From assembly GCF_029193595.2 (NCBI RefSeq), contig NZ_CP135052.1:2418001-2482000 (forward strand): DNA of 64,000 nt, given 5' to 3'. Positions 1 to 64,000 of this stretch are shown one piece after another; position 1 is the stretch's first letter, and every line of letters begins with the position of its first letter. A program made the translations under genes and the position numbers. The notes below the pieces were generated by a model. That model saw only the letters and a list, made by a program, of their open reading frames with translations. It was not told the DNA's origin and searched no databases. This DNA comes from Providencia hangzhouensis (GTDB lineage: Bacteria; Pseudomonadota; Gammaproteobacteria; Enterobacterales; Enterobacteriaceae).

Positions 1-14
1 TTGAACTAATAGCA

Positions 15-974
15 CTAGCAGTAACCAAAATCCATTATTTTTTGATACCGCTGTGCCAGTAATTCGTCTATGTCTAATTGAGTTAGCTCATTTAAATCAG
101 TGAGTAACTGTTGTTTTAATTGTTGTGCAGCTAACTGATAGTCGCAGTGAGCCCCACCCAAAGGCTCAGAAATAATGGTATCGATAATACCTAACTCTTT
201 TAACCGTGGAGCGGTCATTCCCATTACTTCCGTTGCAATTTGTGCCTTCTGGGAATCTTTCCATAAAATAGAGGCACAACCTTCTGGAGATATCGCCGCA
301 TAAGTACTGTATTCCAACATATTAATACGATCCCCCACACCAATCCCTAATGCACCACCAGAACAACCTTCACCTGTAATGACACAAATAATAGGGGTTT
401 TTAAATGAAACATTTCTATAATATTGCGTGCAATAGCTTCTGCTTGCCCGCGCTCTTCAGCACCAACACCGGGGTAAGCCCCAGCAGAATCAATAAATAC
501 CATCACTGGTAAGTGGAAACGTTCCGCCATTTTCATTAAACGAAGTGCTTTACGGTAGCCTTCTGGCGATGGCATCCCAAAATTACGCATAACTTTCTCT
601 TTTGTTGTCCGCCCTTTTTGTTGCCCAAGCACCATAACCGGCCTACCATCTAAACGAGCAAGGCCACCCACCAGCGCTTTGTCATCAGCAAAAGCGCGGT
701 CACCCGCTAATTCCTGAAACTCAGTAAATATTAATGGAATATAATCAAGGGGATAAGGCCTTAATGGGTGTCTCGCTAATTGGACAATCTCCCATGCCCC
801 AAGCGATGTAAATATGGTTTTCGTAAGTGAATGACTCTTTTTTCTCAAGAGCTGGATTTCTTCTTCTAATTTAATCTCTGATGGATGTCCTTTTTGCTTG
901 AAGGCTATAAGCGCTTCAATTTTGTCATTGAGTTCAACGATAGGTTTCTCAAATGCAAGAACATGATTAGTCAT
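15..974 (-). CDS. Second, divergent acetyl-CoA carboxylase carboxyltransferase alpha subunit (AccA paralogue)
   Basis: 319 aa, the full length of AccA, which with AccD transfers the carboxyl group from biotin to acetyl-CoA in fatty acid synthesis. Recognisable blocks are LARHP.RPY.LDY (about 66-80), [42 protein letters not shown] and [12 protein letters not shown]. Two conserved active-site loops differ from E. coli AccA: FIDTPGAYPG is [10 protein letters not shown] and GEGGSGGAL is GEGCSGGAL. The gene does not sit beside dnaE, where the housekeeping accA lies in enterobacteria, and a MerR regulator precedes it. I infer a paralogue rather than the essential copy. Start ATG at 974 has AGGA nine bases upstream. 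Confidence 0.85.
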
Positions 975-1019
975 AACGTTCCTAAAATGGTAACAGCAAT
1001 CTTAGGAGTGTAATCAGAG

Positions 1020-1071
1020 AATCAATCCCATTCTATGCTTAAAAATAGGATTGATTGTTATCAAGAATGGG
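1020..1071. promoter_or_regulatory. Nested inverted repeats upstream of the accA paralogue, possible MerR operator
   Basis: The arms AATCAATCC (1020-1028) and GGATTGATT (1048-1056) form a perfect 9-bp inverted repeat around 19 bases. A second pair, CCCATTCT (1027-1034) and AGAATGGG (1064-1071), overlaps it. The region lies between the merR stop and the accA-paralogue start on the same strand, so it could be the promoter/operator of the accA paralogue or a transcript-end hairpin of merR. Function is inferred. Confidence 0.4.
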
Positions 1072-1079
1072 ATAATGTT

Positions 1080-1502
1080 TTAACGCTGACTTTTCTTTAG
1101 CGAATTTGATTTTAAGCTGTTTTCCATAATCTTTTGAAAATTAGGGCATAAAAAGTGATTTTCTTCAGGACAATTCGCAATATGCAAAATACCCTTTTTT
1201 AAGGCTAGTAACCCCTGTATGGTTTGCTCAATTTCTTCTGCTTTTTCAAGTAGGCTCGCACGTTCAATATTAGGGCCATCCTTATGGTTGAGCATGCTAG
1301 CAATTTCATCGAGTGAAAATTTAGCTTCTTGCCCCAATGCAATTAAAGACAAACGGGTTATTACGTCTTTCCCGTGATAAACCCGTTTTAACCCTTTACG
1401 CCCTATCGGCTTAATCAGCCCTCTCTCTTCATAATAACGTAGGGTTGATGCTGCTAAACCTGATAATTGGCTAACTTGAGAAATATCTAACTCATCAGAC
1501 AT
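1080..1502 (-). CDS. MerR-family transcriptional regulator
   Basis: 140 aa. The N-terminal winged helix has the family hallmark LAASTLRYYEERGLI (about 16-30), followed by a long dimerisation helix (about 80-110). The C-terminal part has Cys-x7-Cys (CPEENHFLCP), the same spacing as the metal loop of CueR, but many MerR proteins of unknown ligand carry a similar CP-x(6)-CP segment, so metal sensing is only a possibility. It is transcribed toward the accA paralogue 105 bases downstream and probably regulates it and itself. Confidence 0.85.
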   Translation of the reverse strand: MSDELDISQVSQLSGLAASTLRYYEERGLIKPIGRKGLKRVYHGKDVITRLSLIALGQEAKFSLDEIASMLNHKDGPNIERASLLEKAEEIEQTIQGLLALKKGILHIANCPEENHFLCPNFQKIMENSLKSNSLKKSQR

Positions 1503-1532
1503 GAAATACTAACCCGCTATAATACTCGCTAA

Positions 1533-2060
1533 TCAGGCTAATTGTTGGCGCAGTAACACCGTAATCGTGCCATTCATAAAAATTTCACGGTCAACAACGT
1601 AACCTAACTTTTCAGCCACACGTAAAGAAGCTAAGTTCCTCGGTTCAATAAAACAAATAGATTGCCGATACTTATTTTCTTTCGTCAGCCAAGACAGTGC
1701 AGCCTGCATAGCCTCTGTTGCATAGCCTTTTCCTTGATGTTCAGGTGCAATGACCCAACCCGCTTCTGGAATGCCTTTAACATGGGGTTCGACCATACGA
1801 TGAAAATCCGCGAAACCTAAATCACCAATATATTGACCACTCGCTTTTTCACGGACAGCCCAATAGCCAAAGCCTAATAATGGCCATAAACCACCATAAG
1901 CTAACATTCTCATCCATGATTCGCGCTCACTAGAAGGCATACCACCAATGTAACGAACCATTGACTCAGTCGCCCATAACTTCGCAAGTGCAGGAAAATC
2001 ACTTACTTGGTGTTTATTTAATATCAGTCTATCTGTTTCAAGTTCAGGTATTACAGCCAT
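1533..2060 (-). CDS. GNAT N-acetyltransferase, RimJ/RimL type
   Basis: 175 aa. Begins with ETDRLIL, typical of RimJ/RimL-type acetyltransferases, and has the acetyl-CoA loop QGKGYATEA (motif A) and a C-terminal NLASLRVAEKLGY segment (motif B). Substrate is unknown. An upstream in-frame ATG at 2096 would overlap amn; the ATG at 2060 is preferred because AAGGAG lies nine bases before it. It follows amn by 16 bases and is probably cotranscribed with it. Confidence 0.85.
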   Translation of the reverse strand: MAVIPELETDRLILNKHQVSDFPALAKLWATESMVRYIGGMPSSERESWMRMLAYGGLWPLLGFGYWAVREKASGQYIGDLGFADFHRMVEPHVKGIPEAGWVIAPEHQGKGYATEAMQAALSWLTKENKYRQSICFIEPRNLASLRVAEKLGYVVDREIFMNGTITVLLRQQLA

Positions 2061-2076
2061 TGATTGCTTCTCCTTG

Positions 2077-3585
2077 CTATCTAAATGGGGGTTCATCGAA
2101 CGTTCTTAATTTCCTTGAATGCAATTTATCCCCTTCTTTCCTCAATAAATCAATAGCACGAATACCTATTTGCAAATGTTCTGAGATTGCACCTTCATAA
2201 AAACTGTTTGCTTGACCGGGCAATTTAATTTCACCATGCAGAGGCTTATCAGAAACACATAACAGCGTGCCATAAGGAACCCTGAAGCGATACCCCTGAG
2301 CTGCAATTGTGGCACTTTCCATATCCACGGCAACCGCGCGGCTTAAACTAAAACGGCGAGCTGTTGCAAAAAAACGTAATTCCCAATTTCTGTCATCTGT
2401 TGTAACAACGGTTCCAGTTCGTAGACGTTGTTTTACCAATTCCCCAGGCATATTGCTAACTTGTTTTGTAGCGTCATATAGCGCACGCTGGACTTCCGCA
2501 ATACTTGGAATAGGAATATCTGGCGGTAATACATCATCAAGAATATGGTCATCACGCAAATAAGCATGAGCCAAAACATAATCGCCAATTTTTTGGCTTT
2601 CTCTTAACCCGCCACAATGGCCAATCATCAACCAAGCATGTGGTCGTAAAACGGCTAAATGATCGCAAATATTCTTTGCATTTGAAGGACCAACACCGAT
2701 ATTTACTAAAGTAATTCCTGCCCCATCTCTAGCGATTAGATGATATGCAGGCATTTGAAATTTTTTCCATGTTAAATCAGAAGTCGCAATTTGTGGATCT
2801 GCATTCTCAGCGGTTAAATAATTATGTCCAACACAAGATAATGCAATATAACGACTTTCAGGATCACGTACCTGTTCACATGCCCAATTCACAAATTCAT
2901 CGACATAACGGTTATAATTAGTGAAAAGAATGTACGGTTGAACATGTTCAGGTGGGGTTCCTGTATAATGCTTTAATCGCGCTAATGAAAAATCCACACG
3001 TAATGCATCAAAATGAGACAGCGGCATTTCATCCGTAGCAGAGTTCAAACCATCTGTAATATCATCACTGATATGAGATAAATCGGTTATCGGAAAATGT
3101 GCAGCTAAATTACTGCTCATACTCCTATCTAATGCTAAATCTGAACCATCAATGACAAAAGGATAAGGAATTTCAATTTTTGAAGGGCGAACGGAAAAAG
3201 TGACATCATAATCCTGTTGTAGGATAGATAATTGCTCAACTAAATAAGCACGGAATAGTTCTGGCTGAGTCACCGTAATGGTGTAATCACCCCGTTTAAC
3301 AAAACGTGCATAAGCACGGGTTTTTTCGCAATGATCAACTTTGCCTTCCCATGTAACACACAGTTCGGGATAAGCAAATAACCCATTTTCCCTTTCTGTA
3401 ATATCGGGTATGCGGCCTTCTTTTACATAAATAGCGATAGCATCTCTTAATGAATCAATCGCATTGCTATATAACAACGAAAGTTTATCTAAAACATCTT
3501 CAATAGATAAATTTTCATATTTCTGGCATTTTTCCAAAGACACACACAACTCCTTATCATCAGATAAAATTATCTCCGATAACAT
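2077..3585 (-). CDS. amn: AMP nucleosidase
   Basis: 502 aa; the cytoplasmic enzyme that hydrolyses AMP to adenine and ribose 5-phosphate in purine salvage. It aligns by eye with E. coli Amn over nearly its whole length, including IEIPYPFVIDGSDL.LDRSM, VGPSNAKNICDHLAVLRP, MIGHCGGLRESQ.IGDYVLA, TVVTTDDRNWELR and the C-terminal LRTFDEPPFR. The catalytic phosphorylase-fold domain occupies about residues 200-500. It is 18 residues longer at the N terminus than the E. coli protein, with a weak ribosome-binding site at 3585, so the exact start is less certain. Confidence 0.97.
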   Translation of the reverse strand: MLSEIILSDDKELCVSLEKCQKYENLSIEDVLDKLSLLYSNAIDSLRDAIAIYVKEGRIPDITERENGLFAYPELCVTWEGKVDHCEKTRAYARFVKRGDYTITVTQPELFRAYLVEQLSILQQDYDVTFSVRPSKIEIPYPFVIDGSDLALDRSMSSNLAAHFPITDLSHISDDITDGLNSATDEMPLSHFDALRVDFSLARLKHYTGTPPEHVQPYILFTNYNRYVDEFVNWACEQVRDPESRYIALSCVGHNYLTAENADPQIATSDLTWKKFQMPAYHLIARDGAGITLVNIGVGPSNAKNICDHLAVLRPHAWLMIGHCGGLRESQKIGDYVLAHAYLRDDHILDDVLPPDIPIPSIAEVQRALYDATKQVSNMPGELVKQRLRTGTVVTTDDRNWELRFFATARRFSLSRAVAVDMESATIAAQGYRFRVPYGTLLCVSDKPLHGEIKLPGQANSFYEGAISEHLQIGIRAIDLLRKEGDKLHSRKLRTFDEPPFR

Positions 3586-3641
3586 AGAGTATCAATGTGA
3601 CAGTTGCAAAATATATCGCGATTAACGTACTTATATCACAG

Positions 3642-4550
3642 TTAATGTACTACAAAGGATAAAACAATTGGTAATGTGAATACCGCAGCCACGGTTTGTA
3701 ATGTAATTATACCTGCCATTAGTTGGCTGTCCCCATTTAACTGACGCGTTAAAATATAAGCGGTTGGCGCAGTAGGAATAGCAAAAAATAGTACTAATAG
3801 AATTGTTTCAAGGTTTGGCAAAGAAAATAAGCCCGCCACTGTTAATGCTAAAATAGGCATAAGAAGTAAACGTAACAATGTTGACGCCATAATAGGCTTA
3901 AATTCATTTCTTAGTGTTGAGGTTTGTAATGCGGCTCCAATACAGATTAAGCCTAATGGTAAGCTGGCAGCTGCGAGTAGTTTTAAAAATTGGTCCGAGC
4001 CAAAGGGTAATCCCACTGGGGATATATTCAATAACACGCCAACGACACAGGAAATGATCAATGGGTTTTTTATGATTGGTAATAAAATTTGCTTAGCTGA
4101 AACCTTTTGTCCTGAAGATAACGAAAGCACAGCAATGACATTACAGCTTGGTACTAAAACAACCATAATTACCGCAGCAATAGCGATCCCTTCTTTGCCA
4201 AATAAATCAGCAACAATAGCCAACCCTAAATAAGTATTAAAACGCGTGATTCCTTGGATATGCGCGCCAAATCTCGGGATAGGTATTTTGAATAAATATT
4301 TACAACCTAGAACTAGCACAGAACTAATTGCTAAAACACAAAGGATGGCGCTCGCTAAATAGGGTAATTTAGGGTTGTCCAAAGGTGCAGTTGCGAGACT
4401 GTTAATTAATAATGCAGGAAACAAAATAAAATAGTTTAATTTTTCAGCACTCGGCCAAAAATCAGTGGTGAATATTGTCGAGCGACGCAATACAAATCCC
4501 ATTGCAATCAGAGCAAATAATGGCCACAAAACTAATAGAATCTTATCCAT
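3642..4550 (-). CDS. AEC-family (auxin efflux carrier-like) membrane transporter
   Basis: 302 aa, very hydrophobic, with about ten predicted membrane segments, beginning ILLVLWPLFALIAMGFVLRR and ending AVFTLPIVLSFVVH. The two five-helix halves and segments such as NPLIISCVVGVLLN and ASLPLGLICIGAALQ are typical of the AEC family (YfdV/MdcF-like inner membrane carriers of organic anions). The substrate is unknown. It is divergent from the ABC importer genes to its right. Confidence 0.85.
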   Translation of the reverse strand: MDKILLVLWPLFALIAMGFVLRRSTIFTTDFWPSAEKLNYFILFPALLINSLATAPLDNPKLPYLASAILCVLAISSVLVLGCKYLFKIPIPRFGAHIQGITRFNTYLGLAIVADLFGKEGIAIAAVIMVVLVPSCNVIAVLSLSSGQKVSAKQILLPIIKNPLIISCVVGVLLNISPVGLPFGSDQFLKLLAAASLPLGLICIGAALQTSTLRNEFKPIMASTLLRLLLMPILALTVAGLFSLPNLETILLVLFFAIPTAPTAYILTRQLNGDSQLMAGIITLQTVAAVFTLPIVLSFVVH

Positions 4551-4848
4551 GAGAACGTAATCTGTTTTTATTTGAGCATTAAGTGAGTTTGTTAATCAGT
4601 CTATCGTTAAATTTTTGTAGCTGATAGGTAAAAAAAGCGCTATTCCTATGTTTTGCTTTTCTTAGCTTATTTTCGATTAAATCGAGATTGTATCGACTTT
4701 CTCTTATTTATATTTAAATAATATATTTTTCCGCCCTTAAAACACAAGCTCCTAAACTTATCTCACTTCGACATATAAAAATCATTTGCTTAGGAGTTCA
4801 ATATTATGTATTTTTATTCATTATAAATGCATAATTAAAGAGGTTGGT
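4551..4848. promoter_or_regulatory. Divergent intergenic region between the AEC carrier and the ABC importer
   Basis: 298 AT-rich bases that must contain the promoters of both divergent genes. A small hairpin-capable sequence (TCGATTAAATCGA, near 4673-4685) is visible. I could not assign -10/-35 boxes or an operator with confidence. Confidence 0.4.
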
Positions 4849-5616
4849 ATGTTTAAAAAATTAGTTTTTGCTGGCTGTATGTCATTGGCAGCCTTCGCCG
4901 GGAATGTTTACGCAAAAGAAAGCTATACCGTTGGTGCTGGTGGGACTTACCGTCCGTTTGAATATGAAAATAGCCAAAAACAGCTCGAAGGCTTTGATAT
5001 TGACATCATTAAAGCAATTGCAGAAGCAGAAGGTTTTGACGTTAAACTTGTCAATACCCCTTGGGAAGGGATTTTTGCGACCTTATCGTCTGGTGATAGA
5101 GATATTTTAATTTCGGGGATCACAATTACAGATAAACGCAAAAATATGGTTGATTTCTCTAACCCCTATTTCCCGGCTGAGCAAGCGATCGTCATCAGTG
5201 AAACATCTGATGTTAAAGACTTAAATAGCTTAAAAGACCTGAATGTAGGTGTTGTGAACTCCAGCACTGGTGATATTGTTGTTTCTGATGTAATAGGTAA
5301 AAACAGTACAGCAATCAAACGTTTTGACAATACTCCTCTTTTATTACAAGAACTATTCGAAGATGGCATTGACGCTGCAGTTGGTGATGTCGGCGTAATT
5401 AAATATTATATAAAAACGCACCCTGAGAAAAAATTTAAACTGATTTACGATAACCATTTCGAAAAACAATATTTTGGTATTGCTGTCGCTAAAGGGAATA
5501 GTGAATTACAGCAAAAAATAAATAATGGCTTAGATAAGATTATTGCAGACGGTACATACAATAAAATTTACCAAAAATGGTTTGATGAAAATGTTCCTCA
5601 ATTACCAAAACAATAA
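4849..5616 (+). CDS. Polar amino acid ABC transporter, periplasmic substrate-binding protein
   Basis: 255 aa with a cleavable signal peptide (positively charged MFKK, hydrophobic stretch, AYA-like site after FAGNVYA). The mature protein has the family-3 solute-binding signature GFDIDIIKAIAEAEGF, then ITITDKRK..VDFSNPYF, as in GlnH/HisJ/FliY. It delivers a polar or basic amino acid to the downstream permease; which one cannot be told. ATG at 4849 is preferred over an upstream TTG because AAAGAGG precedes it and it yields a proper signal peptide. A terminator-like hairpin separates it from the permease gene. Confidence 0.9.
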   Translation: MFKKLVFAGCMSLAAFAGNVYAKESYTVGAGGTYRPFEYENSQKQLEGFDIDIIKAIAEAEGFDVKLVNTPWEGIFATLSSGDRDILISGITITDKRKNMVDFSNPYFPAEQAIVISETSDVKDLNSLKDLNVGVVNSSTGDIVVSDVIGKNSTAIKRFDNTPLLLQELFEDGIDAAVGDVGVIKYYIKTHPEKKFKLIYDNHFEKQYFGIAVAKGNSELQQKINNGLDKIIADGTYNKIYQKWFDENVPQLPKQ

Positions 5617-5630
5617 TTAAATTTAACTTA

Positions 5631-5654
5631 AAGCCATCTATGGATGGCTTTTTC
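5631..5654 (+). terminator. Intrinsic terminator/attenuator between binding-protein and permease genes
   Basis: AAGCCATC-TATG-GATGGCTT forms an 8-bp stem with a 4-base loop followed by TTTT. Its position inside the operon would reduce permease and ATPase mRNA relative to the binding protein. Confidence 0.75.
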
Positions 5655-5681
5655 ACGTTTTAAATCAGGGTGAAAATTAAG

Positions 5682-6446
5682 ATGTCTGCGTTTCGTTGGG
5701 AAATAATTGAAGAGTATGCTCCATTATTTGCTGAAGGCGCAATGATGACGATAAAAGCAACCATCATTTGCGTTATTTTAGGCTCACTATGGGGATTAAC
5801 CCTCGGTTTAGGCAGAACGGCCAAAGCTGAACAAGGGATTTGGAAACCTATTTTACACTATTTTGTACAGTGGCCAGTTCGCTTCTATGTCAGTGCCTTT
5901 CGTGGTACTCCACTATTTGTTCAAATAATGGTTGTTCACTTTGCCTTAGTGCCACTGTTTATTAACCCTCGTGATGGCTTATTTGTTACATCAGGGTTAA
6001 TGTCTGTTGATACCGCTAAAATGCTCCGCTCCGATTACGGTGCTTTTCTATCTTGCGTCATTGCAATTACTTTAAACTCAGGAGCTTATGTCTCTGAAAT
6101 ATTCCGTGCGGGTATTCAATCCATTGATAAAGGGCAAATGGAAGCCTCTCGTGCGCTTGGTATGAGTTGGGCAAAAACAATGCGCAAGGTGATTCTTCCG
6201 CAAGCTTTTCGGCGCATTCTTCCCCCATTGGGAAATAATGCCATCGCAATTGTCAAGGACTCCTCCCTCGCTTCCGCAATCGGTTTGGCCGATCTCGCCT
6301 ATGCTGCAAGAACGGTCTCCGGCGCTTACGCAACTTACTGGGAACCCTACTTAACAATATCTGTGATTTATTGGATGCTGACATTTATACTTGCTCAGTT
6401 GGTGCAATATATGGAAAGAAGGTTGGGCAGAAGTGATTTACGTTAA
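5682..6446 (+). CDS. Polar amino acid ABC transporter permease
   Basis: 254 aa inner membrane protein of the HisMQ/GlnP type. Several hydrophobic segments, the N-terminal [18 protein letters not shown] and the EAA loop [20 protein letters not shown] (about 152-171), which contacts the ATPase, are clear. The [11 protein letters not shown] motif is typical of the family. ATG at 5682 is favoured over GTG at 5670 because of AGGG upstream. The stop codon overlaps the ATPase gene start. Confidence 0.92.
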
Positions 6447-7155
6447 TAATTTACAAAAAAAATTTGGTGATGCTCATGTACTTAGAGGTATTTCTTGTGA
6501 AGTTAAACCTCAAGAAGTTATTTGTGTCATTGGCCCTTCTGGTTCAGGAAAAAGTACCTTTTTACGCTGTTTGAATGCGCTAGAACGCCCTGACGGGGGA
6601 GAAATTCAAGTCAATGGTTTTAACGTTCATGATCCTAAAACTGATTTAAATAAAATGAGAGAAAATGTGGGGATGGTGTTTCAGCGTTTTAACCTATTCC
6701 CCCATATGACCGTGTTAGAAAACTTGATGATGGCGCCAACCTTAGTGAAAGGAATAAAAAAGGAATTGGCACTTAAACAAGCAGAACAACTTCTGATCAA
6801 GGTAGGGTTGTTAGATAAAATTGATGCATGGCCAGCCAGTTTATCCGGTGGGCAGCAACAACGAGTCGCTATTGCTAGAGCGTTAGCCATGCAACCATCC
6901 ATTTTGTTATTTGATGAGCCGACATCTGCACTTGACCCCGAATTAGTTGGTGAGGTTCTTTCAGTGATGAAAACCCTTGCAAATGAAGGTATGACAATGG
7001 TTATCGTCACCCATGAAATGGGGTTTGCACGTGAAGTTGCCGACCGAGTCTTGTTTATTGACCAAGGTATAATTCAAGAAGAAGGCACGCCAGAACAACT
7101 CTTTACTGCACCTAAAAACCCACGGACTGCGGAGTTTCTAAGTAAAGTACTTTAA
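6433..7155 (+). CDS. Polar amino acid ABC transporter ATP-binding protein (GlnQ-like)
   Basis: 240 aa ATPase that powers the importer at the inner face of the membrane. Walker [11 protein letters not shown]-loop [18 protein letters not shown], signature LSGGQQQR, Walker [15 protein letters not shown] and the switch His in [15 protein letters not shown] are all intact. GTG at 6433 gives the usual family length and overlaps the permease stop by 14 bases, implying translational coupling; the longer upstream frame is not needed. Confidence 0.95.
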
Positions 7156-7163
7156 TTTTATAG

Positions 7164-7190
7164 CCTGCTTAGTATGCTAAGCAGGTTTTT
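7164..7190 (+). terminator. Intrinsic terminator of the ABC importer operon
   Basis: CCTGCTTAG-TATG-CTAAGCAGG forms a perfect 9-bp stem and 4-base loop, followed by TTTTT, just after the ATPase stop codon. Confidence 0.9.
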
Positions 7191-7254
7191 CTGATAGCCA
7201 GGTCTTTTTATTATCGATACGCTAAGAATATTCGCTCTTAATAAAGATTAATTT

Positions 7255-7794
7255 ATGGATATCAAAAGCCTCTGCAAACAATACCGCTCAGGGAAAAAAT
7301 TTAAATATGTTTTCTTCTGGGGCCACCAAACCAAACAAAATCAAATTACAAAAAGCTGCTTCAGCCAATGGTACCCTTCCCCATTTATTGTTAATAACCA
7401 CCGCTTTGCCAGTGCAGAACATTTCATGATGGCCGAAAAAGCACGCTTATTTGGTGATTTAGAAACATTGGATAAAATCATTCATGCACCAAATCCCGGA
7501 GCGGCTAAAGCATTTGGTCGTGAAGTTCGTGGGTTTAAGCAAGATGTTTGGGATGAAAACCGTTTTGCTATTGTTGTCAGCGCTAATATGGCAAAATTCT
7601 CTCAACATGAAGAATTAAAACAGTTTTTACTCTCCACAAACGAACGTGTTCTAGTTGAAGCTAGCCCCGTCGATAAAATTTGGGGAATAGGCCTTGCCGA
7701 AGATAGTGAAAATATTGAAAACCCATTAACATGGAAAGGGTTAAACCTTCTCGGTTTCGCATTAATGGATGTTAGAAGTCATCTAGCCAATTAA
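7255..7794 (+). CDS. NADAR-family protein (YbiA/RibX-like)
   Basis: 179 aa. The family hallmarks are visible: VFFWGH at about 20, CFSQWYPSPFIVNNHRFASAEHFMMAEKARLF (about 36-65), DVWDENRFAIV and KIWGIGLAE. NADAR proteins include N-glycosidases acting on riboflavin-pathway intermediates (YbiA) and ADP-ribosylguanine hydrolases that act as antitoxins to DarT1-type toxins. This copy has no adjacent toxin and is probably a housekeeping family member. No good ribosome-binding site is visible before ATG 7255. Confidence 0.88.
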   Translation: MDIKSLCKQYRSGKKFKYVFFWGHQTKQNQITKSCFSQWYPSPFIVNNHRFASAEHFMMAEKARLFGDLETLDKIIHAPNPGAAKAFGREVRGFKQDVWDENRFAIVVSANMAKFSQHEELKQFLLSTNERVLVEASPVDKIWGIGLAEDSENIENPLTWKGLNLLGFALMDVRSHLAN

Positions 7795-7828
7795 CTCTCT
7801 AATTTTTGCTTATTTTCTGATAAAATGA

Positions 7829-7854
7829 AAAACCCGTTGTTATTAAACAGCGGG
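7829..7854 (-). terminator. Intrinsic terminator between convergent NADAR and acetyltransferase genes
   Basis: CCCGTTGT-TATTAA-ACAGCGGG pairs as an 8-bp stem with one wobble; on the minus strand it is followed by TTTTT, fitting termination of the acetyltransferase gene at 7900-8358. Confidence 0.7.
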
Positions 7855-7899
7855 CCCGTCATTATTTTATCAAAATATAGAATATACTACTGAGCTTTA

Positions 7900-8358
7900 T
7901 TATAAAGGCATTCTGTATTCAATTACCCCAGGCTTTTCTGCCACCCAGTTATACAATTTTTGGCCTCGCAAATTGGTTTCTTGTGTATGCCAATATAGAC
8001 GGCCACATTGTTTCTCTTGCGCTTGTGCGTGTACAAATTCAATTAATTGTTTTCCTACATGACGTCCTCTCATTTCTGGCGTCACATATAAATCTTCAAG
8101 GTAACAAAAATCATTTTCAGCCCATGTTGAGCGGTGAAATAAATAATTCACAAAACCAACAACTTTTCCATTTTCCAACGCAACAGCACAGTACATCGGC
8201 TCACTCTCATCAAAAAAGCGCTCCCATGCTTTTAAGGTAATTTCTTCACTTAAATCTACCTGATAAAATTTCTGATACTCTAACCAATACACTAACCACT
8301 CTGGGTAATGTTCTGGCGCAACAAATTCCACTGTAACTGGTAATGCTGTTTTATTCAT
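7900..8358 (-). CDS. GNAT acetyltransferase, spermidine/diamine acetyltransferase-like
   Basis: 152 aa. Acetyl-CoA binding motif FCYLEDLYVTPEMRGRHVGK (about 76-95), then CGRLYWHTQETNLRGQKLYN and a C-terminal IEYRMPL, as in SSAT-like polyamine or diamine acetyltransferases. The substrate is inferred only from this resemblance. ATG 8358 is chosen for GGAAGGG upstream. It is divergent from the MocR regulator gene about 100 bases away, the classical arrangement of a MocR regulator and its target. Confidence 0.82.
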   Translation of the reverse strand: MNKTALPVTVEFVAPEHYPEWLVYWLEYQKFYQVDLSEEITLKAWERFFDESEPMYCAVALENGKVVGFVNYLFHRSTWAENDFCYLEDLYVTPEMRGRHVGKQLIEFVHAQAQEKQCGRLYWHTQETNLRGQKLYNWVAEKPGVIEYRMPL

Positions 8359-8461
8359 AATAACCCTTCCATTTGTAGACATATTACATAATGGCGCTAT
8401 AGTACCTAGCAATCTGGCTCTATATAAGAGACACTTTTGTTATTTATTTAGGATCCACTTT

Positions 8462-9949
8462 ATGCGACGCCAACAGCATGCCCAGTTCCCATTACTATTA
8501 CTTGAAAAAGGTTACATTAAAGAAAATGTTTATCACACAATACGTAATGCCATCTTAGATGGACGTATTGCTGCTGGAATTAAACTTCCTTCCTCTAGAG
8601 CATTAGCAGAAATGATGGCGATCTCACGAAATTCGGTAATTGCTGGGTTTGAACGACTAATTGATGAAGGATACCTTTATTCCCAAAAAGGCTCAGGGAC
8701 TTATGTTTCCCCCCATATTCCTGATGAGTTAATTGGTGCCATAAGTAGCACTAAACAGGGTGACCAATCTGGATATCCTGCATTAAATCTGAATCCTAGA
8801 GTTTCCACTTTATCGAATTTATGGGAAAAATCGCGTCCAAATACCAACAAACACCAAATGTTTAATATCGGTATTGGTTGTGTGGACCAATTCCCGCATG
8901 AATTATGGGGAAGATTATTAGGTCGAGTTTGGCGTAAGTCCAAACAAATTATTACGCATTTTAATCACCCTGATGGGTATACACCACTAAAAGACTTATT
9001 GGTAGATTACGTCCGTTCGACTCGGGGAGTTCATTGTAAACAGCAGCAAATTATTATTGTTAATGGAACACAGCAAGCCATTAATTTAGCGGCAAAAGTC
9101 TTATTACAGCAAGGGGATAAAGTATGGTTAGATGACCCTGGCTATGATAGTGCGAGAGCTATTTTAACCGCTGCTGGTGCTGATATTGACGCTATTCCAT
9201 CCGACAAAGAAGGAATGGATATTATATATGGTGCGAAACACCATAAAACAGCAAAATTAATTTATACCACGCCTTCTCACCAGTTCCCTCTGGGCACAAC
9301 TCTCAGCTTACCTCGGCGTTTAGCATTATTGGATTGGGCGCAACAAAATAACGCATGGATTTTTGAGGATGACTACAATAGTGAATTTCGCTTTTTATCA
9401 AAGCCAATTCAAGCATTGCAAGGCTTAGATAATCATCAACGTGTTATTTATGCAGGGACATTTTCTAAAATGATGTACCCCGGCTTTCGTTTAGGTTTTT
9501 TAATAGTGCCAGAAATTCTGAGTGAGGCATTCACCATGATGAAATATTATAGTGATAGCCACTGTGGTTATTTAGAACAGGCCGCTTTAGCTCAGTTTAT
9601 CCAAGAAGGCCACTATGCACGCCATGTCAGAAAAATACGGAAGATATGTTACGAGAGGCAAAATACTTTTATCAATGCCATCAATCACTATCTCCCTCAC
9701 CTATTTAATGTACAGATGACGGATTCAGGCATTCATACTGTTTGTTGGGTGAAAGATGGTTATGATATTAACGTGATCCTTAACCAATGCCGTCTGTTGG
9801 GCTTTGGCGCACAACCGTTATCGCGCTACTGTATTCAAAGTACTCACCAAAATGCAATTCTATTTGGCTATGCTGCTCATTGTGAAAATGAGATAATTAA
9901 CAATATAAAATTACTCAGTGAACAATTGAGTAATATATACCCTAGTTAA
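8462..9949 (+). CDS. MocR/PdxR-family PLP-dependent transcriptional regulator
   Basis: 495 aa chimera: an N-terminal GntR-type winged helix (about 13-85; YHTIRNAILDGRI..G.KLPSSRALAEMMAISRNSV) joined to a class I aminotransferase-like domain (about 115-490). The PLP lysine is in YAGTFSKMMYPGFRLGF, with DDPGYDSAR and FEDDYNSEFRF also conserved. Such proteins usually control a divergent gene using PLP or an amine/amino acid ligand; here that is the SSAT-like acetyltransferase. ATG 8462 has AGGA upstream. Confidence 0.93.
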   Translation: MRRQQHAQFPLLLLEKGYIKENVYHTIRNAILDGRIAAGIKLPSSRALAEMMAISRNSVIAGFERLIDEGYLYSQKGSGTYVSPHIPDELIGAISSTKQGDQSGYPALNLNPRVSTLSNLWEKSRPNTNKHQMFNIGIGCVDQFPHELWGRLLGRVWRKSKQIITHFNHPDGYTPLKDLLVDYVRSTRGVHCKQQQIIIVNGTQQAINLAAKVLLQQGDKVWLDDPGYDSARAILTAAGADIDAIPSDKEGMDIIYGAKHHKTAKLIYTTPSHQFPLGTTLSLPRRLALLDWAQQNNAWIFEDDYNSEFRFLSKPIQALQGLDNHQRVIYAGTFSKMMYPGFRLGFLIVPEILSEAFTMMKYYSDSHCGYLEQAALAQFIQEGHYARHVRKIRKICYERQNTFINAINHYLPHLFNVQMTDSGIHTVCWVKDGYDINVILNQCRLLGFGAQPLSRYCIQSTHQNAILFGYAAHCENEIINNIKLLSEQLSNIYPS

Positions 9950-10042
9950 ACAAAAATGATTTTCAGCGTTTATCCGATAGCGCGAATTCTTCTAATCTTT
10001 ATAACTATACCTTAATAGCATTGTTTATATTGAGGTACTTTT

Positions 10043-10624
10043 ATGACAAAAATAAATTATCCCCATGAGTACGAAGTTGGCGATGTTGTCTTTACCAGTA
10101 TTGGGACTGAGCTATTTCGCCAAATAGCCTCGGCATCTTTATGTTGGAGTAATCATGTTGGCATGATTGTAGGTCACAATGGTGAAGATTATTTAATTGC
10201 AGAAAGTCGCGTTCCCCTTTCAACAACCACGACCTTATCGCGGTTTATTGCCCGTTCGTCTGACAATCGTTACAGTGTACGCCGATTTTCCCATACATTA
10301 ACAAGTGAACAAAAATCCGCATTAGTCGCCGAAGTTCCTGCTCGTTTAAATAAGTTTTATCACACGGGATTTAATTATGAGTCTTCTAGGCAGTTTTGTT
10401 CAAAGTTTGTTTTCGATATTTATCAATCTGCGTTATCAGTTCAAATAGGGGAATTAGAAACCTTCAAGGAATTATTAACTAAAAACCCGAATGCAAAATT
10501 AAATTTTTGGAAGTTATGGTTTATTGGGCAAATTCCATGGGAACGTAAAACTGTTACTCCTGCAAGTTTATGGCATCACCCTGAATTATCATTAATTTAT
10601 CGCAGCCATGATGACATTCATTAA
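10043..10624 (+). CDS. yebB: YebB-like protein, permuted papain-like (YiiX/YebB) family
   Basis: 193 aa, closely similar to E. coli YebB through [62 protein letters not shown] and [17 protein letters not shown]. The family has a circularly permuted NlpC/P60-like fold with a His in the NHVG segment and Cys in RQFCSKFV as likely catalytic residues. The physiological substrate is not known. GAGG precedes ATG 10043. Confidence 0.9.
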
Positions 10625-10645
10625 TTAGCGATATTGATATTTGAC

Positions 10646-10676
10646 TAAGCCACTCAACGTATATAAGAGTGGCTTA
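10646..10676. terminator. Hairpin downstream of yebB
   Basis: TAAGCCACTC and GAGTGGCTTA form a perfect 10-bp stem with an 11-base loop. No long T run follows, so it may act as a weak terminator or mRNA-end structure. A second weaker hairpin (AGTAAAG...CTTTACT) lies at about 10755-10785. Confidence 0.6.
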
Positions 10677-10821
10677 ACATGATGCCTTAATCTTTATCAA
10701 TCAATAAGCATTGCATCGCCATTAAACAAATTTGCTGTAATAGCCAGTTATTATAGTAAAGCCTCTTCTATTAGAGACTTTACTTTGCCTACCTGTACTG
10801 GAATTGCGTGGGTTATCGCGA

Positions 10822-11169
10822 TTATTTTTTCTTATTTAGCATCGATTTCAAGTCAGCAAACGGGTTATAAGTTGCTGCTTCAATATCATTTTGTGCATCT
10901 TCCCCTGCCACGACATTAGTGCCATACATTTCAGCTTCTGTGTACTTCGAATGCTCATGATCATGGCAAAATAAACACAATAGTTCCCAATTGCTGCCAT
11001 CTTCAGGGTTATTGGTATGATCATGGTCGATATGATGCACAGTTAATTCACGTAAATTTGAATACACAAACTCACGAGTACAGCGTCCACAAACCCATGG
11101 GTAAATTTTAAGTGCTTTTTCACGATAGCCACTTTCTAATCGCGCATAGTTTTTAGGGATCAAAGCCAT
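10822..11169 (-). CDS. yajD: YajD, HNH nuclease family protein
   Basis: 115 aa, the same length as E. coli YajD and nearly identical across ARLESGYREKALKIYPWVCG, SNLRELTVHHIDHDHTNNP and the C-terminal YNPFADLKSMLNKKK. The Cys-x2-Cys (CGRC) and Cys-x2-Cys (CLFC) pairs and the VHHIDHDH core are the HNH zinc and catalytic motif. Its role in the cell is not established. An upstream extension to 11298 lacks similarity, so ATG 11169 with AGGA upstream is used. Confidence 0.93.
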   Translation of the reverse strand: MALIPKNYARLESGYREKALKIYPWVCGRCTREFVYSNLRELTVHHIDHDHTNNPEDGSNWELLCLFCHDHEHSKYTEAEMYGTNVVAGEDAQNDIEAATYNPFADLKSMLNKKK

Positions 11170-11341
11170 TGCCGATATTCCTATTAAAAATAGTAATTTT
11201 AAGATAATACGCCTAATATACCTCAATTCAGAGCAAAAAAAGAAACTCAAAACAACAAAAAACCCAGATATGATGACATCGCCAACTTTATAGGGCATGT
11301 CATCAACTCCGGGCTAATTTATTAGTTAGTTTTTACTTAGA

Positions 11342-12373
11342 TTACTTATTCAACAATTCTGTACGGATAATCTCAGCCCCTGCACTTAATGCATTAAGTT
11401 TACCCGTTGCGACCCGTCGAGATAATGGTGCCATACCACAGTTTGTTGATGGATAAAGTTTATCAGCATCCACAAATTGCAACGCTTTACGTAACGTATT
11501 GGCGACTTCTTCTGGTGTTTCGATGATATTGCTAGCCACATCAATCGCCCCCACCATCACTTTTTTACCGCGAATAAGCTCAATTAAATCCATAGGAACA
11601 TGGGAGTTATGGCATTCTAAGGAGATAATATCAATATTTGAGGTTTGCAGTTTTGGGAAAGCCTCTTCATATTGCCGCCACTCAGAACCCAGTGTCTTTT
11701 TCCAGTCAGTATTAGCTTTGATGCCGTATCCATAACAAATGTGAACTGCTGTCTCACATTTCAGCCCTTCAATGGCTCTTTCTAACGCAGCCACCCCCCA
11801 ATCGTTTACTTCATCAAAAAACACATTAAAAGCCGGCTCATCAAACTGAATAATATCAACGCCCGCGGCTTCAAGCTCTTTTGCTTCTTGATTCAATATT
11901 TTAGCGAACTCCCATGCCAGTTTTTCACGACTTTTATAATGGTTATCATACAGTGTATCAATCATCGTCATCGGCCCAGGAAGCGCCCATTTAATCGGCT
12001 GTTTTGTTAGCTTACGTAAAAATTTAGCATCTTCCACAAAAACAGGTTTTTGGCGTTCAACCGCTCCAACTACCGTCGGCACGCTCGCATCATAACGATC
12101 ACGAATTTTAACCACTTCACGCTTTGCAAAATCAACACCACTGAGGTGTTCAATAAATGTCGTCACAAAATGCTGGCGTGTTTGCTCGCCATCGCTAACA
12201 ATATCAATCCCAGCACGTAGTTGATCTTCAAGGGATAAGCGCAATGCGTCTTGTTTTCCCTCGATGAGTTCTTCATTTTGCAGCTTCCAAGGAGACCAAA
12301 GCGTCTCAGGTTCAGCAAGCCAAGAAGGTTTTGGTAAGCTGCCCGCGGTAGATGTTGGTAATAATGTTTTCAT
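11342..12373 (-). CDS. mesD: Core-MetE folate-independent methionine synthase MesD
   Basis: 343 aa, only the C-terminal catalytic half of cobalamin-independent methionine synthase. Zinc-site residues are visible: His and Cys in VHICYGYG (about 220), Glu in SLECHNSH and Cys in STNCGMAP. It lacks the N-terminal folate-binding half of MetE. The directly preceding gene encodes a DUF1852 protein; the MesD family described from Acinetobacter requires such a partner (MesX) and oxygen. ATG 12373 has AAGG upstream and follows mesX by 29 bases, so the two form one operon. Confidence 0.88.
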   Translation of the reverse strand: MKTLLPTSTAGSLPKPSWLAEPETLWSPWKLQNEELIEGKQDALRLSLEDQLRAGIDIVSDGEQTRQHFVTTFIEHLSGVDFAKREVVKIRDRYDASVPTVVGAVERQKPVFVEDAKFLRKLTKQPIKWALPGPMTMIDTLYDNHYKSREKLAWEFAKILNQEAKELEAAGVDIIQFDEPAFNVFFDEVNDWGVAALERAIEGLKCETAVHICYGYGIKANTDWKKTLGSEWRQYEEAFPKLQTSNIDIISLECHNSHVPMDLIELIRGKKVMVGAIDVASNIIETPEEVANTLRKALQFVDADKLYPSTNCGMAPLSRRVATGKLNALSAGAEIIRTELLNK

Positions 12374-12402
12374 AATAATTGACCTTAAATTTTTATAATT
12401 AA

Positions 12403-13380
12403 TCAAAGCGCGTAGTTAGCAGACCATTGCTCTAGAATATGCTTATAGGGTTCAATAAAGTGTTCTTCCGTATATTTCCCTTGCTCAATAGCCAATCGGC
12501 TACGTTCTTCGCGGTCATAAACAATTTTTGTTAATGAATAATCTTGGTTCGTCAAACTCGGTTGATAGCGTGGTCCCGCAACGGAGTTCGCATTGTAAAT
12601 CTCTGGGCGATAAATCTTCTGGAATGTTTCCATCGTGCTAATCGTACTAATTAATTCAATATTGCTGTAATCACTCAGCAGATCTCCCGTAAAATAAAAT
12701 GCCAGCGGTGCAACACTATTTTGAGGCATGAAATAACGAACCTGTAATCCCATCTTTTTAAAATATTGATCCGTTAATGAAGCCCCATTTTGCTGATATT
12801 CAATACCCAATATAGGATGTTGATTCCCAGTTCGGTGATAAATGTCTTTATTGGAGACGCTTAAACATATTACTGGCGCCTTACTAAAATGCGCTTTATA
12901 TTCGCTAGAATTCACAAAATATTTAAAGATATTCCCATGCAAGTCACCAAAGTTTTCTGGAATACTAAAACTTGCTTGGTCCTTATTGTGGTCTAACAAT
13001 AAAACACTAAAATCATAATCACGCACATAAGATGAAAAGTTATTTCCGACAATACCCTCAGTTCGTTCACCTGTTTTATGATCAATAATATTAGTTTTTA
13101 ATATTTCAATCACAGGGAACCTATTACTATTTTCTTCAACACTCATCTCGACAGAAATAATTTCCAACTCGATTGAATAACGGTCGCTTTTAGGGTTATC
13201 CCAATAGGCTAATGTATTGAAACGGTTGTTCATCATGACAAGCGTGTTACGCAAATTTTCTTGGCGATTTTCCCCTCTGGCTAAATTAGCAAAGTTAGTT
13301 GTAATACGTGTATTTTCAGAAGGATTATAATTTTCATCAAAAAGACTACTTTTAATCGTAAATGTAAAATTTTTGTTCAT
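12403..13380 (-). CDS. mesX: DUF1852 protein MesX, partner of MesD
   Basis: 325 aa, soluble, starting MNKNFTFTIKSSLFDENYNP. The DUF1852 assignment comes from the characteristic N terminus (TTNFANLARG), RYSIELEIISVEMS, GNQHPILGIEYQQ and its position directly before a core-MetE gene. MesX is required for MesD-dependent methionine synthesis in Acinetobacter baylyi; the chemistry and methyl donor are unresolved. It is the first gene of the mesX-mesD operon; the ribosome-binding site is weak. Confidence 0.85.
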   Translation of the reverse strand: MNKNFTFTIKSSLFDENYNPSENTRITTNFANLARGENRQENLRNTLVMMNNRFNTLAYWDNPKSDRYSIELEIISVEMSVEENSNRFPVIEILKTNIIDHKTGERTEGIVGNNFSSYVRDYDFSVLLLDHNKDQASFSIPENFGDLHGNIFKYFVNSSEYKAHFSKAPVICLSVSNKDIYHRTGNQHPILGIEYQQNGASLTDQYFKKMGLQVRYFMPQNSVAPLAFYFTGDLLSDYSNIELISTISTMETFQKIYRPEIYNANSVAGPRYQPSLTNQDYSLTKIVYDREERSRLAIEQGKYTEEHFIEPYKHILEQWSANYAL

Positions 13381-13808
13381 CGTCTCGTCACACCCTAAAT
13401 TCCAAGATGGAAACTCAATTGACTTCTTGATTTTTTAGAAGTTTTAGTTGCCCATTCATCAATCTTTATGTTGTAAATACGTTAATTCGTTTACGTTATC
13501 TAATTTATGCCAGAGCTGTTGATTGAGTGAAAGCGACTTAATTTCATTTCGAACATGAACGATTTTCATGATCATCTATTTCACTTATTTTAATTATGTG
13601 ACGAAGAACTAAGAAATATTATTTTTCATTATAATTCATGATGTTAAGTATATTGCATGGACAATTTCCTAGAGGGGATGAATATTCGACTCGAAGACTT
13701 AAACATTGGTTAGTGAAATAAATTTATTTAGTGCATTTAGAAAACACTTAGGTCATACAGTCTAAGTTACTAACTAAAATTAACTACAATAATAAAAGGT
13801 GGCACAGT
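13381..13808. other. Intergenic region between mesX and attL
   Basis: 428 AT-rich bases holding the mesX promoter on the minus strand. ACTTCT and AGAAGT arms (about 13421-13442) could pair, but I see no convincing tandem MetJ boxes, riboswitch or coding sequence. Confidence 0.4.
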
Positions 13809-13940
13809 ATTATGCACAAAAAAAAGGCACTCGCCCCCGAGTGCCTTTTGACTACAACTCACTGAATATAAAGTAAATTATACCTATTCAGCGGTTCTGG
13901 TACTTGTGCGGATCAGGTAATCAAATGCGCTAAGTGCGGC
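13809..13940. repeat. attL: attL: 132-bp direct repeat with attR
   Basis: Matches 49890-50021 at 129 of 132 positions (differences at 13815, 13881 and 13914). It contains the ahpF terminator hairpin GGCACTCG-CCCC-CGAGTGCC and a copy of the last 18 codons and stop of ahpF, cut off exactly where identity with attR ends. One of the differences is a synonymous Leu codon change (CTG/CTA). The repeat marks the left end of the prophage. Confidence 0.93.
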
Positions 13941-13992
13941 GTTCTAAAAGTGAGTTAAACAATTGATTTAAATGGATTTAGTCAATGGTTGA

Positions 13993-14011
13993 TGTCCACA
14001 TATTGACCACA
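13993..14011. promoter_or_regulatory. Left-arm integrase binding-site pair (putative)
   Basis: TGTCCACA at 13993 and TTGACCACA at 14003 place GTCCAC/GACCAC 11 bp apart. The same 11-bp-spaced pairs occur twice near attR (49764-49781 and 49831-49850). The distribution on both sides of the core fits arm-type integrase sites. Confidence 0.6.
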
Positions 14012-14016
14012 CTTAT

Positions 14017-14047
14017 AAAGCCTCTTTTGATAAGAGGCTTTGTTTTT
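14017..14047 (+). terminator. Intrinsic terminator near the left prophage end
   Basis: AAAGCCTCTT-TTGAT-AAGAGGCTTT is a perfect 10-bp stem followed by GTTTTTG. It would insulate the cargo genes from transcription crossing attL. Confidence 0.8.
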
Positions 14048-14269
14048 GCTTATTTTTCAATGGGTGGGAGGAGTTTTTAGACTGTTTAATCAAGGCTTCG
14101 ATGTCTACCATTAAAAATATAGTTCAATTAACACCTACAAAACTCGCCATACATAAATAAGGTTTATTATTCATGGTATTATTTGATTGTCGTCACATTA
14201 ATATAAGCTGTAGATATGTTACAAATATTACATTAATTTTTTTAATGTAATATATAATGGAATGTTATA
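14048..14269. other. Intergenic region upstream of darT
   Basis: AT-rich and without a plausible gene. TATAAT-like boxes just before 14270 suggest a promoter very close to the darT start codon. Confidence 0.4.
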
Positions 14270-14890
14270 ATGACGCTGCAAAAAATAGTTCAAGAGAGAA
14301 ATATTACTAAATTATTTCACTTCACTCATTCTGATAACTTATCTTCAATCATTCAGCGAGGCCTAAAAAGTAAAAAAGAATTGGATGATGAAAAGATTGC
14401 ACATAATCATAACGATGATAAAAGATTAGATGGGCATACAAATGCTATTTGTTTATCGATTAGTTATCCTAATGCAAAAATGTTCTATAAATACAGGCAA
14501 GAAAAACAAGGTGATTGGATATTATTAGAAATAAGCCCTACTATTTTATGGGATAAAGATTGTGCATTTTATCCAACAAATGCGGCCTCAAATAACGTTA
14601 GAATGAATAAAGTTTCATTGATGCAAGGTGTAAGTGCTTTCAATGCTATGTTTGAAGACAGTATATTTGCAATAGAAAGGTGTAGTACACTACCCACTGA
14701 GTTTACTACCGATGTGCAAGCGGAGGTACTTGTTTTTGATAGAATAGAAGCATCATATATTCAAAAGGTCATTCATCCAAATGAGGCCTCTGCAACTCGT
14801 TTTCGTTGCTTAGATACAACATTACAACATGATCATTGTGACCCTAATACTAAAACTTTTTATTCTCAAAGAGACTATTTTTTAGGATAA
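14270..14890 (+). CDS. darT: DarT-like DNA ADP-ribosyltransferase toxin
   Basis: 206 aa. The N terminus TKLFHFTHSDNLSSIIQRGL carries the DarT signature (NAD-contacting His, then NL..I...GL). ICLSISYPNAKMFYKYR and a late VQAEVLVFDRIEASYIQKV segment with the presumptive catalytic Glu also fit DUF4433/DarT proteins, which ADP-ribosylate bases in single-stranded DNA using NAD+. It is followed 3 bases later by the likely antitoxin gene. The region is AT-rich compared with the phage structural genes and lies outside the conserved P2 core, so it is cargo. Confidence 0.82.
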   Translation: MTLQKIVQERNITKLFHFTHSDNLSSIIQRGLKSKKELDDEKIAHNHNDDKRLDGHTNAICLSISYPNAKMFYKYRQEKQGDWILLEISPTILWDKDCAFYPTNAASNNVRMNKVSLMQGVSAFNAMFEDSIFAIERCSTLPTEFTTDVQAEVLVFDRIEASYIQKVIHPNEASATRFRCLDTTLQHDHCDPNTKTFYSQRDYFLG

Positions 14891-14893
14891 GTT

Positions 14894-15583
14894 ATGGCTG
14901 TTAGACCTGTTTTTATACCTATGTTTTATGAAAATGCATTATCTGTCACGAAAGATATTGATTTTAAATGGGCTGCTGGTATGGCTAAAGTACAAAAGCA
15001 AAAATCAATTAGGGCATTACATGAAGCTGCCAGTGCTCAAGGATTAAATAACTTATTAGAGATTTCTAGTAAATCAGAAGATGAGCAAGGTATAGCCCTA
15101 AGTGCATTTAACCTTAAAATCAAAACTAAATTACTTGCCAAAGAATTCACTGTTGAATCAGCATTTCAAGCAAGTAAGGTTTTCGAAAATGGAGGACCTT
15201 ATGTTGACTTATTAGATAAAGATTCAAGAGAGTCAAAGCAAGATATAAGGTTAAAAGAATCAGGAAACCTTACAGCTTTTAAATTTTATAAAACTACTTG
15301 GCCACTCATTCCTCGTACTGCCTTTTATGATTGGCTGTATTTAAGTGCTCTTAATCAAAATAAAAAACTAGCTGAATATTTGTTAAATTTTGATGGTTTT
15401 ACGGATATAGAATTTAATCCAGCAAAATCGATAAACTGCCAAGCTAGATCTGCAGCATTATACGTATCTTTAGTAAAACGACATATGCTGAATAACGCAT
15501 TATCATCTCAAAAAAATTTCTTATCCGTTTTATCATCTCATTACGGAGTTGAAAGTTTTTCTATACAAAATCAGTTATTATAA
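14894..15583 (+). CDS. DarT-associated NADAR-type antitoxin (putative)
   Basis: 229 aa. Conserved-looking blocks are DFKWAAGMAKVQKQKSIRALHEAA and LEISSKSEDEQGIALSAFNL, which I associate with the family found beside DarT1-type toxins and related to NADAR ADP-ribosyl hydrolases. It does not look like the macro-domain DarG. The 3-base gap to darT with AGGA inside the darT stop region implies translational coupling typical of toxin-antitoxin pairs. The family name is from memory of context and motif; the enzymatic activity is inferred. It ends 4 bases from the convergent ogr gene. Confidence 0.62.
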   Translation: MAVRPVFIPMFYENALSVTKDIDFKWAAGMAKVQKQKSIRALHEAASAQGLNNLLEISSKSEDEQGIALSAFNLKIKTKLLAKEFTVESAFQASKVFENGGPYVDLLDKDSRESKQDIRLKESGNLTAFKFYKTTWPLIPRTAFYDWLYLSALNQNKKLAEYLLNFDGFTDIEFNPAKSINCQARSAALYVSLVKRHMLNNALSSQKNFLSVLSSHYGVESFSIQNQLL

Positions 15584-15587
15584 ATTA

Positions 15588-15836
15588 TCAAAACATCTCC
15601 ATCTGTTTCTCACCCCGATGTGACCTAGGTAACTTTTCCATCGGGATTTCAAAGCCTTCTGGTAACTCTTGTGGGATTGTTTTGGTTAGATAAATTTCAA
15701 CTGAAGTAATGGTCGTAAAAGAACAACCACACAACAAATTTTGGCATTGGTGGTAACTTCTACGGGTTTCACTACTCATGGATTTACTGGTTTTGGTATA
15801 AGTCACAGCGCCACACTTTGGACAATTGAACGCCAT
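15588..15836 (-). CDS. ogr: Ogr/Delta-type zinc-finger activator of late genes
   Basis: 82 aa. The MAFNCPKCGAVTYT start, SETRRSYHQCQNLLCGCSF (second Cys pair) and acidic tail are diagnostic of P2 Ogr/P4 Delta, which bind upstream of late promoters and recruit RNA polymerase. ATG 15836 with AAGG upstream is used in place of a longer frame. It lies directly downstream of D as in P2. Its probable targets are the dyads at 17055 and 35343. Confidence 0.9.
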   Translation of the reverse strand: MAFNCPKCGAVTYTKTSKSMSSETRRSYHQCQNLLCGCSFTTITSVEIYLTKTIPQELPEGFEIPMEKLPRSHRGEKQMEMF

Positions 15837-15881
15837 TTTATAACCTTGGGTTATGGGTATGCCTGACGTTATTATAATCAA

Positions 15882-16988
15882 TTATCCATCGTTTTGCTCG
15901 TCATCCGTCATTTGAATATCTTTGATTTTTACTTCCAGTTCCAAATGGGTAATAAATCCGTTCCCATCAATGGTGTGTGTTACTCGGCTAATCACCCACT
16001 GGTGACTATCAATAGTCGGTTTAAAGCCAGTTACCGTCACGGGCATTTCAGGGTATAGGTCTGCGCGCCCCTCAGCCAAAGTGATATTAAATTCTGCCAC
16101 GCCCCTTTGTAATTTTGACCACTTAGCCACAGCGGCACGTTTAGCGGATTGCTCGTTTTTAAAGGTTTGTCGCATCACAAAAACGTTACCCTCAGCGCCC
16201 TCGATGTAATCGCCCTCTTTTTTGCTCGACTTCTCTTTTTTGGGCTTTTGCTTGCGTTTAAGATTGGTTTTCTTTTGTTTGCCGTAGTTCAAATCAAGCC
16301 AATAAGCTTGTACGCCGGTGTACGCTTGCCGGTCAGCCAACCTGAAATAATGCTTATCCCCACTTTCGCGCATGATGGTAATGACGGGCAATGGCTTGCC
16401 GCTTTGCGTGACTCCCTGATTAGGCACAATAAATAACAGACTGCCGTTTTTAATGGTGGCTATCGCGCCGAGCATTTCAGCCATGCGCGTTAAAAAGCTA
16501 ATATCACTTTCATTGGTCTGGTCAGCGTGGTCAATTTCAATGTGCATCAATTGTTTGCTGACCGCAGGTTTTAAGTTATAACGCCCCGCTATCGCACTCA
16601 CCACGTCAGGCACTTTGATATCGTGCCAGCTGTATTCCCGTTTGACGTTGAAGTCTTGCCGAAAGTCCGCGCTACGGGCAGTTACCGTGATTTGGTCGGG
16701 AGGGCCTGAGTGACTAATTTCATCAACGGTATACACCCCTTTATGTATTAAGGCTTCCCCCTGCCAGCCAAGGGAGACGGAAATCTCAGCCCCACGCGCC
16801 GGTAACGCAATTTTGCCGTCGGTATCATCGATAGTAAGTTCTAGCGTGTCAGCCTCAAAACCCCGATTATCCGTTAATGTTAATGACATAAGCCGGTCAT
16901 TGACGCCGAGGAGCTGCACGCCGCCGACCGTTAAATCAAATGCAGGAACTTTGACTAAATTCCCCTCTGCCCAATCCATAAAAGACAT
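15882..16988 (-). CDS. D: Phage late control/tail protein D
   Basis: 368 aa. P2 gpD, a tail protein at the tube-baseplate hub that resembles T4 gp27-like hubs. Motifs: FDLTVGG, LTLTDNRGFEADTLELTIDD, GVYTVDEISHSGPPDQITVTARSADFR, ESDISFLTRMAEMLGA and the VTHTIDGNGFITHLELE end. ATG 16988 is used because AGGTGG lies just upstream. It is divergent from FI, whereas in P2 they are codirectional. Confidence 0.93.
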   Translation of the reverse strand: MSFMDWAEGNLVKVPAFDLTVGGVQLLGVNDRLMSLTLTDNRGFEADTLELTIDDTDGKIALPARGAEISVSLGWQGEALIHKGVYTVDEISHSGPPDQITVTARSADFRQDFNVKREYSWHDIKVPDVVSAIAGRYNLKPAVSKQLMHIEIDHADQTNESDISFLTRMAEMLGAIATIKNGSLLFIVPNQGVTQSGKPLPVITIMRESGDKHYFRLADRQAYTGVQAYWLDLNYGKQKKTNLKRKQKPKKEKSSKKEGDYIEGAEGNVFVMRQTFKNEQSAKRAAVAKWSKLQRGVAEFNITLAEGRADLYPEMPVTVTGFKPTIDSHQWVISRVTHTIDGNGFITHLELEVKIKDIQMTDDEQNDG

Positions 16989-17054
16989 ATTCACCACCTA
17001 ACCGATTCAATATGCCTAGATTGTCGTCGCGCGCGTAGGTGAGCAATCATCCGT

Positions 17055-17078
17055 GGTTCTCATGTGCCTATGAGAACC
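17055..17078. promoter_or_regulatory. Late-activator dyad between D and FI
   Basis: GGTTCTCAT-N6-ATGAGAACC. The inner bases read TCT-N12-AGA, the same geometry as the TGT-N12-ACA site of P2 Ogr. It lies between the divergent D and FI genes, and an exact copy of both arms occurs at 35343-35366 between O and P. Confidence 0.75.
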
Positions 17079-17146
17079 CTAAGTACATGATTTGTTATCA
17101 AACATCCCTGAGAATAAAGATAAATAGACATCAGGAGATAATAACG

Positions 17147-18313
17147 ATGGCCGTATATCATCACGGCGTTGAAGTCGATGAAACCACCGACCTCAGCACC
17201 CTTATTCGAGATATCGACACTTCTGTGATTGGTATTGTCTGCACCGCAGAAGATGCCGACCCCGAAGTGTTCCCACTTGATACCCCCGTGTTAGTCACGC
17301 GCATTAAAACGGTACTCAGCAAAGCGGGTAAAACCGGTACGCTTTACACCACACTAAAAGCGATTGACGACCAATGCAGCCCCAAAGTGGTCATTGTGCG
17401 CGTTGCCGAAGCAAAAGAAGGCAGCGAAAAAACTCAAGACCAATTAGTGATTGGGGGTACCGGTGACGATGGCCGCTACACTGGCCTTTATGCCCTGCTA
17501 ACTGCCGAGGCCAATACCGATGAACGTCCGCGTATTTTGGCGGTACCGAAACTAGACACTAAGCCTGTTGCCATGCAGCTTGCGATTTTTGCCGAGCAAA
17601 TCAAAGCCTTTGCCTATATCAGCGCAAACGGCTGTAAAACTATCGCCGAAGCCAAGAAATACCGCGAGGATTTCAATCAGCGCGAGGTGATGATCATCTA
17701 TCCTGAATTTATCGCCTACAACAAAGAAAGTGGCCAAAACGAAGTTATCCCCGCCACCGCTTACGCCATTGGTTTACGCGCCAAGATTGATGCGGAACAA
17801 GGCTGGCATAAGTCGATTTCTAACGTGCCGGTTAATGGTGTTTTGGGTATTAGCGCGGATATTTACTGGACGTTACAAGGTAAAGACACCGACGCCAACG
17901 ATTTAAACAGCCACCAAATCACCACGTTGATTAAACGCGATGGGTACCGCATTTGGGGTAATCGCACCGGCGACAAAGAAATCTATACCTTTGAAGTGTA
18001 TACCCGCACCGCACAAATCTTGGCTGAAATGATCGCCGAGGCGCATTTTAGCTATATCGACAAAACACTCACCCCCTCATTGGTGAAAGATATTGTCGAT
18101 GGGATCAACCGCAAAGGCGCACAACTCGTCACGCAAGGCCGTTTATTAGGGTTCCAATGTTGGTATGACCCATCGGATAACCCGAAAGAAAATTTACGCG
18201 ATGGTAAGGCGCACATTCGCTACAAGTACACCCCCGTACCGCCACTGGAAAACCTGTCTTTAACGCAGGAATTCACTGACGAGTATTTCGCTGTTTTTGA
18301 CCAACTGGGCTAA
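17147..18313 (+). CDS. FI: Major tail sheath protein FI
   Basis: 388 aa contractile sheath subunit. MAVYHHGVEVDETTDLSTLI, VIGIVCTAEDAD, ERPRILAVPKLDTKPVA and GYRIWGNRTG are typical of P2 FI. ATG 17147 has CAGGAGA upstream; an open frame extending to 17039 would run through the dyad and is not credible. First gene of the plus-strand tail operon. Confidence 0.95.
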   Translation: MAVYHHGVEVDETTDLSTLIRDIDTSVIGIVCTAEDADPEVFPLDTPVLVTRIKTVLSKAGKTGTLYTTLKAIDDQCSPKVVIVRVAEAKEGSEKTQDQLVIGGTGDDGRYTGLYALLTAEANTDERPRILAVPKLDTKPVAMQLAIFAEQIKAFAYISANGCKTIAEAKKYREDFNQREVMIIYPEFIAYNKESGQNEVIPATAYAIGLRAKIDAEQGWHKSISNVPVNGVLGISADIYWTLQGKDTDANDLNSHQITTLIKRDGYRIWGNRTGDKEIYTFEVYTRTAQILAEMIAEAHFSYIDKTLTPSLVKDIVDGINRKGAQLVTQGRLLGFQCWYDPSDNPKENLRDGKAHIRYKYTPVPPLENLSLTQEFTDEYFAVFDQLG

Positions 18314-18325
18314 GGAAATTGAATT

Positions 18326-18838
18326 ATGGGTATGCCTAAAAAACTTTTTATGTTTGACCTGTTTATTGATGGCCAAACCTACCTTGGACAAGTAGAAGAA
18401 GTCACCCCACCAAAGCTGTCATTAAAAACAGAGGATTATCAGGGTGCCGGTATGGTGGGCTCTGTGGCTGTCATGATGGGCTTTGATTCTGGTGCATTAG
18501 ATATGGAGGCCTCTATGGGGGGCTTAATGTCTGAATTGCTGGAAAGCTGGGGCGCCACCATTGACGGTAAGCAATTCCGCTTTGCGGGCTCTTACTACAA
18601 TGATTCAACTGGTGAATCCGTTCCGTGTGAAATTCAAACTCGCGGACGTTTTACCGAATTGGATTTAGGCAGTGCGAAAGCCGGTGATAACACGCAACAC
18701 AAATACACCATCAAAAATACCTACTGCAAAATCACCATCAATAACAAAGAATCATTTGAAGTGGATTTGCTCAATATGGTGTGGAAAGTCAACGGCAAAG
18801 ACATGTTGGAAAAACACCGCGCCAACATTGGCCACTAA
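18326..18838 (+). CDS. FII: Major tail tube protein FII
   Basis: 170 aa, forms the inner tube inside the sheath. Starts MGMPKKLFMFDLFIDGQTYL and ends WKVNGKDMLEKHRANIGH, both typical of P2 FII. AAGGAA lies before the ATG; it follows FI by 12 bases. Confidence 0.95.
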   Translation: MGMPKKLFMFDLFIDGQTYLGQVEEVTPPKLSLKTEDYQGAGMVGSVAVMMGFDSGALDMEASMGGLMSELLESWGATIDGKQFRFAGSYYNDSTGESVPCEIQTRGRFTELDLGSAKAGDNTQHKYTIKNTYCKITINNKESFEVDLLNMVWKVNGKDMLEKHRANIGH

Positions 18839-18898
18839 TTAACACGGTGGGTTTAATCACCCACCCATTTCACGTTTATTTTAATAGGAATAGTAACC

Positions 18899-19201
18899 AT
18901 GGCTGAAGTTATTCAATTCGACGCACCTATCAAATTAGAGTCAGGGCAAGAAGTCACTGAAATCACCATCACCGACACCATGAAGCAAGTCGGCGCATTA
19001 CGTGGCTTAAAACTGTATGACGTGATGACCTCCGATGTGGATTCACTGATTAAATTGCTGCCACGTGTGACGTCACCGCGTATGACTGAGCGTGATGTTA
19101 TACAACTGCCAATCCCTGCATTAAATGCACTTGCTACCGGCGTTGCCAATTTTTTAGTACCGAACTCCCCGCAAGAGACGACAGACAACGCGGGAGAGTA
19201 A
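18899..19201 (+). CDS. E: Tail assembly chaperone protein E
   Basis: 100 aa. Positioned between FII and T and similar to P2 gpE (VTEITITDTMKQVGALRGLKLYDV, then RDVIQLPIPALNALA). It carries a T-TTT-TTA slippery heptamer at 19150-19156 in the X-XXY-YYZ register, from which a minority of ribosomes should shift to the E' frame. E and E+E' together chaperone the tape measure. Confidence 0.9.
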   Translation: MAEVIQFDAPIKLESGQEVTEITITDTMKQVGALRGLKLYDVMTSDVDSLIKLLPRVTSPRMTERDVIQLPIPALNALATGVANFLVPNSPQETTDNAGE

Positions 19202-19350
19202 TTGAGTGCCCGAACATTGAAACGGACGAGTTAATCGCTGATATCGCCACCGTTTTCCACTGGGCGCCGTCTGAATATGACGCCATGACGGTTGGCGAAA
19301 TCCTGTTATGGCATAAACGCGCAGCCGCCAGAACAGGAAATGAATCATGA
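19156..19350 (+). CDS. E': E' extension made by -1 ribosomal frameshifting from E
   Basis: After slipping at T-TTT-TTA (19150-19156) the -1 frame is open from 19156 to the TGA at 19348-19350, adding 64 residues to 86 of E for a product of about 150 aa. The tail part, with LIADIATVFHWAPSEYDAMT and LLWHKRAAA, matches the P2 E' type. No ATG opens this frame at its head. The stop overlaps the T start (ATGA). Frameshifting in E/E' is known for P2; its occurrence here is inferred from the sequence. Confidence 0.85.
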   Translation, partial: STELPARDDRQRGRVIECPNIETDELIADIATVFHWAPSEYDAMTVGEILLWHKRAAARTGNES

Positions 19351-22217
19351 GTGACCGCAATTTAAATATCAAAGTGTCGTTAAGTGCGGCGAATAAGTTA
19401 TCATCCCCTGTCAGTGCTGCACAGCGCAGCGCGGCAGGGTTAGCAACTCAAATCAAAGCCACACACGCTTCAATCCGTAATTTACAAAGCCAGTCGAAAA
19501 CGTTCGAACGGCTTTCTAATTCTGTTAATAAAAACTCACAAGCCTACGAAACAGCTAAAAATAAAGTTAAGGCGTTACGTGACCAATACCCCCCGCTAAC
19601 CCAGCAAACCGAAGAACAAAAGAAAACCTTGGCTGCTGCACGGTTAGAGCGTGACCGTTACGGCCGCACGCTTGACAAAGAAAAACAAAAACTCAATACC
19701 GTAACGGCCACATTATACCGCCACGGCATATCCGCACGACAAAGCGGTGATGCCACGGCACAAGTGACACGACGCACTGAAATCTATAACCGGCAGTTAG
19801 ACGAACAACGCCGCCGGCTTAATGCGGTCACTCGGGCACAAGGCCAATATGCAAAATCAAAAGAGCTACGCAATAAATTAGCCACTGGCGGTGCGATTGC
19901 TACCGCAAGCGGTGCGGGTGCGCTGTATGCCGGCGCGCGGATCACGGCTCCTGGTCGAGACTTTGATGAGGGCATGTCAACGGTTCAAGCCCTCACCCGA
20001 TTAGATAAAAACTCGCCACAACTGGCCATGTTACGTCAGCAAGCGCGAGAGCTGGGCGCCAGTACAGCGTATACCTCTACTGATGTGGCGGCTGGCCAAA
20101 AGTTTTTGGCGATGGCCGGTTTTACACCGGATGCCATTAAGGCCGCATTGGGTGGCGTACTTAACATGGGCTTAGCCGGTGACATGGATCTCGGTGATGC
20201 TTCCGATATCGGCTCAAACGTTCTGACGCAATTTCAATTGAAAGCGGAAGACATGAACCGCGTTTCTGACGTGCTCACGGCTACATTTACCCGCAGTAAT
20301 ACCGATTTACGCCAACTCGGTGAAACAATGACGTATGCAGGCCCGATTGCCGCACAACTTGGCGTCAGCCTTGAAAGTATGGCAGCAATGGCAGGAACCA
20401 TGGCAGATAACGGTATTCGGGGCAGTATGGCCGGTACGTCACTTCGCGCGGGCTTATCACGCATGGTTGCTCCAGTCGGCAAAGGCCAAGCCGCCCTTGA
20501 TAAACTGGGCGTCAGTGTTAAAGACACTAGCGGCAAACTCCGTGACGCCGACGAAATCTTAAAAGACGTTGGCAAAAGCATGCGTAAGTTTGATCAAGCC
20601 AGCCAAATTCGCATGAAAAAAGACATTTTCGGCGAGGAAGCGATGGTCGGTATGGGCGCCGTCATTGATGCCGTAATGAATGGCCGTTATGACGCACTGA
20701 AAACAGCCAATATGGGCGCCGAGGGTGAAGCCGATAAAAACGCTAAAGTTAAGATTGATAACTTAAAAGGCGACCTGAAACAGTTGCAATCTGCATGGGA
20801 GGATCTCGGCATTGAAATTCAAGAAAATGTCAATTCCCCTTTACGCCGTGTCACCCAATCATTGACAGGCTTTATTGGCAAAGTTGGCCAGTGGATGAAA
20901 GAGCACCCCAAAACCACGCAAGCCCTTGCAGTTGGGGCAATAGCAATTGCCACCTTAGTCACTGCCCTTGGCGCGTTAGCCCTTGCCGCGGCGGCGGTGA
21001 TTGTGCCGTTTGCCGCGATGCGACTTAGTCTATTTATGCTTACCGGCAGTCAAGGTTTTGGCGGCTTAATGGCCGCGGGCAGTAATGCCATTAACCTTAT
21101 TGGTGGCGGGTTTTCTTTGCTATTGAGCCCTGTGGGTTTATTTGTTGCCGCCATCGTGGCCGCTGGGGTATTAATTTATCAATATTGGGAACCCATTAAA
21201 GCTTTTTTCAGTGGGTTTTGGGATGGTTTTACGTCTGCCCTTGCGCCAATTGGTTTAGCTTTCAGCGCCACCTTCGCACCATTTGCCCCGATATTCGACG
21301 GTATTTCAAATGCGGTCAGCAAAGTGTGGAATTGGTTTAAAGAATTACTGTCACCGGTTCAATTATCTACTGAAGAATTGAAATCGTGCACCGAAGCCGG
21401 CCAAGTGTTCGGCGAGGTAGTGGGTAAAGCTATCAGCGCCCTATTCTTTCCCATTCAGCAAGTCGCCAAAGGCCTTGGCTGGATATTAGAAAAACTGGGT
21501 GTTATCCCCTCCGCGGCCGAAGCTGCCGCCGATGCGGCACGTGCCATGGGGGTTGACCCGAACGAAAAAGACCCATTCAAAGTACTGAACTCCGTTTCCG
21601 CTTATGCAGGGAAAACCGCCAAGGCCAACGAACAGGCACAAAAACAGCAAGCCGAGGCAACCAGTAAAATCACCAGTAGCGTCACCGTTGCCGGTAAACA
21701 ATTAGAAAAAAACAGCGAGCTACAACAAAAAGCCAATGACGTTAATCCGTTAGAAAATACGGAAAAATACGGCACGTTGGTGTATGACGGCGCAGAAAAG
21801 AAAAGCAAAACTAAAGGTAGTAAATCCGCATTAAGTGATGCCGCGGAGAGTGTTGATAGAAATAAACTCGGCGACATTGTGTTTAAAAACTTTCCGGCAG
21901 TAACGGCCGTTAATGGACTATATCAAGAGCCCCGTATAGCCGCGAGAAAAACCTCATTATTTCCACAATTCAATGATACGTTGATTAATACCTTAGCCCC
22001 TATTCAACCCAAATTAAATGCGGTACCGGTGGCAGTATCGCCGACACGGCCAGAACGGCAAATCATGCAGCCGGAATACAATACTTTTGAGTTGAATTTT
22101 TACGGTGTTGATATGAGCAATAAAAAAGAAATTGCCGACATTGTGAAACAGCAATTATCCACCTTGTTACGTGAACGTGATAGCCGCCGCCGTTCCAGCT
22201 TAAAAGATCAGGACTAA
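19347..22217 (+). CDS. T: Tail tape measure protein T
   Basis: 956 aa, the longest gene of the tail operon. Coiled-coil N terminus (about 20-150), the TP901-type tape-measure core with MSTVQALTRLD, ELGASTAYTSTDVAAGQKFLAMAG, GSNVLTQF and ADNGIRGSMAGTSLRAGLSR (about 210-370), then two hydrophobic stretches (about 525-555 and 570-610). Sets tail length and is ejected during infection. Starts within the E' stop codon. Confidence 0.95.
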   Translation: MSDRNLNIKVSLSAANKLSSPVSAAQRSAAGLATQIKATHASIRNLQSQSKTFERLSNSVNKNSQAYETAKNKVKALRDQYPPLTQQTEEQKKTLAAARLERDRYGRTLDKEKQKLNTVTATLYRHGISARQSGDATAQVTRRTEIYNRQLDEQRRRLNAVTRAQGQYAKSKELRNKLATGGAIATASGAGALYAGARITAPGRDFDEGMSTVQALTRLDKNSPQLAMLRQQARELGASTAYTSTDVAAGQKFLAMAGFTPDAIKAALGGVLNMGLAGDMDLGDASDIGSNVLTQFQLKAEDMNRVSDVLTATFTRSNTDLRQLGETMTYAGPIAAQLGVSLESMAAMAGTMADNGIRGSMAGTSLRAGLSRMVAPVGKGQAALDKLGVSVKDTSGKLRDADEILKDVGKSMRKFDQASQIRMKKDIFGEEAMVGMGAVIDAVMNGRYDALKTANMGAEGEADKNAKVKIDNLKGDLKQLQSAWEDLGIEIQENVNSPLRRVTQSLTGFIGKVGQWMKEHPKTTQALAVGAIAIATLVTALGALALAAAAVIVPFAAMRLSLFMLTGSQGFGGLMAAGSNAINLIGGGFSLLLSPVGLFVAAIVAAGVLIYQYWEPIKAFFSGFWDGFTSALAPIGLAFSATFAPFAPIFDGISNAVSKVWNWFKELLSPVQLSTEELKSCTEAGQVFGEVVGKAISALFFPIQQVAKGLGWILEKLGVIPSAAEAAADAARAMGVDPNEKDPFKVLNSVSAYAGKTAKANEQAQKQQAEATSKITSSVTVAGKQLEKNSELQQKANDVNPLENTEKYGTLVYDGAEKKSKTKGSKSALSDAAESVDRNKLGDIVFKNFPAVTAVNGLYQEPRIAARKTSLFPQFNDTLINTLAPIQPKLNAVPVAVSPTRPERQIMQPEYNTFELNFYGVDMSNKKEIADIVKQQLSTLLRERDSRRRSSLKDQD

Positions 22218-22220
22218 ATT

Positions 22221-22652
22221 ATGATGATGATTTATGGCATGTTTGTGTTTGAGCTACGCACCGCCCCTTATCAAACATTTAACCACTCACTTGACTGGCG
22301 CCATGTGAAAAATGACCGTGTTGGCCGCAGTGCTAAATGGCAGTATGTTGGCGCCGGTGAAGATAAGATCACGCTGGCCGGCACACTTTACCCCGAAGTG
22401 ACCGGCGGTGATGTATCGCTGGAATTACTAAAAACCTCTGCCTATGTTGCCCGCCCACTACCGCTGATTGAGGGCACTGGTACCATTTATGGGATGTATG
22501 TGATCACCAATTTAGTCACTGATAGAACAGAGTTTTTTTCGGATGGTAAGGCAAAAAAAATTGATTTTACGCTGTCGTTGAGTCGGGTGAATGAGGATGT
22601 TAGGGAAAGGCTGGCAGGTGTGGATGTTGGGGAGTTGATTACAATACAATAA
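22221..22652 (+). CDS. U: Tail protein U
   Basis: 143 aa. P2 gpU: MYGMFVFELRT-like start, YQTFNHSLDWRHVKN, KWQYVGAGEDKITLAGTLYPE and IEGTGTIYGMYVI. Required for tail completion. Last gene of the plus-strand tail operon, ending just before a strong terminator. Confidence 0.94.
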   Translation: MMMIYGMFVFELRTAPYQTFNHSLDWRHVKNDRVGRSAKWQYVGAGEDKITLAGTLYPEVTGGDVSLELLKTSAYVARPLPLIEGTGTIYGMYVITNLVTDRTEFFSDGKAKKIDFTLSLSRVNEDVRERLAGVDVGELITIQ

Positions 22653-22658
22653 CCAAAT

Positions 22659-22697
22659 TATCATTCCAGCTCTATCAACTGGAATGATATTTTTTTA
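22659..22697 (+). terminator. Strong intrinsic terminator of the FI-U operon
   Basis: TATCATTCCAG and CTGGAATGATA form a perfect 11-bp stem with a 9-base loop, followed by a run of seven T. It also separates the convergent cargo gene. Confidence 0.92.
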
Positions 22698-22703
22698 ATA
22701 TAA

Positions 22704-23714
22704 CTATGCAGTAATTTGAACTATTGCCGAAACATACTCATTCCAATTCACTTTACCACCTGAACAGTTTTCAATTGACCAACATTGATTTCTAGAACTG
22801 TAAAAACATACATATAAATTAAAATCTTCATCAGAAAGTGCATTATTGACAATACAAAGCCTATAATCAGATTCATTTTTTAAGAAGTGTCTATATTCAT
22901 TGGGGGTTAGCTGAATTTGTTTGCCAAGGCCAAATAAACCTTTAACTTCGATTCTTAATAGTTCATCAGATTTATATGCTTCTAAATCCCAACCAACATT
23001 GTCACGCTCAACACTTTTTATACTATAACCCTGTTTCTCATAGTACTCCGTCGTTCTTGCAACTGCTGATTTTTCTGTTTTCCTTCTTAGCTCAGGATTA
23101 CTATTATAAATAGCAGAGATAATATCTTCTTGCGTCATACTGTCTTGTTGTTCATTTATTAAAGAGGTTCTTAAATTTATAATTCTCTTCACTCGTTCAA
23201 CAAAGTCAGCGCCTTCACGGCTATCCCCATACCAAAAAGGTGATGTTCCCATTAAACCTTTTCCATTTCTAGGTACTCTCAAAGTTCGTTCTTCTACAGG
23301 AAGCAGTAAGCTATCTTTTGCATCAGCTTCAAACCAATAACTTTCCTCTTCATCATAATGAGCTCTTGGTTTAGCAGTATTCTCATCTAGTTTTTGAATA
23401 TTCCTAAAAACACGTGCATTTCTATACCACCCAATGACAACATTCCCATCACTAGGACTAGTTGCGCACCAGATAACATCAACACCATCAATGTATGGCT
23501 CTTTTATATTATCATTGCCTGAAATCCGTTCTAAATTAAAAGAAGAGCCTCTGTTCCTGACGTAACCATAATATTTACCGCCAAACTCCAAAAAATTTCG
23601 GTTTTCATGACCTGTTTTCATCTCACTAACGTAAGAACCACCATTGACTATTTTATCCGTAGTTTCTCCACGGTAATTTTCCATCCATCCAATATTACAA
23701 AATAAAATCGCCAT
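22704..23714 (-). CDS. DUF3883-type putative restriction nuclease with conserved N-terminal module (cargo)
   Basis: 336 aa. The C-terminal part (about 225-300) is a DUF3883-like PD-(D/E)xK nuclease fold: YYEKQGYSI, GWDLEAY, then RIEVKG, providing D and E-x-K. The N-terminal 110 residues (ILFCNIGWMENYRG, then DVIWCATSPSDGNVVIGWYRNARVFR) resemble a module fused to nuclease domains in other putative modification-dependent restriction proteins; a modified-base reading role is only inferred. It lies at the position of P2 Z/fun and is divergent from another nuclease-like gene. Confidence 0.65.
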   Translation of the reverse strand: MAILFCNIGWMENYRGETTDKIVNGGSYVSEMKTGHENRNFLEFGGKYYGYVRNRGSSFNLERISGNDNIKEPYIDGVDVIWCATSPSDGNVVIGWYRNARVFRNIQKLDENTAKPRAHYDEEESYWFEADAKDSLLLPVEERTLRVPRNGKGLMGTSPFWYGDSREGADFVERVKRIINLRTSLINEQQDSMTQEDIISAIYNSNPELRRKTEKSAVARTTEYYEKQGYSIKSVERDNVGWDLEAYKSDELLRIEVKGLFGLGKQIQLTPNEYRHFLKNESDYRLCIVNNALSDEDFNLYVCFYSSRNQCWSIENCSGGKVNWNEYVSAIVQITA

Positions 23715-23860
23715 ATATTTCTCCTTTTTATATATGATTACTCTATAACATTAATTATGATTATTCTGTAAGATAAATTGCTTAGCCGTTAATTCTATGA
23801 GACCAATTTATTGTCTTGTGTTTCCTATTTAGTATTCATATATTTTTCATGTAACATACT
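23715..23860. promoter_or_regulatory. Divergent promoter region of the two nuclease-like cargo genes
   Basis: 146 bases, very AT-rich, between two divergent genes. CTCCTTTTTATA just upstream of 23714 is the minus-strand ribosome-binding site (AAGGAG). No operator was recognised. Confidence 0.45.
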
Positions 23861-24349
23861 ATGCAGTATAAAATTACTTTACTGAGTTTATTGCTAATGA
23901 AAAAAGCATTTCAACGAATTGGTTCTGTATCTAATGCGCATGTTGGCCTTGATTTTGAACTCAAAGCTCAATTGTTTTTTGAAAAACAAGGCATTTTGTT
24001 GGAAAAAAATCACAAAGTAATGATAGGTGTTGATAAAATCAAAAAATATCATCGGTTTGATTTAGGTTGTTCTGAACAAAAAATCTTAGTTGAATGTAAA
24101 TCGCATCGCTGGACAACAGGTAATAATGTACCAAGCGCAAAATTAACAGTATGGAATGAAGCTATGTTTTATTTTCATTCTGCGCCAACTGACTATCGAA
24201 AAATAATGTTTGTACTTAAAGACAAAAGAAAAAAATCTGGTGAAACATTAGGTCAATATTATGTAAATAGATTTAAACATCTTATTCCTAATGGTGTAGA
24301 ACTATGGGAATACGATGAAGTTTCGATGAGTGCTACTCAGGTTTATTGA
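23861..24349 (+). CDS. PD-(D/E)xK nuclease-like cargo protein
   Basis: 162 aa, or 150 aa from the second Met at 23897; neither start has a good ribosome-binding site. VGLDFELKAQLFFEKQGI (Glu in a first helix), RFDLGC and ILVECKSHRWTTG provide the E...D...E-x-K pattern of restriction-endonuclease-like folds. The nearest known families are Mrr/DUF-type small nucleases, but I cannot name one. Divergent from the DUF3883 gene, so together they form one cargo locus between U and the tail-fibre genes. Confidence 0.6.
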   Translation: MQYKITLLSLLLMKKAFQRIGSVSNAHVGLDFELKAQLFFEKQGILLEKNHKVMIGVDKIKKYHRFDLGCSEQKILVECKSHRWTTGNNVPSAKLTVWNEAMFYFHSAPTDYRKIMFVLKDKRKKSGETLGQYYVNRFKHLIPNGVELWEYDEVSMSATQVY

Positions 24350-24374
24350 TTTGACAGAAATATTTTAATAACAA

Positions 24375-24393
24375 AGCCCCATTGGTTGGGGCT
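24375..24393. terminator. Bidirectional hairpin between cargo and tail-fibre operon ends
   Basis: AGCCCCA-TTGGT-TGGGGCT, a perfect 7-bp stem between convergent stop codons; T-rich on the minus strand, fitting the end of the late minus-strand operon. Confidence 0.7.
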
Positions 24394-24408
24394 CAGAGTA
24401 GATTAATG

Positions 24409-25029
24409 TTATTCGGGTTTTTCAGGCCAATCAATATCTGGTGCGAGTGAAGTATCAACACGGTTTAACAAAACACGGTATGTTTTCCACGCTGTTAATT
24501 TTGCGTTGTAATCGTCATCATCAAGACCAACTTCAATGGCATCTTGCAAATATGTGATAGTGGCATTCGCTTCCTCTAATCGCTGCGCCTTTTCCTGCTC
24601 GGCTTGTGCAACCAATACCGCTTTTTGAGCTTCAGTATCTGTTACCCATTTTTTGCCGTTCCACTTATCAAATTCTGTTTTCGGCTCTAAGAGAGTTAGC
24701 GTATCGGGCAAATCGCCAATAAAATCAATTTCAATCGGTTGGCGGGTTTCTGTGCTGTACGCTGTTTTACCTCTGTTATCTGTCACGATTTCCCACTTAG
24801 AGCCATCTTCACTACGCACCACCGCAAAGCCCGCTTTTGTCGGTAGTTCTGGTGCATCAATATAAGCGCCAGCGGACACGCTCACATCAAAATAAATATT
24901 CTCCATGCTCGCGTTTAAATATTCACGCGTTTGTGGGTCTGCTATATAAACTTTAATCCAACCCGCTTTTGTTGCTAAACCATTTTCGCCAATTTCTGCT
25001 TGTTCAATATCTAAATTATAGTTTTTCAT
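24409..25029 (-). CDS. G: Tail fibre assembly protein G
   Basis: 206 aa. A Tfa-like chaperone needed to fold or attach tail fibres: TKAGWIKVYIADPQTREYLNA at the N terminus, then a long helical segment (WNGKKWVTDTEAQKAVLVAQ) and the C-terminal AWKTYRVLLNRVDTSLAPDIDWPEKP, diagnostic of the family. Directly downstream of H with stop/start contact. Confidence 0.93.
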   Translation of the reverse strand: MKNYNLDIEQAEIGENGLATKAGWIKVYIADPQTREYLNASMENIYFDVSVSAGAYIDAPELPTKAGFAVVRSEDGSKWEIVTDNRGKTAYSTETRQPIEIDFIGDLPDTLTLLEPKTEFDKWNGKKWVTDTEAQKAVLVAQAEQEKAQRLEEANATITYLQDAIEVGLDDDDYNAKLTAWKTYRVLLNRVDTSLAPDIDWPEKPE

Positions 25030-26726
25030 TATGCTGCTCTCACGATATATAAAAATGCAATGTTGCGCGGACGTGTTTCAGTTCCGCCTTCAAGGTTCAT
25101 CGCGTCTTTTGAAATTGCTCTACGGTTACCGTTACCCCTACCGAAATAAGCAGTACCAGAGCCAGAATCCTCACCAATTACCGAGTGGTTATGTGCTCGA
25201 AATGCATCACCTTGAGCCGATAGAACGGCACGACCTGAATCAATACCGCGCCCCGCATCAAGACCTCGAAGGAACTCTGCTCGTAAATCAGGTAAAATTC
25301 CTGTTGAGTATGCTTTTGCTAAAAGTGGATAGGTTGTTTTATTAAATGACTGGCCATTACAGACTAAATAACCCGCAGGAGCGGTAGCTTGAGGCCAAGG
25401 GATTGGGCATCCCACAGGGTAATCACTTCGTTCAAGATAGCCGGGAATTTTTACGTTACCGTTATGATCTCTCTGAGTATTCGCAGTTGAAAACATGGTA
25501 TACCACGGGTTAACCACATTATTTGTGATTGTACGAATTCCCACTTTCCCTGCCAAAGTAACCGCAAGTTGAGCACCGTAAGTATTGGATGTATATCCAA
25601 AAAGATTAAGGAGAATGTGATTTGTACCATCAAAAGAATCCGTAGATACATTTCCATAAGCGTACCCAATTGAATTAAGTCTATAGTCTGATAGCTTTGG
25701 ATACCCACCGAGCGAAACTCCGACATCACGCATCCAGCCGCCATCACCCACTAACATAGTTGTGCCTGATTTGTTCGGTATGGTGACTACATTTCTATTA
25801 CTACCGCTAGCAGTTCTATCAACAATAGTGAGTAGTGACTTATCATCGGTAGGATTTGTTTCAAGAATCAAGTTGCTCGAATCTGCTCTGGTGAGACCTA
25901 TCCCAGAATAATTACTTGTTCCACCAATTGATAATCTAGCGTATTTAATAGTCACGCTACCTGTTATGGTTCCACCTGTTTTATCAAATTTCCCATTCAG
26001 CCCGTTAGTTAATGCTGTATTGGTTGCATAGTCACCCGCAGGGGCATAATTTCCCTTGGGTTGATATCTGCCATCTGATTCAATTTTTGAATAGCTGTAC
26101 CCAATAGCTGCAAGCTTACCAATTTCAGTAGTGAACAAATGCAAACTAGGCACTTTGTCGTTATCGTTGCCTTTTTGTCCTGAAATATTCGCTTTATCGA
26201 ATTTTTTATTTAAATCCAGTTTGGTTTGTGCTGATAGTGCATCAATTTTTTTGTCCAGCACGGTGATTTCAGTATTCACATATTCACGAGTTGCCAGAAC
26301 AACTGACGGGTCAATTTTTAACGTTACTGATTCAGTGTGGCTGACAATTAACACTATACGAATAGACTGCGTGCGACCTGACCCCTCCGCTAATTGTGGC
26401 TTATACGTTTCGGGGCAGTTTGCTACCGCAATTAAATTACCGGCTTTATCAAATAAGCCAATCTCACGTATCCACCAACCGCCATCCTGTTCAGGAATAA
26501 TTTGTTCAGCAATGATTTGATTTTTATTTTTATCATCAATAAATAATGTGTTAATGGCGGCTCTGCGTTTTTCAGCAATTAATTTAGTTTGATTGGTATC
26601 CGGCGTTGGCAAACTCCCGCCACCATCACCCACCGCCATTTGAGTCAATTCAAGCTTTGTACCCAGCGCAGTTGCTTGGGCTAATAAGTTCTCACCTAAT
26701 TTTGTGAGTAAGGCAAAGTATTTCAT
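25029..26726 (-). CDS. H: Tail fibre protein H
   Basis: 565 aa. N-terminal P2 H baseplate-attachment domain (KYFALLTKLGENLLAQATALGTKLELTQMAVGDGGG). The centre has weak repeats with GGTITG-type segments, and the C-terminal third has the collar/receptor part: GCPIPWPQATAPAGYLVCNGQ, DLRAEFLRGLDAGRGID and a final RPRNIAFLYIVRAA. It determines host range. Its stop overlaps G and its start overlaps the end of I. Confidence 0.94.
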   Translation of the reverse strand: MKYFALLTKLGENLLAQATALGTKLELTQMAVGDGGGSLPTPDTNQTKLIAEKRRAAINTLFIDDKNKNQIIAEQIIPEQDGGWWIREIGLFDKAGNLIAVANCPETYKPQLAEGSGRTQSIRIVLIVSHTESVTLKIDPSVVLATREYVNTEITVLDKKIDALSAQTKLDLNKKFDKANISGQKGNDNDKVPSLHLFTTEIGKLAAIGYSYSKIESDGRYQPKGNYAPAGDYATNTALTNGLNGKFDKTGGTITGSVTIKYARLSIGGTSNYSGIGLTRADSSNLILETNPTDDKSLLTIVDRTASGSNRNVVTIPNKSGTTMLVGDGGWMRDVGVSLGGYPKLSDYRLNSIGYAYGNVSTDSFDGTNHILLNLFGYTSNTYGAQLAVTLAGKVGIRTITNNVVNPWYTMFSTANTQRDHNGNVKIPGYLERSDYPVGCPIPWPQATAPAGYLVCNGQSFNKTTYPLLAKAYSTGILPDLRAEFLRGLDAGRGIDSGRAVLSAQGDAFRAHNHSVIGEDSGSGTAYFGRGNGNRRAISKDAMNLEGGTETRPRNIAFLYIVRAA

Positions 26727-27334
26727 TGTGGATTAATCCTCATTTCATCAATTAAGTGAATCGCAGCGCCTTGAACATCAAGGCCAGAAACCGAAATTAA
26801 AGGCGGTGTATACGCGTAAACAGTCAATGAATCACCGGTGTAACTGGATGCCGCGCAATAAAATTCCCCTCGGGTTTCTAGTTGAATAGTGAGCCCGACA
26901 AGGTGACGGCTTGCCGGCTTGGCATCAAAAATTAATGCCTCTAACTCTTGATACATTTCCTCGGTGATACCCGTTTCAAGTACGCCAATATCAAGGCGAA
27001 ACGTGCCGGCGATTTCGTTGGTTTTCCACCACTCAATCACGCGAATTAAATAGCCCAACGGCTCCACTACTCGGCGCAATGCACCAATGGTGCCCTTGTG
27101 TTTATGAATAAACATGGCGGCTTTCACCGCATCCCGTTTGGCTTTTTCTGTCCAGTTCTTATCCCACCGGTCAACGCTGAACGCCCACGCCAAATACGGC
27201 AGCAAATGCACGGGGCATTTATCAGGGTTCCACAATTCACGAATAGGAATAGGCACGCGCTCAATCTGTGCCAATGACTCTGCCGCGGCAAGCTCTAACG
27301 GTGATGAGCCGACAGGCAATAACCGGCTATTCAT
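26723..27334 (-). CDS. I: Baseplate protein I
   Basis: 203 aa. P2 gpI: RLLPVGSSPLELAAAESLAQIE, ELWNPDKCPVHLLPYLAWAFSVDRWD and IGALRRVVEPLGYLIRVIEWW. A baseplate wedge component. Overlaps J by 8 bases and H by 4. Confidence 0.95.
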   Translation of the reverse strand: MNSRLLPVGSSPLELAAAESLAQIERVPIPIRELWNPDKCPVHLLPYLAWAFSVDRWDKNWTEKAKRDAVKAAMFIHKHKGTIGALRRVVEPLGYLIRVIEWWKTNEIAGTFRLDIGVLETGITEEMYQELEALIFDAKPASRHLVGLTIQLETRGEFYCAASSYTGDSLTVYAYTPPLISVSGLDVQGAAIHLIDEMRINPQ

Positions 27335-28238
27335 CCGAGCCCCCTAAAACGACATTAATTTGCGTGCAGAAACTCGCCTGTGTTTTGTCTAGCTTGATAT
27401 CTGCAACCGGCTTTTTCAGCTCCACACGTTGCACGCCTTGAACATGCAGCGCGGCATAAATGGCACTAAGGACAATGTCACGGCCTAGCCGGTGTTGCTG
27501 TGTCGCATAGCGTTTCACTTGCTCCTCTGCCGCCGCCATGATGGGCTCGTATTCAGGCGAGGGATAACAGTAAATCACCGCGTCGATTTCATAATTAACG
27601 ATGGTTGCCGATTGCACAGTCACACGGTCAGCCACGGGTCTAATATCTTCATCGTTTAGCGCCATATCGACTTTTTCAATTAAATCAGCCGGTGCGCTGC
27701 CGTTCCCCTCACGAGATAAAACGGTGACAGTGACGTGAGCCGGTAATGGGCTAATCACAGAGGCGTCAGAAACCCGACCATCGGCAGAGCGTGCATGATA
27801 TTCATAACTGCCAATCGGGCCAGCTACGCTTAACGCTTCGAAAGCGGCCGGTATACGCATGCGCAAATTAGAATCGGACTCATACACCGGTGCAATCGGT
27901 GGGATAGCGTTTTCATCACCGGCTGATAACATCAGGCGTTTCACGTTGTTATTGGCCGCGAGTTGGTCAAGGTCGGCACCGGTGGCAAAGGCCACCATAC
28001 TTGCGCGAGCCGCTTCATTAACGCGCTGACGTAAAATCAATTCACGGTAGCAGCTCTCTTGCAATAATTTGGTTAACGGCTCAGATTCCAATTCTAAGGT
28101 GCGGGTGATGGCTTCCCGTTGTTCTGCTGGCATCGCACCAATTAGTGCGGCTTTGCGTTCGGCAAAGAGCACCTCATAATCTAACGTTTCGACCACATCC
28201 GGTGCCGGTAATAAACTTAAATCAATACTGGCTGCCAT
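27327..28238 (-). CDS. J: Baseplate assembly protein J
   Basis: 303 aa. P2 gpJ family: DLSLLPAPDVVETLDYE, LRQRVNEAARASMVAFATGADLDQLAA and YEYHARSADGRVSDASVISP. Forms the baseplate periphery. Starts 5 bases after W stops. Confidence 0.95.
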   Translation of the reverse strand: MAASIDLSLLPAPDVVETLDYEVLFAERKAALIGAMPAEQREAITRTLELESEPLTKLLQESCYRELILRQRVNEAARASMVAFATGADLDQLAANNNVKRLMLSAGDENAIPPIAPVYESDSNLRMRIPAAFEALSVAGPIGSYEYHARSADGRVSDASVISPLPAHVTVTVLSREGNGSAPADLIEKVDMALNDEDIRPVADRVTVQSATIVNYEIDAVIYCYPSPEYEPIMAAAEEQVKRYATQQHRLGRDIVLSAIYAALHVQGVQRVELKKPVADIKLDKTQASFCTQINVVLGGSDE

Positions 28239-28242
28239 ACTG

Positions 28243-28584
28243 TTACCTCACAGGAATAGAAATCGAAATCGGTTCACCCGTTTGCATGATCACACCGGAT
28301 AAACTCACGCCCATTTCGCCAACATCAGAACGAATATAATCAATAGTTTGCAGCCTAACGCGGGGCTCCCACTGCATTAACGCCATATAACACGCACTCA
28401 TAATTTTGAGTCTCAGTGCAGGGTTTTGTGGCTGGTCAATCAAGTCATACAACAGTGAGCCGTATTGCCGGCGCATCACCCGCGAACCAATGGGCGTTCG
28501 CAAAATATCAGCGATACTTTGGCGAATATGCTCATTATCAGTAAGGCTTTGCCCTGTTTTCGCATTCATGCCGCAATATTTCAT
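28243..28584 (-). CDS. W: Baseplate assembly protein W
   Basis: 113 aa, gp25-like lysozyme-fold wedge protein. GQSLTDNEHIRQSIADILRTPIGSRVMRRQYGS (first 20: GQSLTDNEHIRQSIADILRT) is the diagnostic start; the C-terminal ISIPVR strand closes the fold. ATG overlaps the V stop. Confidence 0.94.
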   Translation of the reverse strand: MKYCGMNAKTGQSLTDNEHIRQSIADILRTPIGSRVMRRQYGSLLYDLIDQPQNPALRLKIMSACYMALMQWEPRVRLQTIDYIRSDVGEMGVSLSGVIMQTGEPISISIPVR

Positions 28585-29210
28585 ACCGGTTCCCCTGATG
28601 TATCCCCACCCGAACGCACACCGCTATGTTGGTGAGTATGTATAACCACACCATTAGACGTTATCGCCCCGCCGTTATGGTTAAAATTGCCGGTCATTTC
28701 ACCGCCCTTTTCCACATTCAACGTGGCGGTGGTGAGGTTATTGGTACAAATCACGTTCGGTGTATCGAGCTTGATTTCGACAGAGGCTTTGCAAATCACT
28801 TTTTTGGTTGTTGCACTAATTTCATCGCTAGCCTCAATCACCGCTTTTTTAATACCAACGGCCTTTAATGTTCCGTTTTCTGGCTCATACTCAATCACCG
28901 CACCATCGGAAAAAGTGTGGTGTAATGCATTGGCTGAATGTGTCGGCGCTGGGTTCGCATTGCTATACAGCGACCCCAAAACAAAACCGGTTGTTAGCTC
29001 ACCGCCTATCGCCCCAATCAACACTTGCTCCCCTACCGTCGGCGCCCAGTAACTCCGAGATTCACCGGCGCGATGCACTAACCACCTAATCCAATCTGTA
29101 ACTAATTCCCCCACTTGAACACGGCAACAGTTATTGTCTAAATCCACCTCAGTGACCACGCCTTGTCGAAAAAGGTTACTGAGTAAACGGTATAGCTCTT
29201 GTAAATTCAT
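28581..29210 (-). CDS. V: Baseplate spike protein V
   Basis: 209 aa. OB-fold N terminus (GVVTEVDLDNNCCRVQVGEL; W.PTVGEQVLIG), beta-helical shaft with repeated short strands, and a C-terminal HTHQHSGVRSGGDTSGEPV apex with the His-x-His that binds iron in P2 gpV. Penetrates the outer membrane. Overlaps S and W by 4 bases. Confidence 0.95.
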   Translation of the reverse strand: MNLQELYRLLSNLFRQGVVTEVDLDNNCCRVQVGELVTDWIRWLVHRAGESRSYWAPTVGEQVLIGAIGGELTTGFVLGSLYSNANPAPTHSANALHHTFSDGAVIEYEPENGTLKAVGIKKAVIEASDEISATTKKVICKASVEIKLDTPNVICTNNLTTATLNVEKGGEMTGNFNHNGGAITSNGVVIHTHQHSGVRSGGDTSGEPV

Positions 29211-29845
29211 AACTGCCCCACCAAGTCGAGATAAATCATTTCCAATAAACCTAAGCGTTCATGCTCTGATAGCCCCAATAACTCCCGTTTGGGGTAACGT
29301 GCCCGTGCCAGTTCATTCACTGCCCCCTCAAGCCCGTATTGATGTTCCCGCGCAATTGCCGCAGCTTTGCCTTGAAAACCCACTATCGCGCTATCTTGTG
29401 TATTGCGGGTATGAAGAAAACGCGCAGCCCTAAGCCGCCTGAACATCGGTGCGTTACGTTTGGTACTGCGCTTGACCGAGGAAAAATTAATATCTAAAAA
29501 ACGGGTAATATCTTGGCGATAAAAGGTTCTTACCGCGCCTCTATCTTCATCAAAACCGGTAATGGTTTTACCGCGACGACCTTTTGACCCTTGCCAATTT
29601 CGCAGGGTGCGAACATCACCACGGTGAATAAATCTAATTTGCTGCTGTGCGCGTAACACTTTGCGTTTACGGGGTTCATAGGCCGAGCCGTCCGCATTTT
29701 GTTGGCTACGAATGCGCTTTTGTTGGTCAGCACGAATTGCCCGCGCTAATTTTCCCGTCAGTTTTCGCCGGTAAGCCGCTGAGGTTGTCGATAACAAGCC
29801 GTTAAGCTCATTTTCAAGTTGCATAAACAGGCTGTTATCACTCAT
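29207..29845 (-). CDS. S: Tail completion protein S
   Basis: 212 aa. Virion-morphogenesis family: LTGKLARAIRADQQKRIRSQ, DGSAYEPRKRK and EHQYGLEGAVNELARARYPKR. About 60 residues longer than P2 gpS because of a central Arg-rich stretch. Overlaps R by 8 bases and V by 4. Confidence 0.93.
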   Translation of the reverse strand: MSDNSLFMQLENELNGLLSTTSAAYRRKLTGKLARAIRADQQKRIRSQQNADGSAYEPRKRKVLRAQQQIRFIHRGDVRTLRNWQGSKGRRGKTITGFDEDRGAVRTFYRQDITRFLDINFSSVKRSTKRNAPMFRRLRAARFLHTRNTQDSAIVGFQGKAAAIAREHQYGLEGAVNELARARYPKRELLGLSEHERLGLLEMIYLDLVGQL

Positions 29846-30290
29846 GAACCATCACCCCCTCATCGATCACGATATCCCATGCAGGTAAGGCAATTTCAGG
29901 CTCGGAAATATGCTCTTGCACAATTTTTCCATTCACTTTTTTAACAATCACGCGCTCGGTGGCCTTGATGGTATACAGCACGTCGATTTTTTCATTGTCG
30001 AGAATGTCGGCCTTATAGCGAATGCCATTCGCCCGTTTATCAGGGTTAAATAACAAATCTGGTTGATGTTTTCTGGCAAAAGTCAGAATGGCCAATGACA
30101 ATGCGCTCAATTCGCCGGCGTAATCCATGGCCAACACCTGAATTTGGTACTCATTCAAGTAAGATGCGGATTGTGTACCGGTGGCCTGTATACCACCCTC
30201 AGTAATATAGACCTCTAATAAATCAGGGTTTTGTTTAAACTGGGGTATCTGCTCAACAATAGTTTGGCGTAATAGATTTGGCTTTAACAT
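29838..30290 (-). CDS. R: Tail completion protein R
   Basis: 150 aa, P2 gpR: MLKPNLLRQTIVEQIPQFKQ, LNEYQIQVLAMDYAGE and the IALPAWDIVIDEGVMVHE end. Start codon overlaps the preceding small gene as TAATG. Confidence 0.92.
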   Translation of the reverse strand: MLKPNLLRQTIVEQIPQFKQNPDLLEVYITEGGIQATGTQSASYLNEYQIQVLAMDYAGELSALSLAILTFARKHQPDLLFNPDKRANGIRYKADILDNEKIDVLYTIKATERVIVKKVNGKIVQEHISEPEIALPAWDIVIDEGVMVHE

Positions 30291-30460
30291 TATCTCCCCC
30301 GAGTGTCATAGAGTGCTTTTTGGCAACGCATTTCAATGCGTTCTTGTAGTGGTGCCGTGGCGCATTTGGGTTCTTGCAATAACACCACGCCGCCCAACAA
30401 AATCAGGCTTAAAAACAAAATAAAAACAATGAATATCAAGATATTAATTAATGTTTTCAT
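30290..30460 (-). CDS. Small single-span membrane protein in the lysis-tail junction
   Basis: 56 aa: MKTLINILIFIVFILFLSLI begins a single long membrane helix, followed by about 25 polar residues with two Cys. Coupled on both sides (ATGA with lysB, TAATG with R) and preceded by AGAGGGTGAG, so it is translated. I do not recognise it; a lysis accessory role is a guess from position. Confidence 0.7.
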   Translation of the reverse strand: MKTLINILIFIVFILFLSLILLGGVVLLQEPKCATAPLQERIEMRCQKALYDTRGR

Positions 30461-30990
30461 CTCACCCTCTTGCACTGGTCTACCACCTCACGGATATAGC
30501 CCTGTAAATAACTTATTTTGGCTCTGTCTTGTTTAATTCCGGTTCGGATATCGTGAACAATAAGTCCACCTTTTCGAGTGAGTCCGACGGTGGCTGCATC
30601 GCCCACGCTGCCGGCGCGGGCAGTGTGATTGATGGTGAGCTCACAGGTTGCAAGGTCGGCGCTGGCGAACTGCACGCGACGACGCTCAGTGAGCAAATCA
30701 TCACGCAAACGTTGAGATTCATTTTGTTCATCTAACAACCTCTGGTTATAAGTCACATCAAGCTGGTGCAAGGTCTCTTGTGCTTTTTTTAACTGGGCGA
30801 GTTTTTCATTTGCATCAATAAAGGCTTGGGCGCTTATCGCACTGAGTGCCATTTGGTGCCCCAGTTCACTCACACTTAACTTGGCTTTGAAGTCCAAACG
30901 TGCAATGCCAAACACCGCACCGCCGCTAACTAATGCAGCAATAAAGGCAACCGCTAAATATCCCCCAAAAACCTGACAATAATTCACCAT
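30457..30990 (-). CDS. lysB: Inner-membrane spanin subunit LysB (Rz-like)
   Basis: 177 aa from ATG 30990, which overlaps the endolysin stop as TAATG. N-terminal membrane anchor (GGYLAVAFIAALVSGGAVFG) and a long coiled coil (about 45-115), the structure of i-spanins that fuse inner and outer membranes at lysis. The o-spanin gene is nested inside in another frame. Confidence 0.88.
   Translation of the reverse strand: MVNYCQVFGGYLAVAFIAALVSGGAVFGIARLDFKAKLSVSELGHQMALSAISAQAFIDANEKLAQLKKAQETLHQLDVTYNQRLLDEQNESQRLRDDLLTERRRVQFASADLATCELTINHTARAGSVGDAATVGLTRKGGLIVHDIRTGIKQDRAKISYLQGYIREVVDQCKRVR
30513..30731 (-). CDS. lysC: Outer-membrane spanin lipoprotein LysC (Rz1-like), nested in lysB
   Basis: 72 aa, entirely within lysB in a different frame. 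Lipoprotein signal with lipobox VVAC (Cys 20), then a Pro-rich mature part (SSPAPTLQPVSSPSITLPAP), the hallmark of o-spanins. GAGG lies seven bases before its ATG. Confidence 0.88.
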   Translation of the reverse strand: MNKMNLNVCVMICSLSVVACSSPAPTLQPVSSPSITLPAPAAWAMQPPSDSLEKVDLLFTISEPELNKTEPK

Positions 30991-31526
30991 TACCGCCCCC
31001 ATTCGCCGCACAGTAATTCGGCCTCTTGGTCACGGCGGATCACTTGGCCATAACAGCCGTTTGGCTGGCCTTTAGTTTGGCGACAATCTTTACCGCCATC
31101 CCGCGTCCATTTAGGAAGCTCCGCACAGGCGCCCTTGATATCTCCCGCATTTAACTTGCGGTAGAACGTGGATGAGAAACATTTAGATGGCCCGATGTTG
31201 TAAGGGCAAAATGAAGCAATACCGGCGATTTGCGGCTCGGTCAGTGGTACGTGAACATGGCGTTTAACCCATGCAATCGCTTTGTCAGCTTCAATCTGGT
31301 TTAGCCAGTCACATTCCGCTGGGGATAATTGGGTACCCATTTTTACCGGTTTTCCGTCAATACGTGTTACACCACGACAAATAGTGGCCACGCCGCCCCC
31401 GTCACGATATGCCTTAAGCGAACTCCCCTCTTTTTCATTCAAAAAACCAGAAAGGATCGCGCCGCCACTGGCACCTGAAATAATCAACGCAATAACAGCC
31501 TGACTTAATCGTGATTTGGTATTCAT
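30990..31526 (-). CDS. K: Endolysin K, GH24 SAR-type lysozyme
   Basis: 178 aa. The N terminus (LSQAVIALIISGASGGAILSG) is a weakly hydrophobic, Gly/Ala-rich signal-anchor-release segment. The catalytic triad spacing E-x8-D-x5-T is intact in EGSSLKAYRDGGGVAT. It cleaves peptidoglycan after release from the membrane by holin or depolarisation. P2's K has no such anchor stated here; the SAR reading is from sequence. Overlaps lysB. Confidence 0.9.
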   Translation of the reverse strand: MNTKSRLSQAVIALIISGASGGAILSGFLNEKEGSSLKAYRDGGGVATICRGVTRIDGKPVKMGTQLSPAECDWLNQIEADKAIAWVKRHVHVPLTEPQIAGIASFCPYNIGPSKCFSSTFYRKLNAGDIKGACAELPKWTRDGGKDCRQTKGQPNGCYGQVIRRDQEAELLCGEWGR

Positions 31527-31527
31527 T

Positions 31528-31815
31528 TCATAAATCCTTTGGTGATTGCTCGGTGACTTTCACAATATTTTCAATATCGCGCTCACTGATGGGGTGACGA
31601 GAGAAATAACGTTCTAATATGCGTGTGCGTTTCATTTGCTCACGGCGGTTTAACCGGTAGGTCATTACGCCCAATGAAACACTGGCAATTAACCCGATTA
31701 AAAACCCCCACTCATACACGGAAAAATCACCAAAAAATCCTAAAATGCCCGACCCACTGAACAAACCGCCAAATCCAGAAAGTGCGTAAGTTAGGCGGCT
31801 CCACCAATCATTCAT
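31528..31815 (-). CDS. Y: Holin Y
   Basis: 95 aa with two hydrophobic segments (about 11-30 and 36-52; WGFLIGLIASVSLGVMTY) and a charged C-terminal tail (RLNRREQMKRTRI). Directly before the endolysin gene, so it is the holin that times lysis. Stop and the K start are 1 base apart. Confidence 0.85.
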   Translation of the reverse strand: MNDWWSRLTYALSGFGGLFSGSGILGFFGDFSVYEWGFLIGLIASVSLGVMTYRLNRREQMKRTRILERYFSRHPISERDIENIVKVTEQSPKDL

Positions 31816-31833
31816 GCTATTAATCCTGTTTTG

Positions 31834-32037
31834 TTAATCCCAAAGTTGGATCATGTCTTGTTTTGCCACCGGTGCGAGTTCGGGTAATTCCACCCATTGT
31901 CCCGCAGCTAGCTGTATGCCGCCCTCAACCAAATTCGGATTGGCTTGTAGTACTTGCTCAACGATGCCCTGAGTGCGCCCGTAATGCCGCCAACACAATA
32001 AATCAACGGTGTCACCTTGCAGCGCCTGCACTTTCAT
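31834..32037 (-). CDS. X: Tail protein X
   Basis: 67 aa LysM-like P2 gpX: QALQGDTVDLLCWRHYG, QANPNL, LAAGQWVELP. Tail terminal region protein. Start overlaps the L stop as TAATG. Confidence 0.95.
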   Translation of the reverse strand: MKVQALQGDTVDLLCWRHYGRTQGIVEQVLQANPNLVEGGIQLAAGQWVELPELAPVAKQDMIQLWD

Positions 32038-32525
32038 TAGACGAGCTCCGCAAACATGCGTAACTTACCGAGAATATCCCGCACGGCGTTTTGGCCATCA
32101 CGCCTCAGATCATCAATTTGCGTGCTCAAGGCTTGAGCGTGTTTTTCACCCTCGCGTGTGGTGTCAATATCGCGGTAGTTTTCAATCAATAAGGCCTTAG
32201 TAAAGCTATACACCGCATGGTGATAACGAAAAACAACAGCCGTGGTGTCGTTAATTTGTGGTGATGGCACCGCAGATAACTGATTAAACCCTTTGGCTTT
32301 TTGTTCCTGCCGCCATTCATCCAATAGCTGATTAACATACAACACCGCTTCAGTGGCCATATGCTTTAAGCGGCTTGTGGTGACATTACCTGTCAAGCGC
32401 ATGGATTGGCGTAACAGGTCTAAACCAATGTCAGGCCAAAAGTCACCCGATGTGATTTTTTCATCACCATCACTGATGCTTTCGTCTTGCACGCTATGAA
32501 TTTGTTTTGATGCCACTAAGCTCAT
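32037..32525 (-). CDS. L: Head completion/stabilisation protein L
   Basis: 162 aa. P2 gpL: ITSGDFWPDIGLDLLRQSMR, ATEAVLYVNQLLDEWR, YRDIDTTREGEKHA. A longer open frame exists upstream, but ATG 32525 with AAAGGGG before it matches the family N terminus (SLVASKQ). Confidence 0.94.
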   Translation of the reverse strand: MSLVASKQIHSVQDESISDGDEKITSGDFWPDIGLDLLRQSMRLTGNVTTSRLKHMATEAVLYVNQLLDEWRQEQKAKGFNQLSAVPSPQINDTTAVVFRYHHAVYSFTKALLIENYRDIDTTREGEKHAQALSTQIDDLRRDGQNAVRDILGKLRMFAELV

Positions 32526-32627
32526 GATTACCCCTTTGAAAAAACGGAGGTGGACAGCGACAGTACAGAGGGTTAGCCCTTTATTATTGCTGTGCCTCCG
32601 TGGCACGCGGGTGCAACTCGGTTATTG

Positions 32628-33323
32628 CTATTTTTTAGGCGTTTCGTCTTCTTGCTTACGCACTGCCCGTAATAGCTGTTCAATCTCTTTTTTCACGCCA
32701 ATATCTTTGTCGATAAGAATGGCTTTTTGTAGGTATTCAAGGGCTAAGGCTTGTTGCTTATCATCATTTTTGAGTGTTAAACCAATGACTTTGTACAACT
32801 TGGCACGCGCCCCATCAGGCATATCTGATTGCGCTGTAATACGCTCTAAACTCAGCAAATCATCAAGTGACGCTGTCACTTCATCGTCTTTGCCACTTGC
32901 TTTCACTGCTAATGACCAGTCGCAGATTTCATCAACTAAAACAGTGGCTAAGGTGCGGTTATAGTTATCGGGCAATGGTAAATTAAATTGGATGGCATAT
33001 TCGGCCATGTTTAAAGCTTCTGTGTATAAACCCGCGTCGATATGCCACACCAAAGTACGAGTAAAGACCTCATCAGCCACACCGCTCTGGCTTTCCAACA
33101 CGCCCTCAATCCAACCGCGATAATTAGGTAAAACCTTACGCTTATAAGCCGCTTTGCGGTCATTGCCTTGGATATTGCTTAGTTGCGCTTGGTCAGCCCG
33201 TAAACGGTGCAAAATATTTTCATAGGCGGTCATATCGGCCCGTGACATTTCGGCAGGTACCCCACCGCGACGCGATGCCATTACTTTTTGCCAGTGCTTC
33301 TGTGCCGGTGTTAAATGTTCCAT
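32628..33323 (-). CDS. M: Terminase small subunit M
   Basis: 231 aa. P2 gpM: LTPAQKHWQKVMASR, YKRKVLPNYRGWIEGVLES and DEVFTRTLVWHIDAGLYTEAL. Cuts cos with P. Located between N and L as in P2. Confidence 0.95.
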   Translation of the reverse strand: MEHLTPAQKHWQKVMASRRGGVPAEMSRADMTAYENILHRLRADQAQLSNIQGNDRKAAYKRKVLPNYRGWIEGVLESQSGVADEVFTRTLVWHIDAGLYTEALNMAEYAIQFNLPLPDNYNRTLATVLVDEICDWSLAVKASGKDDEVTASLDDLLSLERITAQSDMPDGARAKLYKVIGLTLKNDDKQQALALEYLQKAILIDKDIGVKKEIEQLLRAVRKQEDETPKK

Positions 33324-33343
33324 TTGCGTTCCCCAATGTTGGC

Positions 33344-34393
33344 TTAAATTTCTTTGCTTTCGGCGTAGTTGATGCCTTCAATCAGGCAAGATAGACCGTA
33401 ATCTTCAATCATATAGCCCTCATTACCCGACGAGTAAGTCGCTACACGGTTATATTCCGGCTCATCTTTGATCACACGGCGGTACTTGCCTTTCTGCCAG
33501 TACACTGACAGGTTCTTAAAGGTCGTTATCAAGGTTGCGCCATCGGGGAAAAATGGCACTTGTAAGGTCGGTAAGTTACCCATTGAACTCAATTTCAACA
33601 GCTCATTACCCGCGAGCATTTCCATGTTTGGGTTTTGTTCACTGTGCTGGTTCATGATTTTGAAGTTTTTATCGGTATAGAGTTGATAACCGGTGATCAC
33701 CACTAAGCCCTGCGCACGGCGATGCCACGGGTCTAACAATGAATTCACCGCATCGAATACCATCGCATCTACGTTGGCATACATCCCTTTGGCAATGATT
33801 TTCCCGCTTTCATCACGGCTGGTTAACGTGACATCTTTCATCACGCGTTGTGGCGCCGCATTACGGATTTTTTGCAGCCAACCTATATTGACGTCTTGTA
33901 ACAATGGATTTTCGGCTTTATTAGACTTTTTCACCCGTTTCACACCATTGAACCCAATCATTAAGCGGTCATTGGCTTCTTGTTGTGCAATCAGTTGGCT
34001 GATCATAGGTTGAAATTCAGGGTGCCCCGCCCATGCGTCTAACCATGAATACGGGATAAACGTATCCCAGTTGGTTTTATCACAACGGTAATCGTCGCTG
34101 TTTTCCTCATTGACTTGCTCAGGCTGACGGCGCTCGGTCGTTGAGTCATTCGTACCGGCAATAGGGCCATTGACCGAACCAAAAACCTTTTGCCCCTCCT
34201 GGTCCGTCACTCCAAATGAGTTGATTTGTTTTAAAAATGGGCTGTTTTCCATTTTTGCTTTTTCTAAGCGCTGCTGCACCGCAGGGTCAACGCTAAAATT
34301 TAATGACGAACCCTCACGGCGTACTCCATTTAAGCGGGCTTGCTGGTCAAGCCATGAGAGATAATTCGCCAGTGATTCATTACTGATACCCAT
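33344..34393 (-). CDS. N: Major capsid protein N
   Basis: 349 aa HK97-fold capsid subunit, P2 gpN. VDPAVQQRLEKAKMENSPFL, CDKTNWDTFIPYSWLDAWAG, RLMIGFNGV and the YMIEDYGLSCLIEGINYAE end are characteristic. The N-terminal approx. 30 residues are probably removed by the O protease. Confidence 0.96.
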   Translation of the reverse strand: MGISNESLANYLSWLDQQARLNGVRREGSSLNFSVDPAVQQRLEKAKMENSPFLKQINSFGVTDQEGQKVFGSVNGPIAGTNDSTTERRQPEQVNEENSDDYRCDKTNWDTFIPYSWLDAWAGHPEFQPMISQLIAQQEANDRLMIGFNGVKRVKKSNKAENPLLQDVNIGWLQKIRNAAPQRVMKDVTLTSRDESGKIIAKGMYANVDAMVFDAVNSLLDPWHRRAQGLVVITGYQLYTDKNFKIMNQHSEQNPNMEMLAGNELLKLSSMGNLPTLQVPFFPDGATLITTFKNLSVYWQKGKYRRVIKDEPEYNRVATYSSGNEGYMIEDYGLSCLIEGINYAESKEI

Positions 34394-34439
34394 AGTAAAA
34401 ACCTTTTATTGATTAAAATTGAAGAAAGTAAAACGCGGC

Positions 34440-35261
34440 TTAATACTCAGCCAACTTAGTCGAACCACCGGTGACTTGAGGGCGTGACTCCCCTGAACCA
34501 TCAGTCACTGCAAGTTGCTGCTTTAAGGCGTTAAAATCATTGGTTAGCTGTGATAACGCTCGTTTTTGCGCTTCATTTTCGGTTAACAAGGTGCCGCATT
34601 GCTGTGCAGTCAACTCAATGGCTGTTTTTAGGTTGGTGGTTTCTTCTGAGTTGTGATTACGTTCAAGCCCTAGCCACTGTTTTACCGTCGATAAAAACTT
34701 CTTACCGGCTTCCTTTTCCTCTTGGTGTTCGGTGTGTTGCTCACTTAACAAATGGCACTGCGTTTCTAATGAAGCGGTAAAGTAATTGCCGCTATCTGGT
34801 AAGCCGCGAGAAACCGCACTTAGTTCAATAGGTCGAGAACCAATAGCCGCTGGGTAATCAGTCAACGCTACCCCCGTTAAATACGCGCGTTTGGTTTGTG
34901 GGAATGAGGGGTAATATTCGATACTGGAAAAAATCTTTTGGCCTGACTTATTCAGATTAACAATGTATTCATCTTTTAAATCATCAATATCAATGGTGAC
35001 TTCAAGCCCTAATTTGCCTTTAAGTTCACCCTCAGTTAATTCAACGGTATTCACCGCTGAAATCATGCTATAGCTGCGAAATTGGCTATCTGGAAACAAA
35101 CTTTTAATGTGATCCAAATTCACACGACCACAGTAAAATTTTGGGTCGTAATCTTTCGCCATCTGCTCGATATGTTCACGCTCAACGGGAAAACCGTTTA
35201 GTGTCATCCCCTCTGCACAAGCAATCAGCTTTATCTGGCGCGTATTTTTACCTTGCGACAT
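34440..35261 (-). CDS. O: Capsid scaffold and protease O
   Basis: 273 aa. N-terminal serine protease domain with the presumptive catalytic His in VNLDHIKS (about 48) and Ser in KIFSSIEYYP (about 112); the C-terminal third is a helical scaffold. Cleaves itself and N during head assembly. First gene of the minus-strand late operon, starting about 80 bases from the dyad at 35343. Confidence 0.94.
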   Translation of the reverse strand: MSQGKNTRQIKLIACAEGMTLNGFPVEREHIEQMAKDYDPKFYCGRVNLDHIKSLFPDSQFRSYSMISAVNTVELTEGELKGKLGLEVTIDIDDLKDEYIVNLNKSGQKIFSSIEYYPSFPQTKRAYLTGVALTDYPAAIGSRPIELSAVSRGLPDSGNYFTASLETQCHLLSEQHTEHQEEKEAGKKFLSTVKQWLGLERNHNSEETTNLKTAIELTAQQCGTLLTENEAQKRALSQLTNDFNALKQQLAVTDGSGESRPQVTGGSTKLAEY

Positions 35262-35342
35262 AAATCAATCTCCGTTTCTGACGTAACTGTCATTTCGATA
35301 ACGCCACTATCTCAATCATCTTCTTTTTACTCAAAGGGTTAC

Positions 35343-35366
35343 GGTTCTCATAGCGCTATGAGAACC
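35343..35366. promoter_or_regulatory. Late-activator dyad between O and P
   Basis: GGTTCTCAT-N6-ATGAGAACC, identical in both arms and spacing to 17055-17078. It lies between divergent O and P, where P2 has its two Ogr-controlled promoters. Its centre is only 55 bases from the P start codon. Confidence 0.75.
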
Positions 35367-35409
35367 CATATTCATAGAGGGTTACGCGCGGGCGTGACAA
35401 AGTGACAGC

Positions 35410-37134
35410 ATGATGAAAACAGACATTGACCCACGACAAGAAGCCAAAGAACTTTATTGGCAGGCTTACAGCGTTTCGCAGATTGCAAAGCGGCTGGGCT
35501 TAAGCATTCACACCATTTATTCATGGCGACGACGTGATAAATGGGATGATGCATCCCCTATTCACCGTGTCACCGACCAAATACATGTAAAAGTGCTGCG
35601 TATCATGGCGAAAGACACGATGACCGCCCATGACTTTAAAACGGTGGATTTCTTTAACCGCCAATTAGACCGCTTTGAGCGTTTGGAAATGAAGAAACAA
35701 ACGGCGGGAACAAGTAAAGTTAAGGCACAAAAGAATCACTTTACCCCTGAACAAATCGAACAGCTTAAAAACCTAGTGCTAGGTAGCTTATTTGAGTATC
35801 AGCGCCAATGGTGGGATGAACGCACGCAGCGAAACCGCTTTATTCTTAAATCACGGCAAATTGGGGCTACGTGGTATTTTGCCCGCGAAGCTTTATTAAC
35901 TGCATTGGAAACCGGTAATAACCAAATATTTCTATCTGCTAGCCGTGCACAGGCCTTTCAGTTCAAACGCTTTATTCAATTATTGGCGCGCCAAGTGGGT
36001 GTTGAGCTCAAAGGCGGCGATGAAATTATGTTGTCTAACGGGGCGATCCTGTTTTTCTTGGGTACCGCAGCAGCGACAGCGCAGTCATATACCGGTGACC
36101 TCTATTTTGATGAGGTATTCTGGGTATCGCGTTTCTTAGAATTACGTAAAGTCGCCTCAGCCATGGCCACACAAACGGGATTACGCCGTACCTACTTTTC
36201 CACTCCATCCAGTGAAGATCACGAAGCCTATGAGTTTTGGACGGGGGATTTTTATAACAAAGGTAAGCCCGAGAAAGAGCGCAAAATCATTGAGCTATCC
36301 CATAAGGTATTAAAGCTTGGCCATTACTGCGCGGATAGTATGTGGCGGCAAATCGTGAATATTCATGATGCCATCGCACGCGGACTGAACCGCGTTAATT
36401 TGGAAGAAATCAAAGACGAAAACCCGCCCGACGACTTTCGTAATTTATATGAGTGTGAGTTCGTTAAAACGGGTGAACGGGCATTCAGTTATGATACCTT
36501 AATCAATTGTGGCGTGGATGGCTATAACAGTGATGTTTGGCCAGACTGGAAACCTTACGCACCGCGCCCGCTGGGTAATCGCCCTGTTTGGGTGGGTGCT
36601 GACCCAACTGGTACCGGTGATAATGGCGATGGGTTGGGGTTAGTGGTTGCCTCCCCACCTGCAGTCAGTGGCGGGAAATTCCGCATTATTGAAACTATCC
36701 AGTTACGCGGGATGGCATTTGAAAAGCAAGCCGAAGAAATCAAACGCATTACTCAGCGTTATAACGTGCAATCCATCACTATTGATGGCACTGGGGGTAC
36801 TGGTGCCGCCGTGCACGAGCTGGTCGTTAAATTCTTCCCTGCTGCCAATTTACTCAACTATTCGGCTCCTATCAAACGCATGATGATCATGAAAATGCAA
36901 ATGCTGATCCGTAGCGGCCGTTTTGAATACGATGCAGGGTTACATAAGCCTCTAATTACCTCATTTATGACTATCAAGAAAGTACAAACCCAAAGCGGGA
37001 TTATCACCTATGAATCAAGCCGTGTTCGCGGCTTAGACCATGGCGATTTAGCGTGGGCGGCAATGAACATTTTCTCTAACGAAGCGATATCCAGTGAAAC
37101 TGGCGGCGCTGGCGCACAAGTTATGGAGTTTTAA
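35410..37134 (+). CDS. P: Terminase large subunit P
   Basis: 574 aa. An N-terminal HTH (QEAKELYWQAYSVSQIAKRL) is followed by the packaging ATPase (RFILKSRQIGATWYFAREAL; Walker B DLYFDEVFWVSRF at about 234) and a C-terminal RNase H-like nuclease (VGADPTGTGDNGDGLG; ITIDGTGGTG). Cuts cos and translocates DNA into the prohead. The ribosome-binding site before ATG 35410 is weak. Confidence 0.95.
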   Translation: MMKTDIDPRQEAKELYWQAYSVSQIAKRLGLSIHTIYSWRRRDKWDDASPIHRVTDQIHVKVLRIMAKDTMTAHDFKTVDFFNRQLDRFERLEMKKQTAGTSKVKAQKNHFTPEQIEQLKNLVLGSLFEYQRQWWDERTQRNRFILKSRQIGATWYFAREALLTALETGNNQIFLSASRAQAFQFKRFIQLLARQVGVELKGGDEIMLSNGAILFFLGTAAATAQSYTGDLYFDEVFWVSRFLELRKVASAMATQTGLRRTYFSTPSSEDHEAYEFWTGDFYNKGKPEKERKIIELSHKVLKLGHYCADSMWRQIVNIHDAIARGLNRVNLEEIKDENPPDDFRNLYECEFVKTGERAFSYDTLINCGVDGYNSDVWPDWKPYAPRPLGNRPVWVGADPTGTGDNGDGLGLVVASPPAVSGGKFRIIETIQLRGMAFEKQAEEIKRITQRYNVQSITIDGTGGTGAAVHELVVKFFPAANLLNYSAPIKRMMIMKMQMLIRSGRFEYDAGLHKPLITSFMTIKKVQTQSGIITYESSRVRGLDHGDLAWAAMNIFSNEAISSETGGAGAQVMEF

Positions 37135-37136
37135 CC

Positions 37137-38192
37137 ATGGAACAAGCAACAGAATTAGCAGCAACCGAAGAACAAACACAAAGCCCTGAATTTTGTTCAT
37201 TTACTTTTGACCCGCCATCAATTGTCTCTGGCATTGGTGATTTGCTGGACTGCATGGAGTGCAACCACAATGGCCGTTGGTATGAAACCCCTATTGACTT
37301 CACTGGCATTGCACGCTCGTTTACCTCGTCAGCGGCCTACCATCAATCACCGTTAGTGTTTAAACGCAATGTGATCACAAGTTGTTTTGAACCAACGCCG
37401 TATTTATCACGCCCTGATTTCACCACCTTAGCGCAGGATTTTGTGGTTTTTGGTAATGGTTACCTTGAAAAGCGCATTAACCGGCTCGGCGATATGTTAA
37501 CGCTTAAACCCTCATTGGCTAAGTATACCCGCGCCGGTGTGAATGAGGGGCAATACTGGCAAGTGAAGAATTACCAAGATGCCTACGAATTTCGCAAAAA
37601 TAGCGTGATTCACTTGAAAAACCCATGTATTCACCAAGAGATATATGGCGTTCCTGACTACCTAGCGGGACTCATCTCAGCAAATTTGAATCATTCGGCT
37701 ACCCTGTTTCGGACAAACTATTATGAGAATGGAAGTCACGCTGGTGTCATGGTGTATCTTTCCGCGGCATTGGCTGACGACAAGGCCGTCGAGTCATTAA
37801 AAAAGTCACTCACCGAAGCCCGTAAAGGTAAGGCATTTAAAAATATCTTTGTGTATGCCGCCAATGGGGGCAAGGATGGGATTCAAATTTTACCTTTCTC
37901 CCAAATCAGCGCCAAAGATGAGTTTGTCGGTATCAAGGACACCACACGCGATGATTTGTTGGCCATGCACCGGATACCACCACAACTGATGGGGATCATT
38001 CCACAAGGCTCGGGTAGCCTTGGCGATATCGAAAAAGCCGCAATGGTGTTTTGGTTCAATGAGTTATTACCGTTGATGGAAAGCATGAAATCAATTAACG
38101 ACATGCTAGGTGTTGAGGTGATCCGCTTTAAACAATATGCATTGCTGGATTTTTTGACACAGGCGAAAGGTAAAGAGCCGAATTATAAATAA
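37137..38192 (+). CDS. Q: Portal protein Q
   Basis: 351 aa. P2 gpQ: SFTFDPPSIVSGIGDLLDCM, FTSSAAYHQSPLVFKRN, IYGVPDYLAGLISANLNHSA and RDDLLAMHRIPPQLMGIIPQ. Connector for DNA entry. Two bases after P, same operon. Confidence 0.96.
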   Translation: MEQATELAATEEQTQSPEFCSFTFDPPSIVSGIGDLLDCMECNHNGRWYETPIDFTGIARSFTSSAAYHQSPLVFKRNVITSCFEPTPYLSRPDFTTLAQDFVVFGNGYLEKRINRLGDMLTLKPSLAKYTRAGVNEGQYWQVKNYQDAYEFRKNSVIHLKNPCIHQEIYGVPDYLAGLISANLNHSATLFRTNYYENGSHAGVMVYLSAALADDKAVESLKKSLTEARKGKAFKNIFVYAANGGKDGIQILPFSQISAKDEFVGIKDTTRDDLLAMHRIPPQLMGIIPQGSGSLGDIEKAAMVFWFNELLPLMESMKSINDMLGVEVIRFKQYALLDFLTQAKGKEPNYK

Positions 38193-38196
38193 CTAA

Positions 38197-38239
38197 AGAT
38201 AAGCAAACTGAGTGGTCCATTAACTCAGTTTGCTTATCT
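38197..38239. terminator. Perfect 17-bp inverted repeat downstream of Q
   Basis: The arms AGATAAGCAAACTGAGT and ACTCAGTTTGCTTATCT enclose a 9-base loop. It lies between convergent Q and the membrane cargo gene and probably ends both transcripts, though there is no long T run. Confidence 0.75.
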
Positions 38240-38248
38240 AGGCAGCGA

Positions 38249-39688
38249 TTAAGACTTGTACTTGGCTAACATCTCATTAATTTTATTTAATTCCACTTCA
38301 ATCATTCGATCACAAATATTTGGTAAACCTTTTAATTTTTGTAATAATGCTTTTTTCTCATCTTCATTAAGAGTCCAACTCTCAGCGATACCTGTAACTA
38401 AGTAGTTGTTGCAACCTGCTTCATAACTACCAGCCGTTTTCATTTCATAGTTATAATCTTCGATTTTAAACAATTTATTTTCAATCAAATAATTAATCAT
38501 TTCTGCATTACCAACATAAAATGCATAAAAAATTAGATTTATTTTTTTATTTTTACTTTTATAAAAATAGGAGTCAATATCGTTAATAATTGTATTTTCT
38601 AAAATACCTCTATCATTCTTAACTTTTTCAATTACGAAAGGTAAGTTATTCGTTAATATGTTCATTGCTAATTTGTAATCATCATTACTAGGCGGCAATC
38701 TTGTTAAAAAATAATTTGCCGCATTAACTTCTCTATACTCTATCATTTTATGATAATCAATGTCTCGAAGATTAACATAACTAGCAATGTTTGGATTTAA
38801 ATCAATTAACTTATCTAATCTACTAATATATATATCACTGTATTCCTTCTTACTTTCAGTTGCAATTTTATATACTAATTCCCATATTAATTTTTGTTTT
38901 GATTCTTCATCTAGTAAAGTGAAATACTTTTCAGCAAAAAGAGCCTCAAGATTATGATTTATAGTCATATTCTTTGATATTTTTTTATCAAAAAAAGACC
39001 GGAGGTAGTGTCTACCCTCTTCTATTCTATTAACATCAAAGTTATCTTCATGAAATTGGCAGCCAAATAAAAACTCTAAAGAGTCAATGGGGGCTTCAGA
39101 CCGAAATAATGCATACCATATATAATCGTCTAGTTCATACTCAACTAAACTACAATTTTTCCCTAATTCTTTTTCTAAAGAGTTAGTGTCTCCATTAGCA
39201 ATAAATGAATGTATTTTATTTTCAAAATCAACATTTAATTTCTGAGGAAAATAAATAATATTGTATGCAACAAAAGATATTAAGAATGCGCCAACAAATT
39301 CACTTGATTTTTTGAATCTAAAAACAACCAGAAAAAAATTCAAAAATGTAAATATGAAAAATGTGAAAATACCAAAAAAAATTTCACCTTTATCTTTAAC
39401 AAAATAAATTTCAACATCACAATAGTATATAAAATTTAAAAATGGAATGAAAACAGAAGCAATAATCAGACTTCTCCATTTATAAACCTTGCTATTATTT
39501 TTAAATTTACTTTTAAAACTATTCTCTTCATCATCCTTAGCAAGAAATTTTTCAGAATGACATTCTGAGGTTTTATCCTTTGGTATTGTATCGTTGAAAG
39601 CATTTCCAATCGAAATCAAGTAGGTTATACATAAAGTAATTAAGACTACCGCACCGATCGCAACAACATAACCAAGACCATCAAACAT
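38249..39688 (-). CDS. Four-span membrane protein with large cytoplasmic domain (cargo, unknown)
   Basis: 479 aa from ATG 39688 (GGA eight bases before); an upstream ATG at 39706 is possible. Membrane segments at about 2-24, 72-90, 100-122 and 128-147 (for example IFFGIFTFFIFTFLNFFLVV), then roughly 330 helical residues with an ankyrin-like stretch (NLIFYAFYVGNAEMINYLIE). I recognise no family. Very AT-rich, unlike the neighbouring Q gene, and absent from the P2 plan: a transferred cargo gene between Q and cos. Defence or superinfection exclusion is a guess from location. Confidence 0.7.
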   Translation of the reverse strand: MFDGLGYVVAIGAVVLITLCITYLISIGNAFNDTIPKDKTSECHSEKFLAKDDEENSFKSKFKNNSKVYKWRSLIIASVFIPFLNFIYYCDVEIYFVKDKGEIFFGIFTFFIFTFLNFFLVVFRFKKSSEFVGAFLISFVAYNIIYFPQKLNVDFENKIHSFIANGDTNSLEKELGKNCSLVEYELDDYIWYALFRSEAPIDSLEFLFGCQFHEDNFDVNRIEEGRHYLRSFFDKKISKNMTINHNLEALFAEKYFTLLDEESKQKLIWELVYKIATESKKEYSDIYISRLDKLIDLNPNIASYVNLRDIDYHKMIEYREVNAANYFLTRLPPSNDDYKLAMNILTNNLPFVIEKVKNDRGILENTIINDIDSYFYKSKNKKINLIFYAFYVGNAEMINYLIENKLFKIEDYNYEMKTAGSYEAGCNNYLVTGIAESWTLNEDEKKALLQKLKGLPNICDRMIEVELNKINEMLAKYKS

Positions 39689-40209
39689 AATAATTCCATT
39701 TATCATTAACGAATATCAGTGCATAGTCTTAATGTTAAATTTACCTTAGGTACATAAGATAAATCTCACTCACGTACTATTCCTTATCTTTGAGGCTTAT
39801 TAGATTAATATATTACCCACAAAAGCGATTAAAACAATCTCAGTGCCATTTCATAATTTCCACATAGACAATACTTGTTTTTTACTCAATCTCACTGCTA
39901 CGGGCTACAGACTCTCAAATAACCCCACTTATAGGCTAATCAAACCATAGCCAGCGCGGACCATCTTTACCCCTTTGCGCGCGCTTGCTCCCCCGCCTCG
40001 CCCGCACACAAAAGGTATGGGATTTTGTGCAGGTGTGCGGAGCGCTGAAAGTTAGGCTGGATATGAACTTGAGTAGAAAATAAGTTTAGATGAGAATTGT
40101 GCAGGTTTGTGAAGTATTATCAATATTTGCAACTAAACTGATTCTAATCTATGAATAGTTTTCTAGATTAGTTATTATATCAGCTCAACTTAATTTTAAA
40201 GTGATAATT
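39689..40209. other. Non-coding cos region
   Basis: About 520 bases between two divergent cargo genes. It includes the cos sequence (39984-40002) in an unusually GC-rich patch (39975-40050) and AT-rich flanks with presumably the two promoters. TGCAGG and related short repeats near 40035 and 40101 may belong to the packaging site. No coding sequence seen. Confidence 0.7.
39984..40002 (-). other. cos: cos site (P2-type cohesive end)
   Basis: Read on the minus strand it is GGCGAGGCGGGGGAGCAAG, matching the P2 cohesive end GGCGAGGCGGGGAAAGCAC at 15 of 19 positions by eye. It lies where P2 has cos, beyond Q and before the cargo region. Confidence 0.85.
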
Positions 40210-41985
40210 ATGAAAAACGATAATAGCTTAATTTATTATTTGAATCAGTTCTGCAATAACAATTTAGGTTATGCTCTACTTATAAACGGAGCGTGGGGAA
40301 CAGGAAAAACATTTTTTATAAAAAAATATATGCACGAAAACAAAAGCAAGAATAAGTTCATATATAATAGTTTATATAATATCTCAACAAACGAAGATCT
40401 AAATCGTATATTCTACAATGCTGCACACCCTATCATGGAAAATGACAGTATCAAACATCTACAAAACATAGTAAAAAAAACCGTTACAATTGCTTTAAAA
40501 AGTGCAAGTATTGATATAGATACTAATGAGTTAACAACAAATCTAAAAAAAGAATTAGATGCTAAGGAATTTAATAAAATAAATGAAAAGGTTTTTATTT
40601 TCGATGATATAGAAAGGTGTACATTACCAATTGAGATGCTTCTTGGTTATATTAATAATCTATCTGAGCATTCTGATGCAAAGGTAATAATAATTGGTAA
40701 TGAATGTGAAATAAGAAACAAAGAAGAATACTTAAAGATCAAAGAGAAATCTATAGGAAAGACCATAGAGTTTCATAGCAAAATATCAGAATCGTTAGTA
40801 GTGTTTAACGACGAACTAGAAAACAAAACACTAAAAAAAACAATTAGCGATAATATAGAAAAACTTGCTTATTGCTTAAGCACATCAAAAACAGACAATT
40901 TCAGAACTGTCAGGTCATTTTTGTATGAATCACAAACCTTATTTAATTTAATTGAGAATAAATTTCTCTCAAAAAATTCATTACTATCTGATTTAATTTA
41001 CACACACATGATGATTTATTTAGAAGTTAAAAATAACAATCTAAATATTGATAACCTACTAACATACGAGGTACTTTCATCAGACAATAATGATTTGAAA
41101 AAAAAATTAATCAATCATTCTTTATATTCAAATGATTTAATATTAAATCCATCATTATGGTATAACATATTAAATAATGACATTATAGATAGAGATGAAC
41201 TAAATAATGCCATCCAAAACTATTTATTAAGTACAGAATCAGAACCACCTGTATGGTATAAGCTATGGAATTATAAACACATTGAAATTAATAACATATA
41301 TAATTTAATGAGTCAGCAGTTGAAAAAAATAAGAGAGTGTCAGTTTGATGATATGGGAGAACTATTCCATATTTCCGCATTTTTGCTATTTATGAACAAT
41401 GAAGAAGTGCTAAATTTAAATGAAGACAAGTTAGTTAATAAAATCAAAAAAAATATAAGTAGTATACTAAGATCTGGTAAAACAATCTCTTTTTCTTCTA
41501 TACCAGGAGTATCTACAATTACATTTTTTGGGCATGGTGTCATTGGCGAAAAACTTGATGGTATACAAAGTTGCTTCAAATTTCTAAAGTCAGAAATTAG
41601 AAAAATCGATAATAATATTTCAATGGATATTATAAAACAAATCAAAAATGAATTAAAAAATGATCCCTTTAGCTTTAAAAATACAATTACATCAAATCAC
41701 AATAAAAACCATCTAAATTTACCAGTACTTTCAAATATAAACCCCAATAATTTTAGTAATGTTTTTATTAAACATACTCAACCTAATAGACTAAATATTC
41801 TATCTGCCATTCAATTTAGATTTCATAATTCAAAAAACACACAGTATATAGAAGATGAGAAGAAATGGTTGCATCAAGTAATTGAAACATTCAAGTTAAA
41901 ACTAACAAATAAAAATATAAACAAGATCACAAAGCATTATTTAGAAATTTTCATTACAGAATTCAATAACATATTAACATATTAA
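40210..41985 (+). CDS. KAP-like P-loop NTPase (cargo)
   Basis: 591 aa. Walker A GAWGTGKTFF (about 26-35) and Walker B KVFIFDDIERC (about 130) are intact; the spacing and the DDIERC form fit KAP-type STAND-like NTPases, which occur in many defence systems. No clear membrane helices. The C-terminal 400 residues are helical and unrecognised. It sits beside cos, the position of old/tin in P2, and is very AT-rich. ATG 40210 is used; a GTG at 40201 is possible. Its stop codon is inside a tandem repeat. Confidence 0.75.
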   Translation: MKNDNSLIYYLNQFCNNNLGYALLINGAWGTGKTFFIKKYMHENKSKNKFIYNSLYNISTNEDLNRIFYNAAHPIMENDSIKHLQNIVKKTVTIALKSASIDIDTNELTTNLKKELDAKEFNKINEKVFIFDDIERCTLPIEMLLGYINNLSEHSDAKVIIIGNECEIRNKEEYLKIKEKSIGKTIEFHSKISESLVVFNDELENKTLKKTISDNIEKLAYCLSTSKTDNFRTVRSFLYESQTLFNLIENKFLSKNSLLSDLIYTHMMIYLEVKNNNLNIDNLLTYEVLSSDNNDLKKKLINHSLYSNDLILNPSLWYNILNNDIIDRDELNNAIQNYLLSTESEPPVWYKLWNYKHIEINNIYNLMSQQLKKIRECQFDDMGELFHISAFLLFMNNEEVLNLNEDKLVNKIKKNISSILRSGKTISFSSIPGVSTITFFGHGVIGEKLDGIQSCFKFLKSEIRKIDNNISMDIIKQIKNELKNDPFSFKNTITSNHNKNHLNLPVLSNINPNNFSNVFIKHTQPNRLNILSAIQFRFHNSKNTQYIEDEKKWLHQVIETFKLKLTNKNINKITKHYLEIFITEFNNILTY

Positions 41986-42039
41986 CATATTAACATATTA
42001 ACATATTAACATATTAACATATTAACATATTAACATATT
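41967..42039. repeat. 8-bp tandem repeat, about nine copies
   Basis: Unit TAACATAT repeated without error over 73 bases. It contains the last codons and stop (TAA at 41983) of the NTPase gene. Because 8 is not a multiple of 3, each copy reads in a different frame, but the stop falls in the third copy, so loss of later copies would not change the protein. Confidence 0.95.
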
Positions 42040-42138
42040 GTCAAAAAGCAATCTATAGAAATCATAGCATTGCTTTTTCCTCTAGAAAACCGAACTATTC
42101 ATATAGTACATTGAATAATAAACTAGTTATATTGGAAA

Positions 42139-42999
42139 TTATTCATATGAACAAAACCAATATTTATCATCTTTATCTTTTAGTGGTTCTCTTATAATAC
42201 CAATTACATTTTGAGCACGTTTCACTTGATAAAAACATGTTTTTTTCTGATGGTATCTTAGAATATGAGATATAGCAGCCTTTGTTTCTTCTGGAGTTTT
42301 TAGTCCAAAAGTTATACTCGTGATAGCGTCAATATTAAGGTTAAAAATTTGTCCTCCGCTATTGGGAAAGTAGAATCTCCATTCTTGTTCATAACTCCAA
42401 TCTTTTGATTTTATTGACAACATATTTCTAAAGAAATCATTAAAAGCATTTTTATCAATCCCCATTCCAATTTGTGCATAAAGTAAATAGGCATTCCTAA
42501 TAATATTTAGTTCATCTTCATATGTTACTTTTTTTAACCATTCGATAGCATTATTAGGCGATTGATAGAACAGTTTTTTGGGATCATAACCTATACATAT
42601 TCCTGAGTGGTTATCAGCATAATGTGACCACATAGTGCTATTTGTGGAGGTCTCTGATAACGAAAAAATACCGTATTTCTCACAATTAGAATTCCAATAC
42701 TTCTGAAATGATCTCACCTTATTTTTTAATTCATATGTCGGCTTATTATTTTCAAATAATAAATCAAAAGTATTATATTTTATTCTTTTTTTATATTTAT
42801 CAAAATACCAACTTTGAAAATGCACAAATGAATCCTTAAATTGCTGAAAAGACACATCAGCATCATTCAACTTAAACTGTACATCGAATGGATCGTTTAG
42901 TTGTGATGGTTTAGGTAACCATAGTCCTTTATTTAAAAGACTTAGGATTGTATATTTTTCAAAGTTTCTATATTTAAATAGTTCAGAAGGTATTTCCAT
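42139..42999 (-). CDS. DUF2971 protein (cargo)
   Basis: 286 aa. Family blocks are visible: LFKYRNFEKYTILSLLNKGL, LNDPFDVQF, GIFSLSETSTNSTMWSHYAD, HSGICIGYD and WSYEQEWRFYF. Family function is not established; an ADP-ribosyltransferase-like fold has been suggested and toxin roles are possible. It converges on the KAP-like gene. AT-rich like it, and probably acquired together. Confidence 0.78.
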   Translation of the reverse strand: MEIPSELFKYRNFEKYTILSLLNKGLWLPKPSQLNDPFDVQFKLNDADVSFQQFKDSFVHFQSWYFDKYKKRIKYNTFDLLFENNKPTYELKNKVRSFQKYWNSNCEKYGIFSLSETSTNSTMWSHYADNHSGICIGYDPKKLFYQSPNNAIEWLKKVTYEDELNIIRNAYLLYAQIGMGIDKNAFNDFFRNMLSIKSKDWSYEQEWRFYFPNSGGQIFNLNIDAITSITFGLKTPEETKAAISHILRYHQKKTCFYQVKRAQNVIGIIREPLKDKDDKYWFCSYE

Positions 43000-43140
43000 T
43001 TTTACTGTTTCCTAAGACATTAATTATCAATAAATATTTCAAATAAAAATACCATCAAGTCAATCAGTAATCTAGCTAGCTAGATTGCTATTTATTTAAC
43101 CTCCCCCGTTCCGGAAGCTGGTTATAATGGGATACAATAC

Positions 43141-43345
43141 AAAGGTTAAAATGTTACTTCCTTATAAAATAATCAGTTATGTTTTTAATTTAAAGCCTCT
43201 TAAAACAGTTACCCGTAACCACGAAGTAACCCATTTGTAACCTTTTACCTTTAATATATTTTATATATATTATCAATAAGATACAAGACTATTTTATGTA
43301 TGTAACCATTGTAACCAGTTTCCGACCCCCTCCTACGAATTCTGA
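43141..43345. repeat. Origin-region repeat copy 1
   Basis: Diverged direct repeat of 43540-43735 with the same order of GTAAC boxes, a TCCTTATAAAA segment, and a C-rich end. Boundaries approximate. Confidence 0.6.
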
Positions 43346-43539
43346 TTAGTTGTCAAAAAGATCAAATAATAGTCCATTCTTACTTCACTCGTAGCAAACG
43401 AAATTCTTATCAAAAATAACGGTGACGTGTTCGGAAAAGCGTTACAACCGTTACACCATCCAAAAACTAATCATAACCTATTGATAATAAATAATTCTAA
43501 TGTAACGTTTTAACCGTTACAACGCATTACAAAACAGAG

Positions 43540-43735
43540 TGCTAAACGTTACATCCTTATAAAACAATAAGTTATATTTCTAGTTTGTAACCTTTTAAAA
43601 CCGTTACGCGTAACGGCAAAGTAACGCTTTTGTAACGTTTTTACATGCTTAACTTTCTACTAATAATCAATGCATTACAAACTAAATCTAAATTTGTAAC
43701 GTTTGTAACGCTTTTCCGAAGCCCCCCCACAAATT
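43540..43735. repeat. Origin-region repeat copy 2
   Basis: Second copy of the diverged repeat at 43141-43345. It contains the 16-bp palindrome at 43601-43616 and paired TTGTAACG boxes at about 43694-43710. Boundaries approximate. Confidence 0.6.
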
Positions 43736-43896
43736 CTCTATTTATATAAAAAACCTCTAATAATGCTTATTTATTGTGCAATCAATAATATCTTCTTTAT
43801 TTGTTATTCTGAGTATTTATGATTTTGCTTTGATGGATATCTTTAGATAAAAGAAAGGCTGCACAAGGCAGCCGATAGAAAGGAAATATACGATAA

Positions 43897-46557
43897 CTAG
43901 CTTTCACTGTTTTCTTGGAATACCCAACATCTAAGCACATCCGGCTTCGACAAAGTACTCCCCACCGCAAGCGTGCTATTAAACTGACTGTTTACTACAC
44001 TTCTCACCGTCTTAACGCCTACAAATTTACGCATACGCCCCGCTTTCAATAAGTTCTTAATATCGGTATTCAATTGCATAGACTGACGGTACTCACTGGC
44101 TACCTGTGCAATATGGTTAAAGTTCACCGCAAAAACACCCTTTTCACTACTGTGATTCACACCAAAGGCCTCGTTATCGTGTAAATAATCAAACAACTCC
44201 CAAAACTCCATCACTTGCGGTTGGTCGAGTTGGATCGCTTGAACACGTTGTTTGGCCAACTCAATAATAAAGTCACGGGTTTGGCGTATATGAGCCGCTT
44301 TTACAGGAAGAACTAACGCTAACGTTTCCAACAACGCAATTAACTGTGCGTGGTTTTTGGCGATCCGCTCATGGTTAATCGCCTTATCCGCAAATAACTG
44401 CGCCTGTAAACCATCTACACGCTCATTGTATTGCTTTAATATCGCCGCTTCTTTCATCAATACCGTAGGCAGAAAACCAGACAGCTTTTCAATAGGATAA
44501 CGTTCAAGGGCAATGGCAGCATAACGAGTTTCAACACTTTGCTCCGCTTTGTCGGTATAAAGATGAATAATCCGTTCTAAAACGGCGCGTGACGCGTTAA
44601 TCTCTGCATTCTGTGCAATCACAATACTGCCTTTAAATAACGGCTCGTAGGTCTCATTACCGCTATTTTTAACCCCTAGTGAACGCGTCGCACGGCCGTT
44701 ATACAGTGATTTTAACTCTTCCCAATCAAACGCTTTTAGTTTTGCATTATCTTGCACGCGATCACTTTCAATTAAACACACTGGCAAATTACTTATCTGT
44801 GAAAAGTTTCGTCCTCGAGCGGCAACACTCGATTTTGATGCATCGAACCCCTCATAATCTGCACGGCCACATAAACGCCATAAAAACTCAATCAACGTAC
44901 TTTTACCTGAACCAGGCTCACCGCAAATTTCTAAAAATGGGTAGCTTTTATGGGTCTTGCGTATCTGCTCCGCAAAGAACGAACCCAGCCAGAACGCCAA
45001 CACCACATAACCTTTTGCACCAAACGCATCCCAAAGAGAACTTAACCAACTGGTATCAAATTCACTAAAATCGGTATTAATGGCCAATGATGGACTAAGG
45101 CTTAACGTCTTGATATCCAACTTATTGAGAGAGAAATAATCCTCCTCATTTAACGTAAAACACTTACCATCCTGCACCGCAACATCATTAAACACATACA
45201 CACCATACTCTTTGTTATAACCCACATAGTTTTGCGTGATCACCTCTTTAATATCTGGCAAGGCTTGTTTGCAAATGCGGTCCAATTGCAAAGTTGTGCC
45301 GGTATAAACCGCCCCTTTGGCCACATGCAATAAACGCTTTTTGAATTCACTGGCACTGGTTAATTGCGAGGCGGTAAACGTGGCTTTAACTTGCGGTTGG
45401 CGAGGAAAATCGACGCGCATGTAATACCATGATTCGTCAGTTTCTACAGACTTTTGGAAATATAACGGAGTGGGATAACAATTAGCGATTTCAACCACCG
45501 TACCTGATTCTTTTACCGCTTTTTGTCTGGCTTCATCTTCATCTAAATCAGGTTCGGCATCATGAATACGCTCAATGGTTTTCATCATTTTATCGATATC
45601 CAACTTAAACCAATACAAGCGGTTATCATGTTGAAAATCGAACTCTGAACGTTCCGTCCAGTTAAACATTAAACGCGCCTTTTCAAACGCGGTTGAGGCT
45701 AACAACAACTTACCGTAATAGCGATAACGGGCGATATCGCGCTCCGTTAGCTTGCCTTTCATATGTAAGTCATTCCAATCGTTGCCACACTCTTTTTCAG
45801 CAGGTCTCGCGGCCGTGGCTTTCCAGCCATCATCGATACTGCGGGCAACAAACTTTTTCATGGCGCGTTCGCCGGCTGCGCCATTATCTAGCGCCCAAAC
45901 CAACAACGGCTTTTTATTGTTCCCTAGTGCAGCTTTCAGCGCATTCAACGCGACTTCAGGGTAATTATGGCAAGTCATTAACGATACAGCCGCAATACCA
46001 TTTTGAATCAAGCTAAGTGCATCAAAAATACCTTCCGTTAGCCAAATCTCTTTGGCTTGGGTTAAATCCTGTTGTGGCAGTGTCCACCAATGCCCTTTAT
46101 AAGAACCAAAAAAGTTAGCTTTGCGATCAAACCGTGAGGGCCTATCAATAATGCGCTCCCAATATGCCCCCTCGGGTAAAGCAAATTTAACCGTTGCCGC
46201 ACCTAACCCATTGGCATGATAGCTAGACTCGGAATACAACCCTTTCAATGGGGCGATATCAAGCCCTCTGGCGTGCTGTAAATAAGCATCTGCGGCTGCA
46301 TTTGGTGCTTGTTGCGTCTTGGGGTAGTGTGCTGACCAGTCATCAAATATATCGGGGTAAATCTCTTTTACAATCAACTCAGCGCCGCATTTATTTTCAC
46401 GGCCACAACGCAACACAAACGGCATTTCAATTGAGGTAAATAGCTCTTTTTTCTTACAATTTGGGCACACACCTTGGCGCAAATAGCCATTTTGCTCTTT
46501 AAATTGAAAGTCGTATATAAGGCGAGGCAATAACGCCTGAATATGATATGATTTCAT
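43897..46557 (-). CDS. Bifunctional DNA primase-helicase
   Basis: 886 aa. Zinc-ribbon N terminus (CPNCKKKELF...CGRENKCG, about 33-58), a Toprim-type primase core (EIWLTEGIFDALSLIQ at about 168; LLVWALDNGAAGERAM at about 215) and a C-terminal SF3/DnaB-like ATPase (Walker A ICGEPGSGKSTL at about 548; CLIESDR). This replaces P2 gpA and gpB and suggests bidirectional theta replication from the adjacent iteron region, as with P4 alpha, rather than rolling-circle. AAGG precedes ATG 46557. Confidence 0.9.
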   Translation of the reverse strand: MKSYHIQALLPRLIYDFQFKEQNGYLRQGVCPNCKKKELFTSIEMPFVLRCGRENKCGAELIVKEIYPDIFDDWSAHYPKTQQAPNAAADAYLQHARGLDIAPLKGLYSESSYHANGLGAATVKFALPEGAYWERIIDRPSRFDRKANFFGSYKGHWWTLPQQDLTQAKEIWLTEGIFDALSLIQNGIAAVSLMTCHNYPEVALNALKAALGNNKKPLLVWALDNGAAGERAMKKFVARSIDDGWKATAARPAEKECGNDWNDLHMKGKLTERDIARYRYYGKLLLASTAFEKARLMFNWTERSEFDFQHDNRLYWFKLDIDKMMKTIERIHDAEPDLDEDEARQKAVKESGTVVEIANCYPTPLYFQKSVETDESWYYMRVDFPRQPQVKATFTASQLTSASEFKKRLLHVAKGAVYTGTTLQLDRICKQALPDIKEVITQNYVGYNKEYGVYVFNDVAVQDGKCFTLNEEDYFSLNKLDIKTLSLSPSLAINTDFSEFDTSWLSSLWDAFGAKGYVVLAFWLGSFFAEQIRKTHKSYPFLEICGEPGSGKSTLIEFLWRLCGRADYEGFDASKSSVAARGRNFSQISNLPVCLIESDRVQDNAKLKAFDWEELKSLYNGRATRSLGVKNSGNETYEPLFKGSIVIAQNAEINASRAVLERIIHLYTDKAEQSVETRYAAIALERYPIEKLSGFLPTVLMKEAAILKQYNERVDGLQAQLFADKAINHERIAKNHAQLIALLETLALVLPVKAAHIRQTRDFIIELAKQRVQAIQLDQPQVMEFWELFDYLHDNEAFGVNHSSEKGVFAVNFNHIAQVASEYRQSMQLNTDIKNLLKAGRMRKFVGVKTVRSVVNSQFNSTLAVGSTLSKPDVLRCWVFQENSES

Positions 46558-46570
46558 GTGATAACCTTAG

Positions 46571-46607
46571 AGCACACAATCAGCGTCTATCCCGCAGGTT
46601 GTGTGCT
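46571..46607. terminator. Hairpin between the zinc-finger gene and the primase
   Basis: AGCACACAA and TTGTGTGCT form a 9-bp stem with a 19-base loop, followed by TTTT on the plus strand. On the minus strand it lies in the primase leader and may act there as a regulatory structure. Confidence 0.6.
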
Positions 46608-46634
46608 TTTTATTTGCTTACAGAAAATGATTTC

Positions 46635-46856
46635 TCATACGCTGTGGTAATGTTTTTCTTTCAGTTCAAACAGAATTTGGCAGTCAATACACAAGGTGCA
46701 GCCAATCACCGCTTGGCGGCGGGCTTCTGGTATTGGGTGATCACAATTCTCACATTCAAACGCAGATACCCTATTCGCTGGCTTCCTCGCAGCTTGGATA
46801 TTCTGTTCTAGCACTAATGCCGCATGTTCATTAGCGCGGTCGATAACATCAGACAT
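46635..46856 (-). CDS. TraR/DksA-type zinc-finger protein
   Basis: 73 aa. DVIDRANEHAALVLEQNIQAA then FECENCDHPIPEARR and GCTLCIDCQ, the four-Cys zinc finger of phage TraR/DksA proteins, which modulate RNA polymerase. Start ATG 46856 overlaps the stop of the gene before by 8 bases. Confidence 0.92.
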   Translation of the reverse strand: MSDVIDRANEHAALVLEQNIQAARKPANRVSAFECENCDHPIPEARRQAVIGCTLCIDCQILFELKEKHYHSV

Positions 46857-47070
46857 AGTTAAGATCTCCCGCTTGTGACTCGAACTTATCCGCTTCATCG
46901 ACTAATAATTGGTGTATTTGCGCGTAATCTAATTTCTCTGTTAACACTTTATCGGCTAATTGACGTTGGCGATCAGCAAAACGATTCATTAATGATTTAC
47001 GCTCATCTTCCCTATTCGCTTTTATATTTTCAGCGACGGGGGTAAATATAGGGTCTGGAATATGTCTCAT
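46849..47070 (-). CDS. DUF2732-type P2-like early protein
   Basis: 73 aa. FADRQRQLADKVLTEKLDYA and the short acidic C terminus resemble small proteins of P2-like phages before the replication gene. No function known. Start at 47070. Confidence 0.7.
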   Translation of the reverse strand: MRHIPDPIFTPVAENIKANREDERKSLMNRFADRQRQLADKVLTEKLDYAQIHQLLVDEADKFESQAGDLNYV

Positions 47071-47245
47071 TTTAAAACCTCATTTTTAGGTAATAAAAAG
47101 CCCTGACCGATAAAGGTCATTGTTTATTAATTTGATTATTTAATTGCTATCTAACTCTAATTATTTTCTATATTAATAATCACCTTACGATATTTAATCC
47201 GATTTTTTTAACCATGATCGGCAACATGGTGTGTGGTATATTTGC

Positions 47246-47279
47246 TATGCCTGCAATTTCTTGACCGGAATCAGGCATA
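47246..47279 (+). other. Hairpin in the leader of the 53-codon gene
   Basis: TATGCCTG and CAGGCATA pair perfectly (8 bp, 18-base loop) about 30 bases before the small gene's start codon. Confidence 0.55.
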
Positions 47280-47307
47280 ACAACCACCTACTAAAGGATA
47301 TTGAACT

Positions 47308-47469
47308 ATGACTCATGAAGAAAAAGTTAAATTTTTATTTGAACAAACGATGAAAACTATTTGTACAAAAAGAGGTGAACATACGACTCTTCCAAACATT
47401 GAGTTTGATTTTCCAATAATTTATCCTGTACTTGAAAAATTGCTCAACGAAAAATTACAAGAGAAATAA
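47308..47469 (+). CDS. Small 53-aa protein of unknown function
   Basis: 53 aa, starting MTHEEKVKFLFEQTMKTICT and ending LLNEKLQEK. AAAGGA lies nine bases before the ATG. On the plus strand inside an otherwise minus-strand early region, with its own hairpin leader, so it may be an independently expressed accessory gene. It ends 21 bases from the convergent 103-aa gene. Charge pattern and helical prediction suggest a small soluble protein; no family recognised. Confidence 0.6.
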   Translation: MTHEEKVKFLFEQTMKTICTKRGEHTTLPNIEFDFPIIYPVLEKLLNEKLQEK

Positions 47470-47490
47470 TATCTGTTTAGTATCAGAGTC

Positions 47491-47802
47491 TTACCTAATT
47501 ATATTTAAGGCTCTATTAATGTTTTCATTTATTTCACGAAGTTTATTATTTATTTCTGCATCAGTAGCTGAAGCCCAATCAATATCTTTTTTTAGGATTG
47601 ATGAAATTATATTTAATTTACTTTCCAAAAATTTGTCATTTTCATCTAAACCAGCGAATGTATTTTCTATTGCATTGATCGCATCATCTAGAGATATAGC
47701 CATTCTATAATCACCAACAATCAGAGGTACGAGCGTTGTTGTAACATATTCAACAATTTCTAATTTTTTCTCTTTAATGAGTACATTTAAATTACTTTCC
47801 AC
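47491..47802 (-). CDS. Hypothetical phage early protein (103 aa)
   Basis: 103 aa, mostly helical and acidic, starting MESNLNVLIKEKKLEIVEYV. No family recognised. Overlaps the 65-aa gene by 11 bases, and so belongs to the early minus-strand operon starting at cox. Confidence 0.65.
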   Translation of the reverse strand: MESNLNVLIKEKKLEIVEYVTTTLVPLIVGDYRMAISLDDAINAIENTFAGLDENDKFLESKLNIISSILKKDIDWASATDAEINNKLREINENINRALNIIR

Positions 47803-47989
47803 TTTTCATCCTCCACAGCCCATCGATATATTTTATCGCTTCAGCCATTGCATCAAACTTGCCGAACGACTCCCCTACATGCCAAACGTGATAACGTGTG
47901 ATTGGTGTCTGCTTCTTACGTGGTAACGTGATAATCATAAACCCGCGATACACCGCACAATGATGGCTCACACAAATAACCTGACTCAT
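47792..47989 (-). CDS. Hypothetical phage early protein (65 aa)
   Basis: 65 aa, with MSQVICVSHHCAVYRGFMII start and basic, HVWHVGESFGKFDAMAEAIKYIDGL. Overlaps cox by 4 bases. Similar small genes lie after cox in P2-like phages. Function unknown. Confidence 0.68.
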   Translation of the reverse strand: MSQVICVSHHCAVYRGFMIITLPRKKQTPITRYHVWHVGESFGKFDAMAEAIKYIDGLWRMKSGK

Positions 47990-48252
47990 TGTGGCTTACC
48001 TAAACCCAACCACACCAACCAACCGTCGCGCATTTCTACTGGTAACGACTCATACGCAAGCCTTAAACCATTATTCCATGCAGGCAAATACACATAATTC
48101 TCCGCACGACTAGAGCCGGGTCTTTTCATCTGAACAATCGGTAACTTACCTGCTTTACGCATATCTGCCACTGCGCTTGCTGGCTTACCAATCAACTCAG
48201 CGAATTTTTCCTCAGTCACAACATCTGACAGACTTACGATTTTCTCTCTCAT
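47986..48252 (-). CDS. cox: Cox excisionase/repressor
   Basis: 88 aa. Nearly the P2 Cox pattern: KFAELIGKPASAVADMRKAGKLP, ENYVYLPAWNNGLRLAYESLP and MRDGWLVWLGLGKP. Binds attP for excision and represses the C promoter. AGAGGG lies before the ATG. First gene of the early operon, divergent from C. Confidence 0.95.
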   Translation of the reverse strand: MREKIVSLSDVVTEEKFAELIGKPASAVADMRKAGKLPIVQMKRPGSSRAENYVYLPAWNNGLRLAYESLPVEMRDGWLVWLGLGKPQ

Positions 48253-48305
48253 CTGCTACCCTCTTATGTCAGGCGCTTTCTAGCGCTTTAGGACTCTTTG
48301 CTTCA

Positions 48306-48350
48306 TTGCATTGAGATATCAGTGTTCTTATAAAATAAGAGATCTCTTAT
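48306..48350 (+). promoter_or_regulatory. C repressor promoter and 16-bp palindrome
   Basis: -35 TTGCAT (48306-48311), 17-base spacer, -10 TATAAA (48329-48334). The predicted transcript starts about 10 bases before the C ATG. A perfect palindrome ATAAGAGATCTCTTAT (48335-48350) overlaps the start site, and TCTTATA occurs at 48327 and 48346, so this is the likely operator for C or Cox. Confidence 0.7.
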
Positions 48351-48353
48351 ATA

Positions 48354-48653
48354 ATGTCAACGTACGATAGCGAAAGACTAAAGCTTATACGTGAGTCAGA
48401 AAGGCTTAATGTTAAGCAAGCTGCTGATTTGGTAGGTATTAATTATGTTACCTATCATGGATATGAAAGTGGAAAAGCCAAAATGTCATTGGAGTCTGCA
48501 ATGAAATTCTTTAAGCACCCCCGGTTCAGAAAATACCGCGATTGGTTCATGTTCGATGAGGTTAATCCTGAAGCTGGCCAAATCGCACCGGCTTTAGCGC
48601 ACACTGGGCACGAAAATTCAGGCTCACCCCACTCAGACAAGAAAACTGGTTAA
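48354..48653 (+). CDS. C: P2-type C repressor
   Basis: 99 aa, exactly the P2 C length. HTH (NVKQAADLVGINYVTYHGYE) and the C-terminal PEAGQIAPALAHTG..SPHSDKKTG tail match P2 C closely. No Shine-Dalgarno is present because the promoter lies just upstream, implying an almost leaderless mRNA. It maintains lysogeny by repressing the early promoter. Confidence 0.95.
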   Translation: MSTYDSERLKLIRESERLNVKQAADLVGINYVTYHGYESGKAKMSLESAMKFFKHPRFRKYRDWFMFDEVNPEAGQIAPALAHTGHENSGSPHSDKKTG

Positions 48654-48716
48654 CAATTTATCAGGCATTTTGTGAGGTTAACTCGCAAGGCCAATCGACC
48701 CTCGGAGGGCTTTCTT

Positions 48717-49703
48717 ATGGCAATTAAGAAACTCGAAGATGGTCAATATGAAGTGGACATTAGACCGGCTGGCCGTCAAGGAAAACGCGTCAGACGTCGA
48801 TTTGATACAAAACACGAAGCCGTTTTGTTTGAACGTTACGCCCTATCAAACAAAATGCACAAAGATTGGTTAGATAAATCCAATGATATTCGGCCGCTAC
48901 AAGACTTAATTGATTTGTGGTGGAACACCTTTGGCAAAAGTAGCGAATATGCGCAGGACACGTTATTAAGGGCAACACGCATTGCGACCGCACTCGATAA
49001 CCCGCCGATGTGCTTATTAACCGATAAGCAATTAGCACTTTACCGCGAACTCCGGCTCGCTGCGGGTATCAAGCCCTCCACGATAAACCGTGATTTTTCA
49101 GCGATAAGCGGCATATTTACCGCTTTAAAGCGCACGGATTTATTTATGGGTAAACACCCAATACGAGGGCTATCACGGTTAAAGCAAAAAGCGACTGAGA
49201 TGTCCTATTTAACGCATGAAGAAATTGGGCTGCTGCTGAATATATTAAAAGGTGATAATAAAAAAGTGGCGATTTTATGTTTAAGTACCGGCGCACGTTG
49301 GGGGGAAGCGGTTAAATTAAAACGCGAGCACGTGATCCAAAATAAAATCCGTTTCACTTTTACCAAAACGGGCAAAGCGCGCATTGTGCCGATTTCCCAA
49401 GAAGTCGCGGATGCTGTGTGTACGCGAAAATCCGGTCTGCTTTTTCCAAACACCTCTTATGATATGTTTAGAAAGCACATAAAGACCATTAAGCCTGATA
49501 TGCCGCAGGGCCAAGCCACGCACGCATTACGGCATACTTTCGCAACCCATTTTATGATGAATGGCGGCAGTATTATTACTTTGCAGAGAATCTTAGGTCA
49601 CTCGACATTACAGCAAACACTGACCTACGCACACTTTGCACCGGACTTTCTTCAAGATGCGATTACGTATAATCCATTAAAAGGAGGAACAGAGTTAGCT
49701 TAA
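48717..49703 (+). CDS. int: P2-type tyrosine integrase
   Basis: 328 aa from ATG 48717 (GGAGGG upstream). MAIKKLEDGQYEVDIRPAGR and the catalytic residues Arg (STGARWGEA), His-x-x-Arg (ATHALRHTFATHF), His (LGHSTLQQT) and Tyr (TYAHFAP) are intact. Next to attR as in P2; catalyses recombination with the ahpF 3' end. Confidence 0.97.
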   Translation: MAIKKLEDGQYEVDIRPAGRQGKRVRRRFDTKHEAVLFERYALSNKMHKDWLDKSNDIRPLQDLIDLWWNTFGKSSEYAQDTLLRATRIATALDNPPMCLLTDKQLALYRELRLAAGIKPSTINRDFSAISGIFTALKRTDLFMGKHPIRGLSRLKQKATEMSYLTHEEIGLLLNILKGDNKKVAILCLSTGARWGEAVKLKREHVIQNKIRFTFTKTGKARIVPISQEVADAVCTRKSGLLFPNTSYDMFRKHIKTIKPDMPQGQATHALRHTFATHFMMNGGSIITLQRILGHSTLQQTLTYAHFAPDFLQDAITYNPLKGGTELA

Positions 49704-49889
49704 TAGATTGTTCGTTTTAGGATGATTTGAACGACAAAAAGCAATACAAATTTAACTTTTGCATGTCCACAAATTGTCCACACTGGGATGCATTTCTCCG
49801 CTGTAAGTACCACCAAATCAGCGTTTAGATCGTCCACAAGTTGTCCACACTTGAACACTTTTAGGCACTTTTGAGCCTTTTCTGTACAG
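49704..49889. promoter_or_regulatory. Right-arm attP region with integrase arm-site pairs
   Basis: Two pairs of direct repeats: GTCCAC at 49765 and 49776, and at 49832 and 49843, each pair 11 bp apart and about 67 bp between pairs. They match the pair at 13994/14005 on the other side of the prophage. No gene. Confidence 0.65.
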
Positions 49890-50021
49890 ATTATGTACAA
49901 AAAAAAGGCACTCGCCCCCGAGTGCCTTTTGACTACAACTCACTGAATATAAAGTAAATTACACCTATTCAGCGGTTCTGGTACTTGTGCGGATTAGGTA
50001 ATCAAATGCGCTAAGTGCGGC
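49890..50021. repeat. attR: attR: 132-bp direct repeat with attL, forming the ahpF 3' end
   Basis: Contains the ahpF terminator (GGCACTCG-CCCC-CGAGTGCC with A8 before it, T8 on the minus strand) and the last 18 ahpF codons plus stop. The identity with attL ends at 50021, exactly at a codon boundary. Thus the phage supplies the 3' end of the gene without altering the protein. Confidence 0.93.
49907..49926 (-). terminator. Intrinsic terminator of ahpF
   Basis: An 8-bp G+C-rich stem with a 4-base loop followed on the minus strand by eight T. A second copy at 13826-13845 is in attL. Confidence 0.9.
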
Positions 50022-51539
50022 TTTTGCCCCTTCTCCAGCTGAAATAATAATTTGTTTGTATGGTACCGTTGTACAGTCACCGGCAGCAAAAATACCTTTA
50101 ATACTGGTTTCGTTACGTGCATCAATCTCGATTTCCCCCATACGGTTTCTAGCGACTGTGTCGCCTAACCAATTGGTATTAGGCAATAAACCGATTTGCA
50201 CGAATGCTCCCGCCACTTCTAATAAATGTACGCTATCATCAGTGCGGTCTTTATATTCAAGACCCGTCATTTTACTGCCATCGCCTTTTACTTCTAAGGT
50301 TTGCGCATTGACGATAATATCAACATTCTTTAGGCTACGTGCTTTTTGCTGTAATACAGAATCTGCTTTCAGTTCCGGAGCAAACTCCAGAACGGTCACA
50401 TGCTCAACGACACCGGCTAAGTCAATAGCCGCTTCAATACCCGAGTTACCACCACCAATAACGGCAACACGTTTACCTTTAAATAACGGACCATCACAGT
50501 GTGGGCAGAATGTTACACCCTTAGTACGATATTCTTGTTCCCCCGGAACACCCATATTTCTCCAGCGAGCACCTGTTGAAATAATAATACTGCGTGATTT
50601 TAAAATCCCACCCGATGCAGTTTCGATTTGGTGTAATCCACCTTCTTCTGCCGCAGGGATCAGTTTTGCAACTGATTGGCCATCAATGACATCAACATCA
50701 TAGCTGTCCACGTGGTTCTTCAATGCGCCTGCAAAAATAGCCCCTTCCGTTTTGATAACTGAAATATAGTTTTCAATATCAACCGTGTCCATAACTTGGC
50801 CACCAAAACGCTCGCCAATTACGCCAGTACGGATCCCTTTACGTGCGGTATAGATTGCTGCTGAAGCTCCTGCTGGGCCACTACCAATAACAAGGACTTC
50901 AAAAGGCTCACGCTCTGTGAGTGATTTCGCTGCACGCGCATCTGCGTTGGTATCAACTTTGCTAACAATTTCACTTAACGTCATACGCCCTTGGCCAAAC
51001 TCTTTTCCATTCAGGAAAACCGCAGGAACGCCCATCACATTACGTTCATCAATCTCATTTTGGAAAAGTGCACCATCAATAGCCGTATGGCTAATATTTG
51101 GATTTAAAACTGCCATTAAGTTCAACGCCTGAACAACATCTGGGCAGTTATGGCAAGATAAAGAATAATAAGTCTCAAAGTGGAATTCGCCTTCAAGGCC
51201 TTTAACCTGCTCTAATAACTCTTGCGCTTCTTTAGATGGATGACCACCGATTTGCAATAATGCCAGCACAAGAGAGGTAAATTCATGTCCCAAAGGTGAG
51301 CCTGCAAAACGCAAACCACTATCTGTACCTGGGTTAGTAATTAAAAAAGACGGTGTTCTTAGTGCGCTATTGCGCTCTTCACGTACAGTGACTTTATCTG
51401 ACAGAGATGCAATTTGTTCTAACAGCTGCTTGATTTCATTTGATTTTTGGCTGTCATCTATATTAGCAACTAATTCAACGGGTTTAGTTAAACGTTCTAA
51501 GTAGGCTTTCAACTGTGCCTGTAAATTATTGTCGAGCAT
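49965..51539 (-). CDS. ahpF: Alkyl hydroperoxide reductase subunit F
   Basis: 524 aa flavoprotein that reduces AhpC. Starts [20 protein letters not shown] at ATG 51539, with AAGGGG upstream. The N-terminal glutaredoxin-like redox Cys pair is in [13 protein letters not shown] (about 129-132), FAD motif [10 protein letters not shown] and second NAD motif [10 protein letters not shown], with thioredoxin-reductase-like disulfide CPHCDGPLF. The last 18 codons lie in attR. Confidence 0.97.
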
Positions 51540-51568
51540 GTAATCCCCTTTAATTTTTATCATAAAAT

Positions 51569-51619
51569 CGGGTACATATACCCGTCATGATCCAAGTTGC
51601 AGGCCTAAACACCTGCAAC
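51569..51619 (-). other. Two hairpins between ahpC and ahpF
   Basis: CGGGTA-CATA-TACCCG (51569-51584) and GTTGCAGG/CCTGCAAC (51596-51619) on the transcript between the two genes. They may stabilise ahpC mRNA and lower ahpF expression. Confidence 0.6.
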
Positions 51620-51656
51620 CTGAATTATTCAGTGTTAATCAATTGGGTTAGATTAA

Positions 51657-52220
51657 TTAGATTTTGCCGACTAAGTCCAAAGATGGAGACAGTGTTGCAT
51701 CACCTTCTTTCCATTTAGCTGGGCAAACTTCACCTGGGTGGCTTGCAACATATTGTGCTGCTTTAACTTTACGTAACAGGTCAGCTGCATCACGACCGAT
51801 ACCTTCAGCAGTAATTTCGATTGCCTGAATGATACCTTGTGGGTCAACAACGAAAGTGCCGCGGTCTGCTAAGCCTTCGTTTTCACGCATATTTTCAAAG
51901 TTACGTGTTAATGCGCCAGTTGGGTCACCGATCATGGCATATTTGATTTTACCGATAGTTTCTGAACTTGCATGCCATGCTTTATGGGTAAAATGTGTGT
52001 CAGTAGAAACAGAGAAAATTTCAACACCTAATTTTTGGAATTCTTCATAATGGTCAGCAATATCACCCAGTTCAGTTGGGCAAACAAAGGTAAAGTCAGC
52101 TGGATAGAAGAAGAAAACGCTCCATTTACCTGCAACATCTTTTTCAGAAACTTCGATGAACTGGCCATCTTTAAATGCTTGGTTAGTAAATGGTTTGATT
52201 TGAGTATTAATTAATGACAT
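51657..52220 (-). CDS. ahpC: Alkyl hydroperoxide reductase subunit C (peroxiredoxin)
   Basis: 187 aa. Peroxidatic Cys in [13 protein letters not shown] (about 47) and resolving Cys in [12 protein letters not shown] (about 166); typical 2-Cys peroxiredoxin that reduces peroxides with AhpF. AGGAG precedes ATG 52220. Confidence 0.98.
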
Positions 52221-52277
52221 ATGATGTTCTCCTGTTTGGTTGCCTATTAAGTTACTGTTTTACAGCAGCTTAATCCA

Positions 52278-52314
52278 ATCATTACCCACTATCGATTTGA
52301 TAGGCGCAACCTAA
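52278..52314 (-). promoter_or_regulatory. OxyR-type binding site upstream of ahpC
   Basis: The OxyR consensus ATAG-N7-CTAT-N7-ATAG-N7-CTAT is matched as ATCA, CTAT, ATAG, CTAA at the right spacing (13 of 16 bases), 58-94 bases upstream of the ahpC start. OxyR control of ahpC is known in E. coli. Confidence 0.65.
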
Positions 52315-52347
52315 TCATGTGCCAATAATTAATAGGTGAAGCATTAG

Positions 52348-52376
52348 AACGCTTACTGAAAAATTCAGCAAGCGTT
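52348..52376 (-). terminator. Hairpin downstream of yhhJ
   Basis: AACGCTT and AAGCGTT with inner CTGAA/TTCAG form a long stem with one wobble pair, between the yhhJ stop and the ahpC promoter. Likely ends the yhiI-rbbA-yhhJ transcript. Confidence 0.65.
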
Positions 52377-52409
52377 TTATGCATTAATGGATGTTTTATG
52401 TACAGTAGG

Positions 52410-53537
52410 TTATGCCATGGTGGCAATCGTTTTGCGAAAACGAATGAGTGCGAGAGAAAAGAATACAGCACCAATAACAACAAGAACCGCAAATTGAGGC
52501 CAAACAATTTGGAAGCCAGCTCCGCGATATAAAATCGCTTGAGCAAGGCTAACAAAGTGCGTTGTCGGCATGGTTAACATAATGTCTTGAACAAGCTGAG
52601 GCATACTTTCTCGCGCTGTCATTCCGCCAGAAAGCATATTTAATGGCAATAACACTAAGATCATCAACAAACCAAACTGAGGCATGGAGCGTGCAATCGT
52701 CCCCATAAAAATACCAATCGACGTTGTCGCAAATAAACTCAAGGCCACCCCACACATAAACAATAAGATAGAGCCTTCGATTGGTACTTGTAGCAATGTT
52801 TTTACAACCAAAATTAAGGAAACACCAGATGCAATCAATACCACCAGCCCCATTGACCATATTTTCGACATCATAATTTCAAATGGCGTTAGTGGCATGA
52901 CCATCAAATGTTCGACGGTGCCGTGTTCCCGTTCGCGGATTAGTGCAGCGCCCGTTAAAACAATCGATAACATCGTAATATTATTAATGATTGCCATAAC
53001 AGAACCAAACCATGACTGTGTCAAGTTAGGGTTAAAGCGCATCCTCACTTCCAAATCAACAGGTAAACTTGCATTACTACGGTATTTTGCTAAAAATTCA
53101 TTCACTTCCCCTAAGGTAATATTTTGAATATAACTATTTCCTAAGAAGGCTTGGCTCATCCTTGTTGCATCAATATTTACCTGAATTTCAGGATGCCGTC
53201 CTGCAAGCACATCACGTTGAAAATTAGGCGGAATATCTAGCGCAAAAGTATATGAACCACGATTTAACAAACCATCAATTTGATCTGGCGTGATATCCGC
53301 GGGTGGTAAGAAATAAGGCGCATAAAAGCTATTGATTATCCGATTTGATAACTGTGACTTATCTTGGTCAGCAATCGCAATGGGCGCATTATGTAAAGAG
53401 CCAGGAGTTACCGTTGCGGACGAATAGATCGATACCGTAAAAGCAAAGACAATCAACGCTAGCATTGCTTTATCGCGGCCTAAACTGCGTAACTCTTTGA
53501 CTCCTAGGTTAAAAATATTCTGAATTTTACGTATCAT
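52410..53537 (-). CDS. yhhJ: ABC-2 type permease YhhJ
   Basis: 375 aa. Close to E. coli YhhJ (KELRSLGRDKAMLALIVFAF, RFNPNL..SWFG, LTGAALIREREHGTVEHLMV). A membrane helix near 20-40, a periplasmic domain, then five C-terminal helices. Operates with RbbA and the HlyD-like protein. Starts 2 bases after rbbA ends. Confidence 0.93.
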   Translation of the reverse strand: MIRKIQNIFNLGVKELRSLGRDKAMLALIVFAFTVSIYSSATVTPGSLHNAPIAIADQDKSQLSNRIINSFYAPYFLPPADITPDQIDGLLNRGSYTFALDIPPNFQRDVLAGRHPEIQVNIDATRMSQAFLGNSYIQNITLGEVNEFLAKYRSNASLPVDLEVRMRFNPNLTQSWFGSVMAIINNITMLSIVLTGAALIREREHGTVEHLMVMPLTPFEIMMSKIWSMGLVVLIASGVSLILVVKTLLQVPIEGSILLFMCGVALSLFATTSIGIFMGTIARSMPQFGLLMILVLLPLNMLSGGMTARESMPQLVQDIMLTMPTTHFVSLAQAILYRGAGFQIVWPQFAVLVVIGAVFFSLALIRFRKTIATMA

Positions 53538-53539
53538 CG

Positions 53540-56296
53540 CTATGCCTCCTGCTTTTTCAGGAATAAAACACTGAGCCCAATAACCAATGGAACAGTGATC
53601 AGTAATGGGATAAACGATGACTGTAAATCGAATAAATTTAGTCCCTTAGAGAAGGTTCCTCGCGTGATAGTTAAAAAGTGTGATGTTGGATAAACCATCC
53701 CAACCCAGCGGCCAATACCTTCCAATGATGAAACTGGGTCAATCATTCCTGAAAATTGTGTTGCTGGTATCAGAGTGATGATAGAAGTACCAAAAATTGC
53801 TGCAATTTGGCTTTTCATAAAGCATGAAATCAATAGCCCCATTCCTGTTGCAATACTGATATACAAAAATGCGGCCAAGGTTAACGTCAGAAAACTACCT
53901 TTAAATTCAACACCAAATATATAGACGGACAGTATGCAAAGTAATACAAAGTTAAACATGCCTAATAAAATATAAGGGAGCTGCTTTCCAAGTAAAAACT
54001 CTAATTTGGTGATCGGGGTGACATAAAGATTGATAATCGAACCAAGTTCTTTTTCCCGAACAACACTCAATGCGCTAAGCATTGCGGGGATCATCATTAA
54101 TAATAATGGAATAACTGCGGGAACAATCGCCGGTAAGCTACGAACATCTGGGTTATAACGATATCGGGTTTCAATGTCGATAGCTGGCATACCAGCAACG
54201 CCAACGGGTTGGCGAGCAGCCATCGTACTTAGCCATGCTAAGTGCATCGCTTGCACATAGCCACGCACAGTTTCAGCGCGGTTTGGCATCGCACCATCAA
54301 TCCACACGCCAATTTTAACGTTATTGCCGCGTGCAACGTCCCTTGCGAAGTTAGGCGGAATTTCAATCGCAACGGTAATCTTACCGCTACGCATACCAGC
54401 CTCTAAATCATCATAATCCTTGATTGGTGGTTGTTCGATAAAGTAACGTGAACCTGCTAAGTTCAGCGTATATCCTTGACTTAACCCCGTTTGGTCGCGA
54501 TCTAGTACGGAAAAACGTAAATTTTCGACATCCATACTAATACCGTAACCCATAATAAACATAAGAATTACAGTCCCTAATAACGCGAGTGTTGAACGCA
54601 CTGGGTCACGACGTAATTCCATCCCTTCTCGAATGGAATAACTGAATAACCGGCGTAAACTAAAACGTTTTTTTAACGCTTCGGTCGCTTGTTCTTTCAG
54701 TTCAGGGTCAACATGGAACTCAGGGGCAGTTTCTTGCCCTTGTCCTGCATCCCCCACAGCATCCTGTAAATAAGCAATAAAGGTTTCTTCAAGCGTGCCA
54801 AGGCCTCTTTTTTTGGTCAGGTTAGCAGGGGTATCACAATCTAAGACTTTACCTGCATGCATGAGTGAAATACGGTCACAGCGCTCTGCTTCATTCATAA
54901 AGTGCGTAGAAATAAAAATTGTGACACCGTCACGTCTTGATAGATCGACCATCAAATTCCAGAACATATCTCTGGCAACGGGGTCTACTCCCGAAGTTGG
55001 CTCATCGAGGATTAACATTTCAGGTTCATGAATAACTGCGACAGCTAAAGATAACCGTTGCCGGATCCCCAAAGGTAAATCGTCAGGCATTACGTCTCGC
55101 ACATCATCAAGTTCAAAACGCTGGCACATTTCGTCCACTCGCTGGGGAATTTTGTCCTCAGCTATATGAAAAAGCTTGGCGTGAAGTACGAGATTTTGCT
55201 CAACACTCAATTCACTATATAGTGAAAATGCTTGCGACATGTAGCCGACACGCTTACGTGTTTCGATATCTTTCGGATCTATTTCTTGACCAAATAGCCA
55301 TGCTTGCCCTTCACTGGCTTGTAATAAACCCGTCAACATTTTCATAGTGGTTGATTTACCACAGCCATTAGACCCTAAGAAACCAAAAATCTCCCCTTTT
55401 GGGATCTTAAAATTCACATGGTCAACAGCGACGAAGTTACCAAAACGCATAGTTAGGTCTTGGGCTTCAATAGCAATAATATTGTCTTCTGTGGTATCAC
55501 GTGGAGGGATCACGACTTTTTTGTGGCCACTGCGTTTTTCTTCAGGTAGTAATTCAATAAACGCAGCTTCAAGATCATCACATTGAGTTTGGGCTTTTAA
55601 TTCAGATGCATGACCTGTAGCGAGCACCTTGCCATCATCCATTGCCACTAACCAATCAAAGCGTTCGGCCTCTTCCATATAAGCCGTTGCGACCAAAACG
55701 CTCATATTGGTTTGTCGCAAACGAATGCGGTCAATTAAATCCCAAAATTGCGCACGAGATAACGGGTCAACCCCTGTAGTAGGTTCATCCAAAATTAATA
55801 AATCGGGATCATGAATTAGCGCACAGCATAACCCAAGCTTTTGTTTCATCCCTCCTGATAACTTGCCTGCTGGACGGTCTTTAAATGGCGCAAGCCCTGT
55901 ACTTTCAAGCAAATCCTGAATCCGATATTCACGCTCAGCTTTTGATTGGCCAAATAAGCGGCCAAAAAAGTCGACGTTTTCATAAACAGATAACGTATGG
56001 TAGAGGTTCTTCCCTAAACCTTGCGGCATGTAGGCGATGCGAGGGCAAACAGCTCTACGATGCTCAATATCACTCATATCACCATCAAGTACCGTTATTT
56101 GGCCTTGTTGAATCACTCTTGCCCCTGCAATCAGGGAGATCAGGCTTGATTTTCCTACACCATCAGGGCCAATCAACCCAACCATTTTTCTTGCTGGGAT
56201 GGAAAGTACAATGTCATCCAACGCACAATTGTCACCATAATGTTGGCTGACATGTTGTATATCGATAATCACATCACCCATCAGTTTATTGGTCAT
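53540..56296 (-). CDS. rbbA: RbbA-type double ABC ATPase with fused permease
   Basis: 918 aa. Two ABC domains (Walker [10 protein letters not shown] and [17 protein letters not shown] signature in the first, degenerate LPLGIRQR in the second; Walker B LLILDEPT and [10 protein letters not shown]) followed by a C-terminal ABC-2 membrane domain (about 570-915). E. coli RbbA is ribosome-associated and encoded in the same gene order. Here it may also belong to an export complex with YhhJ and the HlyD-like protein. Confidence 0.92.
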
Positions 56297-57363
56297 TGTG
56301 GTAATCTCACCTCTAATTCAGCAGGCCAAGATTCATTAGGGTCTAAACGTACATAAGCTTTTCCGGGCAGCCCTGTTTTCACATATTCTAGATGTTGCTC
56401 TAATAATTCAGGCGAAATTCGTGCACGCACTCTGAACATTAATTTTAGGCGTTCATTTTGTGTTTCTACGGTTTTCGGTGTGAATTGAGCAACACTCGCC
56501 ACGAAAGTGGTTTTGGCTGGGATCACGATATTTGGTGCAGCGTCAAGTATGATGTGAACATCACTGCCTAAGGCAACTTTTCCTGCATCTTCAGTCGGTA
56601 AGAAAAATGTCATATACACATCACTTAAATCGACCATGTTCAAGACTCGCCCGCCAGCGCCAAGTACCTCTCCAGGCTCAGCGACACGATATTGAATACG
56701 CCCGTTTCTTGGCGCTTTTAGAATACTGTCATCTAAGTCCGCAATAATACGGCGTTCCGTTGCTGTCGCTGCATCAACACGGTTTTTCGCTTGGACTATA
56801 CCAGCGCTTGCAGAATCAATGGCTGATGTCGCGGCGGCAACTTGAGCTTTTGATGCTTCCAGTGCTGCACGAGAGCCTTGCATCTGTGCTGTATCATCAT
56901 CGACTTGTTGCTGAGATACGGCGTTGGTTCTCACCAAAGCTCTAGAACGATTTAACCGTTTTTGCGCTGCGTCTAACTCCGCTTCACGTTGACGAACAAC
57001 AGCTTGGGCTGCAACTTTTTCGCTTTTACGTTGCGCTAAAGCAGACTCGGCAGTGGTCACTGCACTGATGGCTTGGCGTAATTGTGCCTGTACTTCATGG
57101 AGTTGCTCTTGGAGTGCTCGCGTATCCATACGAGCAAGTTCTTGCCCTTCTTTAACAAAATCCCCTTCTTTTACATTAATCGTTTCAATACGTCCTGCTG
57201 TCTTAGTGGCAATATCAATTTCTGTTGCTTCTATACGGCCGTTACTTTGAGAGAATCCAGCGGGTAGACCACCTGAATTAACATTCCAGTAATAGAAACC
57301 ACCCGCAACAATAATTAATATTAAAATGATGTAAAAAGATACTTTTTGTTTATTTATTTTCAT
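56293..57363 (-). CDS. HlyD-family membrane fusion protein, YhiI-like
   Basis: 356 aa. N-terminal anchor ([20 protein letters not shown]), barrel segment [20 protein letters not shown], long coiled-coil hairpin (about 75-210) and closing barrel. Links the ABC transporter to the periplasm. ATG 57363 with AAAGGG upstream; its stop overlaps rbbA (ATGA). First gene of this operon. Confidence 0.9.
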
Positions 57364-57673
57364 ACCATCCCTTTCCATTAAATGAGAAAACAAGGAACAA
57401 CAATTATTTTGATTATTAACCTGGTGATTATTAATAAAATGACATAACTGTCTCTATACGAAATAAATACCCTTAAAACTAAAAATATTATTTTTATTTA
57501 AAACTTGGCCAAGTAAGTGTTAGCACTACCATTAAATTGGCTATCTATTTAATTTAATGGCATTTTATCAACATTTGGTTTAAGTTTAGTTGCCTTATGT
57601 CACAAAAAAACAGAATAAACTCACAAAAATCAGGATAAGGCATTAATTGTACATATTTAATTCAAAATAAAAA
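57364..57673. other. Intergenic region upstream of the yhiI-like gene
   Basis: AT-rich and without a gene. It must contain the minus-strand promoter of the yhiI-rbbA-yhhJ operon; no boxes or operators could be assigned reliably. Confidence 0.4.
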
Positions 57674-57707
57674 AATAAAGCCAGTAACTTAATTTACTGG
57701 CTTTATT
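57674..57707 (-). terminator. Strong intrinsic terminator of the acetyltransferase gene
   Basis: AATAAAGCCAGTAA and TTACTGGCTTTATT form a perfect 14-bp stem with a 6-base loop, followed by a T-rich tract on the minus strand. Confidence 0.92.
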
Positions 57708-57733
57708 CAACGATGTTTGAATATGAATAAATA

Positions 57734-58210
57734 TTAGCTTGCGAATGCAGCAATCACGTTTTCATCCATTCGGTAACGAACCCATTCATCTTGCGGTTCT
57801 GCGCCAATACTTTTATAAAAATCAATTGCTGGCTGGTTCCAATCTAAAACACTCCATTCCAGCCGTTGGCACTTTCGTTCTACGGCTAACACTGCAATAT
57901 GCTTGAGTAACTTCTTTCCTGCACCCGCGCCACGAAAATCTGGGGAGACATACAAATCTTCTAAATAAATACCATTATTCCCTAACCATGTTGAATAACT
58001 CGTAAAAAATACGGCATACCCTGCTGGCTGGCCATCCACATAACAGATTAAGGCTTCTGTGCTTGAATTCGCTCCAAATAAGGAATTTTCAATATCAGCT
58101 ACCGTGGCTTTAACTTCGTGACGTGCTTTTTCATAATCTGCCAATTCAATGATCATATCTAATATCAAAGCAGCGTCATCACATGTTGCGGGTTTTATTT
58201 CTACGTTCAT
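57734..58210 (-). CDS. GNAT acetyltransferase, SSAT-like
   Basis: 158 aa. IYLEDLYVSPDFRGAGAGKK is the acetyl-CoA motif; RLEWSVLDWNQPAIDFYKSI and WVRYRMDE follow, as in polyamine/diamine acetyltransferases. Substrate not proven. Another SSAT-like gene is at 7900-8358; the two are not close copies. ATG 58210 is preferred over upstream ATGs for its fit to the family N terminus (VEIKPATCDDA). Confidence 0.85.
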   Translation of the reverse strand: MNVEIKPATCDDAALILDMIIELADYEKARHEVKATVADIENSLFGANSSTEALICYVDGQPAGYAVFFTSYSTWLGNNGIYLEDLYVSPDFRGAGAGKKLLKHIAVLAVERKCQRLEWSVLDWNQPAIDFYKSIGAEPQDEWVRYRMDENVIAAFAS

Positions 58211-58366
58211 TTGGGGCTCTCTTGTTTTTTGAATCATGATTTTAAACGCTACATAGCAAGAACCCAATTCACAGCAATATTATTCATTTCTTCGCGCATG
58301 ATATAAGTAACATTTATACCTGTATATGCTTTTTCCTATAATAATCAGAGAGCGCATTTTCGGACC

Positions 58367-58396
58367 TTGTTGGTTAAATAACATATTAGCTATAAT
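58367..58396 (+). promoter_or_regulatory. Promoter of the ABC-F leader transcript
   Basis: -35 TTGTTG (58367-58372), 18-base spacer, -10 TATAAT (58391-58396). About 40 bases from the leader peptide start. Confidence 0.65.
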
Positions 58397-58438
58397 TCTC
58401 TCATCGATTAACTAAATGAATATTAAGGAGGCTAATTT

Positions 58439-58522
58439 ATGTTGTTGTGTGATCTTATTGAATATTCACACTTCTTTGGTAATCGCCAGAGCTCAGGCTT
58501 TCACAGTTTTATACTGCGATAA
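58439..58522 (+). CDS. 27-aa leader peptide upstream of the ABC-F gene
   Basis: ATG 58439 to TAA 58520-58522, encoding 27 residues starting MLLCDLIEYSHFFGNRQSSG and ending FHSFILR. AAGGAGG lies seven bases before it, by far the strongest ribosome-binding site in the area and stronger than that of the ABC-F gene. The last third of the frame pairs with downstream sequences (GCTCAGGC with GCCTGAGC), so ribosome position on it would control folding. Not a known peptide; I infer a leader for attenuation. Confidence 0.7.
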   Translation: MLLCDLIEYSHFFGNRQSSGFHSFILR

Positions 58523-58602
58523 CCCTGCCTGAGCGAAGCCACTAAAGAAAATCTTCCCTCAGCTTACTGGGTTGTCGTTACGACTATACCCTGGCGTTTT
58601 TT
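58484..58602 (+). terminator. Terminator-like leader structure (attenuator) before the ABC-F gene
   Basis: CGCCAG (58484-58489) pairs with CTGGCG (58591-58596), directly before T6 (58597-58602); within it GCTCAGGC (58491-58498) pairs with GCCTGAGC (58527-58534) and GTCG (58573-58576) pairs with CGAC (58581-58584). A ribosome stalled in codons 16-20 would open the outer stem. Confidence 0.6.
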
Positions 58603-58623
58603 CGCCTAAAATTTGAGTAAGCT

Positions 58624-60369
58624 ATGAGCACTTTATTAACTGTAAAATCATTAAATTACGATACTTCAACCTCTACCTTATTAAGCGATATTTCTTTTAC
58701 CATCCAACAAGGTGACCGCATTGGTTTAATTGGCCATAACGGGAGTGGAAAAAGTACATTATTGAAGCTAATAACCCAACAACTGTTTCCTAATAGTGGC
58801 AGTATTACCTATGCAAATCATTGTGTTACTGCTTATATTGAACAACATTTACCCGATGAAATCGCTTGTTTGACTCTGATTGATGCGCTTGTTCAAAAAC
58901 TCCCTGAACAAGATAAAGTCACTGAGCGCTGGCGGGCTGAAGTTTTATTATCAGAATTAGGTTTTACACCTGAACAATGGGAACAAAAAGCGAATGCCAT
59001 CAGTGGAGGACAACATACACGTTTGCTGCTGGGGCGTGCTTTAATTGAACAACCCGATTTACTGTTACTCGATGAACCTAGTAATCATTTAGATTTGCCC
59101 ACACTGATTTGGTTAGGTAATTTCTTACAGTCATGGAAAGGGAGTTTTGTGCTAGTTTCCCATGACCAATCGTTATTAGATAAAGTCAGTAACTGTACTT
59201 GGATTTTACGAGATAAATCATTACATTTTTATCGGTTACCTTGCAGTGCAGCACGGCAAGCATTAAGTGAAAAAGACATCACTGATGCACGTCGTAATCA
59301 AGCCGAGCAAAAAGAAATTGACCGTATTGCATCAAGTGCCAAGCGCTTAGCGATTTGGGGGCATGTGTATGACAATGAAGCCTTATCACGCAAAGCTAAA
59401 CAGATGGAAAAACATATTGACCGTCTTAAAGATGCCCAAACTGAGCTAACTGAAGGCTATCAATGGAAGCTTGCTTTAAATGGCAAAGCTATTCCTGCAG
59501 ATAGAGTTTTAGAGTTGGAAAACACCGTTGTTTCAACACCGAATGGAAATCAGTTATTTAAAACGGCATTTCATCAAGTGAAAAGTGGTGATCGTATCGC
59601 TATCATGGGAGCCAATGGCTGTGGTAAATCAACACTATTACGTCTACTTTGGCAACATTATCAACAAGATTTACGCTATAGCTCACAATTGAAGTTTCAT
59701 CCAGCAATTCGTGCTGGTTATTATGACCAACAATTAGAGCAGTTAAATGATAATGATAGCCTATTAGATGCACTACGTCATTTTTCACCTTTAACCGATG
59801 AACAACGAAAAATGGCATTGATTGGAGCGGGTTTTGCCTATAATCGTCACCAACAGAAAGTGGCAACACTGAGCGGTGGTGAACGCGCTAGATTATTGTT
59901 TATTGGTTTAAGTTTAGCTCAGTATGAGTTGATTTTGTTAGACGAACCTACCAATCACCTTGATCTAGAAGGTAAGGAAGCGCTTTGTGAGCAAATTAGC
60001 TTATTTTCTGGGGTATTATTGGTTGTAAGCCATGATAAATGGCTCATTGAAAATAGCTGCCAACGCTTCTGGTTTATCGATGATAATCGGCTAGAGGAAT
60101 ACCTTAATGCTGATGATATTTATCATAAAATCGAGCAGCAATCCCAGCAAGTGTTAACGTCTACGCTTGGGGAAAATGCCCCTTCTAAATCAACGATTGA
60201 AATTCTCAGTAAGGAAGCTACTCATGAAGATGAGTTGTTAGAAACATTGCTGATATTGGAGCAAAAGCTACTTGCGGATCAAAAACGCAAATTAAACCAC
60301 CAAAAACCGCAATTACAGCAGCAGTGGATCAACGAAATAGCCCAAATACACGCTAAATTGGGCTTGTAA
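58624..60369 (+). CDS. ABC-F family ATPase
   Basis: 581 aa with two ABC domains and no membrane segments. First domain: Walker A GHNGSGKST, ISGGQHTRLLLGRAL, LLLLDEPSNHLD; linker with charged helices (about 225-280), then GANGCGKST, LSGGERARLL and LILLDEPTNHLD. ABC-F proteins act on ribosomes; some confer resistance to ribosome antibiotics. It does not match EttA, Uup, YheS or YbiT closely by eye. The leader peptide with an attenuator upstream is typical of resistance-type ABC-F genes, so this is a candidate but unproven. Confidence 0.88.
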   Translation: MSTLLTVKSLNYDTSTSTLLSDISFTIQQGDRIGLIGHNGSGKSTLLKLITQQLFPNSGSITYANHCVTAYIEQHLPDEIACLTLIDALVQKLPEQDKVTERWRAEVLLSELGFTPEQWEQKANAISGGQHTRLLLGRALIEQPDLLLLDEPSNHLDLPTLIWLGNFLQSWKGSFVLVSHDQSLLDKVSNCTWILRDKSLHFYRLPCSAARQALSEKDITDARRNQAEQKEIDRIASSAKRLAIWGHVYDNEALSRKAKQMEKHIDRLKDAQTELTEGYQWKLALNGKAIPADRVLELENTVVSTPNGNQLFKTAFHQVKSGDRIAIMGANGCGKSTLLRLLWQHYQQDLRYSSQLKFHPAIRAGYYDQQLEQLNDNDSLLDALRHFSPLTDEQRKMALIGAGFAYNRHQQKVATLSGGERARLLFIGLSLAQYELILLDEPTNHLDLEGKEALCEQISLFSGVLLVVSHDKWLIENSCQRFWFIDDNRLEEYLNADDIYHKIEQQSQQVLTSTLGENAPSKSTIEILSKEATHEDELLETLLILEQKLLADQKRKLNHQKPQLQQQWINEIAQIHAKLGL

Positions 60370-60375
60370 CCGATA

Positions 60376-60409
60376 CCCCTGGTTACGTTAAGTGATCAGG
60401 GGATTTTTT
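60376..60409 (+). terminator. Intrinsic terminator of the ABC-F gene
   Basis: CCCCTG and CAGGGG stem followed by ATTTTTT. It starts just after the stop codon. Confidence 0.85.
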
Positions 60410-60593
60410 ATGAAGTTATATATTGATATAGGATCATAGCTAAAGTTTACAAAATAATTATATGCACCCTAAAATTTACCTTATTGATGGAATAATAGAA
60501 GACTGAGTCGCGTTATTCATCAATAAGAAAATAAATAAGGTTTATTCTTTATGTCTTTTAAGTGAATAAAGATTTTGTAAACTATCTAATTGG
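60410..60593. other. Intergenic region between the ABC-F and the 67-aa gene
   Basis: AT-rich; nothing recognised. Confidence 0.3.
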
Positions 60594-60797
60594 TTATTTT
60601 ATTTTTTGTTTCTTTGCTCGCTTAAAATATGAAGTTGGCACATTAGGGCATACAACCTCTTTAAATTTAACGTCTTTATTCGCCTTCACAGACGGTTCAT
60701 TTTCAGATGAAACCGGGGCGTTGCTCTGTGGTATTTTGCTTGTCTCTTTCATATATAAACGCTCTTTTGCTTGTATAATATCATTCGTTTTAGCCAT
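60594..60797 (-). CDS. Small hydrophilic protein (67 aa) cotranscribed with padR
   Basis: 67 aa, starts MAKTNDIIQAKERLYMKETS and ends with a Lys-rich tail (YFKRAKKQKIK) containing one Cys. The ATG lies within the end of padR and has GAGGG eight bases before it, so translation is coupled. Function unknown. Confidence 0.6.
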   Translation of the reverse strand: MAKTNDIIQAKERLYMKETSKIPQSNAPVSSENEPSVKANKDVKFKEVVCPNVPTSYFKRAKKQKIK

Positions 60798-61341
60798 TTG
60801 ATTTTCCCTCTGCCACTAACACTGCATTGACTTGCTCAATACGTTCCACTGCTCGGTTAATGATCTCAACGACTCTTGTTGTCTCTTCTTTCGTCAACTG
60901 TTGTATCACGATTTGGTGTCTCAACAATGACTTAAATTTATCTACAGCGCATTCAATTTCATTAGCGAATTGATTACCTGCTTTTAATTCCTGAGCATAT
61001 TTTAATTTTAGTTGAACTTCTGCCAATATTTCAGCTTTGAGTAATAAAAAACAGCGACCTTCTGGCGTTATGACATAACACTTACGCCCTTTTCCATTAT
61101 CTTTACCCGCCGAAATAAACCCTAACTCCTCTAATAACGTCAGAGTTGGATATATCACACCTGGGCTTGGGCAATAAAAACCTGCCGTTTCTTCTGCAAT
61201 TTTTTTTATTAGCTCATAACCGTAATTAATTCCCCCTGTCAGTAAATGTAGGATATAAATCCTTAACTGTTTAGGGTTAAACATACGACTGACACTTTTA
61301 CCGTTGCACAAACACGGCTCGAGTTGTTGTTCATTTGCCAT
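60790..61341 (-). CDS. PadR-family transcriptional regulator
   Basis: 183 aa. The PadR HTH (LRIYILHLLTGGINYGYELI; PSPGVIYPTLTLLEELGFI; KCYVITPEG) is at about 25-95. The N terminus carries CLCNG, which could bind metal, recalling E. coli YqjI, a Ni-responsive PadR protein, but the His-rich YqjI N terminus is absent. Function by similarity only. Its leader has palindromes and a Fur-like box. Confidence 0.85.
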   Translation of the reverse strand: MANEQQLEPCLCNGKSVSRMFNPKQLRIYILHLLTGGINYGYELIKKIAEETAGFYCPSPGVIYPTLTLLEELGFISAGKDNGKGRKCYVITPEGRCFLLLKAEILAEVQLKLKYAQELKAGNQFANEIECAVDKFKSLLRHQIVIQQLTKEETTRVVEIINRAVERIEQVNAVLVAEGKSNG

Positions 61342-61373
61342 TAAAATTCTCAGTGGTTATTTATATAAAAACC

Positions 61374-61463
61374 GATATATCTAATATGATAGTTACTTTT
61401 ACAGAAAATGCCAGCTTTAGATATATCTATTTTTATGCATAACGTGCTAATGATAATCATTCT
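61374..61463. promoter_or_regulatory. PadR leader: repeated GATATATCTA elements and a Fur-type box
   Basis: GATATATCTA at 61374-61383 recurs at 61420-61429 within a palindrome TAGATATATCTA (61418-61429), fitting an autoregulatory operator. GCTAATGATAATCATTCTT (61445-61463) matches the Fur consensus GATAATGATAATCATTATC at 16 of 19 positions. Confidence 0.6.
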
Positions 61464-61576
61464 TATATGGATTATACCGACTAAATGTCGACACAACAGT
61501 AAAAAATGTGCGGTAAATTGTCTAACTGAGTAAAGTTGGCAATAGATATGAAATTAACCTATTTTTGAAGTGATAA

Positions 61577-61603
61577 AGCCAGCCGTCGGTATGTTGGCTG
61601 GCT
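61577..61603 (-). terminator. Intrinsic terminator of tyrP
   Basis: AGCCAGCC and GGCTGGCT, an 8-bp stem with an 11-base loop, directly downstream of the tyrP stop on the minus strand. Confidence 0.85.
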
Positions 61604-61620
61604 ATAGAAGCGAAGTACAA

Positions 61621-62829
61621 TTACCCAATATTAGGTAATATGTTGAAAACAATCCCTAGCTGAACACCAATGACTATAATTCCACAAATAAATACTAATG
61701 AAAGACCTAATCCACCGCCTAACACTTGATATTTCCGTTGGTTTAATGTTCTTGATTTAAATGCCATAGCACTAGGTAATAATAAAGCCAGTATTGAAAG
61801 TGCGATTGCGGCATACCCTAACGCCATCACAAACCCTTTAGGATAAAATAAAGCAAAAACTAGTGGTGGTCCAAAGGTGAGCAAACCTGTTTGTAGACGC
61901 CCTGACGCATTATCTTGACGTTTAAATAAATCCGCTAGAAAGTCAAATAACCCCAAAGCAACACCAAGGAAAGATGTCGCAAGCGCCAAACTCATAAACA
62001 TTTGTGCAATTAACTCTGTTTTTCCTGATTGAGCCACATCTTTAATTGCATCTAATAATCCATTAAGCCCTGCGTTTTCCGCCAAAATACCAACAAATGT
62101 GGTTGTACCAATACTCCCTAATGTTGCGATTTGCCATAAAATATAAGCAATCAACGGGATAGCACTTCCGATAATAAAAATAACCCGCAATTTTTTGACA
62201 TCTCCCCCCATGTATTTAACGATACTTGGGACGCTACCATGAAAACCAAAGGAGGTAAAAAACACCGGTATAGCAGATAAAATAAGTACTTTTTCAGTTG
62301 GGGCAGCTAATAAATTTTGTTGCTCAACATGCGGCATCATTAATGCCAATATAATGACTAAGAAAACAATTTTTGCAGCAAATAAAATACGGTTGATAAA
62401 ATCTACGGATGAAGTCCCGAAACATACAACTCCCCCACCAATGACGGTAAATACAACAATTCCCATCCAATCTGCCATTTCAATAGCAAAACTACTTTTC
62501 AAATTTGATGTAATGATTTCCCCTGCTCCACTGACATAAGCTGCTGTCAATGCATACATCAGGAACATCATACTAAAACCCGTAATAAATTTGCCACTAG
62601 AGCCTAAGTACCGTTGTGCAACACTACCGATCCCAGTTTCGTGAGATTCATGTTGATAAACTTCGACCAAAAGTAACGCCGTGTAGCACATCAATGCCCA
62701 CAACACTAATAACATAGCGAGGCTCACTAAGAAACCATTACCCGCGGCAGCGATAGGCATGGCTAACATACCTGCGCCAATCGTAGTACCTGCAACAATA
62801 AATACACTACCAAGTGTGCGATTTTTCAT
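61621..62829 (-). CDS. tyrP: Tyrosine-specific transporter TyrP (HAAAP family)
   Basis: 402 aa, 11-12 membrane helices. [20 protein letters not shown] at the N terminus is the family signature, then [20 protein letters not shown] in the central loop. The neighbouring tyrDC indicates exchange or uptake of tyrosine for decarboxylation to tyramine. Follows tyrDC by 20 bases as an operon. Confidence 0.93.
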
Positions 62830-62849
62830 ATTGAGATCCTAACAATCAA

Positions 62850-64000
62850 TTAAATATTAATTTTATAATTAGAGTGATTTAACTTATTTTCTTCATTAAT
62901 GAGTTGTTGTAATTTGTCTTCAAAAATATTTTTTAACTCTGCCCAATAGGTTTCAAAATGTGCCCTATCACGCAGGCAATGTGTCATGACTGCCGCCCGT
63001 AGCACATAAATCGACCGTACTTTATGCCATTCACTATCAGAGAATTGTGCATCTCGACATAGATTCAATGGGTTATCGCCATATTCTTCATAAGTTAGCG
63101 AGGTTGATGAGGTGAGAAAATCATTAGAATAACTCCGGCCTGCCGCATAAGAGCATAATTCATATAACCGTTTATTTAATTGATTTTGTTTTTCTAAAGA
63201 GGTGTTGCCAATTTCACGAAACATAAAGTTAATCATGTGAAAATCAGGCGTTGGCATCGCTATAATTGAAAATTGACGTTCCTCAATAATAAAAGGCTCA
63301 CATTGATTAATTTTATCAATCATCCAATTGGCAGTGATGACCCCAGCCGCAATCACTTTTCCATACCCTAAAACATTTAACGGAACTAAGCGATGTGCAG
63401 CCCATACCGCTGCTGCGGTTGCGCCCGCTTTTGACCCTTCCATAATAGATGAGCCCAATAATACATTTTGTGTTTTTTCTGTTTTACGCTGCTTTTCTTG
63501 AACTTCTTCAAATACATAAGCGGCATGGTAAGAAACTAAATCCACAATCCGCTTATCTTTCATACAAATTGCACCTGCCGCATAAGGAATAAACCCCACC
63601 TTATGAGGGTCAACGGTAATCGAGTCCGCTTGGCTTAATGCTTTAAAGCTTTCATAAACATCACGTTTTGGCCACACCATATTTTCAGGAAAAAGCCCTT
63701 CACTATGATAGCATTGGAGTAAATTCTCATACTCCATAAATTGGTTTTCTTCATCGCGAAACATCGCACAAGCGTATCCCGCGTAAGCAGCATCGATATG
63801 CACATAAAAAGAAACCCCAAAACGTTGCTCGCATTCACGTCGTAGCTCAATAACTTCTCTGACATTGTCTATTGCGCCAGTTTCTGTGGTACCAACAACG
63901 GCAACTACCGCTAAAATTGGCTCCCCTTGCTCAATTAATGTAAATACCGTTTCACGCATTTTACGCACATCTGTTCGATAACTTGCATCAACGGGTAATT
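62850..64000 (-). CDS. tyrDC: Tyrosine decarboxylase, 5' end outside the window
   Basis: At least 383 codons in the window, the 3' part of a PLP-dependent group II decarboxylase of about 600 aa. VHIDAAYAGY (PLP-contacting Asp) and SITVDPHKVGFIPYAAGAIC (PLP Lys) are intact. The frame continues to 64000 upstream of the in-frame Val codon at 63968 (sequence LPVDASYRTDVRKM), so the start lies beyond the edge. Makes tyramine from tyrosine. A tyrDC-tyrP pair is known in Providencia alcalifaciens. Confidence 0.94.
   Translation of the reverse strand, partial: LPVDASYRTDVRKMRETVFTLIEQGEPILAVVAVVGTTETGAIDNVREVIELRRECEQRFGVSFYVHIDAAYAGYACAMFRDEENQFMEYENLLQCYHSEGLFPENMVWPKRDVYESFKALSQADSITVDPHKVGFIPYAAGAICMKDKRIVDLVSYHAAYVFEEVQEKQRKTEKTQNVLLGSSIMEGSKAGATAAAVWAAHRLVPLNVLGYGKVIAAGVITANWMIDKINQCEPFIIEERQFSIIAMPTPDFHMINFMFREIGNTSLEKQNQLNKRLYELCSYAAGRSYSNDFLTSSTSLTYEEYGDNPLNLCRDAQFSDSEWHKVRSIYVLRAAVMTHCLRDRAHFETYWAELKNIFEDKLQQLINEENKLNHSNYKINI

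Follow-up and report, generated by a model that had tools for sequence, protein, structure and literature searches.

The leader and the ABC-F gene in the window

The window, by which we mean the whole 64,000-nucleotide stretch of DNA that was analysed, belongs to a genome of 4.6 Mb. Its nearest named locus is that of P. rettgeri YPR31, whose ABC-F protein is 98% identical. Everything that the sequence-only reading had listed here is present in the window sequence, namely a promoter pair, the motif AAGGAGG, a 27-codon ORF, CGCCAG and CTGGCG, a T6 run and a weakly initiated ABC-F gene. The features are given below; the promoter-like pair, the leader Shine-Dalgarno motif and CGCCAG/CTGGCG were read directly in the sequence, and OFF and ON denote two mutually exclusive folds of the leader RNA.

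58367-58372 and 58391-58396, + strand: promoter-like pair TTGTTG and TATAAT, separated by an 18-nt spacer
58425-58431, + strand: Shine-Dalgarno motif AAGGAGG of the leader ORF
58439-58522, + strand: leader ORF of 27 codons, MLLCDLIEYSHFFGNRQSSGFHSFILR, with its stop codon at 58520-58522; the same length in 86 of the 90 relatives that have a leader
58447-58471, + strand: P0 hairpin within the leader ORF (58447-58452 with 58466-58471), from covariation
58484-58489 and 58591-58596, + strand: CGCCAG and CTGGCG
58491-58498, + strand: strand A, at codons 18-20; OFF partner C, with A:C covariation
58502-58507, + strand: strand B1; OFF partner 58513-58518, the first part of B2
58513-58525, + strand: strand B2, which holds the leader stop codon; 58517-58525 is the ON partner of E
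58527-58538, + strand: strand C; 58527-58534 pairs with A in OFF, 58529-58538 with 58553-58562 in ON
58553-58568, + strand: strand D; 58553-58562 pairs with C in ON, 58561-58568 with H in OFF
58569-58577, + strand: strand E; ON partner B2
58593-58606, + strand: hairpin GGCG-TTTTTT-CGCC with T6 as its loop, from covariation
58616-58623, + strand: strand H, the ABC-F ribosome-binding region up to the AUG; OFF partner 58561-58568
58624-60369, + strand: ABC-F ATPase gene encoding 581 aa, preceded by a weak ribosome-binding site; from NCBIfam, Pfam and ATPase motifs
60376-60409, + strand: terminator-like hairpin (60376-60402) followed by T6, 3' of the ABC-F gene, from the terminator scan

The leader ORF and the ABC-F gene are separated by 101 nt in the window, and the leader RNA has a more stable fold than expected by chance (z -3.8), matched by 1 of 200 shuffles. 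A simple promoter scan did not list the TTGTTG-18-TATAAT pair because the scan's -35 rule was missed, and its 7 promoter-like sites were no excess over the shuffle mean of 10.7. A -10-like hexamer (at least 5 of 6 matches) was present upstream of the leader in 59 of the 90 loci, a count without a control set; in relatives it is placed about 46 to 48 nt before the leader ATG.

The best NCBIfam model for the ABC-F protein is 'ribosomal protection-like ABC-F' at 347.4 bits, below the cut-off of 380, and the protein passes none of the curated resistance or ribosomal-protection models. Pfam finds two ABC_tran stretches and no transmembrane domain family. Both ABC ATPase sites are intact, and the ATPase motifs are invariant in 31 homologues. 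The closest solved relatives by sequence are YheS and an ABC-F listed as ExpZ; we take the structure listed as ExpZ to be VmlR. Among named bacteria, the ABC-F occurs in Klebsiella, Providencia, Morganella, Vibrio and a Serratia sp.

A GNAT-family acetyltransferase gene (57734-58267, - strand) is divergent from the leader, and GNAT genes likewise lie near the ABC-F gene in Klebsiella and Morganella records. The gene for RbbA, a ribosome-associated ATPase and putative transporter (53540-57393, - strand; NCBIfam score 1579 bits, cut-off 1050), and that of an HlyD-type partner are located within a few kb of the ABC-F gene, which places two ribosome-linked ATPases close by. Downstream of the ABC-F gene there is a convergent PadR-family regulator gene (60790-61341, - strand). 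The gene of the tyrosine transporter TyrP adjoins a tyrosine-decarboxylase-like gene (together 61621-63968, - strand), of which the C-terminal part was found and whose ORF runs towards the window end.

Conservation of the leader ORF and its linkage to the ABC-F gene

A Shine-Dalgarno-led ORF was found 5' of the ABC-F gene in 90 of the 92 loci read, and the Shine-Dalgarno motif was strong in all 90. The 92 loci are partly non-independent: P. rettgeri is represented by a second strain (L031), and L042 and L074 are apparently one contig. The leader had 27 codons in 86 loci, 28 in two, and 33 and 35 in one each; the 33- and 35-codon leaders (L018 and L109) have a changed frame. In L018, the A:C stem is seemingly kept with other letters. 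Of the two loci without a called leader, L099 is a 44% paralogue, and L059 was missed because the locus begins at a contig edge and the fixed offset was wrong, an artefact at a site where the covariance model finds the element (G070). The distance from the leader stop codon to the ABC-F gene spanned 78-155 nt, with all three phases represented, indicating that the fixed ORF length is not a mere absence of indels. Among 65 distinct 27-residue peptides, S19 and R27 were invariant and L26 was present in 60.

The leader was also present in 10 of 11 named records. Divergent versions of the element occur in Vibrio and Photobacterium, whose leaders have 26 codons, and in Aeromonas, whose leader has 28. 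On a Pseudomonas silvicola plasmid, leader and gene are both degraded. For the order-level loci, the script gave a 26- or 28-codon leader in 17 of 19; of the exceptions, L135 is an edge artefact, and in L138 the script chose another ORF while a 28-codon leader is readable in the DNA. The leader ORF was unannotated in all five annotated plasmid-collection records with an intact gene (Ewingella, Pantoea, Morganella, Klebsiella and Rahnella), a gene table that is incomplete.

We compared the distribution of the element with that of the gene. An ABC-F orthologue was present in 111 of 392 sampled family genomes and in 39 of 154 genera. A covariance model (R1) built from 33 leaders located the element in 113 of the 392 genomes, one in each; a second site was listed in none of the 392, under strict filters that can lose weak matches. 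An intact ABC-F gene adjoined 110 of the 113 elements, on the same strand and with a gap of -2 to 15 nt, and the remaining three (G074, G240 and G381) sit with broken or truncated ABC-F copies. The sole ABC-F match without an element in this sample was a 44% paralogue (G091). The model also gave a single element in all 23 relatives that carry the ABC-F gene, intact in 22 and broken in one, and none in two same-genus genomes without it. A weak extra match among 60 relatives (G030, E 0.0018) was taken as chance. The sequence-only reading had staked its case on conservation of the peptide and the stems in related genomes, and both were found to be conserved, with the leader in 90 of 92 loci, covarying stems and the element in 113 of 392 genomes.

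None of the 4227 models of Rfam 15 reached its gathering threshold in the window, and the six matches in 58300-58700 at E up to 10 were all at chance level. A blastn search with the Klebsiella copy gave no match in E. coli genomes at E 1e-20. A full-text literature search, with most subscription journals and all preprints outside its scope, returned no description of this leader, nor of any leader peptide ahead of a chromosomal ABC-F gene in Gram-negative bacteria. The RNA and its leader ORF are best read as a new family within a known kind of element.

Two exclusive folds and the computed effect of ribosome position

In the OFF fold, A:C encloses B1:B2, and D:H sequesters the ribosome-binding site of the ABC-F gene as far as the AUG; in the window, D:H consists of 8 perfect pairs reaching the AUG. 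In the ON fold, B2:E (nine pairs, one of them G-U) encloses C:D (nine of ten pairs), and the ribosome-binding site is free. Alignment A1 comprised 58 of 59 deduplicated leaders, L054 with a long insert being omitted. In these 58 leaders, 90.2% of cells were paired in the OFF helices and 92.9% in B2:E. The covariation scores were 0.131 and 0.165, respectively, whereas slid pairings scored no higher than 0.073 and 0.065. Further pair types were no more frequent than in shuffles, both for the OFF helices and for B2:E. Individually, A:C was paired in 98.1% of cells, one of its pairs being A-U in 36 leaders and G-C in 20; the D:H core was paired in 86.5%; and the T6-loop hairpin, which covaries, in 98.3%. 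RNAalifold by itself yielded just A:C, a short P0, the T6-loop hairpin and a small local hairpin. Different letters make up the mask in Vibrio-type relatives.

We also exchanged strands between species and scored the native against the foreign partner in the 58 leaders. The native partner was preferred in 57 leaders for the T6-loop hairpin, 52 for A:C, 52 for P0, 47 for B1:B2 and 47 for E:F. The preference for B2:E was weak, 43 of 58 against 29-40 for non-helix controls, with unrelated B1:E at 40. This test gave no coevolution for D:H (26/58) or C:D (25/58), two helices that hardly vary. The first strands of the stems had been placed in codons 16-21 by the sequence-only reading. This agrees with the main stem, whose strand A lies at codons 18-20 (58491-58498). 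The CGCCAG/CTGGCG helix is not conserved (61.1% of cells paired, no clear excess covariation).

Two further pairings were observed. The covarying P0 hairpin spans leader codons 4-11. Strand A is also able to pair with about 58612-58618 in the ABC-F ribosome-binding region (duplex mean -8.2 against -3.7 kcal/mol when shuffled), with no coevolution between the two; the free fold of L128 shows this pairing, a possible second masking route.

These data bear on how the leader could act. The sequence-only reading had proposed transcription attenuation, with T6 (58597-58602) as the end of an intrinsic terminator that is read through when a ribosome stalls. CGCCAG, CTGGCG and T6 do occur in the window, and msrD and vmlR are reported to be under terminator control (PMC10314930, PMC9226507). 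However, T6 is the loop of a hairpin between GGCG (58593-58596) and CGCC (58603-58606), the terminator scan calls none at 58602, the closing helix is unconserved, and four T in a row occurred in the eight-base tail after the T6-loop hairpin in 0 of 58 leaders. The strongest terminator-like hairpin within 57800-60800 is that at 60376-60402, after the ABC-F gene. We therefore rejected an intrinsic terminator at T6 and regard transcription attenuation as improbable. Since the conserved output is a masked ABC-F ribosome-binding site, control of translation initiation fits better than read-through. Rho-dependent termination coupled to closed translation, as reported for topAI (PMC12121999), may apply.

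Folding with a ribosome over the mid-leader had been suggested as a check, and we imposed a 30-nt ribosome footprint on the leader and varied the P-site codon. The free window RNA was OFF, with 8.7 expected pairs for D:H, 0.1 for C:D and 0.0 for B2:E. The ribosome flipped the window fold, partly with the P-site at codons 15-16, where the RNA was half-open, and fully at codons 17-21, where it was ON (D:H 0.1-0.4, C:D 9.1-9.3 and B2:E 7.7-8.9). The RNA was OFF again from codon 22-23, and D:H was at least 8.3 from codon 23 on. Five footprint sizes agreed, the switching range moving by one or two codons. When the stop-to-RBS region was shuffled 200 times, a D:H drop of at least 8 pairs was seen in 1 of 200.

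Among the 58 leaders, 44 were ON-like with the P-site at codon 19. Moving the P-site from codon 19 to codon 26 raised D:H by at least 2 pairs in 46 of the 58 and lowered it in 1. The same rise was computed for 20 of 21 further sequences (window, named and order-level), the exception being L137. Other computed results speak against so simple a picture. As free RNA at equilibrium, 27 of the 58 had at least 3 D:H pairs and 23 were already ON-like, and in 11 of the 21-sequence set D made less than one pair with the start region. A D:H loss of more than 1 pair was computed in 27 of 58 leaders at P16 and in 26 of 58 at P18. The Shine-Dalgarno region opened at P18 in 21 of 40 of the leaders, and the AUG showed no average opening in the same 40-leader calculation (9 up, 9 down). 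The computed switching provides a reason for the stop codon inside a switch strand and for the fixed ORF length.

A structured leader that answers to a small molecule, temperature or Mg2+, with the ORF incidental, would likewise account for an RNA that is structured and covarying and for an ORF without overall peptide-level selection. We give it little probability: the ORF keeps its length while other spacings vary, all 90 leader-bearing loci have a strong Shine-Dalgarno motif ahead of the ORF, one of the switch strands contains the stop codon, and no Rfam model matches the RNA.

To assess selection on the peptide, pN/pS was calculated over codons 2-27 from 45 of 74 distinct ORFs. It was 1.00 overall and 0.54 in codons 12-17, and frame +1 gave 0.70 overall. 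The conserved residues 4-5, 10-11, 18-20 and 26-27 largely coincide with RNA helices. R27 remains arginine across a codon change (CGA 68, CGT 6), which hints at some peptide constraint. An arrest peptide under strong peptide-level selection was not borne out by the overall ratio and the lower value in frame +1. A drug-specific arrest peptide is possible; a sensor of ribosome position works without any arrest peptide. The combination of a leader ORF and alternative helices is also the classical layout of amino-acid or charged-tRNA attenuation, as in biosynthetic operons, but the ORF has no run of one codon or amino acid and the regulated gene encodes an ABC-F ATPase. In the absence of repeated codons we rejected this mechanism, which appears highly improbable.

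Proposed mechanism and comparison with known systems

Comparison and computation show the OFF/ON alternation, the fixed-length ORF and the flip of the window RNA at codons 17-21. We interpret the 5' leader as a ribosome-operated translational attenuator of the ABC-F gene, induced by slowed or stalled ribosomes, and place the probability of this reading at roughly three in four. The mixed state of the free RNA, the strand-exchange results for D:H, C:D and B2:E and the pN/pS ratios weigh against it. The core of the sequence-only reading, a leader attenuator with a ribosome over the mid-leader, is thus retained and strengthened by the comparative data, whereas its terminator mechanism is abandoned. 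In OFF, A:C with B1:B2 plus D:H would keep the ABC-F ribosome-binding site paired up to the AUG. A ribosome with its P-site at codons 17-21 would remove A and B1 and leave B2 and C free, so that B2:E could form around C:D and free the ribosome-binding site; a ribosome near the stop codon would cover B2 and restore OFF. OFF would be the resting state in cells through co-transcriptional folding and quick completion of the leader, and kinetic co-transcriptional folding may hold OFF in species with ON-like free RNA. The signal would come from ribosomes that are delayed or arrested near codons 15-21. The cause would most likely be an inhibitor that acts at the peptidyl-transferase centre or in the exit tunnel, and a drug may be responsible for the leader stall. 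The ABC-F protein would then relieve ribosome stress.

According to Murina et al. 2019 (PMC6723617), PAF1 is a proteobacterial ABCF subfamily and a predicted resistance ABCF. The present ABC-F is likewise proteobacterial, occurring in Klebsiella, Vibrio and a Serratia sp. without an E. coli blastn match. By this distribution, it probably belongs to the uncharacterised PAF1 subfamily. K. pneumoniae carries both the leader and the ABC-F gene. In this species, a 2025 study reports KP1_RS24555, called EttA-like by its authors, as the gene most significantly induced by bac7(1-35) (log2 +6.8), at a dose well above the MIC and with 2,511 genes changed (PMC12677791). This hints at KP1_RS24555 as a candidate for the K. 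pneumoniae ABC-F. Bac7 blocks early elongation, which by itself would not put ribosomes at codons 15-21.

A broader proposal, which we consider unlikely as a whole, is that the element serves as sensor for an inducible system of ribosome protection in Gammaproteobacteria that has so far gone unrecognised. It would read ribosome position rather than one arrest peptide, a delay at codons 15-21 meaning on and the stop codon, itself in a switch strand, meaning off, and the ABC-F (probably PAF1) would guard against natural exit-tunnel or peptidyl-transferase inhibitors, for example proline-rich host-defence peptides such as Bac7. If the attenuator operates as proposed, an ABC-F carried by 111 of the 392 sampled family genomes would remain off until ribosomes run into trouble, and the published prediction of PAF1 as a resistance factor (PMC6723617) would be supported. 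The leader would also be a ready reporter to find the compound to which it answers.

Translational attenuators of the ermC type alternate between 1:2 plus 3:4 and 2:3 pairing and mask the downstream ribosome-binding site. The present element shares the mask and the alternating pairings. A leader ORF lies upstream of the gene (by sequence, in 90 of 92 loci), a helix masks the downstream ribosome-binding site (free-state masking computed in 27 of 58), and the alternative fold is favoured, in computation, by a positioned ribosome. It differs from the ermC type in that its target is an ABC-F and its leader stop-codon region is a switch strand, so that finishing the leader enforces OFF. To our knowledge, the leader-controlled ABC-F genes known so far are Gram-positive.

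The toiL-topAI system of E. coli (PMC12121999) is similar in having an enterobacterial leader ORF and a structure that hides the downstream ribosome-binding site, which is opened by ribosomes stalled by several drug classes. Its target is a toxin-antitoxin operon and not an ABC-F, and its mechanism includes Rho-dependent termination. The vmlR gene of Bacillus subtilis has a leader ORF upstream of an ABC-F; translation attenuation is reported as one layer of its control, and induction needs stalling on the leader (PMC9226507). It is Gram-positive and uses an intrinsic terminator and RNA polymerase pausing, whereas the present leader shows no terminator. Finally, the msrD leader MsrDL (PMC10314930) also encodes a leader peptide upstream of an ABC-F with ribosome stalling as the signal. 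MsrDL acts through a drug-specific arrest peptide that prevents a Rho-independent terminator, whereas the present leader masks a ribosome-binding site and shows little peptide-level constraint.
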